From a virus: a stretch of 32,090 nt of DNA. Positions within the stretch are counted from its first letter, which is position 1. Every line of letters begins with the position of its first letter. Under the pieces are notes generated by a model. The model had not been told where the DNA came from and did no database searches. It saw only the letters and a program-made list of their open reading frames with translations. The translations under genes were made by a program, and so were the position numbers. Where the stretch lies: positions 1-32,090 of the IMG/VR virus record IMGVR_UViG_3300047557_002085. One strand, written 5' to 3'. Shown here one piece after another: positions 1-32,090 of this stretch.

Positions 1-4
1 GTTT

Positions 5-316
5 TTAATTTTGTGCGCGATTCGACTTTTCTGAATTACAACTTCGACAAAGCACTTGCACATTGCTTGGGATTGAAAGTCCACCGCGACTGACCGGAAT
101 GATGTGGTCGGTAGTCAAATCATTTGCCCTGCCACAATAAGAACAAAATGGTTGCATAGCCCGCGCCCATTTACTAAGCGCCACCCATTCCTTGTCATAA
201 CCGCGAGCAATTCGACTAGGCCGATGTGCTTCTCGTTTGCGTTGACATTGTGTGCATCGTTTACTTCTAACGACAACACCACAATCAATGCAGGGCCTAG
301 GAAGTGATGCCATCAT
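5..316 (-). CDS. HNH endonuclease, packaging-associated
   Basis: A 103-residue protein with two zinc-binding parts. An N-terminal four-cysteine knuckle uses C9, C12, C21 and C24. The HNH core follows: C58-x2-C61, the catalytic DH pair at 70-71, N85 and C90-x2-C93. Small HNH proteins of this type nick DNA and commonly sit beside the small terminase in HK97-like phages, where they assist packaging cleavage. Transcription runs off the left edge of the window; if the ends join, the next gene would be the small terminase about 70 bases away, which is the usual order. The gene overlaps the endonuclease VII gene upstream by 20 bases. The family call is secure; the packaging role is inferred from position. 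Confidence 0.85.
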   Translation of the reverse strand: MMASLPRPCIDCGVVVRSKRCTQCQRKREAHRPSRIARGYDKEWVALSKWARAMQPFCSYCGRANDLTTDHIIPVSRGGLSIPSNVQVLCRSCNSEKSNRAQN

Positions 317-677
317 TTCTGACTAAGTATTCAATCGCCATAGCGAGACGAGTAGGGGAGTCCTTAAAGAATCCAAGACCTGAGTTGCAATGCTGACAAA
401 GTAAGCCACGAACTTCTAATGTTTCGTGGTTGTGATCGATTCTGAATTTCTCTTTTGAATCAGTAATGTGAATGCCACAAATCGCACAACAACCATTCTG
501 TTGAAATAGAATCTCATCGTATTGTTTAGAAGCGTTCCTAATAACCTTCCGATGTATATTCCGACAACTTCTGCAAATGGGATGTCTTCTGTTTGCTGCT
601 TTATTTGTGTGCCTAAATTCTGTTATTGGTAAGACGGCAAGACATTTGCGACACTCTTTGAGAGCATCACTCAACAT
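297..677 (-). CDS. Recombination endonuclease VII
   Basis: Endonuclease VII family, about 126 residues from the chosen start. These enzymes resolve branched DNA such as Holliday junctions before packaging. Visible motifs: an N-terminal zinc knuckle (C9, C12, C35, C38), then C64-x2-C67, the catalytic DHNH stretch at 81-84, C94-x2-C97 and the family-typical end (GLGFFKDSPTRLAMAIEYL). An upstream in-frame Met at 710 exists, but the residues it would add are low-complexity and run antiparallel over the upstream gene's acidic tail, so the Met at 677 is preferred; it overlaps the upstream stop by 11 bases. It is followed directly by the HNH gene, giving two DNA-cleaving enzymes near the presumed packaging end. 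Confidence 0.85.
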   Translation of the reverse strand: MLSDALKECRKCLAVLPITEFRHTNKAANRRHPICRSCRNIHRKVIRNASKQYDEILFQQNGCCAICGIHITDSKEKFRIDHNHETLEVRGLLCQHCNSGLGFFKDSPTRLAMAIEYLVRNDGITS

Positions 678-870
678 CCTCATCTTCATCATCTTCCATT
701 TCAAGACCAAAGATTGTGAGACGGTCTTTCTCAGGTAACGCCATATAAAGTTGCAATGTGCTTACAACTGCGCGGTTGAGTAGGGATTCGATCGCATCAA
801 ACGAGAGGTCTGAGTCTGTCACCAACTCGGTTTCTATTTCCCCGATTCCGATGCTGATGTTTAGAGTCAT
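667..870 (-). CDS. Small acidic hypothetical protein
   Basis: A 67-residue protein of unknown function with a strongly acidic C-terminus (EMEDDEDEDVE). The middle looks helical. The start has a purine-rich ribosome site (AGAGGGGGCAAA), a variant seen before several other genes of this phage that follow a non-coding gap. A 24-codon ORF upstream would overlap this start by ATGA but has no convincing ribosome site. Acidic tails of this sort occur in DNA-mimic and SSB-interacting proteins, but nothing here allows a functional call. Confidence 0.6.
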   Translation of the reverse strand: MTLNISIGIGEIETELVTDSDLSFDAIESLLNRAVVSTLQLYMALPEKDRLTIFGLEMEDDEDEDVE

Positions 871-944
871 TTATTTGCCCCCTCTGTTGCGTAGGGATAG
901 CAAACGCTGATGCGTAAAGCATAACAATTTCTCGCCGACATTTC

Positions 945-1703
945 TCAAGTCCTTTCTGTCACTTGAGTCTTCAGGGCTTGGACTATTGATGCCAAGTCGT
1001 AAAGACTGCCCCTTCGTTCGATGTCGTATTTCTTAACAACTCGCAGGACATCTCTTTGAGTCATCTGTAACCATAAAGCTATTGCTTCAAGGTCAAGGAA
1101 GAATCTCTTGTTGGGGTTTGACATTGCCAAAGCCACCAATCGCAAGACCGACCAGGTTTGCTTACATCCGAAACAACTCACATCGTTTTGCAGTTGTTCA
1201 ACATCGATGACTATGAACTTCTTACAATCATCAGTCGGACAAGGAATTCGTCGTGCCTGTTCCCGAAACTTCTTAGTCGCTGCCCTGCCTTTGGCATGGA
1301 GCATAAGAACTTCCGAGGCGAATTCTATCGCCCAGTCCTGCGACAAAGACCAGGACAAGTGGACAAGGTGGAAGTCACAGGTTGCCTGAACTTCTAGCTC
1401 AATGTTCTCGGCCTTCGGCACATAGGCAGGAGGCGTGAGGTCTCGATCCTTCCTGACTATCTGCTCCCATCCGTGAAGGATGGCGAGAAGGTCGGTCGCC
1501 AGCGAGAAGTCAAGGGCGGTGACATTGATGCCGATAGACCGTTCGGTTGAGACAAAGCCTGAGCCTGTTCGTGATGGCTCAAGGTAGAAGCCGGCCTCGA
1601 ACTGAAGGGCGGGTAGTTCGGTCAAAGCGCCACGGACTCTAAGTTCGCAGATGACACAGAAGCCTTCTCGTTTAGAAGGGCGCTTGCATAGTTGACAGGT
1701 CAT
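945..1703 (-). CDS. Zinc-ribbon protein with C-terminal HTH-like region
   Basis: Hypothetical 252-residue protein. The start at 1703 is chosen because a strong ribosome site (AAGGAAGG) lies just before it and because residues upstream in this frame are low-complexity overlap with the neighbouring gene. The N-terminus has two CxxC pairs within 20 residues (CQLC and CVIC), and a second zinc ribbon lies near two thirds of the length (CPTDDC then CFGC). The last 50 residues, including a stretch resembling a reading-head helix-turn-helix (LQMTQRDVLRVVKKYDI), suggest DNA binding. Its place downstream of the primase-helicase and the repeat array suggests a replication or regulatory role, which is inference. 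It overlaps the upstream gene by 32 bases. Confidence 0.65.
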   Translation of the reverse strand: MTCQLCKRPSKREGFCVICELRVRGALTELPALQFEAGFYLEPSRTGSGFVSTERSIGINVTALDFSLATDLLAILHGWEQIVRKDRDLTPPAYVPKAENIELEVQATCDFHLVHLSWSLSQDWAIEFASEVLMLHAKGRAATKKFREQARRIPCPTDDCKKFIVIDVEQLQNDVSCFGCKQTWSVLRLVALAMSNPNKRFFLDLEAIALWLQMTQRDVLRVVKKYDIERRGSLYDLASIVQALKTQVTERT

Positions 1704-2025
1704 TGACCTTCCTTTCGGGTTTTGCCCAGTAATTCGGAACTTCGGTGTCAAAGAGAACGGTGCCGGAGCAGAGATGGTCGGCGAGGATGTGGATGTGCTT
1801 CTTACGCTTTCCCTGAATCCTAAGAAGGCTTCGCTCGACGGCCTCAAAGGAGACGGCGGTGCGGTGGCACTCATAGGTCTTGCGACCCTGAAGAATGGCA
1901 ACTAACTCTTCCTCGACGGTCAAAGACTTTTTGTCCAGCCTCTTGGCAAAGCCAGCCCAAGAAATACCTTCCCAAACAACTGTTCCGCAGCGCCGGCAAT
2001 TTATGGGTTTGAAGTTTTCATTCAT
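1672..2025 (-). CDS. Conserved-looking zinc protein, unknown function
   Basis: Hypothetical 117-residue basic protein. It begins with a CxxC knuckle (NCRRCG) and has two later cysteines, in YECH and DHLCSG, that could complete a zinc site. The middle is charged and helical. The ORF starts immediately downstream, in transcription order, of the 2060-2166 repeat array and is the first gene after it. No family is recognised. The overlap with the next gene and the strong ribosome site of that gene suggest the two are translated from one message. Confidence 0.6.
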   Translation of the reverse strand: MNENFKPINCRRCGTVVWEGISWAGFAKRLDKKSLTVEEELVAILQGRKTYECHRTAVSFEAVERSLLRIQGKRKKHIHILADHLCSGTVLFDTEVPNYWAKPERKVNDLSTMQAPF

Positions 2026-2059
2026 AAGTCAAACCATTCCAAAATCCTGACCGTTCCAA

Positions 2060-2166
2060 CTGTTCCGTGTTCCCCTCTAAAGAGGGGGAACACCGGAACA
2101 GTATGGTCGGGCGTGTCGCTACTGTTCCGTGGAATGGCTCGGAACAGTTGCGGAACACCGGAACAG
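2060..2166. repeat. Iteron-like array of CGGAACAG repeats with two hairpins
   Basis: The 140-base gap between the primase-helicase stop and the next gene is filled with copies of the octamer CGGAACAG or its complement CTGTTCCG at 2060, 2094, 2122, 2140 and 2159, plus CGGAACAC at 2151. On the minus strand the 16-mer ACTGTTCCGGTGTTCC occurs twice exactly. Two dyads result: 2060-2101, a long stem with one bulged base, and 2121-2148, perfect 9-base arms around a 10-base loop. Direct copies at 2151 and 2159 are spaced 8 bases apart. This is the layout of iterons or a multi-site operator. Position beside a primase-helicase makes a replication origin the first guess; a 3' regulatory structure is the alternative. 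Confidence 0.6.
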
Positions 2167-4227
2167 TTAGACATTAGGACTCCAAGGCTTTACATCGTTG
2201 GCAAAGAATTCGCTCTGATGGCCGTAAAGATACTTCTGACCTTCTTTCCGGTAGGAGATAAATCCGCCGGCAACAAGGGCATCTAGGACAGTTTTCAGCT
2301 CGTCATTGGCAATGGGGATGCGTTGTTCTCTTAAATGCTCGGCAATCTGATTCCTGCCCATCTCATAACCGACCCGATTTAGTAAGTCAGAAACCGCCTC
2401 CATCTTCTGCTCTTTAGTGGAAATCTTGACCGTTCCACCGGAGATTGAGACCGAGATGTGACCGTCACCGACAGAGCGGATGTTGGCAACGCCGACGGTC
2501 TTGGCATCAGGGCAGATGGCACGGACAAAGCCAGGGCGATCCTTCGTGCAAGTTATGTCCAAGGCACCGTCAATGCCACGGCCGAAAGGCAATGAGACCG
2601 AGACCGCAAAGGCAGCGCCGTCAATGTCGGCTCGCTTAGCCTGCGCTCCAATGGCGTAGTTGCCACGGTTGTCTTTCGATTTAGTCACATGGTCAATGGT
2701 CAGGATGCCAGCGCCACCGACTCGAAGCGGTCTTAAAATCATTTGAGAAAAGGTAGTGGCATCTTTGTTCTTCTCTAGGTCTAGGTTCATCAGGTTCATT
2801 GCGGCATTTACGCCGTCAACGACGATGAGGCTTGGCAGGTAGGCCATAATTTCGGTTCTCATTAGTTCTGCCACCCCTTGCTCGATTGCTTGGTCAGGGT
2901 TTGCATAACGGAAGAATTTGAACTTCTCGGTCGGCACCTGCATTGTTTTGAGGCGATTTAGGATGCCTCTTGCCGAGTCTTCAAAGTCAAGATAAAAGAC
3001 AATCTCGTTCTTCTCTAGCTCTTGACGAATTGCCTCAAGCGCAAGCCAAGTCTTTCCTGACTCAGACTCACCAAAAATGGCATTTATCTTGCCCGAATAA
3101 AGCAGACAGTTGCCATCTTCTCTTCGAAGCATCGTTGGCGGATTCTCGTCGGCAAGATTGATTTCTGAGAGTTGCTTTGGTATCCAAGAGGACTCAAAGA
3201 CTTCGCCTTCTTCATTATGTAGTTGAACCATCGATGGCGAATGGATTTCAAGCGTTCCGAGTTCTTTGCGGGCTTCGCCGTAGCCAAGGCTTCGCAAGGC
3301 TTTGGCAGCAGCCGAGAAGTCTCCGCCGTGTTCAACAAGGGCATAGACGGCAAATTTTGAATAGGCTCTTTCGGGTTCGAAAATTGTTGATGAGGTAAAG
3401 ACGAAGAACTTGTCAATGCCGGCGTGATTTGTTGTGGCGCTGATGCCTTCGTTCTTGCCTGGTCGCCTCCAAGCCGTCACCCCTGCCCGATTGGTGTGAA
3501 CTTTTGTCCAACCTAGAGGCTCAAGTATTTGATCCCAAGTGACTTTCGCGTTGTAATCATCTCCTGGCGTTAGACCTTCACCTTTGGGCTTTAGTTCTTC
3601 TTGAATATTCTCTTGTTTAGGAATTGCATCAAATGTGGCAAACAAAGAGTGCAGTTGAGTGCGCTCAGGCATTGTCAAGGTCGGAATGGACTTTGGCCCG
3701 CCATTTAGCATCTTCCAGGCTCCGCCTGATGGATGGCAGGTGCCATTTGTCGGAGCGACAATGACAAAGCCACCCTCGCCTCTCGTTTCGGCTAGGACAT
3801 CAATGCCACCGTTTTCTCCTGGCCTTCTTGCGAGCTTGGTGTTTCCTGGCACTTCACCATCGATGCGATAGAGCCAATGCAACCCGCCCGAAGGTGTCAT
3901 CTCTACATAACCATTGTTGATTCGATCCCAAACTTCACCAAGACCGGCGTTGGCAGCCATTTCTTTAAGTTCAATGTGAAGTTTGTCGGCGACAGCGCGG
4001 CCCTCCAACTCCAACATCTCTAAATTGCCTGAAACTTTGCCACAGATAACTCCAACGCCTTGCGAGTCGGCAAACCAGGTCATCAATTCTTCGGTGTTTG
4101 GTCTTCTCTCTTGATATTGCTTCCAAGAAGGAATGCCAGGGCGCTTTGAGCCGTCGGTGGCAACCGGAACAACTGAGATGCGTTCGTTGGCAAGTTCAAG
4201 TGCTGTTAAAAGAATGTCAGTTTTCAT
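2167..4227 (-). CDS. Primase-polymerase/helicase fusion
   Basis: Replication protein of 686 residues. Residues 1-170 form a bifunctional primase/polymerase domain: the acidic metal site is LELE at 72-75 in place of the usual DxD, followed by SGGLHWLYR at 113-121 and a GGFVIVAPT strand at 152-160. The C-terminal half is a RepA-like AAA ATPase: Walker A GESESGKT at 386-393, Walker B LIVVD at 467-471, then a TIDHVTKS sensor-like stretch. Such fusions prime and unwind DNA at phage origins. The start at 4227 is chosen because its ATG overlaps the upstream stop (ATGA); longer in-frame versions run through the upstream gene. A second, stand-alone primase-polymerase domain is encoded at 9681-10133. 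No DNA polymerase gene is seen, so elongation must use the host enzyme. Confidence 0.85.
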   Translation of the reverse strand: MKTDILLTALELANERISVVPVATDGSKRPGIPSWKQYQERRPNTEELMTWFADSQGVGVICGKVSGNLEMLELEGRAVADKLHIELKEMAANAGLGEVWDRINNGYVEMTPSGGLHWLYRIDGEVPGNTKLARRPGENGGIDVLAETRGEGGFVIVAPTNGTCHPSGGAWKMLNGGPKSIPTLTMPERTQLHSLFATFDAIPKQENIQEELKPKGEGLTPGDDYNAKVTWDQILEPLGWTKVHTNRAGVTAWRRPGKNEGISATTNHAGIDKFFVFTSSTIFEPERAYSKFAVYALVEHGGDFSAAAKALRSLGYGEARKELGTLEIHSPSMVQLHNEEGEVFESSWIPKQLSEINLADENPPTMLRREDGNCLLYSGKINAIFGESESGKTWLALEAIRQELEKNEIVFYLDFEDSARGILNRLKTMQVPTEKFKFFRYANPDQAIEQGVAELMRTEIMAYLPSLIVVDGVNAAMNLMNLDLEKNKDATTFSQMILRPLRVGGAGILTIDHVTKSKDNRGNYAIGAQAKRADIDGAAFAVSVSLPFGRGIDGALDITCTKDRPGFVRAICPDAKTVGVANIRSVGDGHISVSISGGTVKISTKEQKMEAVSDLLNRVGYEMGRNQIAEHLREQRIPIANDELKTVLDALVAGGFISYRKEGQKYLYGHQSEFFANDVKPWSPNV

Positions 4228-4406
4228 ATTGACCACCATCCCCGAATCGTTCCTCCTAGTGGGCAGATGTTCCAATCTGCCTTCCCATCTGCAATCCATT
4301 GCCGATGAAGCCTTGCTTGCTCTTGCCAATCAGTCTCGTGGGTGTCGCACCCACAATCAGGGCAAATGTCGGCTCCGACTTCTTCGTAAATGTGACGGCA
4401 TTTCAT
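4224..4406 (-). CDS. Small zinc-ribbon protein
   Basis: A 60-residue protein with two metal-binding pairs, KCRH near the N-terminus and CPDCGCDT in the middle, followed by an aromatic, amphipathic helix (TDWQEQARLHRQWI). It is coupled on both sides by ATGA overlaps, to the methyltransferase upstream and the primase-helicase downstream, so it is translated as part of that operon. Small zinc ribbons of this type are frequent in phage replication operons; no specific function can be assigned. Confidence 0.7.
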   Translation of the reverse strand: MKCRHIYEEVGADICPDCGCDTHETDWQEQARLHRQWIADGKADWNICPLGGTIRGWWSI

Positions 4407-5008
4407 AACTCATCAATATTCCATAAAGCTAAAGACTTATCGCGGTCATCATCCCAAATGTATCCTTCAATTAAAATGTCTTTAGGAAATGGCAAATTGA
4501 AAGGCTCTTGATGCAGATTCAGCCTACGCCAGTCGCCAGTTTTGATGTCCTGATTAAAAGGTCGCTCTTGCCAAAAATAGTTCGTGGTTAGCAAATACTT
4601 TGAACCCGATGACTTAATGTTTGCAAGAGCCAATTCAACTTCCTTATTTGAAAGATGCACAAGGCAATCGCGAGAAAAGATGAGATCGACTTTCGGCAAT
4701 TTGTCCTTCGTTATATTCAAAACGCCAAATTCGCGAATCCCCTCTGAATAAAGTTCGTTGTTGCGCTCAATAAGTGGCTCAACAATGTCGGCTCCGATGT
4801 AATAACCATCAAACTTGACCCGCTTCATCCAATTGAAGTCGCCACAAGGAATGTCGAGCATCGAGCGAATCTTGTAACGCTTAAGCAAAATGCCAAGTTC
4901 ATCAACAAGAAACGAAGTGTTGGCGGTGTCGCTGCCAATGCCGGAGACAGATTCTCTTCCGCCCCAATAGTTCGTTTCGTAAATCTTGGTGAAAATCTCT
5001 TTACTCAT
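4403..5008 (-). CDS. Class I SAM-dependent methyltransferase
   Basis: A 201-residue Rossmann methyltransferase. Motif I is LDIPCGDFNW at 51-60 (SAM binding), an acidic residue follows at the end of strand 2 (GADI), and a motif IV-like strand reads VDLIFSRDCLVHLS at 107-120. There is no target-recognition domain or DPPY motif, so it looks like a small-molecule, sugar or protein methylase rather than a DNA methylase. Given three glycosyltransferases in the window, sugar methylation is a reasonable but unproven guess. The start at 5008 is chosen because it overlaps the stop of the upstream zinc-ribbon gene as ATGA; a Met four codons earlier is possible. Confidence 0.8.
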   Translation of the reverse strand: MSKEIFTKIYETNYWGGRESVSGIGSDTANTSFLVDELGILLKRYKIRSMLDIPCGDFNWMKRVKFDGYYIGADIVEPLIERNNELYSEGIREFGVLNITKDKLPKVDLIFSRDCLVHLSNKEVELALANIKSSGSKYLLTTNYFWQERPFNQDIKTGDWRRLNLHQEPFNLPFPKDILIEGYIWDDDRDKSLALWNIDEL

Positions 5009-5181
5009 TTGCCACCCCACCCATCACCCTTAAAGATGACACCGGCAATTGACCAATCGCGTTGCATTGGTATTTGACAACCATCGCAGAGCGGAAAGTC
5101 AACGCCTCCGTCTGTGTAAATGTGTCGGAAAACTTCCTTCGTTGCAGAGCAAGCCCCGCATCGGTAAAGATATTCAGGCAT
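5005..5181 (-). CDS. FmdB-like zinc-ribbon protein
   Basis: A 58-residue gene. It begins MPEYLYRCGACS, has a second pair CDGCQ in the middle and ends in FKGDGWGGK. That combination (MPxYxYxC start, two CxxC pairs, a GxGW end) is typical of the FmdB family of putative regulatory zinc ribbons. A strong GGAGG lies 4 bases before the start, and the stop overlaps the methyltransferase start by ATGA. The cellular role of this family is not established. Confidence 0.75.
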   Translation of the reverse strand: MPEYLYRCGACSATKEVFRHIYTDGGVDFPLCDGCQIPMQRDWSIAGVIFKGDGWGGK

Positions 5182-5203
5182 TCATCCTCCTTCTTTTGCC
5201 TTG

Positions 5204-5296
5204 TGAAGATGATGGAATCGAACCATCAAGCGCCCCCGCGCTGCAAAGCCCTGCTCTTCTCCTTCGCCGTCTCGAAAGGTATTAAGCGACGGCGAA
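5204..5296 (-). other. Structured RNA with tRNA-like 3' arm
   Basis: The gap between the SSB-like gene and the FmdB-like gene can fold on the minus strand. First comes a perfect 9-base stem (5263-5271 with 5288-5296, 16-base loop). Next is a small stem AGCGC/GCGCT at 5229-5242. Last is a canonical T-arm: 5-base stem GATGG/CCATC with loop TTCGATT at 5211-5227, followed by seven acceptor-like bases. The T-arm looks like the 3' third of a tRNA, and TTTGCA upstream recalls an anticodon loop, but no D-arm, anticodon stem or matching 5' acceptor can be built, and the whole is too short. It is either a degenerate tRNA, a tRNA mimic or an operon-internal RNA structure. Confidence 0.35.
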
Positions 5297-5301
5297 TGTT
5301 G

Positions 5302-5766
5302 TTAGACCTGCTTTGCTCCTAGTTGTCCAAGCAACGCCATCACTTCGGGTGGCAAGTTGTTTGGATCGAGAACCGGATTGGCAGGCTTGGGCGCTGCCAC
5401 CGCCGGTGCCGGAGCCGAGCCTAAATAGGCATTGGCTTTGGCAACGGCGCTGGCATCGCCGGTTGCATCTACCAAAATCCAAGGCGCTGACTTTCCAGGC
5501 TTTGCAGTTCCCTGCCCAATGCGAGCTAGAACCTTCTGACCGACTTTGCTCTTTAGCGAATTGCGAAGGCCGACATTGAACCAAAGCAACGAATCGTGCT
5601 GCGCATTGGTGTCAAGGTCAACGACATTGACTTCAACCGCTTCGGCAAGGCCGTGAACGGTTTGAATTCCTGTCTTATATTCGACAGGTGTGATGATTAG
5701 AAGGTGATTAGCAAGGTCGGCGACCTTGACTCCTTCATTGGTATTGCTAGGGCTTGAGAATGTCAT
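5302..5766 (-). CDS. SSB-like single-stranded DNA binding protein
   Basis: A 154-residue protein. The first 105 residues look like an OB-fold: alternating beta strands, with WFNVGLRNSLKSKVGQKVLARIGQG in the position of the DNA-binding sheet. A Pro/Ala linker (APAPAVAAPKPANPV) and a short helical tail follow. The architecture (compact OB domain, disordered linker, terminal peptide) is that of phage SSBs, although the tail lacks the acidic tip of bacterial SSB. It lies with the nuclease and primase genes, consistent with a replication or recombination role. The family call rests on fold pattern and context only. Confidence 0.5.
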   Translation of the reverse strand: MTFSSPSNTNEGVKVADLANHLLIITPVEYKTGIQTVHGLAEAVEVNVVDLDTNAQHDSLLWFNVGLRNSLKSKVGQKVLARIGQGTAKPGKSAPWILVDATGDASAVAKANAYLGSAPAPAVAAPKPANPVLDPNNLPPEVMALLGQLGAKQV

Positions 5767-5769
5767 CCC

Positions 5770-5964
5770 CTATTTTTCCTCTCTATTCATTTGGCTTTCT
5801 TCTGCATTGCGTTTGATGTCATTTATTGTCATCAAATTATCGTCTTCATCTGTGTAATGAATAAATCCAACAGGCAGACCCCTGATGCCAATCAACCTGG
5901 CAACCCAATAGAGAACGCTCTCTTTCCAAGGCTTCAAGGTCACAACCATAAGTTCTTGTTTCAT
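5770..5964 (-). CDS. Small hypothetical protein
   Basis: A 64-residue protein of unknown function: a predicted beta-rich first half with a hydrophobic stretch (SVLYWVARLIGIRGLPVGFI) and a charged, helical C-terminus (IKRNAEESQMNREEK). The hydrophobic part is too broken for a confident membrane segment. Its ATG overlaps the stop of the Cas4-like nuclease (ATGA), and it ends 4 bases before the SSB-like gene, so it is an integral member of the recombination operon. Confidence 0.6.
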   Translation of the reverse strand: MKQELMVVTLKPWKESVLYWVARLIGIRGLPVGFIHYTDEDDNLMTINDIKRNAEESQMNREEK

Positions 5965-6695
5965 TGTGTATCACCTGCGCATCCTTTTGAACTGTCCTTA
6001 CTAAATGGCGCAAAATAAGGACACCAGTTGCAATTCCTTGATGCGACTTTCGGAATCACATCCCACATTGCAGGATTTGTTTCGACATCTAATTGAGCAA
6101 GAAGCGTGTGAATATCATCGACTCTTGCTAGTGCTTCCAACGCTACTTTCTCATCGTAGTCGTGAAGTTCAAGGTGCATTTCCTCAAGGCTTCCGCTTGT
6201 TGGCAGATAGACCAAGGCGACTTTGTTGACCTTCGCCCCTGTCTGCGCCTTGCCGTAGCCATAGAGTTGCACCTGCGTTATATGTTGAGCGGTCGCACCG
6301 CTCTTTCGATATTCCTGAAGTTTTGAATATCCGGTGGTCTTCCAATCCATAACAATTCCGCGCACCGTGTCAAAGAGATCGACTGTGCCGGCAAGTTGCC
6401 CTCGGATTGTGACCTTTTGTTCTACTTCAAAGCCTTCTTTCTTTCGGAATATCTCAGCGAGATGAGCGTGAATTGCAGTTCCGACCTGGCTTGCCCAGTT
6501 ACTTGATTGAGAGACATTGACCTGTTCCCAATCAAGCAACTTGTAAGCAAGACGGCGAGTGCATTCGTGACCCATCTCTGAAGGGCCGATTGCCACTTGG
6601 CGGGCGCGTGGTGTCCAAACGCCGGCATCGTGAATCATCTGTGCGAGTTCCATCGCAAGAGTTTTGTTCGGCTTATGTGGTGAGGCAAAGCTCAT
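5961..6695 (-). CDS. Cas4/RecB-like PD-(D/E)XK exonuclease
   Basis: A 244-residue nuclease. The PD-(D/E)XK core is visible: H76, D106 (GTVDLFD), D117-W-K119 and the QxxxY-type motif from Q142. C45 near the N-terminus and C222, C225 and C239 at the C-terminus match the four-cysteine iron-sulfur cluster of Cas4 and AddB-type nucleases. Phage copies process DNA ends for recombination. No Cas1, Cas2 or CRISPR array is present, so an adaptation role is not supported. It is coupled by ATGA overlaps at both ends, to the small acidic ORF upstream and the 64-residue ORF downstream. Confidence 0.8.
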   Translation of the reverse strand: MSFASPHKPNKTLAMELAQMIHDAGVWTPRARQVAIGPSEMGHECTRRLAYKLLDWEQVNVSQSSNWASQVGTAIHAHLAEIFRKKEGFEVEQKVTIRGQLAGTVDLFDTVRGIVMDWKTTGYSKLQEYRKSGATAQHITQVQLYGYGKAQTGAKVNKVALVYLPTSGSLEEMHLELHDYDEKVALEALARVDDIHTLLAQLDVETNPAMWDVIPKVASRNCNWCPYFAPFSKDSSKGCAGDTQ

Positions 6696-6781
6696 TCGTC
6701 ATCCTCATCTTCATCGTCAAAGTCAGGAATGTCAGGCACTATCGGCTCATCTATCCCAGGGAAATCCACTCGTGGACTCAC
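6692..6781 (-). CDS. Very small acidic protein, coupled at both ends
   Basis: A 29-codon ORF filling the gap between two operon genes. Its GTG start overlaps the upstream stop (GTGA) and its stop overlaps the nuclease start (ATGA). About half of the residues are acidic, with the run DFDDEDEDDE at the end. It could be a real micro-protein, such as a charge-mimic partner of the adjacent nuclease, or simply a leader that carries ribosomes onto the nuclease start. The perfect coupling is the main evidence. Confidence 0.45.
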   Translation of the reverse strand: MSPRVDFPGIDEPIVPDIPDFDDEDEDDE

Positions 6782-7098
6782 GCGTTGTCCTGATCTATTA
6801 GCGTGAACCTACGAGAGATTTGTTCAGTTTCAAACAAAGCGATGACATTCTCCGGCAAGGTTTCTCTTGCCTTCTTAACATCAAATCGCTTGCTCGTCAC
6901 TTGTGACCAACGAACGACCTCTTGGCCTTGATAAATAGCGTGTTCATTCTCGCCAATCGCAGCCTCAAGATGTGACCGCGCAATGTCGGCAACTTCTTGC
7001 CATTCCTTAACCTTGGCTAAAGCATCGCGGTATTGCTTAAGCCATTGGGCGGTGCCATCGTCGAAGATGACACTTCCTGGTTCGATTTGCACAGTCAT
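6778..7098 (-). CDS. Nuclease-associated hypothetical protein
   Basis: A 106-residue protein. The centre is a helical, coiled-coil-like stretch (residues 20-50), followed by a beta hairpin (HAIYQGQEVVRWSQVTSKRFDVKKARETLP). A similar helix-then-hairpin module occurs beside or fused to YqaJ and RecB-type phage exonucleases. Together with its place just upstream of the Cas4-like nuclease, this suggests a recombination accessory factor. No catalytic motif is visible. The start has a GGAGAACC ribosome site and a 9-base gap to the lysin gene stop upstream. Confidence 0.55.
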   Translation of the reverse strand: MTVQIEPGSVIFDDGTAQWLKQYRDALAKVKEWQEVADIARSHLEAAIGENEHAIYQGQEVVRWSQVTSKRFDVKKARETLPENVIALFETEQISRRFTLIDQDNA

Positions 7099-7107
7099 TG
7101 GTTCTCC

Positions 7108-7485
7108 TTAATACCAATTTTCGCGCTTAAAAAAACTCCACGCATTGCAGGGAGTTTTGTGTCGCCTGTGGATATAGGCGAGCGTTGCCACTAATTGCGG
7201 CACCGAGGCTTGAGAATGTTTCATCCCAAGATTGCGGTAGGTGGCATCTATAAGTTGACCGATGCCTTTTGCACTTGAACTCGGATTCTTTGCAGAAGCC
7301 TTCCAAGCTGATTCCTTGCCCAATAGTTTGGCAAGGCAGTTGTATTCAGTTTTTGTTAGCAATTCCTTTGCCAATTTCTTGGCATCAACTTGCTTTAACA
7401 CAGGTCGATCCTTGTAAACAACGACAGGCGTTGCCGGAACTGCTTGTTGTGGTGCGAATCCAGCATTGACAATCATTGATGTCAT
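7108..7485 (-). CDS. Lytic transglycosylase (SLT-type)
   Basis: A 125-residue product from the first standard start. It has the lysozyme-like SLT core: the catalytic glutamate in GKESAWK (E58), GIGQL at 74-78, and the characteristic end HRRHKTPCNAWSFFKRENWY. It would cut peptidoglycan glycan strands. In frame upstream of the ATG there is an open stretch to 7542 encoding a textbook signal peptide (basic NRKTLR, hydrophobic GIAIIIGVSAM, then NAGFA), preceded by AAGGAG at good spacing, but the codon there is ATC. The true start may therefore be 7542 with a rare start codon; the ATG used here would lack an export signal. It overlaps the WhiB gene end by 4 bases. It lies in the early operon, away from the lysis cassette. 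Confidence 0.75.
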   Translation of the reverse strand: MTSMIVNAGFAPQQAVPATPVVVYKDRPVLKQVDAKKLAKELLTKTEYNCLAKLLGKESAWKASAKNPSSSAKGIGQLIDATYRNLGMKHSQASVPQLVATLAYIHRRHKTPCNAWSFFKRENWY

Positions 7486-7952
7486 TGCCGAAACCCCGAT
7501 GATGATTGCGATTCCCCTGAGTGTTTTGCGATTGGTTGTGATTGGCTTTCTCCTTCCAATTTCGCATTTAGCCTGCGAATAACGCGAGTGACATAGTTCA
7601 TTTCGACTCGGCAGGTTTCAGCGATTTCTTTATGAGTGCGCCCTTGACGATATAGCTCGCGGATAGTCCTTGCCACATTTTCAACATACTTTTTGCGGCT
7701 TGCACTATTCGCAGCAAACCCACGCATTGCAGGCGTTGTGCCTGCCCAAATTCCGTGGGGTATTTCTTCGGTGAGCGCGTATTCCAAGCACTCCTTTCTT
7801 TCTGGACAACCTGCGCAAATTGCTTGCGCAAGTGGGAGGCTCTTTGCCTCATCTGCTTTGCTTTCAGGAAAAAATAGATTAGGGAATTCATATTCGCGAC
7901 AGAGCGCGTTTGGTAATTTTGGTAAGGTCGGATAAAACTCAAAGACCTTCAT
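7482..7952 (-). CDS. WhiB-like regulator fused to a helix-turn-helix
   Basis: A 156-residue Wbl-family protein. The four iron-sulfur cysteines are C18, C46, C49 and C55 in the CxxCxxxxxC arrangement, followed by the turn GIWAG at 67-71. Wbl proteins bind a 4Fe-4S cluster and act on the principal sigma factor; they are restricted to actinobacteria and their phages, so this is the best host marker here. Unlike the usual short forms, residues 90-130 add a second predicted helix-turn-helix (HKEIAETCRVEMNYVTRVIRRL). The start at 7952 is chosen for its ATGA overlap with the resolvase stop. It probably controls the phage or host transcription switch. Confidence 0.85.
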   Translation of the reverse strand: MKVFEFYPTLPKLPNALCREYEFPNLFFPESKADEAKSLPLAQAICAGCPERKECLEYALTEEIPHGIWAGTTPAMRGFAANSASRKKYVENVARTIRELYRQGRTHKEIAETCRVEMNYVTRVIRRLNAKLEGESQSQPIAKHSGESQSSSGFRQ

Positions 7953-8299
7953 TGCCTCTCCTGTAACCAAGAATCTAGGTCTTGGATCACGAAAGCATCT
8001 TCGATGGAGGCATTTCGTCTCTTGACGACAACAAAAGATGGCGGTGCTTTTTCCAAGCCTCTCGCCTTCGCATAATTCTTTGCTTCCTTGCAAGCCTCAT
8101 CCCAAAAGGTTGGAAGTGAAATGGCTTTGCGATTCTTTAGCTCAAGCACATAAGTCTTTCCGGCGATGATGGCAACGATGTCGCCTTCATCTTTGGCACC
8201 CGATAATCGCAAGCGTTCTGCAAAGACACCGCGAGAACGCAACCACTTGAGAACTCCGATTTCAAATGCGGAACCCTTGCGACCGTTGGGATTAGCCAT
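7949..8299 (-). CDS. Holliday-junction resolvase-like nuclease
   Basis: A 116-residue PD-(D/E)XK protein of the Hjc/RecU-like type: N-terminal E13 (FEIGVLKWLRSRG), D40 in EGDIVAII, and E53-L-K55 in YVLELKNR, followed by a helix with acidic and lysine residues. It would resolve recombination intermediates before packaging, alongside the endonuclease VII at 297-677; having both is redundant but not rare. The start at 8299 overlaps the preceding stop by 8 bases. The longer in-frame reading from 8443 lies entirely over the upstream gene and is not used. Confidence 0.75.
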   Translation of the reverse strand: MANPNGRKGSAFEIGVLKWLRSRGVFAERLRLSGAKDEGDIVAIIAGKTYVLELKNRKAISLPTFWDEACKEAKNYAKARGLEKAPPSFVVVKRRNASIEDAFVIQDLDSWLQERQ

Positions 8300-8591
8300 T
8301 ACTTGCAAGCTCACTTTCAATTTGTTCCCGCAAATATTTTTCCGCAAAATCAAGGCTCTTTGAGTAGAATTTAACGATTGTTTGAATTTCGCCACCGCGA
8401 ATCGGATGAGGTAAATAAACTGCCGTGACATCCAAAATCTCAATATCAGGCAGTTTTTCTTTCAGACGATTGCCAGCGACTTTCTTTTCCATTTCAACAA
8501 AAGACTCAACAACTTCAGGCGGAATGCCAATTGTCACAACATTTGACCAGCCAAATCTTCGCACCTGAACTTCCAAATCTTCTGTTTCCAT
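8292..8591 (-). CDS. Hypothetical protein
   Basis: A 99-residue protein with mixed alpha/beta character: an N-terminal strand region (LEVQVRRFGWSNVVTIGIP), a charged helix (EVVESFVEMEKKVAGNRLKE), more strands and a C-terminal helix. No known motif. Its start abuts the stop of the upstream gene (shared base at 8591), so translation is coupled. It belongs to the leftward early operon. Confidence 0.6.
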   Translation of the reverse strand: METEDLEVQVRRFGWSNVVTIGIPPEVVESFVEMEKKVAGNRLKEKLPDIEILDVTAVYLPHPIRGGEIQTIVKFYSKSLDFAEKYLREQIESELASNG

Positions 8592-8929
8592 TACTTAATC
8601 AACTCCAATGTCGCAGGGCGACCGGCAACGGCGCGGGCAAACTGCACCGACTCAACAAGAGCCTTTGCCAGCGCCAGCGCCTCTTGCTCTGACATTTGAG
8701 CGACTTTGACCACGCATTCAGGCACCTGTTGACGGACTTTATCAAGAAGCGAGGCTGCACTTTCGCTCTTGAATGAATCGATGCCTGAATGGTCGCGTAG
8801 TCGAGCGAGATGAAACATCGGAACCTGCGCTAAGACATCTTCGAGCAGGTCAAGGTTGGCATCGGTTTCCTCTAGGTACAGGACAATCGATCCATCTGAG
8901 GCGTTGTGAACTGAGAATAGGTCGGTCAT
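8591..8929 (-). CDS. Hypothetical protein
   Basis: A 112-residue, mostly helical, mildly acidic protein without a recognisable domain. It is the second gene of the leftward early transcript, joined by ATGA overlap to the small membrane protein upstream and directly abutting the next gene. The middle contains amphipathic helices rich in Ala and Leu (QEALALAKALVESVQFARAV). Function unknown. Confidence 0.6.
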   Translation of the reverse strand: MTDLFSVHNASDGSIVLYLEETDANLDLLEDVLAQVPMFHLARLRDHSGIDSFKSESAASLLDKVRQQVPECVVKVAQMSEQEALALAKALVESVQFARAVAGRPATLELIK

Positions 8930-9081
8930 CGGCTCAGAGCCTTTGCCATCTTCTCCTGCTGGCGCTTAAAGGCGCGAATCGAGCGTTGCGCCTCGTTTTC
9001 ACGATAGCGCCTCTCAGCCTCTAAAATGCCCCAAAACAGGGCTAGAACGCCCATTAGAGCCACGAACAAATAAATCTGCAT
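8926..9081 (-). CDS. Small single-pass membrane protein, first gene of leftward operon
   Basis: A 51-residue product. The N-terminus is one membrane helix (IYLFVALMGVLALFWGIL), and the rest is a strongly charged, basic helix (EAERRYRENEAQRSIRAFKRQQEK). It has a strong ribosome site, AAGGGGGAATT, and its stop overlaps the next start by ATGA. As the first gene after the divergent control region, it would be made at high level early. Possible roles include superinfection exclusion or membrane anchoring of replication, but neither is shown. Confidence 0.7.
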   Translation of the reverse strand: MQIYLFVALMGVLALFWGILEAERRYRENEAQRSIRAFKRQQEKMAKALSR

Positions 9082-9236
9082 AATTCCCCCTTCTTAGGTT
9101 GTGGATAAGTATGAGGGAAGAGGGTGACACCCTAAGCCCGACACGCCCAAGGTGTCTAGTTGCTTGTGTATTGACAAGCGTAGGCACAAGCCTTAGAGTT
9201 CAGTCATTGAGGAAATACCTCAAGCGAAAGGTAAAA
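9082..9236. promoter_or_regulatory. Divergent control region with several dyads
   Basis: The only divergent intergenic stretch between two multi-gene operons. From left to right it holds GGGTG-A-CACCC, then GACAC/GTGTC arms around 7 bases, then GCTTGT/ACAAGC arms (9162-9179) overlapping the rightward -35 box, a further ACAAGC at 9186-9191, and TTGAGG/CCTCAA (9207-9223) just before the rightward ribosome site. This density of dyads is typical of a lysis-lysogeny switch region. Candidate ligands in the window are the RHH protein at 9559 and the WhiB-HTH protein at 7482. A leftward promoter must also lie here, but I could not place a convincing one. Confidence 0.6.
9171..9199 (+). promoter_or_regulatory. 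Rightward sigma-70-type promoter
   Basis: Consensus -35 TTGACA at 9171-9176, a 17-base spacer, and -10 TAGAGT at 9194-9199, which keeps the three most conserved -10 bases. Transcription would begin near 9206 and enter the rightward operon at 9237. The -35 lies within the palindrome GCTTGT/ACAAGC, so a bound regulator would block polymerase. Confidence 0.65.
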
Positions 9237-9446
9237 ATGAACGGCAAGCAATTAGTTCAAATTAACAGAGGCAAGTTCGTCAGTCTTGATGATTCGATTC
9301 GCATTGAATATGTGATACATCGCGGCGGTGCGAGTGAATGGATTATCTCAGAGAAAAATGCGGATGGAATTTATTTTTCAGCAGTTGATCACGCTCCAAC
9401 TTTTGAGGCAGCTCGTATCAAATATCTTGGAAGGATGAGTGCGTGA
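9237..9446 (+). CDS. Hypothetical protein, first gene of rightward operon
   Basis: A 69-residue protein, beta-rich with two GG-type turns (VIHRGGASEWIISEKNADGIYFSAV) and a basic C-terminal helix (EAARIKYLGRMSA). The start at 9237 is chosen for its AAAGGT ribosome site and its position about 30 bases after the predicted transcription start. No family is recognised. Being first behind the dyad-rich promoter suggests an immediate early or maintenance function. Confidence 0.6.
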   Translation: MNGKQLVQINRGKFVSLDDSIRIEYVIHRGGASEWIISEKNADGIYFSAVDHAPTFEAARIKYLGRMSA

Positions 9447-9562
9447 TGTGGGATTTACTTTTCGGCACTCACATTGGCGGTTGGCAAGCAATGGTTCAGT
9501 TTTGGTTTTGGACAGGTTTAGTTTTAGGAATATCAATCACTTGGCTTAGGAGGCAGAAATGA
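9446..9562 (+). CDS. Tiny membrane protein
   Basis: A 38-residue ORF with a single hydrophobic segment (FWFWTGLVLGISITWL) and a basic tail (RRQK). Its start overlaps the previous stop (TGATG) and its stop overlaps the RHH start (ATGA), so it is translated in a coupled chain. Function unknown; small membrane proteins in phage control operons often act in exclusion or signalling. Confidence 0.6.
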   Translation: MWDLLFGTHIGGWQAMVQFWFWTGLVLGISITWLRRQK

Positions 9563-9684
9563 AGAAGATTCGGTCAGTCAGAGTCAGCGACCAACTATGG
9601 GCGCGGGCGAAGGCGAAGGCGCGGGCAGAAGGCAAGACAGTCTCTGAAGTCATCGTTGATTTCTTAAAGGAGTTCGTCAAATGA
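9559..9684 (+). CDS. Ribbon-helix-helix (Arc/CopG-like) regulator
   Basis: A 41-residue protein. It shows the short N-terminal strand (KKIRSVRVSDQ), helix A (LWARAKAKARAEG), the KTVSEVI turn into helix B, and a FLKEFV end, exactly the RHH size and pattern of minimal DNA-binding dimers. Such proteins bind short direct or inverted operator repeats; the dyads at 9162-9223, in its own promoter, are the obvious candidates for autoregulation. It is coupled by ATGA overlaps to both neighbours. It is the only dedicated repressor-like gene in the window. Confidence 0.8.
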   Translation: MKKIRSVRVSDQLWARAKAKARAEGKTVSEVIVDFLKEFVK

Positions 9685-10133
9685 CGACCGCCGAGATTGC
9701 CAAAGGCTACGCCGAGCGCGGTTGGTTTGTTCTGCCCTGCTACCCGCAACAGAAAAAGCCATTCTTTCCAATAGCAGTTCACGGATATAAATCGGCATCT
9801 AATAAGCCAAAGACTGTGGCGAAGTGGTTTGAACGCTCGCCATTGCTCAACATTGGCATCGCCTGTGCGCCTTCAGGCATAGTGGTTCTTGATGTGGATT
9901 TCCGCAACGGTGGAAACATCGAAGGCTTAAATCTTGACACCTTCACAGTTGCCACCGGCGATGGAATCCATCTCTACTATCGAGCAAGCAAGGGCGCGAA
10001 CTTTCCTGGAAAATTGCGCGATGGTGTTGACATCAAATTCAATGGCTATGTTGTCACCGCAGGATCGATGCACGAGAACGGCAAGTTCTATGAAATCATC
10101 AAAGATGTTGAACTTGCGGAGTTGTCATTGTGA
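9681..10133 (+). CDS. Stand-alone primase-polymerase domain
   Basis: A 150-residue bifunctional primase/polymerase (prim-pol) domain without a helicase. Motifs: DVD metal site at 71-73 (GIVVLDVDF), GDGIHLYYR with H97 at 93-101, and D117 in GVDIKFNGYVVTAGS. Unlike the fused copy at 2167-4227, this one keeps the canonical DxD. It could synthesise primers or repair gaps, or interfere with replication of rival phages, since it lies in the rightward operon with the RHH regulator instead of the replication cluster. The start is coupled to the RHH stop. Confidence 0.85.
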   Translation: MTTAEIAKGYAERGWFVLPCYPQQKKPFFPIAVHGYKSASNKPKTVAKWFERSPLLNIGIACAPSGIVVLDVDFRNGGNIEGLNLDTFTVATGDGIHLYYRASKGANFPGKLRDGVDIKFNGYVVTAGSMHENGKFYEIIKDVELAELSL

Positions 10134-10363
10134 TTCGCTTAATTCTTTGTCCATTGGCAGTTCCGCTTGCTATTGGCAAAGGGCGCAACCCTTTGCTTTG
10201 GTTCTTACTTGTCTTGATTACACCTTGGGCTTTTGCCATCTTGGTTGTCAATAAAGTGCATCCAATGAAGCCGATTTATTTGCCTGAGCCTTTGCTCAAG
10301 CACTTCACGAAGAAGAAGATAGATAGAGAGATTGCTAAGTTGGAAAGTCAATTCACAAAATAA
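10130..10363 (+). CDS. Small membrane protein
   Basis: A 77-residue protein starting from a GTG that overlaps the preceding stop. It has one or two hydrophobic segments in the first 42 residues (LILCPLAVPLAI and LLWFLLVLITPWAFAILVV) and a basic cytoplasmic-type tail (KHFTKKKIDREIAKLESQF). It is the last gene of the rightward operon, immediately before the terminator. Function unknown. Confidence 0.6.
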   Translation: MIRLILCPLAVPLAIGKGRNPLLWFLLVLITPWAFAILVVNKVHPMKPIYLPEPLLKHFTKKKIDREIAKLESQFTK

Positions 10364-10369
10364 AAGCAA

Positions 10370-10408
10370 CCCCCGCCATCGGTTTATTTATCCGATGCGG
10401 GGGTTTTT
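10370..10408. terminator. Bidirectional intrinsic terminator
   Basis: GC-rich hairpin: CCCCCGC(C)ATCGG pairs with CCGATGCGGGGG, with one bulged C and a 9-base A/T loop, followed by TTTTT on the plus strand. The minus-strand side is followed by a looser T-rich stretch. It ends the rightward operon and also the convergent 10384-10680 gene, whose stop codon lies in the loop. Confidence 0.85.
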
Positions 10409-10680
10409 CCTTGCCGTTGCGCGATTTCGGCAAGTTCGCAAGCGATGGCGAGATATGCAGCACCATCTATGAAATTGTCCTCTTTGAACGATTCCATCGA
10501 GCGAGAAATCTTGACCAAAACCTGACAGACGGCAACCTGCTCAGGCGTTATCTGAGTTTCTAGGTAAGCCGACCATAATTGCGCAATTCGCAGGTGATTT
10601 AGGTAGGGAGCGCCGTAAGAATCTTGGCGATCCGTAGTTGTCAATTCTTCTGCCTGCTTTAGAACTTCTTTGCGCTTCAT
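10384..10680 (-). CDS. DUF6378-like protein
   Basis: A 98-residue helical protein with the pattern of a phage family seen beside nucleotide-metabolism genes: TTTDRQDSYGAPYLNHLRIAQ near the start, LWSAYL, then VCQVLVKISRS and DNFIDGAAYLAIACELAEI. The spaced Asp/Glu residues recall all-alpha NTP pyrophosphatase folds, but the catalytic set is not clear, so no reaction is claimed. The start at 10680 has the ribosome site AAGGGGGATTT. It is a single-gene unit ending in the shared terminator, divergent from the glycosyltransferase at 10739. Confidence 0.6.
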   Translation of the reverse strand: MKRKEVLKQAEELTTTDRQDSYGAPYLNHLRIAQLWSAYLETQITPEQVAVCQVLVKISRSMESFKEDNFIDGAAYLAIACELAEIAQRQGKTPASDK

Positions 10681-10738
10681 AAATCCCCCTTGGACAGTAG
10701 GCGCGAAAATTAGCACAACTCTGCTCTATTGTTGGGCA

Positions 10739-11428
10739 ATGGCCAAGATTGCGATGCTTTGGTTCCACAACCCGATGACCGGCGTTCAACGCCTGTCAAT
10801 TAGGTCATTCCTGCATCACGGTCACGAGGTGACGGTCTTCGCTTATGGCGCGATTGATGCGCCCGATGGGGTTAAATTCGCCGATGCCGGCGAGATAATT
10901 TCAGAGGACAAAATCTTCAAGAGCCACGACTCGTTTGCGGCCTTCTCGGATGTCTTTCGGTATCGCCTGCTTTCTCAGGCAGATTTTTTGTGGGCAGATG
11001 CAGACACGATTTGCCTGCGCCCCGATTGGAATTTTGACGACTATGTTTTCAGCTTTCAAGAGCCTTTCAAGGTCACAAATAATCTCTTGGGATACCCGCA
11101 AGGCTCACAATTAGCCAAGCGCCTGGTTGATGAATGCGTTTATCAGGAAGGCAAAGCCTATGACGAATTAGGGCCAATCTTGCTCACTCGTCTAGTTTCA
11201 GAACTAGGTCTTGGCGGTTATGTCTTGCCAAGTCAAACTTTCAATCCGCTTCATTGGACAGAGTTTCAAGCGCCTTTTAACCCAAGTCTTTGCGAAAATG
11301 TCTTGGCAAGATGTCAGGATTCCCACGCCGTTTCGCTCTCAAATTATCTGCTCAAATATCACGGCATCGACCGCGACAATTTCGTGCCAGGTTCGGCGGT
11401 AGCTCAATGGGATCAGACTTTTAGATAA
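10739..11428 (+). CDS. Glycosyltransferase with DXD motif (GT32-like)
   Basis: A 229-residue GT-A type glycosyltransferase. It opens with a sugar-nucleotide fold strand (KIAMLWFHNPMTGVQRLS); FSDVFRYRLLSQADFLWADADT contains the family's DxD at 87-89, which coordinates the metal and nucleotide sugar. The set FsDvfRyrlL..gG.w.DaDt is characteristic of the Gly_transf_sug (GT32) group. The start at 10739 follows a short non-coding gap with no clear ribosome site, so a leaderless message is possible. It converges on, and overlaps by 8 bases, the GT25-like gene. Likely substrates are virion proteins or the host surface. Confidence 0.75.
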   Translation: MAKIAMLWFHNPMTGVQRLSIRSFLHHGHEVTVFAYGAIDAPDGVKFADAGEIISEDKIFKSHDSFAAFSDVFRYRLLSQADFLWADADTICLRPDWNFDDYVFSFQEPFKVTNNLLGYPQGSQLAKRLVDECVYQEGKAYDELGPILLTRLVSELGLGGYVLPSQTFNPLHWTEFQAPFNPSLCENVLARCQDSHAVSLSNYLLKYHGIDRDNFVPGSAVAQWDQTFR

Positions 11429-12014
11429 TGCTTGCTCGATAATCAACTTCGTGCTTGCGAATGTCAGAGAAATCCGGCGTTTGAATGACGAAGGATGGGT
11501 TTGCCATATAAGTCACAACCTCGCGATGTAGCAGGCCATAAGCAGCATCAATCGGATGAGCGGTGTTTAGTGAGCATTCAATAAGCCGGTCAAAGATTTC
11601 TCGTTTGGCTCCGTAGGCGTGAGTGAGAATGTTGCCTTGCGTTTTCTTCAAGCCTTCAATTCCAACATCGATGATGGAATAAGGCCAAGAGCCGAGATAA
11701 AGCATCTGCCAATCATCAGGCACGACCTTTGAGATGTGGTCAAATTTAGCACTAAATTCAGCATCAAATCCAGCATCATCTTCAAAGATAAAGAGGCGCT
11801 CAACGCCATCGGCCAGGGCATCGGCGATGACTTGGCGATGCGACGCTGCGCAGGCGCGTTGCCCTGTAATGCCACAAGCCTCGGCATCGACGGCGCTATA
11901 ACGCACAAATTCGATTCCGAGGCTTGTTGCTTGCGAGACAAACCGTGAAAGGCGGTCAGTTCGTCTGTCTAAATTTATCAGCGCAACGCGGTCAAAGAAC
12001 TCGTTGAGCTTCAT
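11421..12014 (-). CDS. GT25-family glycosyltransferase
   Basis: A 197-residue protein with the hallmarks of LPS-biosynthesis type (GT25) transferases: ALINLDRRTDRL at 11-22, the GQRACAASHR segment around 51-60 and the EDD metal site at 78-80 (LFIFEDD), then LYLGSW. GT25 enzymes attach galactose or similar sugars. In a phage of a Gram-positive host this more likely modifies virion proteins or cell-wall polymer. It has its own AAGGGGGAA ribosome site after an 18-base gap from the holin gene. Confidence 0.8.
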   Translation of the reverse strand: MKLNEFFDRVALINLDRRTDRLSRFVSQATSLGIEFVRYSAVDAEACGITGQRACAASHRQVIADALADGVERLFIFEDDAGFDAEFSAKFDHISKVVPDDWQMLYLGSWPYSIIDVGIEGLKKTQGNILTHAYGAKREIFDRLIECSLNTAHPIDAAYGLLHREVVTYMANPSFVIQTPDFSDIRKHEVDYRASII

Positions 12015-12031
12015 ATTTCCCCCTTGTTTTA

Positions 12032-12217
12032 TTACTTCTTTTTACGACCAAATTCCGGCGCTGAAGGATCGAGCCACTTCAACACAGGGCCAAGGAAGCC
12101 GGCTAAGGCTGCCATTGCGATTGTCTTCAGGTCGGTCTCACCTGCAAGATATAGAGCGATTGCGGCTGATGCCGAAGCGCGAAACCAGGAAAGTGCAACT
12201 TGCTTAAACTGCTCCAT
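12032..12217 (-). CDS. Holin (r1t-type)
   Basis: A 61-residue protein with two hydrophobic segments (ASASAAIALYLAG and IAMAALAGFLGPVLKWL) separated by a short acidic turn, and a basic C-terminus (EFGRKKK). This matches the r1t-like holins of actinobacteriophages in size and in the FL-P-LKWLDPS region. It forms the membrane hole that releases the endolysin. The ATG at 12217 has AGGTGG six bases upstream; a GTG three codons earlier is possible. It overlaps the endolysin end by 14 bases. Confidence 0.75.
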   Translation of the reverse strand: MEQFKQVALSWFRASASAAIALYLAGETDLKTIAMAALAGFLGPVLKWLDPSAPEFGRKKK

Positions 12218-12731
12218 TTTTTCCACCTTTTGCCACCTTTTGTGGCCTATGGATTGAACAACAAGTGCAGACCTCGGTTGGAAATGGCGCTTTCTTCTTG
12301 CGCTTGATGGCCAACTTAGCCTTCACTTGATTGATGGCTTTTGGTTCATTAAGCCACCAAAACCAGGGCGAAGTATCCTCGCCGTGTTCTTTTTTGATTG
12401 AACAATGAATGTGTTTTTCGTGAGCATTTGAGCCGGTGTATTTGCGAACGCCTTTGGCCTTTGACCAAATCTTGTGGTTGAAAATCAGATAATCAACGCG
12501 CTCATCTTCGCGCCATTTGATAAAGCATTCGGCTGCATCAATGCCATTTTTAGGGTCGTGAGTTAGATCGAAGGCAAGGCCGGTGTTGTGGTCAGAATTG
12601 GGATTTGAAACTAGATGCGCAGCAGAAGGAAGCAGTCCATCGCTGGCCTTCATACGCTTCGGAGCAAGAGCAGTCGCCTGTCGCAACGCTGCGACGGCAG
12701 CAGGACTCGGCTTTTTCGCTAGTGGCTTCAT
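12204..12731 (-). CDS. Endolysin-type peptidase (M15-like)
   Basis: A 175-residue product. The first 130 residues resemble the D,D-carboxypeptidase/VanY-type (M15-like) domain of phage lysins: SDHNTGLAFDL with H48 and D55, then RVDYLIFNHKIW, and HEKHIHCS supplying H104, H107 and H109 for zinc binding. It would cleave stem-peptide bonds of peptidoglycan. A basic linker (KAKLAIKRKKKAP) and a cysteine-containing tail (CTCCSIH) follow, possibly for wall or zinc binding. There is no signal peptide, in keeping with holin-dependent release. Its context with the holin and a second membrane protein supports the call. Confidence 0.7.
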   Translation of the reverse strand: MKPLAKKPSPAAVAALRQATALAPKRMKASDGLLPSAAHLVSNPNSDHNTGLAFDLTHDPKNGIDAAECFIKWREDERVDYLIFNHKIWSKAKGVRKYTGSNAHEKHIHCSIKKEHGEDTSPWFWWLNEPKAINQVKAKLAIKRKKKAPFPTEVCTCCSIHRPQKVAKGGKNGAV

Positions 12732-12935
12732 TCACTTCCTTAATGCTTCTTTCACTAAGTCGGTCAAGAAATCAACCTTTTCTTCTAGGGCATTGACCTT
12801 ATCTTTAACACTTGAGCCACCGTTAGGTTTTAGCTCAGAGAGATAATGCTTGGTCAAATGCTTGACTCCAACGGCAAGTGCGCCAATGAGAGTCGTTATC
12901 GAGACGGCAAGTGCCGCCCAATCAGCGAGTGTCAT
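12732..12935 (-). CDS. Membrane protein with coiled coil, lysis cassette
   Basis: A 67-residue protein: one membrane segment (WAALAVSITTLIGALAVGV) and a C-terminal heptad-like helix (VKDKVNALEEKVDFLTDLVKEAL). This arrangement is common for second holin-like or spanin-like proteins next to actinophage endolysins (DUF2746-like). It probably tunes lysis timing. It lies 1 base after the endolysin start in coordinate terms, with the endolysin immediately downstream in transcription. Confidence 0.65.
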   Translation of the reverse strand: MTLADWAALAVSITTLIGALAVGVKHLTKHYLSELKPNGGSSVKDKVNALEEKVDFLTDLVKEALRK

Positions 12936-12938
12936 TTG

Positions 12939-13199
12939 TTATGGCTCCATATATAGAACAGAGGCTACGCCTGTTTCATTTGAATTGCAGACCGCCCAAA
13001 TTGCAGAATTTGGGGCGACTCTAAAATTTATGTAAGCATCCTTGGGAATGACGAAACCGTTTGTCGTGCTGACATTCGATCCGCCACAATACATCGGATG
13101 TGAACCCACATTGCGAAGGTGGACATCACGGTAAGCGCCGTAAGTTTGAATAATAAGAACCGAGGTTGAGGTAACTGTGGTCTGACCTGACGAGGCCAT
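12939..13199 (-). CDS. Small beta-rich virion-like protein
   Basis: An 86-residue protein made mostly of predicted beta strands (TTVTSTSVLIIQ, YRDVHLRNVGSHPMYCGGSNVS, VIPKDAYINFRV), with the small-residue composition of phage decoration or fibre-tip proteins. The ribosome site AAGGAGAGAA is strong. It lies between the recombinase operon and the lysis genes, as many tail-associated accessory proteins do. The exact role is unknown. Confidence 0.55.
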   Translation of the reverse strand: MASSGQTTVTSTSVLIIQTYGAYRDVHLRNVGSHPMYCGGSNVSTTNGFVIPKDAYINFRVAPNSAIWAVCNSNETGVASVLYMEP

Positions 13200-13287
13200 T
13201 TCTCTCCTTTAGTAAGACCCCGATGTTTTCAAATAAATCTATGTGGTCATCAATGGTGCGGATGACATCTTCGATTTCATAAATCAT
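13126..13287 (-). CDS. Small ORF coupled to the recombinase
   Basis: A 53-codon ORF starting by ATGA overlap at the recombinase stop. The first 30 residues look like real protein (acidic amphipathic helix IEDVIRTIDDHIDLFENIGVLLKER); the rest overlaps the next gene by 74 bases in another frame, which is unusually long. It may be a small recombinase cofactor of directionality-factor size, or only a ribosome relay. A start at the internal ATG ending at 13280 is also possible. Confidence 0.35.
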   Translation of the reverse strand: MIYEIEDVIRTIDDHIDLFENIGVLLKERNGLVRSDHSYLNLGSYYSNLRRLP

Positions 13288-14072
13288 AAAAGGTTAACAA
13301 GACTTCGAGTTCGACCCGATGCAAGCTGAGTGTAAACCTGCGTTGTGGCAACCGACGAGTGGCGCATTAAGTCGCGCACAGCCAAAAGGTCTCCGCCGGA
13401 CTTCTCAAGCATTGTGGTTGCAAAGTAATGACGGCAAGCGTGAAAGGTCTTGGTTTCAATGCCAAGGCGTTTCATTTCCTCAGAAGCCATCTTGGAAAGT
13501 TTGTTGCTTGTGACATTCCAAAGCCGACCGCTCGTGTTATAGGCAAGAATTAAATCTGCCACCTTCTGCGCCACCGGAACTGTTAAATCGGTGCCACCTT
13601 TGCCGGCAATTCTTAGAATGTAGCCATCGCTTCGTTCTTCAAGGTCGATGCCTCGAAGGTTGGCAACCTCCATCGCCCTGAGACCGGCAGAACAAGCAAT
13701 GATGAACCAATCTCGCATCGGCTGATTGGCTTCGCTCATCACAAGCCTTGCTTCTCCTGGGCTTAGTGGGTGCGGTAGCCCGCGCCCTTTGCGCACCGGC
13801 GGGAGGTCTAGGTAGGCATTGTTCTCAATCATCTTCATCTTGTTCAGGCTTTTGAAGATGGATCGAAACCTTGCGGCGTAGGTGCCTCGCGTTGAAATGG
13901 CAGCAGGAACCGAGACGGCTCGTTGAATATCCTCGACGGTTGCGAGTTGTGGGTGAACACCCATTCGAAGAATGAGGTTCCAATCGTTGCGAAATAAAGC
14001 GTTTGAAAAGCCCTGCATCTCATAGCGAGCAGCGAGCTTTTCCTTGATGACTTCCATAGGTGTTAGTTCCAT
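13284..14072 (-). CDS. Tyrosine recombinase, core-only type
   Basis: A 262-residue recombinase. Residues 1-95 form the helical core-binding domain and 100-262 the catalytic domain with the complete set R132 (SAGLRAMEV), K158 (GKGG), H211-x2-R214 (HACRHYF), H238 (LMRHSS) and the nucleophile Y247 (TQVYTQ). There is no N-terminal arm-binding domain as in lambda-type integrases, so it resembles XerC, Rci-like invertases or integron integrases that act on simple core sites. The gene starts 25 bases from core-like site C and lies next to tail-fibre cassettes whose borders carry copies of that site. Likely function: rearranging those cassettes; phage integration is the alternative. Confidence 0.85.
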   Translation of the reverse strand: MELTPMEVIKEKLAARYEMQGFSNALFRNDWNLILRMGVHPQLATVEDIQRAVSVPAAISTRGTYAARFRSIFKSLNKMKMIENNAYLDLPPVRKGRGLPHPLSPGEARLVMSEANQPMRDWFIIACSAGLRAMEVANLRGIDLEERSDGYILRIAGKGGTDLTVPVAQKVADLILAYNTSGRLWNVTSNKLSKMASEEMKRLGIETKTFHACRHYFATTMLEKSGGDLLAVRDLMRHSSVATTQVYTQLASGRTRSLVNLL

Positions 14073-14097
14073 AGGGCAAGCCTAGCCTGACTTGTCA

Positions 14098-14121
14098 AGC
14101 ACAATCGCACACGATTGTTCC
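14098..14121 (+). other. Recombination core-like site C
   Basis: Arms AGCACAATC and GATTGTTCC, inverted with 7 of 9 matches, around the 6-base centre GCACAC. It is the plus-strand copy of a site also found at 14939-14962 and 15702-15725 in the opposite orientation. It lies between the recombinase start and the 5' end of cassette 3, whose reading frame runs through it. Arm and centre lengths match tyrosine recombinase core sites. Confidence 0.65.
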
Positions 14122-14690
14122 AGGCAGGCAGTCTCGTAGCGGATAGTGCGCAGGCCACAGGCTTGAAATGGCAGGCTGCCTCTAGTGGTGGAATGACTTT
14201 ATTATCAACCACTTCGATGAGTGGTGCTGCGACTACGGTGAGCGGCATTAGTGGAAGTTACAAAAAATTAGTTATTTATGTGGATAATTGGTATGCAAAC
14301 GCTAACGCCGAACCTTCAATTTATTTGAACGGATTTAATTCCACAAGCGCCTATCGAGGTGTTCAATTTGGAATCAAAACGGCCACCTTGATTTCGCTTA
14401 CTGCTTTATCTGCCACAAGCGGATTTAATGTTGCAACCGGATTTAGTAACATTGAAAATAGTCCGGCAGATAATTTTTTAATAGTAGAAATTGATGATTA
14501 CGCAGATACAAGCCACAAAAAACCTATTAGATGGCAAATTGTCGCTAATGCTGGTGATGGCTCTATGTGTAATGCTATGGGATTTGGCACGAGCGTTGAT
14601 GTTGGAGCAAGCGCGATAACCAGTTTTTCAATCAGTACGCCTTCAGGAACCTTCAGTGCTGGCGAAATCAGAATCTACGGAGTATCTTAA
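14115..14690 (+). CDS. Headless tail-fibre gene, cassette 3 (inverted)
   Basis: About 191 residues of tail-fibre C-terminus with no virion-attachment domain. It begins with the junction sequence LVADSAQATGLKWQAASSGG, equivalent to residues around 180-195 of the full fibre at 15970-16980. The receptor-binding part then differs completely from the other two fibres (LLSTTSMSGAATTVSGISGSY followed by an all-beta domain). The frame is open back to 14091, through site C, without a good ribosome site, so it is probably silent as it stands and expressed only after recombination. It is on the plus strand, opposite to all other tail genes. The reading frame is intact, which argues against decay. Confidence 0.7.
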   Translation: MFQAGSLVADSAQATGLKWQAASSGGMTLLSTTSMSGAATTVSGISGSYKKLVIYVDNWYANANAEPSIYLNGFNSTSAYRGVQFGIKTATLISLTALSATSGFNVATGFSNIENSPADNFLIVEIDDYADTSHKKPIRWQIVANAGDGSMCNAMGFGTSVDVGASAITSFSISTPSGTFSAGEIRIYGVS

Positions 14691-14691
14691 A

Positions 14692-14913
14692 ATGACTAAA
14701 AAACCGATCATAAGAGAACATAATATCGAAACAAACGAGATTATCGATAGGGAAATGACCGAAAGTGAATTTTTAATTTATTCACAAAAACAAAATGAAT
14801 TTGAACAAAAGAAAATTGAACAAGCCGAAGCCGAAGCCAAGCGCGAAGCGGCATTGGCGAAGTTGGCTGCTTTGGGTCTTGAGCCTGATGACCTCAAAGC
14901 ATTAGGACTCTAA
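14692..14913 (+). CDS. Fibre accessory protein, cassette 3
   Basis: A 73-residue protein, start one base after the fibre stop with GGAG 8 bases upstream. The N-terminal half is its own (KPIIREHNIETNEIIDREMTESEF), while the C-terminal 28 residues (from QAEAEAKREAALAKLAALG onward) are nearly identical to the accessory protein of cassette 2, encoded tail-to-tail on the other strand. The pattern of fibre plus small helical partner recalls fibre assembly chaperones such as the Mu S/U pair. The shared tail may bind a common virion part. Confidence 0.65.
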   Translation: MTKKPIIREHNIETNEIIDREMTESEFLIYSQKQNEFEQKKIEQAEAEAKREAALAKLAALGLEPDDLKALGL

Positions 14914-14919
14914 GATTAA

Positions 14920-14940
14920 CCCTGCCCATCAAGGGCAGGG
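14920..14940. terminator. Hairpin between converging cassettes
   Basis: Perfect 8-base stem CCCTGCCC/GGGCAGGG with a 5-base loop, between the converging accessory genes and touching site B. There is no T-run on the plus strand and only a weak one on the minus strand. It may terminate both directions, or bring a recombinase site into a cruciform. Confidence 0.55.
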
Positions 14941-14962
14941 AACAATCTTGGGGAATTGTGCT
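14939..14962 (-). other. Recombination core-like site B
   Basis: On the minus strand: arms AGCACAATT and GATTGTTCC around the centre CCCCAA. The left arm begins inside the TAG stop of accessory gene 2, so the site marks the exact cassette end. It is in direct orientation to site A and inverted to site C. Confidence 0.65.
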
Positions 14963-15230
14963 AGAGACCAAGAGCCTTTAGGTCGTCAGGCTCAAGACCT
15001 AACGCAGCCAATTTTGCTAAAGCCGCTTCACGCTTGGCTTCGGCTTGCTCTTTTTTCTGCTGTACCCAATTTTGGTAATCATCGACCGCATCTAAAATCG
15101 TTTGGTCGCTTGGTTGTTCAATATCTTGGCTAATCCACTCAAGGCCAGTTAAATCTTCGCCGCGAATAACAAATTCAGCGTTTGGAACTAACCATTTGAT
15201 AGTCTCACTTAATAAAATTCCTTGATTCAT
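14961..15230 (-). CDS. Fibre accessory protein, cassette 2
   Basis: An 89-residue protein. The N-terminal 50 residues (TIKWLVPNAEFVIRGEDLTGLEWI, then a DAVDDYQNW helix) resemble in layout the accessory protein of the full fibre gene at 15724; the C-terminal helix and the LAALGLEPDDLKALGL end match that of cassette 3. It starts at the last base of the fibre-2 stop (TAATG) and ends at site B. A probable assembly partner of fibre 2, expressed together with it. Confidence 0.65.
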   Translation of the reverse strand: MNQGILLSETIKWLVPNAEFVIRGEDLTGLEWISQDIEQPSDQTILDAVDDYQNWVQQKKEQAEAKREAALAKLAALGLEPDDLKALGL

Positions 15231-15664
15231 TATGCGCCTACTTCCAAAAGAGTTAAGGTAGCAATATGGGTCGAATATGGCATCGCTACTGTGGTGCTTG
15301 CGGTTGCTGCGGCTTGTTGCACTTTATAAGTTATTGCGGAAGTGGTGTTGGGCGAATCTAAATATGAATAACTAACAACAACCTGTACGCTTGAATTTTC
15401 TTCACCTGGGACATTGACTTGTTCTTGAATGGATGTTGAATCGCGCATTAATCGGAATTTTGCGTAAAGACTAGAACCAGCACCTGATAAATAACACCCA
15501 AGTGAATAAATTGCTAAAATTTTACTTCCTGTTGTCGCTGGAGTTATTGTTGCCGATAAACCTGTATCGGTGTAAGTAGTGCTAGAAACTGAAACTTGGG
15601 TCGAAGTAGTCGCTCCGACAACCTGCAAGATTTTACCCCCACTTGGTGGAGCCTGCCACTTCAA
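15230..15664 (-). CDS. Headless tail-fibre gene, cassette 2
   Basis: A 144-residue fibre C-terminus from the first usable start (TTG); the homologous junction VADSSTSTGLKWQ lies just upstream in the same open frame, which continues back through site A. From GGKILQVVGATTSTQ to the end (TLTLLEVGA) it is clearly homologous to the C-terminal half of the full fibre, but with a diverged centre. No N-terminal virion-binding region and no ribosome site are present, so it looks like a silent donor cassette. The frame is intact. Confidence 0.7.
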   Translation of the reverse strand: MKWQAPPSGGKILQVVGATTSTQVSVSSTTYTDTGLSATITPATTGSKILAIYSLGCYLSGAGSSLYAKFRLMRDSTSIQEQVNVPGEENSSVQVVVSYSYLDSPNTTSAITYKVQQAAATASTTVAMPYSTHIATLTLLEVGA

Positions 15665-15701
15665 ACCTGTGCTTGTAGAACTATCCGCTACGGAAATGAC
15701 T

Positions 15702-15725
15702 GGAACAATCTCCGAGGATTGTGCT
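15702..15725 (-). other. Recombination core-like site A
   Basis: On the minus strand: arms AGCACAATC and GATTGTTCC around the centre CTCGGA. It begins within the TAG stop of the full fibre's accessory gene and ends at the start of cassette 2. With site B in direct orientation it flanks cassette 2 (about 763 bases), so recombination between them would release a circle. Confidence 0.65.
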
Positions 15726-15969
15726 AGGAAAGCAGGAGCTTGGCTTCTTCGGCGGTAATTCCTAGGCGATCAAGCAGGGCTTGCTTTGCTAAAATTTTAC
15801 TTGATTCTTCTTCGGCTTTCCAAGCATCAAATTGCTCAAAGCCAGCCTCGAATTCTTCTTTTGAGATTGGGTCACATTCGATAAATTGAATACCCTCGTA
15901 TTCTTCTCCGTATAAAACCCATCCACCTTGGGGTAATAGAAACGATAAAACTTGCGCTGACTTATTCAT
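15724..15969 (-). CDS. Fibre accessory protein, active pair
   Basis: An 81-residue protein directly after the full-length fibre gene (stop TAA followed at once by ATG). The N-terminus reads GGWVLYGEEYEGIQFIECDP, then an acidic helix (EFEAGFEQFDAWKAEEE) and an end KQALLDRLGITAEEAKLLLS that corresponds to the shared C-terminus of the other two accessory proteins. Probable fibre assembly or tip protein. Its stop codon forms the edge of site A. Confidence 0.65.
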   Translation of the reverse strand: MNKSAQVLSFLLPQGGWVLYGEEYEGIQFIECDPISKEEFEAGFEQFDAWKAEEESSKILAKQALLDRLGITAEEAKLLLS

Positions 15970-16980
15970 TTATACTCCAATTTCCATAAGAATAATTGAA
16001 CCTGTGTTTGAGTTATTTTGTACGAATACTGAACTTCCGCCACCTTCATTTCTAAATTCAAGTGTGTAAGTTGTTGAGGATGTCGTTGAAGGAGAATCAA
16101 GATAAATAGCCGAATATCCCGCAATCAACTCAAAACTTTGTCCATCTGGAAATAGTGCGTTTGTATGCGTTAAAACAGTAGTGGCATCGCGCTGTAATCT
16201 GAATGACGGCCTGTTGCCTGTCGTATTGCTTCTTCCTACCGTTGTATTACATAGAATTAAAACCTTCGAAGTGGTCGCTGAAGGCGTGATGCTGGTGAAT
16301 AAACCAGTCGAAACAAATGTTGTGCTTGTGCTGTTTGCTTGTGTTGTGGTTGTGGCACTTACTACCTGCAACACTTTCCCACCACCGCCGGCAGCAGCCC
16401 ACTTGAGTCCGGTCGTCTCTGAAGAGTCCGCTACGAGTGTGTGACCGTTTGTGCCTACGGCTAGGCGGGCAAAGGTATCTGCCCCAGTTCCAACAATTAG
16501 GTCACCTTTGGCATCAATCGCGGTCGCCATTGAGTTGGTGATTGTGACTGTGCCTGAAGTGCCTCCACCGCTAATGCCGGTGCCTGCGGTGACACCTTCG
16601 ATGTCGCCTGAAGCCGGTGTTGCGAACTGATAAAAGACGGCTGCGCTGGCGCTGTTAAAATACAAAACCCCGCCTTGATATTGAGCCAAGACTAGAGAGC
16701 CGGAAGTGTTGACCGTCGCGGTGCCTGCCGTGACTGTGCAGGTTCCTGATCCGCGATTTTGAATGGTGACAATATCACCGGCCGCAAATAAACCTGTGTT
16801 GACGGTTATTGTCGTTGCGCCTGAAGCGTTCATTGCAACAACGGTTCCGGCATCTGCGGCGACAAGCACATAACTTGTCGTTTTTGCGGTCGTATCCCCA
16901 CCGAGCATCGCTGTTTGTTGCAACGATGTCATTTGCGCGGCAGTTAACACCTGACCTGTTGTGAAGGTCTGTTTTGCCAT
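15970..16980 (-). CDS. Tail fibre, full-length
   Basis: A 336-residue fibre. Residues 1-175 form the constant part: MAKQTFTTGQVLTAAQMTSL, then a beta-rich repeat region and IEGVTAGTGISGGGTSG, typical of fibre shafts that attach to the tail tip. The junction HTLVADSSETTGLKW at about 179-195 leads into the receptor-binding half, which has counterparts in the two headless cassettes. Ser/Thr/Gly content is very high, as expected for secreted-like beta fibres. It has a GGAGA ribosome site. No core-like recombination site is visible at its junction; only the short shared string CTCGTAGCGGA aligns with cassette 3. Confidence 0.75.
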   Translation of the reverse strand: MAKQTFTTGQVLTAAQMTSLQQTAMLGGDTTAKTTSYVLVAADAGTVVAMNASGATTITVNTGLFAAGDIVTIQNRGSGTCTVTAGTATVNTSGSLVLAQYQGGVLYFNSASAAVFYQFATPASGDIEGVTAGTGISGGGTSGTVTITNSMATAIDAKGDLIVGTGADTFARLAVGTNGHTLVADSSETTGLKWAAAGGGGKVLQVVSATTTTQANSTSTTFVSTGLFTSITPSATTSKVLILCNTTVGRSNTTGNRPSFRLQRDATTVLTHTNALFPDGQSFELIAGYSAIYLDSPSTTSSTTYTLEFRNEGGGSSVFVQNNSNTGSIILMEIGV

Positions 16981-16989
16981 CTCTTCTCC

Positions 16990-18240
16990 TTAGTAGCTCA
17001 GAGCATCCTCGTCGAGAACGCCCTCTGTTTGTGAATTTAAGATAAAACCGTCAATTAAAGCCTCGCCTGTGAATAGTGTAGTCGTCATTCGCCGGTTTGA
17101 TAAATCGTGATTGATACCTTGCACCAATAAAGTGCGTTGAATCAAAGTCGCACCTGGCATCTCTTTGGTTATTTGAACGCAGTCAAGAAGATCGATGAGT
17201 AAGCCGGCTTCACAGAGAGCCACATCATCGCCATCGTTAATGTTCAACTGAATGCTATCAATGCGGGTTTCGGTGTCCTTGCGAGTGGCGAGCAATGCTT
17301 GAGCCTGACTTAAAGCCTCTGAATCGGTTTGAACTAGAATGTCTGAGCGAACACCTGACCGCTTGAAATAGGTGTCAATCGAGGTTTGGTCAAATACATT
17401 CTGAGCCGAACCGCCAAGGCGAGTGACGGTGACATCGTTAACGATTAGCGAATCATCAAATTTGGTCACCGCGTTAATGTAAGGAATATCTGTGCCTTGG
17501 TCTGAGAAGATATATTGAGGGCTGGCAAGAGCCTCGGTCAAACTAAAGCGATCGATAAAGGTGACACGGCCTTCGGCATCCATAAACAAGCCGCCAAACT
17601 CGCTCTGTTCTACGGTGCGAAGGGCATCAATGGTCGCCCTTGTCGTGCCAGGGTCGGCTTGAAGAGTGGTTTCGCCGGTGGCAATATCACGCAAAGCGGT
17701 TGGGAAAGAAATCTCATCCAAGATTGCATTGACTCTTGCACCTGATAATTGAACGCCGGCTCCGGTGATAGAAGCAATTTGAGCATTTTGAAAGAGCCTA
17801 AATCCATCAACACATTTGAGGACTACCTTGCTTACTTCATCAACTCCGAGAGCAAACTGTGTGTCATAGTCGGTGATAAAGCCGGAAAATAGATAATAAC
17901 GCGTTGAATTGTAATCGGCATAAATTTGAATTTTGCGAAGTGGCTTAAGGTCACCATAGTAAGGCGAGGACACATTCTCAGGATTCCAATCGCCATTCTC
18001 ATCATAGATTGTCACGCTTGCAGTTCCGGCTTCAAACTGAGCAAGGATGCGATTGCGACCTCTGCGAATTTGAGCTGTGACAATGATGTTGCTTATGTCA
18101 ACAATGTTGACTGCCTGATCCTGTAACTGACCAAAACCTAAAACGCCATAAGTCGAATCATCAAGAATCAAACTGTTGCTTATAAAGGCAGGGCCATTTG
18201 TGAAGTCAACGATGGCTCCGAGGACTGGTGCGGCTGGCAT
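16990..18240 (-). CDS. Minor tail protein (tail-tip hub type)
   Basis: A 416-residue protein. It starts with a beta-sandwich region (FTNGPAFISNSLILDD) and a stretch typical of siphophage tip proteins: RRGRNRILAQFEAGTASVTIYDENGDWNPEN, followed by KIQIYADYNSTRYYLFSGFITDYD. The rest is mixed alpha/beta with a long helix-strand middle. In actinophages proteins of this type follow the tape measure and form the baseplate hub. Its start overlaps the tape-measure stop (TGATG), so the two are translationally coupled. Confidence 0.7.
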   Translation of the reverse strand: MPAAPVLGAIVDFTNGPAFISNSLILDDSTYGVLGFGQLQDQAVNIVDISNIIVTAQIRRGRNRILAQFEAGTASVTIYDENGDWNPENVSSPYYGDLKPLRKIQIYADYNSTRYYLFSGFITDYDTQFALGVDEVSKVVLKCVDGFRLFQNAQIASITGAGVQLSGARVNAILDEISFPTALRDIATGETTLQADPGTTRATIDALRTVEQSEFGGLFMDAEGRVTFIDRFSLTEALASPQYIFSDQGTDIPYINAVTKFDDSLIVNDVTVTRLGGSAQNVFDQTSIDTYFKRSGVRSDILVQTDSEALSQAQALLATRKDTETRIDSIQLNINDGDDVALCEAGLLIDLLDCVQITKEMPGATLIQRTLLVQGINHDLSNRRMTTTLFTGEALIDGFILNSQTEGVLDEDALSY

Positions 18241-20660
18241 CAGATTGAAAAGACATTGTAGGAGATGGCTTCACCTTGCTTTTGTCCTTGCAAGATGTTG
18301 TCGCGAATGGTGCTTGTCAGGTCGGCTTCGCTTGTGACATTGCCGGCGACATTTATGACAACATTGACAGATTCTCTTGTCGAACCAAAAGGCAAGCGAC
18401 CGCCGAAGCCTCTGCTTTCAGGAGTTGCATCGAGGTAATCAAGGAATGACGAAATGCCTCCGCCTGTGGTGGTTCTAGTTTCAAAAACACCACCACCGAC
18501 ATCGGTGAAATTTAGTTGTGGATTGCTTAATAAATTGCTAAACCCTTCGACATACATTCTTGCATCATCGAATGCGCTTGCAGCAACGCCGGCTGGAACA
18601 ATTAGAGGCTTTCCACTAGGACTAAAGATGACACCGCTTCCACGAGGAATGCCGCCGGTTGTGCCACCAGTTGTGCCTCCGGTTGTGCCACCTGTTGTGC
18701 CTCCGGTTGTGCCACCTGTTGTGCCACCGGTTCCGGCGGGTGCAGTTGGCCTCGGTGCATTAAGAGCGGCAAGGTAAGCATTGAGGGCAGCAAGCGCCCT
18801 CTTCCAAGCATCAGCAGCAGCATCACCAGGAAGCGCCCAAGATGGCGATAGGAATTTTTGAAGCGCAGTTCCGCCTTGAACTTCTTTGCCATAGGCGACA
18901 ACTTCGGCGCGAGTCATATTCCACTTGCCCATCAACTTCTCAATTTCTGAGTCGTCGAGTTTTTCGTCTTTTAACGCACGAGTGAAATCAACATACTTTT
19001 GAGCTTCATTTTTCGTTAGGCCCCAAGCCATCAATAGTTTGATGATTGGGCCTTCATCGGTCTCGGTCGAATTCGCTGCATAAATGCGGGCGATGTATTC
19101 CATAACCTCGCCCTTGGTAATCTTCCACTTTTGGGCTAGGACTGAAACTTCTTCATCGCTGATAACTTGATCCGATAGAACCTGAAGTAAGTCTGCATAG
19201 CGTTGCGCTGCTTCATTAAGGCGCATTTGTGCCTCAAGATTGTCCATCATTGCTTTAACGCGAGCGGCTTCGGCGATGTTGTTTTGACGAATAAGATTTA
19301 AGCGAGCGGCTTCGAGTTGGATTGGGTCTTTTTCGCCTGTGGCAGTTATGCCAAACTCTTTCTTGAGTTTTGCCAAAGCCTTCTCGGTAGCAATCTGCTC
19401 TTTTGTTTTCTTTGTTGAATTCTGCGTAATTTTGACATTTTTCAAACCAGCAATGTTCGCAGCCGTGGTTGCTTTTTCAATGTTCTTAAGGTCTTTTAAG
19501 TGACCAATAACAGCCGCATCGTAAGTCTTGAGCGCAACGGTGTTATCTTCAAGACTGCCGGTGAATTTGTTGATGGCATACATCGCCGTTCCAGCAGCGA
19601 CGGCAAAAGCCGCTAAACCTGCGGCAGCAGCAAGCGCCGAGGTTCCGCCAGTTGCGAGAGCCATGGCCGTGCCTGCGGCACCTGCCGCGACTGCTTGTTT
19701 TCTGAATAGTAGAGTTAGACCTTTGATACCAAGTGCAACAAGTTGAATTCCTGCTGCGACCTTAGCGCCAACAAACATTCCAAAGAGAAGAACAGATAAA
19801 GCTTTGACAACGCCAATGTTGTCTGCAATAACTTTGAACATCTTTGCAAGAGCTTTACCGGCTTGAATTGCGCCGGAAATCATACTCTGCAAACCTTCTG
19901 CAATTTCATCTTTATTTTGTGAGATAAATGCCTCAAGCATTGGCAGAACTTCATTGCGAATTGTGTCTGCAAATTCGCTCAAAACAGGAATTAAGGCATA
20001 GCCAAGTTGTTCAATAATTTCGCCGTAAGCAAGTTGTAGGCCACGCAATCTGCCTTCAAATGTATCGGCAGAGGCAGCGCCAGCGCCGGCAAATGTCTTT
20101 GAAAGCGAGTTGAGTGCAGCATTAAAATCTTTTGATTTGATAATGCCGTCATCGAGTGGAACATTAAGTTTGCGTAAAGCACCAATGTTGCCCTGGTAGG
20201 CTTTGACTAGGGCATTCGTTACGCTTGCCAAGTCACGGCCGGTGCCGGCTGCGACATCGATGGCCACATTTTGAATTGCTTGTGCTTGTCCTAGGTCGCG
20301 AGTTACCGCCGCCAAAGCCGCAAGCGATGGGCGAAGGTCATCGTCTGCAATGTTGAATTGAGCTTGCATCGCCGAGATATATCCCTCAGCAGCAGCAATG
20401 CTGGCATCGGTCGCTCCGGTTGTATTGCGAAGAGCATTAGCAAGAAGAACTTGTGATTTCTGATCCGCAATCGCCGCTTGAACTGCATCCTTACCAATCT
20501 TGATGGCAAGAGCGCCTGCGGCTGCGCCTGCGACGAGGAAAGCCTTGGCAATTTTCTTGCCTGCATCTGCAAAAGATTTCTCTAACTTATTGACATCTTT
20601 GACGGCTTGCTTTGAACCCTTGTCATTGTAAACCGTGATAATGCGTTCAATCAGAGCCAT
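18240..20660 (-). CDS. Tape measure protein
   Basis: An 806-residue protein, the longest in the window, which sets tail length. The N-terminus is helical (IERIITVYNDKGSKQAVKDVNKLEKSF) with a KIAKAFLVAGAAAGALAIK segment, and a large Ala/Gly-rich hydrophobic region lies around 270-365. Residues ~500-600 contain three similar helices with a W-x-(I/L/M)-T-(K/R)-x-E motif (WKITKGEV, WGLTKNEA, WNMTRAEV). A (TTGG)n linker at ~645-670 precedes the C-terminal domain. No peptidase or transglycosylase motif is visible. At about 1.5 angstrom per residue the tail would be near 120 nm (general rule). Confidence 0.9.
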   Translation of the reverse strand: MALIERIITVYNDKGSKQAVKDVNKLEKSFADAGKKIAKAFLVAGAAAGALAIKIGKDAVQAAIADQKSQVLLANALRNTTGATDASIAAAEGYISAMQAQFNIADDDLRPSLAALAAVTRDLGQAQAIQNVAIDVAAGTGRDLASVTNALVKAYQGNIGALRKLNVPLDDGIIKSKDFNAALNSLSKTFAGAGAASADTFEGRLRGLQLAYGEIIEQLGYALIPVLSEFADTIRNEVLPMLEAFISQNKDEIAEGLQSMISGAIQAGKALAKMFKVIADNIGVVKALSVLLFGMFVGAKVAAGIQLVALGIKGLTLLFRKQAVAAGAAGTAMALATGGTSALAAAAGLAAFAVAAGTAMYAINKFTGSLEDNTVALKTYDAAVIGHLKDLKNIEKATTAANIAGLKNVKITQNSTKKTKEQIATEKALAKLKKEFGITATGEKDPIQLEAARLNLIRQNNIAEAARVKAMMDNLEAQMRLNEAAQRYADLLQVLSDQVISDEEVSVLAQKWKITKGEVMEYIARIYAANSTETDEGPIIKLLMAWGLTKNEAQKYVDFTRALKDEKLDDSEIEKLMGKWNMTRAEVVAYGKEVQGGTALQKFLSPSWALPGDAAADAWKRALAALNAYLAALNAPRPTAPAGTGGTTGGTTGGTTGGTTGGTTGGTTGGIPRGSGVIFSPSGKPLIVPAGVAASAFDDARMYVEGFSNLLSNPQLNFTDVGGGVFETRTTTGGGISSFLDYLDATPESRGFGGRLPFGSTRESVNVVINVAGNVTSEADLTSTIRDNILQGQKQGEAISYNVFSI
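18657..18728. repeat. Tandem 12-base repeat in the tape measure gene
   Basis: Six units of about GGTTGTGCCACC encoding TTGG repeats on the minus strand, in alternating variants (first base and one internal base differ). A low-complexity linker; copy number could vary by slippage in steps of four residues without a frameshift. Confidence 0.85.
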
Positions 20661-20663
20661 CGA

Positions 20664-21311
20664 CTAAACCTCTTTCGCATTATTATCAAGTTTGATTTGT
20701 GTCTTCTTTATTATCTCGTTCATCGCTGCTCTAACGGCAACAAAAGCCTTAGTCTTATTATTATCAAAGGCACGAATCAATGCACGACCTTTATCATTGC
20801 CTCTGCCTGTGGCGGTCGGAATCACGCCATAATACTTTTCAATCGTCTGAATGAAATCTCTTGATGCATTCGGATTCTTTGATCGAGAAGCCCTTGTTCT
20901 GCTTCGGCTTGCTTTACTACCTCGACCGGCTGTTTCAAATATGGCACCGGCAGCATCTCGCTGAACCGCTCCATAATAGCCGACGAATCCTGCTGTGTTT
21001 CTTTTTGTCTTTGGCGTGACCGCTTTTATCCCTTGCTTGGCTCGCATTCCATCGTATGCAATGAAACCACGAGTTTGGTCGGGCGATAGAGGGCCAATTC
21101 CTGAAAATTTCTTAAAGCCACCCTTTTGCCATCCCGAAGGATGAATGTCACTAGTTCCAGGAAGATAACTTTGAGCCTCGACAACGATTGGGCGGATGAT
21201 TGCCTTGATGTTTTTATCAAGTTCTTTTTTTAGCTCAGGCGCGATGAAACGAATCGTCTTAATGTCTTGTTCGACACCAATCAATTTGATTTCGTATTGA
21301 GGTGCGTTCAT
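20664..21311 (-). CDS. Tail completion-like protein (HK97 gp10-like)
   Basis: A 215-residue basic protein. The N-terminal layout (IKLIGVEQDIKTIRFIAPELKKELDKNIKAIIRPIVVEAQSYLP, then FVGYYGAVQRD and a Lys-rich C-terminus) resembles gp10-like neck/tail-completion proteins that bind tail ends. Its position after the chaperones and before the tape measure is unusual for that family, which normally sits upstream of the tail tube, and no other stopper is obvious upstream. It starts by ATGA overlap with the frameshifted chaperone frame, which supports that frame being translated. Confidence 0.5.
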   Translation of the reverse strand: MNAPQYEIKLIGVEQDIKTIRFIAPELKKELDKNIKAIIRPIVVEAQSYLPGTSDIHPSGWQKGGFKKFSGIGPLSPDQTRGFIAYDGMRAKQGIKAVTPKTKRNTAGFVGYYGAVQRDAAGAIFETAGRGSKASRSRTRASRSKNPNASRDFIQTIEKYYGVIPTATGRGNDKGRALIRAFDNNKTKAFVAVRAAMNEIIKKTQIKLDNNAKEV

Positions 21312-21487
21312 TTCTCTCGCGCCCTTGCCTTTTCTCTTAAATATGCAAAAACTGCCTCAAGAACGCCATCAGGCGCATCTAGCAGGTCATTCAAGGGCAG
21401 ACCAGTCTCCACAGAAATAGCAGCGATTTGAAAAGCTAGGCTATCTCTGTGGACTCGGAAGAAGGGTCGGTCACAAGGGTAACTTCC
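21308..21487 (-). CDS. Tail assembly chaperone T-part (-1 frame extension)
   Basis: An open frame in the -1 frame relative to the 21436-21714 gene, overlapping its last ~50 bases and running past its stop. It has no ATG of its own. The sequence SLAFQIAAISVETGLPLNDLLDAP, then DGVLEAVFAYLREKARAREK, has the pattern of the T half of siphophage G/GT chaperones. Its stop overlaps the next start by ATGA. Expression as a G-T fusion by -1 slippage is the simplest reading; a candidate slip position is CCCTTCT at 21460-21466 (minus strand), which is not a perfect X XXY YYZ heptamer. Confidence 0.6.
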   Translation of the reverse strand, partial: GSYPCDRPFFRVHRDSLAFQIAAISVETGLPLNDLLDAPDGVLEAVFAYLREKARAREK

Positions 21488-21714
21488 TCAAGAGTGTCAA
21501 GGAAATCCGCGCCCCAAGGCTTTACAACCTTGCCATTATGCTTGAGAGCAAGAAAAGCAAGATAGTAAATGTGTTCCAATTTTTGCTCATCGGCAATTAA
21601 TTTACCGAGGCCCTTCTGATACTTTGTTTCAAAGTCAACGATGATTCGAGGCCGCAAAGCGAATGTGGACTCGAAACCATCTGTTGTTTTTACTTTTATC
21701 TTTAGACCATCCAT
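21436..21714 (-). CDS. Tail assembly chaperone (G)
   Basis: A 92-residue protein. Its first two thirds (KIKVKTTDGFESTFALRPRIIVDFETKY..., then LEHIYYLAFLALKHNGKVV) match the small tail chaperones that coat the tape measure before tube polymerisation. The position between major tail protein and tape measure is canonical. It has the AAGGGGGAAA ribosome site seen on several genes. The shorter product is this frame; the longer one arises by frameshifting into the 21308-21487 frame. Confidence 0.75.
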   Translation of the reverse strand: MDGLKIKVKTTDGFESTFALRPRIIVDFETKYQKGLGKLIADEQKLEHIYYLAFLALKHNGKVVKPWGADFLDTLEEVTLVTDPSSESTEIA

Positions 21715-21734
21715 TGAGTTTCCCCCTTAGTTGT

Positions 21735-22157
21735 TTAGGATGTTGCTTTTGTTATAGCACCCGAAATCGGCCAAGTGACCGAGACGGTTGCCAATTCTCC
21801 AACTGCACCATTCACAGGTGTCCACTCGGTAATGAGTGCGTTGAAAGTATATTTTGGATTCGTGGTGCCAACTGTTGTGTTGACAGGGCGAATCTCCATT
21901 GCGACTGCAGTTCCAATCTTGGAATTTGCATCGCTTGGATAAACGAGTTGTTCAAGAGCGCCGGAGGCGAAATCCTGATGGAATTCGATAGAAATTGAAT
22001 TATCTTGGAGACCCGCCACCCTAGTCCTTGCGGTGCTTCCAAACGCCGTCGTCTCAACGACATCTAGCGTTGTGGAAAGACTTACGCTTGAAACATAAGA
22101 TGAAATGTCTGTGCTTGCAAATACTACATAAGCATTTGTGAGAACTAATTTAGCCAT
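21735..22157 (-). CDS. Major tail protein, second copy
   Basis: A 140-residue tail-tube protein paralogous to the gene immediately upstream. Shared motifs: MAK(I/L)VLTNAYV, SSVSLSTT, VETTAFGSTA, EFHQDFA, and a C-terminus TEWTPVNGAVGELATVSVTW with only one difference over the last ~29 shared residues. Loops between (YPSDANSKIGTAVAMEIRPVN) differ. Both copies have complete folds. It may build a second tube layer, the tail end or a variable surface. Confidence 0.8.
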   Translation of the reverse strand: MAKLVLTNAYVVFASTDISSYVSSVSLSTTLDVVETTAFGSTARTRVAGLQDNSISIEFHQDFASGALEQLVYPSDANSKIGTAVAMEIRPVNTTVGTTNPKYTFNALITEWTPVNGAVGELATVSVTWPISGAITKATS

Positions 22158-22160
22158 TGA

Positions 22161-22565
22161 TTACGCCTTTGTTATTGCACCTGAAATTGGCCAGGTGACG
22201 GATGCGGTTGCAAGTTCTCCAACGGCACCATTCACAGGAGTCCATTCTGTAACAAGTGCGGTGAAGGTGTAACTTGGATTGGTTGTGGTTGTGCTTGAAC
22301 CGTTTGCATTGATGATGACGGTTGTGGTTGTGCCAAGCAGAGGATAAATCGTCTGCTCAACTTCGCCCGTTGCGAAGTCCTGATGAAATTCCAAGGTCAC
22401 AGAATTATCTGCTAATCCGGAAATTCTAGTTCTTGCTGCTGTTGAACCGAATGCGGTTGTTTCTACTGCATCGCGAGTGGTCGAGAGGGAGACCGATGAG
22501 ATTGCATCTGAAAGGTCAACTCCACCAACGGACACATACGCATTTGTTAAGACAATTTTTGCCAT
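22161..22565 (-). CDS. Major tail protein, first copy
   Basis: A 134-residue tail-tube protein with the same core motifs as the second copy (VETTAFGSTAARTRISGL, LEFHQDFATGEVEQTIYP, and the end VTWPISGAITKA). It is the first of the pair in transcription order and the likely principal tube subunit. A 3-base gap separates the two genes. The loop TTTTVIINANGSSTTTTNP is Thr-rich, unlike the equivalent in copy two. Confidence 0.8.
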   Translation of the reverse strand: MAKIVLTNAYVSVGGVDLSDAISSVSLSTTRDAVETTAFGSTAARTRISGLADNSVTLEFHQDFATGEVEQTIYPLLGTTTTVIINANGSSTTTTNPSYTFTALVTEWTPVNGAVGELATASVTWPISGAITKA

Positions 22566-22745
22566 TTACTTTGCGGCTCCTTCTTTGGTAATGGATGGGA
22601 TGGTTGCGGATTTCTCCGACTTGATTTGGTTGCTTGCCAAGAGATGCTTGACATCGCCACCTTTTTCAAGAATTTCTTTTTCGGTGAGCGTGTCACCCTT
22701 TTTCTTGCCACAGACCTTTCGATCTGAAATTACTGTGTAGCTCAT
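22566..22745 (-). CDS. Small protein upstream of the tail tube
   Basis: A 59-residue hydrophilic protein (SYTVISDRKVCGKKKGDTLTEKEILEKGGDVKHLL...), charged and lysine-rich, similar in layout to short head-tail proteins that precede the tail-tube gene in actinophages. The start at 22745 (MSYT) is chosen because GGGG lies 6 bases before it and the previous stop ends 2 bases before; a start four codons earlier overlaps the upstream gene. It is directly followed by the major tail protein. Function unknown. Confidence 0.55.
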   Translation of the reverse strand: MSYTVISDRKVCGKKKGDTLTEKEILEKGGDVKHLLASNQIKSEKSATIPSITKEGAAK

Positions 22746-22747
22746 TG

Positions 22748-23146
22748 CTAACCCCAAATCGTTATTCTGTAACGGTAGGAAAGAAACTCAACTCCTTGCG
22801 ATTCATAGGTTCCGGCTTCGGCTCCTGTAACTCGCAAAGTGTTGACGACTCCCCCAAGAGTGCGATCACCTTCAATGGCCGCTTTGATGGATGTGGCTCC
22901 CGACCCTGCTAGATAAGTGTCAAGGAGATTTTGTCCTGAGCGTTCTGAAAAGCGTTGCACAATCACAAGAACATCGACTTGCGCTTGGTCAAGACCGCGA
23001 GCATTATCGATGTCGAATGTGAAATCTAATTGGCCCACAACGGCTGCCGGTGGGGTTACGGTGTCGGGGATAAGGTCATAAGCACGAAGCCCTGAAATCG
23101 TCTCTAAACGCGTTTTAAGCCCATCTCTGACCTGACTTGGAATCAT
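22748..23146 (-). CDS. Tail terminator-like protein
   Basis: A 132-residue protein with the layout of neck/tail terminator proteins (gpU-like): an N-terminal helix (SQVRDGLKTRLETI), a DLIPDTVTPPAAVVGQLDF strand pair, DVLVIVQRFSERSGQNLLD (strand then helix) and a C-terminal strand (YRYRITIWG). It would cap the tail tube and join it to the head. Its start overlaps the connector stop by one base. Context between connector and tail tube supports the call. Confidence 0.6.
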   Translation of the reverse strand: MIPSQVRDGLKTRLETISGLRAYDLIPDTVTPPAAVVGQLDFTFDIDNARGLDQAQVDVLVIVQRFSERSGQNLLDTYLAGSGATSIKAAIEGDRTLGGVVNTLRVTGAEAGTYESQGVEFLSYRYRITIWG

Positions 23147-23754
23147 TAGTGAGCCAAGCCTTTATTGCGCTTGAATGGGCGGATTAAAGCCTCTACATCG
23201 GGATCGAGGCGACTCGTTAGGCGCACAGTTCCAAGTTCCGGCGTTCCTGCAATACCAAAAGGCGATTGCTTACGCACGAAGAGCCTTGAAGATTGAATTA
23301 TGCAGGCTTGATTGATTTCGCTAGGCACGGCAGTCCAGCCAAAGACTCCCTTGATTCGAAGAGAGTTTGGAAGGTTCGTTGGGAAAACATAACGGTCAAT
23401 GGCAACCAAGCGAGTGATAGGCCAACCGCGATTCGGGTTATTAATTGGCTCGGTGAAATAGTCTGAAGTCGCCCAAACTGTTGACCAGGTTTGGTCGAAA
23501 TTATCATCGGTGGCAACTTCGCTGATGCTTACATTGTCGTCAATGTTGCAAGTCCACCAATCGAGGGGAGTGTAGTAATAGGTCGCAGGTGTTTGCGTGG
23601 TTCCACTACGATAAAAGAATCGGTCGGTGTAATCATCAATCATTCGACTTGAAGCGGTGATTGAGATTTCAAGCATCGTGTCATCTTGCGTGTCAGTTAT
23701 GGCTAGAGATGCCTTAACTTCCGCGAGTGTCGCGTATCCGTTCGTTATTGCCAC
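23146..23754 (-). CDS. Head-tail adaptor (gp6-like)
   Basis: A 202-residue protein starting from GTG with GAGG upstream. YATLAEVKASLAITDTQDDTMLEISITASSRMIDDYTDR is the signature of head-tail adaptor proteins (gp6/gp15-like) that dock to the portal. The middle is beta-rich (TYYYTPLDWWTCNIDDNVSI). It is followed, with one-base overlap, by the terminator-like gene. The first 41 bases overlap the small basic ORF upstream. Confidence 0.75.
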   Translation of the reverse strand: MAITNGYATLAEVKASLAITDTQDDTMLEISITASSRMIDDYTDRFFYRSGTTQTPATYYYTPLDWWTCNIDDNVSISEVATDDNFDQTWSTVWATSDYFTEPINNPNRGWPITRLVAIDRYVFPTNLPNSLRIKGVFGWTAVPSEINQACIIQSSRLFVRKQSPFGIAGTPELGTVRLTSRLDPDVEALIRPFKRNKGLAH

Positions 23755-23851
23755 GCTTGATCCTCTTCTTTGATTTAGGCGCTGTCGCCCGCTCTAATTT
23801 TGGGAGTGCCGTCGCAGTTTCCTGCGCCGTTAATCTTTTCGGTTTTGCCAT
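23714..23851 (-). CDS. Small basic ORF
   Basis: A 45-codon ORF that bridges the gap between the glycosyltransferase and the adaptor, overlapping both (22 and 41 bases). The product is very basic (KPKRLTAQETATAL..., APKSKKRIKRGNNERIRDTR). There is no strong ribosome site. It could be a small nucleic-acid binding protein or a ribosome relay to the GTG start of the adaptor. Low confidence. Confidence 0.35.
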   Translation of the reverse strand: MAKPKRLTAQETATALPKLERATAPKSKKRIKRGNNERIRDTRGS

Positions 23852-24522
23852 ATATCGTTGTGAACTTCCTGCATCCAAAATGATTTTTGATGCGGCAAGA
23901 TAACTGAGCTATTGACGGTGATGGGAACGCCCATCGAACGAAGTCTGCGACAAAAGAGCAGGTCTTCGCCTACCCAATCGCCATTTATCGGCCCATCCCA
24001 AAACCAGCACCAGTCTTTGCCCTGATTTGGATCGGCTTCATCGCGCATTCTTTGAAGGATGTCTCTGTGAACAAGTAAGCAACCAGTTCCAACGGCATCA
24101 ACTTGAAAAACTGAACGCTTTGGATAATTGTAAAGAGGCTCAAAGCCGGTCTCTACTTCTTTGAAAATTGCGGGAACAGGCTTGGGATAAGGCGCATCTA
24201 TCTGACCAAAACCTGCGAAGACAAGACCTGAAACAACAGGTCGGTCTTTATCGTGAGCGGTATCTATTAGAGCATCAAACTCCCTGATGCCAAGTTGCTC
24301 ATCTGAGTCAATCATCAGAAGCCAATCGCTTTTTGTTTTATCTAGGAATTGGGTGACGACTCGATTTCTTTGTTTAGACAGAAGCCCTGAGCCTTTGATT
24401 CTAATAAATGACTCGAAGCGTTCGCCTCTGTTTTGCACTAACTGAATCAGCGTGAATGCAAAGGCTCCATTGACCATTCCTGGATCACAGACACCAACGC
24501 TGATTTTATGACTTGCTTTCAT
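23830..24522 (-). CDS. Glycosyltransferase within the head module
   Basis: A 230-residue GT-A fold transferase. SDWLLMIDSDEQLGIREFDALI carries the DSD metal site at 72-74; an N-terminal nucleotide-binding part (SGLLSKQRNRVVTQFLD) and an acceptor-side segment with WVGEDLLFCRRLRSMG match family-2-like and Anp1-like enzymes that use GxD-E(D) at the active site. It lies directly behind the capsid gene on the same strand, so capsid or tail glycosylation is the obvious hypothesis. Its ribosome site (CGGGGG) can pair with the loop of the hairpin at 24544-24587, implying control of expression relative to capsid. Confidence 0.75.
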   Translation of the reverse strand: MKASHKISVGVCDPGMVNGAFAFTLIQLVQNRGERFESFIRIKGSGLLSKQRNRVVTQFLDKTKSDWLLMIDSDEQLGIREFDALIDTAHDKDRPVVSGLVFAGFGQIDAPYPKPVPAIFKEVETGFEPLYNYPKRSVFQVDAVGTGCLLVHRDILQRMRDEADPNQGKDWCWFWDGPINGDWVGEDLLFCRRLRSMGVPITVNSSVILPHQKSFWMQEVHNDIWQNRKD

Positions 24523-24543
24523 AGTTCCCCCGAACTTTGAGAG

Positions 24544-24587
24544 GTAAGAGAGCGAACAAGTCGGGGGAGTCTTGCCCGCTCTCTTAC
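24544..24587 (-). promoter_or_regulatory. Long hairpin after the capsid gene, loop complementary to downstream ribosome site
   Basis: On the minus-strand message GTAAGAGAGCGGGCAAG pairs with CTTGTTCGCTCTCTTAC (17 pairs, two of them G-U) around the 10-base loop ACTCCCCCGA. No T-run follows, so it is not a classical terminator. The loop segment TCCCCCGA is complementary over 8 bases to TCGGGGGA just before the glycosyltransferase start, which could form a pseudoknot hiding that ribosome site. Confidence 0.7.
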
Positions 24588-24607
24588 AGTATTGAGTTTT
24601 CCTTCGA

Positions 24608-25948
24608 CTAGAAGGTTGGAGCAGTTAGACCAGTTCCAGAAATGATGGAATTTGCCTTTGGATAACGGCCTGCGGTGTAAGCAGCGTAACCATAAACAAC
24701 GGTCTTGATTGTCAGGCTACCAGCGCCAGTCGCATCATAACGAAGAGCGAATGGTGAACCTGGTTGCTCCCATAGATGATTCTCGCCTGCGGTGATGCAA
24801 TAGATTTCATCTTGGTTTGTGCCCGTTCCGTAAGTCGTGCCGATGTTTGCATCGGTGATGATTGGAAGACCGAGCATTTGATAGCCGGAGTTTCCGTAAC
24901 CTGCAACGCCTGTTCCGCTTCCAACTGCGTTCATTGGCCCGCCTGCGGCTGGCACAACTAGTGGACGGTTCTGACCGTCAACTGCTGCAAGGAAGAATGC
25001 CAAACGGCGTGGGTGCATCAACCAATGTGTTGGATTGACGAACGCGTTTGTCTGAATCTGTTGAATTGCATCGGCGAGTTTTGGATAAAGAAGTGCAACT
25101 GTTGGAGCAGTTGAAGTGAAGCTAACTGCGTTTCCGCCTGCACCACGAAGACCTGTTGGTTCTCCGCTTGAGCCTGCGCCTGTGATGATTAGTTGATCGA
25201 GCTTTGTCTGCCAAGCACGAATCAAGTCAGCCACAACGAAAGCATCAATTCCTGATCCTCTTTCGATGGCCTGTCGAGATACATCCTGTTGGCCCGCAAC
25301 TGTAACCACATCAATAGTTAACAGCGTGTCATCCATATCTGTCTCAGATACGCCGTTGTTTTGTGGGTCTTGTGCTGCTGCTGAAGAACCAGTTGTTCCA
25401 CGAGAAATGTTTAGAGTCATTCCTGCTTGTGGAAGGGTGTGCTTTGTGGTTCCAAAGTCAGCATAGGGCCGACCGGCGCGAGCTAGCGGGGCCGCTAAAT
25501 CGATGAGATACTGAGGAATTACGAGACCAGCGAATGCGGAAGTTCCAACATCGCGGCGCTCAATTTCCTCTTCGCGCTGATGGCGAGCGAGGCGCTCTTG
25601 TGCTGAATAGTCAGACTTAAACTGTGCATTGTAGGCATCCATGATGAATGAATTGCCGGATTCTGCGGTATAGGTGCGAGCTTCGCGTGTAACAGTTGTC
25701 ACGGAAGGAGTCGCAACAGAAGCAACGCTCTTGCGAGCCTCTTCTGCCTTCTTGTCGGCTGCTGCTTGAGCAGTCAACTTTTCGATTTTGTCATCGAGTG
25801 TGCGTGATTCAGCGACGAGGGCATCAACCTTCTCGGTTTCCTCAGCAGTTAAATCGGTGCGGTTTTCCTTGGCTACTGCCTCAAGAACTGCATCCATTTC
25901 TGCCTTTACTGCATCACGGCGCTCAATTACTTTGTCAAGAAATGACAT
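24608..25948 (-). CDS. Major capsid protein (HK97 fold)
   Basis: A 446-residue capsid protein. Residues 1-75 are a charged coiled coil (FLDKVIERRDAVKAEMDAVL... to KKAEEARK), the delta/scaffold domain expected to be cut by the protease encoded upstream. From about 110 the HK97-type core follows: LVIPQYLIDLAAPLARAGRPYADF, IDVVTVAGQQDVSRQAIERG, then WQTKLDQLIITGAG and NPTHWLMHPRRLAFFLAA. The ribosome site AAGGAG lies 10 bases before the ATG, a long spacing. The 121-base leader includes a hairpin at 26048-26065. Confidence 0.95.
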   Translation of the reverse strand: MSFLDKVIERRDAVKAEMDAVLEAVAKENRTDLTAEETEKVDALVAESRTLDDKIEKLTAQAAADKKAEEARKSVASVATPSVTTVTREARTYTAESGNSFIMDAYNAQFKSDYSAQERLARHQREEEIERRDVGTSAFAGLVIPQYLIDLAAPLARAGRPYADFGTTKHTLPQAGMTLNISRGTTGSSAAAQDPQNNGVSETDMDDTLLTIDVVTVAGQQDVSRQAIERGSGIDAFVVADLIRAWQTKLDQLIITGAGSSGEPTGLRGAGGNAVSFTSTAPTVALLYPKLADAIQQIQTNAFVNPTHWLMHPRRLAFFLAAVDGQNRPLVVPAAGGPMNAVGSGTGVAGYGNSGYQMLGLPIITDANIGTTYGTGTNQDEIYCITAGENHLWEQPGSPFALRYDATGAGSLTIKTVVYGYAAYTAGRYPKANSIISGTGLTAPTF

Positions 25949-26047
25949 TTTATTTTTGCTCCTTGATAGATTGGTTTGAAAATCGAGGTGGTGGCAATGA
26001 GGTTCTCGGCGCTTTAAGGGTGAGATTCTTGCTCCGACTTCGTGAAT

Positions 26048-26065
26048 CTGTCAGATGACTGACAG
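26048..26065 (-). promoter_or_regulatory. Hairpin in the capsid leader
   Basis: Perfect 7-base palindrome CTGTCAG/CTGACAG with a 4-base loop, placed 4 bases after the protease stop and about 100 bases before the capsid start. No T-run follows. It may stabilise or process the capsid message, or attenuate read-through from the protease gene. Confidence 0.5.
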
Positions 26066-26069
26066 AAAA

Positions 26070-27380
26070 CTAGAGATTGTTTCTTAATGCTTTGGCAAGA
26101 CGAAGTGAAATCTTGCGGCTTGTAGATTCTTCCATTTCGACATCTTCTGAAGAATCAGGGCTTTCGGTGTCTAGGTCGTCACCGTCAACTTCGCTTTCTT
26201 CTTCCTCGCCATTTTCGCCAAGTAGAAGAGCCATCATTTGAACTGACTTCATAATGTATTCGTGACCTTCTTCTAGGTCATCAAAGATGCCTTTGAGGAT
26301 AGCAAGGCTTTCGCCGGTAACTTCACGGCCTTCCTTGACTGCCTGAATTGCGCTCCTTAAAGCCTCACGAGCCATAACCGAGGTGGTTGGGTAAGCAGGA
26401 TAAGTGACCATTGAAACATCACCATCGGCAAGAGAAACTTCTGTCAAGACTCGAACGCTTCTGTCATCATTCCATTTTTGACGAATGACACGGAAAGCGA
26501 AACTCATTTGATCCACATCGCCACGCTCAACAAGGGTGTAAATGTCGCGGGCTTCTTGTGTATTGGCTAACTCGGCCTCGAAGTAAAGACCTTTCTCATC
26601 CTCACGAAGAACAAGAGTGTTGTTCTTTGTGCGAGCGAGTGGCAAGCCTTCGTGGTTAATTAGCAAGCGAACATCAGGCGTTTCACTCAAAGTCTTGCGG
26701 AATGCGCCAGGTGCGATGCTCTCTCTAAAAGGTAGAGGAAGGCTTGGATCATTAAAGACCGCAGCATAACCGGCGAGTTTCATCGTTCCATCTTCGGAAC
26801 GAACCTCGACATTGCGCACATTGTAGGTGCGGCGTTCAATTTTTTTCATCTTGCTCCTTGAATCTTCCTCAGCGTTAAGGGCATCAATTTTTCTTTGCGC
26901 CCAATTTTGCGCTCTGTCACTAAAGTTGGAATCCCCGCCCCACAAAAGCCAAGCCACTAAGCCTGCGCCTGGATATTGTGAATCAGATGGGTCGGAGTTC
27001 TTAGGTGCTTGACCGTCAACCTTATGACGAGCGAACCACGGTGCCATCTTTCGGACTTTGTTTTCACTTACTCGACCGGCAGCCATTTCACGAGCTTCTC
27101 GTTTTGTGCCTTCGGTCAGTCCATCTCCCCCAAAACCTTCACGCAAGTATTCAAGACCGCGAGCAGCGTTGTCGCGAATAAATTGCGGAACGGTCAAATC
27201 TACCTGTCGAACTTCTCCACCTGGCTCGATGCCTTCTTCGATTGATACGGCAATCATTTGGTCAATGGCATCTTGCTTGTTCTCGTGACAACCGATGGTT
27301 TCATAACCGCCGTCAGCATCTTCTTTAACAGTTGCCCAACCTTGGCAGTCGGATTGTTCGTTTGAGATGAAATAGGGCAT
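26070..27380 (-). CDS. Prohead protease with N-terminal extension
   Basis: A 436-residue protein. The C-terminal half from about residue 178 (KKIERRTYNV, LAGYAAVFNDPSLPLPFRE) is an HK97-type (S78) prohead protease: catalytic His in RLLINHEG, Ser in DQMSFAFRV. It cleaves the capsid scaffold domain. Ahead of it sit two other modules: YFISNEQSDCQGWATVKEDADGG... (1-50), and VPQFIRDNAARGLEYLREGFGGDGLT... to LLWGGDSNFSDRAQNWAQRK (65-170), a module known from other phage structural genes (WFARH and the WGG turn). An acidic tail (EEEESEVDGDDLDTESPDSSEDVE) ends the protein. The fused modules may be a packaged or scaffold-bound component. Confidence 0.85.
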   Translation of the reverse strand: MPYFISNEQSDCQGWATVKEDADGGYETIGCHENKQDAIDQMIAVSIEEGIEPGGEVRQVDLTVPQFIRDNAARGLEYLREGFGGDGLTEGTKREAREMAAGRVSENKVRKMAPWFARHKVDGQAPKNSDPSDSQYPGAGLVAWLLWGGDSNFSDRAQNWAQRKIDALNAEEDSRSKMKKIERRTYNVRNVEVRSEDGTMKLAGYAAVFNDPSLPLPFRESIAPGAFRKTLSETPDVRLLINHEGLPLARTKNNTLVLREDEKGLYFEAELANTQEARDIYTLVERGDVDQMSFAFRVIRQKWNDDRSVRVLTEVSLADGDVSMVTYPAYPTTSVMAREALRSAIQAVKEGREVTGESLAILKGIFDDLEEGHEYIMKSVQMMALLLGENGEEEESEVDGDDLDTESPDSSEDVEMEESTSRKISLRLAKALRNNL

Positions 27381-27388
27381 CGGCTTTC

Positions 27389-27844
27389 CTAGATTAGAAG
27401 GAGAACTTCGTTGTCGTCTTCAAGAATTGAAAACTCAATGCGCGAGATGGCATTGGCTTTGATTCCTTTGAAGTTTGCCTGTGCCATTGCGGTTGCAATG
27501 ATTGGCTTAACTTCAGGAATTTCAACCTGTGGAAAATTCGGTTGAACATAATTTGGCGAACCAATCTGACCGCTACCAAGTTCCGGTGTCGGCGGTGTCG
27601 GCGGTGTTGGGATTGTGTTCGCCTCTGCAACCAACGCACCGAAGGAGGATGTTGCGGTTGCGAAGGTCGTTCTGACTGCGGCTGCGGTAGCAGTCACTTC
27701 CCCAAGAAGTGCAGAGGCGACCACAAGATTTTCGACTTCGGCAGTTGCGCTTGCGCTTACGCTTCCGAAGTTTGATGATCCACTAGCAACAGGGCCGAGC
27801 AAGTCAACATCAAGTTCACCTGTGCCAAGAATCAATCCTGGCAT
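27389..27844 (-). CDS. Hypothetical structural protein
   Basis: A 151-residue protein rich in Ala, Val, Ser and Thr in the first half (VSASATAEVENLVVASALLGEVTATAA), then a Pro-rich linker (TPPTPPTP) and a C-terminal domain (YVQPNFPQVEIPEVKPIIATAMAQ). The layout of a repetitive beta/alpha part plus proline hinge suggests a virion appendage. It lies between protease and the GDPG-type protein. No family recognised. Confidence 0.5.
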   Translation of the reverse strand: MPGLILGTGELDVDLLGPVASGSSNFGSVSASATAEVENLVVASALLGEVTATAAAVRTTFATATSSFGALVAEANTIPTPPTPPTPELGSGQIGSPNYVQPNFPQVEIPEVKPIIATAMAQANFKGIKANAISRIEFSILEDDNEVLLLI

Positions 27845-27845
27845 A

Positions 27846-28229
27846 TTAGCTCGCTATTGTTAGAGAAACCGTTAAAGAGCCACTAGGGATAACATAAGTA
27901 TCGCCAGCAGTATAGGCATTGCCAGTAATGCTGCCACTAAATAAGAAATTGCCAGCACTAGCATTATCCCAAGCAGTAAAGAAAGTCGCATCTTGACTGC
28001 CCGAAATGTTTGTCCAAGTAATGTCAGCATCACTCGTAAGAGTGCCAGCAGAAGCCGCGCCGAATGAAGCAGACTTGCGGGTCGTTTCGGTCGCTGCGTT
28101 CGATGTTCCATTTGCGCCAGGGTCTCCGATGTGAAGTTTGATGTAAACAGTTCCCACAGAGAAACTTGAAGCATTCCCGACTGCATCAAGTAATTCATCC
28201 GCTAAGTATGAGGAAATTCCGGTCGCCAT
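27846..28229 (-). CDS. Small virion protein with GDPG motif
   Basis: A 127-residue beta-rich protein: ISSYLADELLDAVGNASSFSVGTVYIKLHIGDPGANGTSNAA..., then ASFGAASAGTLTSDADITWTNIS and FFTAWDNASAGNFLFSGSI. This pattern (helix, VY(I/A)xLHxGDPGxxGT, followed by a beta barrel ending in TLTVS/IAS) is a common small protein in siphophage structural modules, annotated as tail fibre-like or head decoration. Here it directly follows the portal gene (shared base at 28229), which favours a head role. Confidence 0.65.
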   Translation of the reverse strand: MATGISSYLADELLDAVGNASSFSVGTVYIKLHIGDPGANGTSNAATETTRKSASFGAASAGTLTSDADITWTNISGSQDATFFTAWDNASAGNFLFSGSITGNAYTAGDTYVIPSGSLTVSLTIAS

Positions 28230-29893
28230 TATTCGTTGCCCTCCATAAACTCTTCAATGACTTCAACGATTCGACCAAGTTCATCGCGCTTGACGACTTT
28301 GCGAACTAACTTTCGTTCAATCGTATTGGTGACTTCTACTTTTGGAGCCTCCACATTTACAGTCGGAGCAGCAACTTCAACTTGAGGCGCTTCAACCATA
28401 ACAACAGGTTGTTCAACATTTACATTCGGAGCAGAGACATTCACAGTCGGCTCAGGAACCTGAACAACCATTTGCGCATCTCTTCTCTCGCGAACATCAT
28501 AAACCGCTTCAGGGTCGTTCGGATTAATTGTCGAAATCTGTTGTAGTTGTGACGAGGGCAATCCGGTGTGAGCCATAGCAGGCAAGCCAACGGCTGCAAG
28601 AACGGCAGCAGGATCGAAGCCAACTTGAACAAGTTGAGCAGCAATCTCGGTGCGTAATTTCAAGCCAACATCCTTGGCATCAGAAGCATCAATGTTCTGC
28701 AATGGAACACGGAATTGGTCGCCGGCTTCGCCAAGCGGTGCCAAATCTTCAACCGAGCGAACATCATTAAGGCTCAAGAATCCTTCACGAAGTCCTTTTG
28801 TGTAAGCCTCATAACGCTCAAGAGTTGTGCCACGAAGAAGAGCATCAAGGTTGAACTTAATGAAGCCATCAGATTCAGGAAGCAATCCTGATAGAGCTTG
28901 CTCTAGGCGCTCAAGTAATGGGCGAAGAGAGTGTTGAACGAATGACAAGTTCTGTGCTTCAACAGAAGCAAAACTCATCGCACCTGATACTGGATGACCT
29001 AGTAGAGATAAAGGAACGCGGAAGAGTCGCGCAATCTCTTCCACATTAAATTTGCGAGTATCTAACAACTGAGCATCTTGAGCATTTAGTTGCAAAGGCT
29101 TAAAGGTTGCGCCACCTGTCAAGATGCCAATTCTTCCAGCACGACCAGGGCCGGCGTGAGAGATATTCCAATCACGGCCAAGGTCTGCGGCTTGCTCTTG
29201 TGTCAGTTCGGTTGGAATCTCAATGATTCCGCCAGGGTTAGCAGCGTTGCCAAAATAAGAAGCAGCATAAACATCAGAAGCCATCGCAGCGCCAAGAGTT
29301 GTTCTAGCAGCACCTATCGGGCCAAGTCCATAATGTTCACCAGGAAGGCGAAACATTGGAATATGTAGAACATCGTTCTTTGTAAGTTTTTCAACATACA
29401 TTTGGCCTGCATCATAAACAGTCACTTCATACTCAATGGGAGCATTAGGCGTAGGGCGATTGATGCGAACGCGCTCAGGGTTTAGGCAATAAAGCTCAAT
29501 AACTTCGCCGATGTTGTCACGCACAGTCAGAATGTAAGCGTTGCCGTGAATGTTAAGTGATGAAATGACTTGCTCTAGGAATTCAAGACGAGTCGCATCA
29601 GGATTTGGTTTGTTAACCCACTCAGGGATTGATCCATAAACGGCAGCATAAGAAATGCGATTGCGACCGCGACGAACATAAGCGCCCATTGGTAGCGAGG
29701 CAATCGTGTCACCAAGCAGACGAACACAGGCATAAACCGTTGACATCCGAATAGCAGTTTCAGGAGTTACTTCAACGCCTGCCGGCATCATATAAGCAGG
29801 GCGACCAGGAATGAGAGGTTGTAACCATTGCTCGCCGGTCTGTGGTTGATTTCGTCTCTCAGAGAAAGACCTAATGCGCTTTGATAATGACAT
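28229..29893 (-). CDS. Portal protein
   Basis: A 554-residue HK97-type portal. The core up to about residue 420 shows the family pattern (TAIRMSTVYACVRLLGDTIASLPMGAY, NIHGNAYILTVRDNIGEVIELYCLNPERV, VEEIARLFRVPLSLLG). The C-terminal ~80 residues are an unusual valine/proline repeat (VNVSAPNVNVEQP, VMVEAPQVEVAAP, VNVEAPKVEV), ending in a charged tail (KLVRKVVKRDELGRIVEVIEE). Portals form the dodecameric DNA gate. The start overlaps the stop of the small membrane protein upstream (TGATG). Confidence 0.9.
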   Translation of the reverse strand: MSLSKRIRSFSERRNQPQTGEQWLQPLIPGRPAYMMPAGVEVTPETAIRMSTVYACVRLLGDTIASLPMGAYVRRGRNRISYAAVYGSIPEWVNKPNPDATRLEFLEQVISSLNIHGNAYILTVRDNIGEVIELYCLNPERVRINRPTPNAPIEYEVTVYDAGQMYVEKLTKNDVLHIPMFRLPGEHYGLGPIGAARTTLGAAMASDVYAASYFGNAANPGGIIEIPTELTQEQAADLGRDWNISHAGPGRAGRIGILTGGATFKPLQLNAQDAQLLDTRKFNVEEIARLFRVPLSLLGHPVSGAMSFASVEAQNLSFVQHSLRPLLERLEQALSGLLPESDGFIKFNLDALLRGTTLERYEAYTKGLREGFLSLNDVRSVEDLAPLGEAGDQFRVPLQNIDASDAKDVGLKLRTEIAAQLVQVGFDPAAVLAAVGLPAMAHTGLPSSQLQQISTINPNDPEAVYDVRERRDAQMVVQVPEPTVNVSAPNVNVEQPVVMVEAPQVEVAAPTVNVEAPKVEVTNTIERKLVRKVVKRDELGRIVEVIEEFMEGNE

Positions 29894-30030
29894 CAGTTGC
29901 CTTTCTCAGTTGCCCAAATAAAAAATCCGCCAAGCACGATGAGTGCAAAGGCAGGTGATAACATCCAAACGCCTGAAGTTACTAATGCAACCCCAACTGC
30001 GCCAATGACGGCGGAGATGTCAAACTTCAT
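29893..30030 (-). CDS. Small membrane protein between terminase and portal
   Basis: A 45-residue ORF with two short hydrophobic stretches (AVIGAVGVALVTSGVW and FALIVLGGFFIW) and a TEKGN end. GGAGAATGA precedes the start, and the stop overlaps the portal start. It begins 9 bases after the terminase gene ends. Tiny membrane proteins occur here in other actinophages; function unknown. Confidence 0.65.
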   Translation of the reverse strand: MKFDISAVIGAVGVALVTSGVWMLSPAFALIVLGGFFIWATEKGN

Positions 30031-30038
30031 TCATTCTC

Positions 30039-31568
30039 CTAGACTTGAATTGAGTAGAACCGAGGCGCTGGCGCTTTAGGCGGTGCGGGTTGTGTTGCCC
30101 TGTCATAGCCAAAGATTGCAGCGACGGCGGCATCCACCTTACGCCTTGCCGATGCCTTCGCCACCATCACTCCACGACTTGATTGTTTCGTGACACAGTT
30201 GGCGACATGGCGAGCTAGTCTTTCATCTCCATCGTGTGTGAAGGATTGATTGACGACGGCTTCGTAAAATTTTTGAGTTGCAGGAACCATTCGCTCTGCG
30301 CTGTTGGGATATGCCACCACCGGCAAGCCTTCTTCGTCGAGAACCATAAATGTTCGGTTCCATCTTGCGGGATCGAAAACAATCTCTCTGACAGAGAAGC
30401 GACTATCACGACAAAAGTTGACGATTTTGGCTTCGACTTCCGCGACCGGAACGAACCACGATGAATCTGCATCTTGTGGCTTCTCCCAAAGTCCTGCAAC
30501 GAATAAGTGAGGTTTGTCTGCGCCTAGGGCGAAGCCAACAAGAGCAGTCGAATCATTACTGAACGCACCGTCAAAGGCAAGCACTACATCTTCGCCAGGA
30601 ATGAACTCGCGTTCTTTATCTTCTAATTGTTCCCAAGCTCCATTCGGAAGCCAAGCGACAGAAGTTGAAACGAATGTGTTGCATCGCTTTGTTCTAAATT
30701 CTGCTTCAGGTGTGCGAAGAACTGCGCTTCTGAAATCTTCAACATCAACAATGTCACCAAGACCAGGATTGCCTTCTGCCCAAGAATCTTCGTCACGGTG
30801 ATTGAAATCTAATTTAGTCGGTTCCCACCAAGCAAAGAAAAATGATGGATCATCTAATTCGCCTTTGACAATGCGCTGTCCGTATTGATAGAGCGAATAG
30901 CAAAGTGAATCTTGCCCACCGGCACTCGCTTTGACTCCGGCTGTTGTTATTCCAAAGAGCAAACTGTCAGCGCGAGCGCCACCGGCGAGTGAAAGCGTAT
31001 TCCATAAATCCCAACTAGGTTGAGCGTGGACTTCATCAAAGATAACTAAAGGCGAAGGATTCAAACCTTCTTTTGTGTAAGCCTCGGCAGATAAAACGCG
31101 ATAGACAGATGACTTGTCTTTGTATTCAATGGCATCGCGGTAAAGAGTGAACATTGATGAAAGTTCTTCATCTAATTCAATCATTCGCTTCGCGGTGCCG
31201 AAAACTATTTTTGCTTGATCCTTGTCAGCAGCGCACGAATAAATTTCTGAGCCGTTTCCGCCAAGAGTAAGACCGGCCAAACCCATAGAAGCAGCAAGAG
31301 CCGACTTTCCGTTTTTTCTGGCCATTCCCACCAGCGCGGTTCGATGTTTGAATCTTCCATCTTCCCTCCGAGCAAGTGCGTGTGACAATAACTCTTTCTG
31401 CCAATCTCGCAGAATCAGAAGTTTTCCGGCAGGAGAAGCGACGGAATCTTTCGTTACTCGACAGACGGCTTCGGCAAACTTTGAATAAATGTCGCCATCG
31501 CCCCTGTCACGGTCTTCCTGTGGAACTGGTGTGAGCCAACGCGGAGGCCAGGATTTAGGATGAGACAT
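30039..31568 (-). CDS. Terminase large subunit
   Basis: A 509-residue HK97-type terminase. ATPase: Walker A GMARKNGKSALA at 81-92 and Walker B LVIFDE at 174-179, then a coupling motif (LFGITTAG). Nuclease domain: VLAFDGAFSNDSTALVGF supplies the first acidic residue, with later acidic residues in EIVFDPARWN. It packages DNA through the portal and cuts it. The start at 31568 (ATG inside the small terminase end, 14 bases overlap) is preferred; an ATG four codons earlier is possible. Confidence 0.95.
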   Translation of the reverse strand: MSHPKSWPPRWLTPVPQEDRDRGDGDIYSKFAEAVCRVTKDSVASPAGKLLILRDWQKELLSHALARREDGRFKHRTALVGMARKNGKSALAASMGLAGLTLGGNGSEIYSCAADKDQAKIVFGTAKRMIELDEELSSMFTLYRDAIEYKDKSSVYRVLSAEAYTKEGLNPSPLVIFDEVHAQPSWDLWNTLSLAGGARADSLLFGITTAGVKASAGGQDSLCYSLYQYGQRIVKGELDDPSFFFAWWEPTKLDFNHRDEDSWAEGNPGLGDIVDVEDFRSAVLRTPEAEFRTKRCNTFVSTSVAWLPNGAWEQLEDKEREFIPGEDVVLAFDGAFSNDSTALVGFALGADKPHLFVAGLWEKPQDADSSWFVPVAEVEAKIVNFCRDSRFSVREIVFDPARWNRTFMVLDEEGLPVVAYPNSAERMVPATQKFYEAVVNQSFTHDGDERLARHVANCVTKQSSRGVMVAKASARRKVDAAVAAIFGYDRATQPAPPKAPAPRFYSIQV

Positions 31569-32022
31569 TCTTTTGCGCAAGAAGCTCTTGAATCTTTGAA
31601 CGAGCCTTCACTTCCGCAACCCCCAGTTTTGAGCGGTCAACCGGAGTAAGTCCGAGTTGACACAACAATTTGAAAATCTCTGTTTCTATTGTAGAGAGCA
31701 TTCCAAACAAAGGATTTGCATAGGCATAGCCTTTGTCGGTGTAAAGCACGAACTGGCTTTTCTTCATTTCTTTTTTGAGTTGCTCTTGACGGCTCATCTT
31801 CTCGACTAGCGAGGTGAGCAAAGGTTCATCAGTCACCGCAATCCAAGGAGCCATTGCACGAACTTCGATCCATCGCGCTTTTTGTTTCTTGCTTAAATGC
31901 GCAGGAGGTTCACTCGATGAACTCGGCAAAGCAATTAGGTTCTTTGGATCAGGCAAAGGTCTGCTTCCTGGGTTGCCAAGCATTCGTTTTAGTTCGTTCG
32001 GTTTTGGTGCCGGCCCTGGCAT
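31555..32022 (-). CDS. Terminase small subunit (P27 family)
   Basis: A 155-residue P27-type small terminase. GPAPKPNELKRMLGNPGSRPLPDP at the N-terminus and GLTPVDRSKL near the end are the family hallmarks; the middle is helical. It recognises the packaging site. AAGGACAAAATAAATTT precedes the start. It is the last gene of the window; the 68 bases beyond it hold only a short G/C-rich stretch and no gene, and would join to the HNH gene at the left edge. Confidence 0.9.
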   Translation of the reverse strand: MPGPAPKPNELKRMLGNPGSRPLPDPKNLIALPSSSSEPPAHLSKKQKARWIEVRAMAPWIAVTDEPLLTSLVEKMSRQEQLKKEMKKSQFVLYTDKGYAYANPLFGMLSTIETEIFKLLCQLGLTPVDRSKLGVAEVKARSKIQELLAQKNVSS

Positions 32023-32090
32023 AAATTTATTTTGTCCTTGACTTCATTTGTGTTATTCCCCCCAAGGGTGTAACTTGCAGAGAGATACAC
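32023..32090. other. Window end, possible packaging-site region
   Basis: Non-coding stretch of 68 bases; with the first 4 bases of the window it would make the HNH-to-terminase gap if the genome is circular. It contains a run of six C followed by AAGGG. Packaging (cos or pac) sites are usual between HNH and small terminase, but no diagnostic signal is visible here, and the two window ends show no direct repeat. Confidence 0.3.

Follow-up and report, generated by a model that had tools for sequence, protein, structure and literature searches.

Why does a phage carry, beside a full tail-fibre gene and its accessory gene, two silent fibre tips with accessory genes of their own, one pair inverted relative to the other, and a tyrosine recombinase gene at the edge of the array? 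We examined such a locus in a 32,090-nucleotide stretch of viral DNA, here referred to as the window, and in a comparison set of 110 related viral loci. We conclude, with a probability of roughly 0.85, that it is a phage-encoded shufflon for the tips of the tail fibres.

The recombinase gene (13284-14072, minus strand) was recognised by Pfam and PDB sequence matches. The palindromic site S gamma (AGCACAATC-GCACAC-GATTGTTCC; 14098-14121, plus strand) is located 49 bp upstream of its start. Silent cassette 3 consists of a J site (AGTCTC-GTAGCG-GATAGT; 14130-14147, plus strand), a family B tip (14136-14690, plus strand) with a frame open from the GTA codon, and an accessory gene of the family paired with B tips (14692-14913, plus strand). 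A terminator-like hairpin (14920-14940, strandless) abuts S beta (AGCACAATT-CCCCAA-GATTGTTCC; 14939-14962, minus strand), which overlaps the stop codon of accessory gene 2 (14961-15230, minus strand). The remainder of silent cassette 2 is a family A tip (15230-15691, minus strand), likewise open from the GTA codon, and a J site (ATTTCC-GTAGCG-GATAGT; 15680-15697, minus strand). Finally, S alpha (AGCACAATC-CTCGGA-GATTGTTCC; 15702-15725, minus strand) overlaps the stop codon of accessory gene 1 (15724-15969, minus strand), adjacent to the full fibre gene (15970-16980, minus strand), which is made up of the expressed family A tip 1 (15970-16434, minus strand) and a constant N-terminal part (16435-16980, minus strand). 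These coordinates and frames bear out the preliminary description, which had listed a full fibre/accessory pair and two extra pairs with intact frames, one of them reversed, and a junction VADS..GLKW common to the three fibres; all three tips open with VADS..TGLKW in an open frame. It had found no core-like site in the full fibre gene, which is incorrect: J1 (ACACTC-GTAGCG-GACTCT, reading ..TL-VADS) is located at its VADS codons (16423-16440, minus strand).

With a 90% identity threshold, the examined loci contain 124 distinct tips. Accessory families track the tip families, with no matches between A and B, A and C or B and C. Tip 1 is predicted to adopt a TNF-like lectin fold, based on an AF2 model (pLDDT 85) with Foldseek matches to PLTL 9ib7 and the BC2L-C lectins. 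The AF2 model of tip 3 is rich in beta structure (pLDDT 76) and gave no confident fold match. In IMG/VR, the relatives of tip 2 were only 34-45% identical and no close relative of tip 3 was found, the one match being 51% over 52 aa, so that a direct swap involving the cassettes of the window itself could not be demonstrated.

In the mechanism that we propose, a tyrosine recombinase lacking an arm-type domain would join J sites at the 6-bp spacer GTAGCG, one of them being J1 in the expressed fibre gene and the other the J' site at the start of any silent tip. Where J1 and J' are opposed, the whole intervening segment would invert, fusing the constant N-terminal half in frame to another tip with its matching accessory gene and rendering the former tip/accessory pair silent. 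The same enzyme probably acts on the palindromic S sites as well, tolerating different spacers, and whole cassettes would be gained or lost there.

The order of the arrays in the 110 related loci, which hold 1-4 cassettes each, fits the expectation if inversion between J1 and J' swaps the expressed tip. S alpha had the orientation of its J' site in 59 of 59 cases, S beta was located between J+ and J- in 42 of 42 and occurred in both orientations (16 plus, 26 minus), and S gamma adjoined J- in 35 of 35. Several pairs of loci differed by inversion: the flanks were 97% and 91.6% identical around an inverted middle in one pair (L122/L139), and 93% and 97.5% identical around an inverted beta segment in another (L013/L014), while a third (L168/L177) was 99.6% identical up to J+8, then inverted for 1.5 kb and thereafter 97.5% identical. 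L140 and L225 share a 732-bp cassette at 100% identity but in opposite orientations: one locus expresses it, and the other carries it as a silent, inverted copy. On the left, the break falls precisely on the first base of GTAGCG, with 0 nt extra, and on the right it coincides with the end of the beta site. Tip content also differs between most of the loci compared, so that inversion is confounded with tip replacement. As judged by alignment of the loci, relatives thus carry inverted and permuted arrays with a nucleotide-exact breakpoint at J, junctions at S sites and intact silent frames. The preliminary description had proposed that the phage stores alternative cassettes and rearranges them with its own recombinase. 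This is largely supported: in line with the check that it had asked for, other configurations were found between the same borders, including inverted segments, an identical cassette in the expressed and the silent state, and differing cassette numbers. Action of the recombinase at J and S is inferred, as are switching within a population and the determination of host binding by the tips.

The S sites are symmetric, single 24-bp palindromes with a variable 6-bp spacer; they occur at the ends of cassettes and also a short distance upstream of the recombinase gene. The window contains exactly 3, a number that compares with 0.02 expected when up to 2 mismatches to the pattern are allowed and that was reached in 0 of 100 shuffled sequences. 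Such a site was present at most 120 bp upstream of 81 of 99 recombinase genes, compared with 0 of 552 random positions. Their geometry (arms of about 11 bp, a 6-bp spacer of free sequence) fits the Xer/dif layout, but the arms are self-complementary. A motif that resembles the core in distant relatives, GGAACAATCCAAGGAGAATTAGCC, was considered as a third site between the fibre and accessory genes and rejected, being the coding motif for GTIQGELA inside the fibre gene.

In the comparison between loci, cassettes are gained or lost exactly at S sites: L138 and L030 are 99.1% identical over 3.9 kb starting inside an S site, and arrays with two and three cassettes part at alpha+22. The primary reaction could be integron-like, with cassettes excised and integrated between S sites and the J junctions arising as a by-product of fibre-gene fusion. 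In favour of this, S sites are more strongly palindromic than J sites, the number of cassettes varies with junctions at S, and the right end of the L140/L225 block is at an S site. We nevertheless consider it unlikely, since inverted segments among the relatives break at J rather than at S, the two-cassette order expected from inversion between S sites (J+ S J+ S recombinase) was not seen among the related loci, and there would be no way of joining silent tips to the N-terminal half if J were missing.

The J sites (GTAGCG-GATAGT) coincide with the VADS codons, both in the full fibre gene and in every silent tip. All are in one codon phase (Val-Ala), and J1 is in register with the S-site arms. 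The core was invariant in the silent copies (GTA and GCG both 93/93) and nearly so in the expressed copies (GTA 42/47, GCG 46/47). Synonymous positions were fixed in GTAGCG-GAT alone, whereas the downstream Gly, Leu and Lys codons varied freely, and this comparison shows a constraint on J at the DNA level. For the VA codons in non-cassette copies of the motif, contig ends blurred the classes to be compared. The J' sites are asymmetric, with a conserved spacer and right arm and a variable left arm. The left arms match those of S and J1 poorly, which counts against the proposed model.

Alternatively, the rearrangements could stem from general recombination between homologous sequences at the conserved VADS..GLKW junction, with the recombinase as a bystander; in favour of this, cassettes are 75-95% identical there over about 40-55 bp. 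However, when J1 and J' of a single genome are compared, the perfectly matching stretch covers no more than 0-4 nt on the left and mostly 8-15 nt (range 6-23) on the right, which is short for RecA. The pattern of fixed synonymous positions, the L140/L225 breakpoint at the very edge of the spacer and the repeated occurrence, across the relatives, of a recombinase with S sites next to the array also argue against this explanation, which we regard as improbable, slightly more so than the integron-like one. Crossover probably takes place at the shared CTCGTAGCGGA itself, so that the final step would require neither the homologous recombination nor the unrecognised site that the preliminary description had considered.

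The recombinase is a protein of 262 aa that comprises the core and catalytic parts only, without an arm-type N-terminal domain. As previously suggested, its catalytic residues are complete: Pfam identified Phage_integrase (PF00589, E = 4.4e-15), not a serine recombinase, and all residues of the R-K-HxxR-H-Y set were seen on inspection of the sequence by eye. PDB sequence matches were 5vfz (6e-16), 4a8e, 5hxy and 1a0p, the nearest solved structures being Brujita Int gp33, XerA and XerD. XerC ranked best among NCBIfam models, yet far under its cut-off, and the score against the integron integrase model TIGR02249 was 50.9 bits with a cut-off of 265, so the enzyme is not of the IntI type. The catalytic match reaches residue 251-260, leaving little room for an additional C-terminal domain like that of Rci. 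A peptide-pattern scan of 84,980 prokaryote genomes, with a reach limited to close relatives, yielded none, the sole match being 27% identical in an archaeal MAG, and a search of isolated phages gave nothing beyond integrases of about 30%. With no close relatives among the prokaryote genomes scanned, the recombinase seems not to be an integrase for lysogeny. Despite its protein family and the palindrome directly upstream, it is very improbable that it is a prophage integrase with S gamma as attP and that the fibre cassettes represent mosaic debris unconnected with it. S sites are found repeatedly at the ends of cassettes, frames of at least 120 aa would not have stayed open in 98 of 100 silent tips if these were debris, the close-relative scan revealed no prophage relatives and the array grammar is fixed over 99 loci.

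According to the published Rci model, asymmetric sites confine the recombinase to inversion, while symmetric sites also permit excision. With asymmetric J' and symmetric S sites, one enzyme could by this model do both jobs. Extending the shufflon reading, we tentatively suggest, at somewhat less than even odds, that one recombinase operates in two layers: inversion only at the asymmetric J sites, setting which tip is expressed, and excision and capture at the symmetric, spacer-tolerant S sites, setting the repertoire of tips that a phage possesses. Tip/accessory cassettes would in this way pass between phages by site-specific recombination, in a natural hybrid of shufflon and integron, with site symmetry alone setting the outcome. 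The S spacers are class-specific, and we considered that they might serve as addresses limiting the partners, like heterospecific lox sites. This was not adopted because the inferred S events joined sites with different spacers, the spacer being inherited from either side. By the classical rule of overlap identity such sites should recombine poorly, which counts against the model.

The comparisons suggest that switching of phage fibre tips of this kind is widespread and apparently undescribed. If true, fibre shufflons based on tyrosine recombinases would extend to a large group of uncultured phages; in the open-access literature, the only other reports that we found concern a few Bifidobacterium prophages and haloviruses. 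With both kinds of site naturally paired next to a single small enzyme, the Rci hypothesis that symmetry of the site determines inversion or excision would become directly testable, and the mechanism would explain in-frame swaps of tips together with the matching accessory protein. GTAGCG-GATAGT with S palindromes may serve as a marker for finding such arrays.

Among known systems, the integron shares a cassette array ending in recombinase-type sites and gain and loss beside the integrase gene. It differs in that the enzyme here is far under the integron-integrase cut-off, the sites are simple 24-bp palindromes and switching would occur by inversion. The earlier designation of the locus as part integron thus holds by analogy only, for cassette gain and loss at recombinase-type sites, and fails for the integrase family and apparently for the sites, which look like single palindromes rather than like attC, with its paired R/L boxes that fold as single strands. 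The S arms do not resemble dif either. In Mu, the accessory gene is swapped together with the fibre tip. Inversion also swaps the tip behind a constant part in the Mu G segment (Gin), P1 (Cin) and p15B (Min), all with serine rather than tyrosine recombinases (background in PMC6109161).

Closer are the R64 shufflon, with Rci and its sfx sites (PMC11852207), and the invertible tail-fibre region of phiCh1 and phiH with Int1 (PMC6210493). R64 shares a tyrosine recombinase, several silent C-terminal segments, and sites in which core and right arm are conserved and the left arm variable, as in J'. It differs in serving a plasmid pilus adhesin, in the 7-bp core, in the extra C-terminal domain of Rci and in a natural array without symmetric sites, which are present here as S. 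The sfx core and right arm (GTGCCAATCCGG) were absent from the window. In phiCh1 and phiH, a virus-encoded tyrosine recombinase (XerD-type) likewise switches tail-fibre genes, in this case in an archaeal virus with two fibre genes flanking a central recombinase gene in a simple two-state switch.

The closest known system is the Rin shufflon of Bifidobacterium prophages (Mavrich et al. 2018, PMC6109161). Its repeat rix (TTCCCTAACCC) is absent from the window, and Rin, as described in the text consulted, has neither a second, palindromic class of sites nor an accessory gene that moves with the tip, both of which are present here. Rin is found in prophages that also carry an integrase (PMC6109161), whereas the close-relative scan did not find this recombinase family in sequenced bacterial genomes. 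Both systems have a phage-encoded, arm-less tyrosine recombinase adjoining the array, a receptor-binding protein with a constant N-terminal part and several variable C-terminal parts (silent at this locus), a short asymmetric crossover repeat, and inversions or alternative orientations in related genomes.

The source record, a virus contig, is 32,090 bases long. Outside the fibre locus it has genes for structural proteins (portal, head maturation protease, large terminase and HK97-type capsid), so it derives from a tailed phage. The Prim-Pol domain occurs twice in the window: one copy is combined with an AAA domain (2167-4329, minus), and the other stands by itself on the opposite strand (9681-10133, plus). 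This phage genome also has a gene with clear glycosyltransferase likeness (11421-12014, minus; Glyco_transf_25), next to one in which such likeness is weak (10670-11428, plus; Gb3_synth).

At the fibre locus, the full tail-fibre gene (15970-16980, minus) and its small accessory gene (15724-15969, minus) are accompanied by two silent cassettes, each consisting of a truncated fibre tip and an accessory gene. Cassette 2 lies on the minus strand (tip 15230-15691, accessory gene 14961-15230) and cassette 3 is inverted (tip 14136-14690, accessory gene 14692-14913, plus), followed by the tyrosine recombinase (13284-14072, minus). Three 24-bp palindromes with a variable 6-bp spacer, here called S sites, are confined to this locus, against 0.02 expected by chance in the window: gamma (AGCACAATC-GCACAC-GATTGTTCC, 14098-14121), beta (AGCACAATT-CCCCAA-GATTGTTCC, 14939-14962, minus) and alpha (AGCACAATC-CTCGGA-GATTGTTCC, 15702-15725, minus). 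Alpha and beta each overlap an accessory-gene stop codon; gamma lies upstream of the recombinase, 49 bp from its start. This places gamma within 50 bp of the gene (14073-14121), and a TTGACA motif stands next to the site; recombinase bound at gamma could repress its own gene.

A second class of sites, J, is centred on GTAGCG and coincides with the VADS codons in each tip. The preliminary description had recognised no core-like site inside the full fibre gene; the site it missed is J1 (ACACTC-GTAGCG-GACTCT, 16423-16440). The corresponding J' sites open the silent tips of cassette 2 (ATTTCC-GTAGCG-GATAGT, 15680-15697) and cassette 3 (AGTCTC-GTAGCG-GATAGT, 14130-14147). The J1 left arm is in register with the S arm (CACACTC versus CACAATC), as are the right arms (GATAGT in J1 of most relatives versus GATTGT in S).

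Relatives were collected by recombinase and pattern scans of IMG/VR, which yielded many loci, among them 110 deduplicated ones with a recombinase identity of at least 66%. Most of these 110 with enough sequence share one layout, in which the constant part, J1, tip and accessory gene come first, followed by 0 to 3 silent cassettes and then by an S site and the recombinase. Among 99 non-redundant loci, alpha has the orientation of its J' in 59/59 cases, beta lies between tail-to-tail cassettes in 42/42 (16 in one orientation and 26 in the other) and gamma adjoins an inverted J' in 35/35; an S site is situated at most 120 bp upstream of the recombinase gene in 81 of the 99 (random positions, 0/552). 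Inversions between J1 and an inverted J' would generate all observed permutations, and the order expected from S x S inversion in two-cassette arrays was seen in none of the loci compared. Two loci, L136 and L217, are four-cassette arrays, the latter with two consecutive alpha-type sites (TCAGAG), as if arrays can grow.

Pairs of related loci give evidence of such inversions. L122 and L139 are 97% identical up to J1 and 91.6% from J' on, with the 557-bp middle inverted, and the beta segment is likewise inverted in L013/L014, L014/L030, L003/L013 and L003/L011. Between L168 and L177, identity is 99.6% up to and including GTAGCGGA of J1; the following 1.5 kb, with alpha, is inverted, and near the J' at gamma identity returns at 97.5%. 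The sharpest case is a 732-bp cassette with 100% identity but opposite orientations in L140, where it is joined to the constant part, and L225, where it is silent beside gamma; the identical stretch begins at exactly the first base of GTAGCG and stops with the final base of beta. Since the two genomes differ elsewhere, the same cassette has been transferred or inverted, rather than one phage being caught in two states.

Accidental joining by the assembler would need longer repeats: within one genome, J1 and J' share 0-4 exact bases to the left and mostly 8-15 to the right (range 6-23), which we infer is too short at usual k-mer sizes. General recombination is a further alternative, on which codon usage bears. 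At J, valine is encoded by GTA in all 93 silent copies and in 42 of 47 expressed ones, alanine by GCG in 93/93 and 46/47, and GAT almost always comes next, whereas a few residues downstream the GLKW glycine (entropy 1.7-2.0 bits), leucine (2.25 bits) and lysine (0.9-1.0 bits) codons vary almost freely. The left arms of J' vary and follow the adjoining S site, alpha or gamma, not the tip. Together these patterns indicate that spacer and right arm are constrained at the DNA level, and judged from them recombination at J is probably site-specific and not general. Rci sfx sites show the same division, a conserved core and right arm next to a variable left arm (PMC11852207).

The silent cargo is intact, with frames of at least 120 amino acids in 98/100 cases (117 in the other two) and an accessory gene after the tip in 98/100. 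The 151 tips form 124 clusters at 90% identity and include three main families, each found both expressed and silent. With tip types set by simple sequence patterns (42/149 untyped), accessory N-terminal parts matched within families only (A-A 196, B-B 473, C-C 95 hits), with 0 matches for A-B, A-C and B-C where about 177, 83 and 122 were expected; the accessory protein is thus the dedicated partner of its tip. The 3' end of the accessory gene (about 97 nt) goes with the S-site side instead, so that the C-terminus seems to follow the site and not the tip. A 94-nt inverted repeat (81%) surrounds beta at the 3' ends of accessory genes 3 and 2 (14819-14912 and 14962-15055), which suggests conversion, or an inverted duplication as origin. 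The expressed tip is predicted to have a TNF-like lectin fold (pLDDT 85) near the sugar-binding lectins PLTL and BC2L-C, which fits receptor binding; the fold search with the predicted structure of tip 3 gave no confident match.

Differences in cassette number map to S sites. L138 contains a single cassette, a layout shared by L190 and L035, whereas L030 and L014 have two; on the recombinase side, L138 and L030 are 99.1% identical over 3.9 kb, starting within the S site. In L138 this site resembles a hybrid, with the outer left arm of beta and the spacer and right arm of alpha. Between 2- and 3-cassette arrays (L121/L122, L141/L139, L180/L184), left-side homology reaches alpha+22, where the S site ends, and goes no further. 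One cassette distinguishes L114 from L125, and in this pair the recombinase-proximal spacer comes from the other partner. Given this spacer origin and the hybrid site, the putative events would combine S sites that differ in their spacers, probably through the action of the recombinase.

The recombinase has no arm-binding domain, and its closest solved structures are Brujita Int, XerA and XerD. Relatives in isolated phages reach only about 30% identity, and a scan of 84,980 prokaryote genomes, sensitive to close relatives only, found no close relative; both argue against a lysogeny integrase. In a distant branch (L053-L112, recombinase identity 56-60%), complete fibre genes stand in tandem, and similarity between such phages is lost in the neighbourhood of a J variant (GTAGCA) and returns close to GCGGAACAATC, some 50 bp upstream of the recombinase.

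The locus is not an integron, its recombinase scoring far below the cut-off of the integron integrase family model, nor is it of R64 type, the R64 site being absent. The system appears to work like the known tyrosine-recombinase switches Rin (PMC6109161), Rci and phiCh1/phiH (PMC6210493). As far as the open-access papers searched show, the novel features are the pairing of asymmetric J sites with symmetric S sites, an accessory gene co-shuffled in a tyrosine-recombinase system, cassettes apparently gained or lost at S sites, and how broad the family is.
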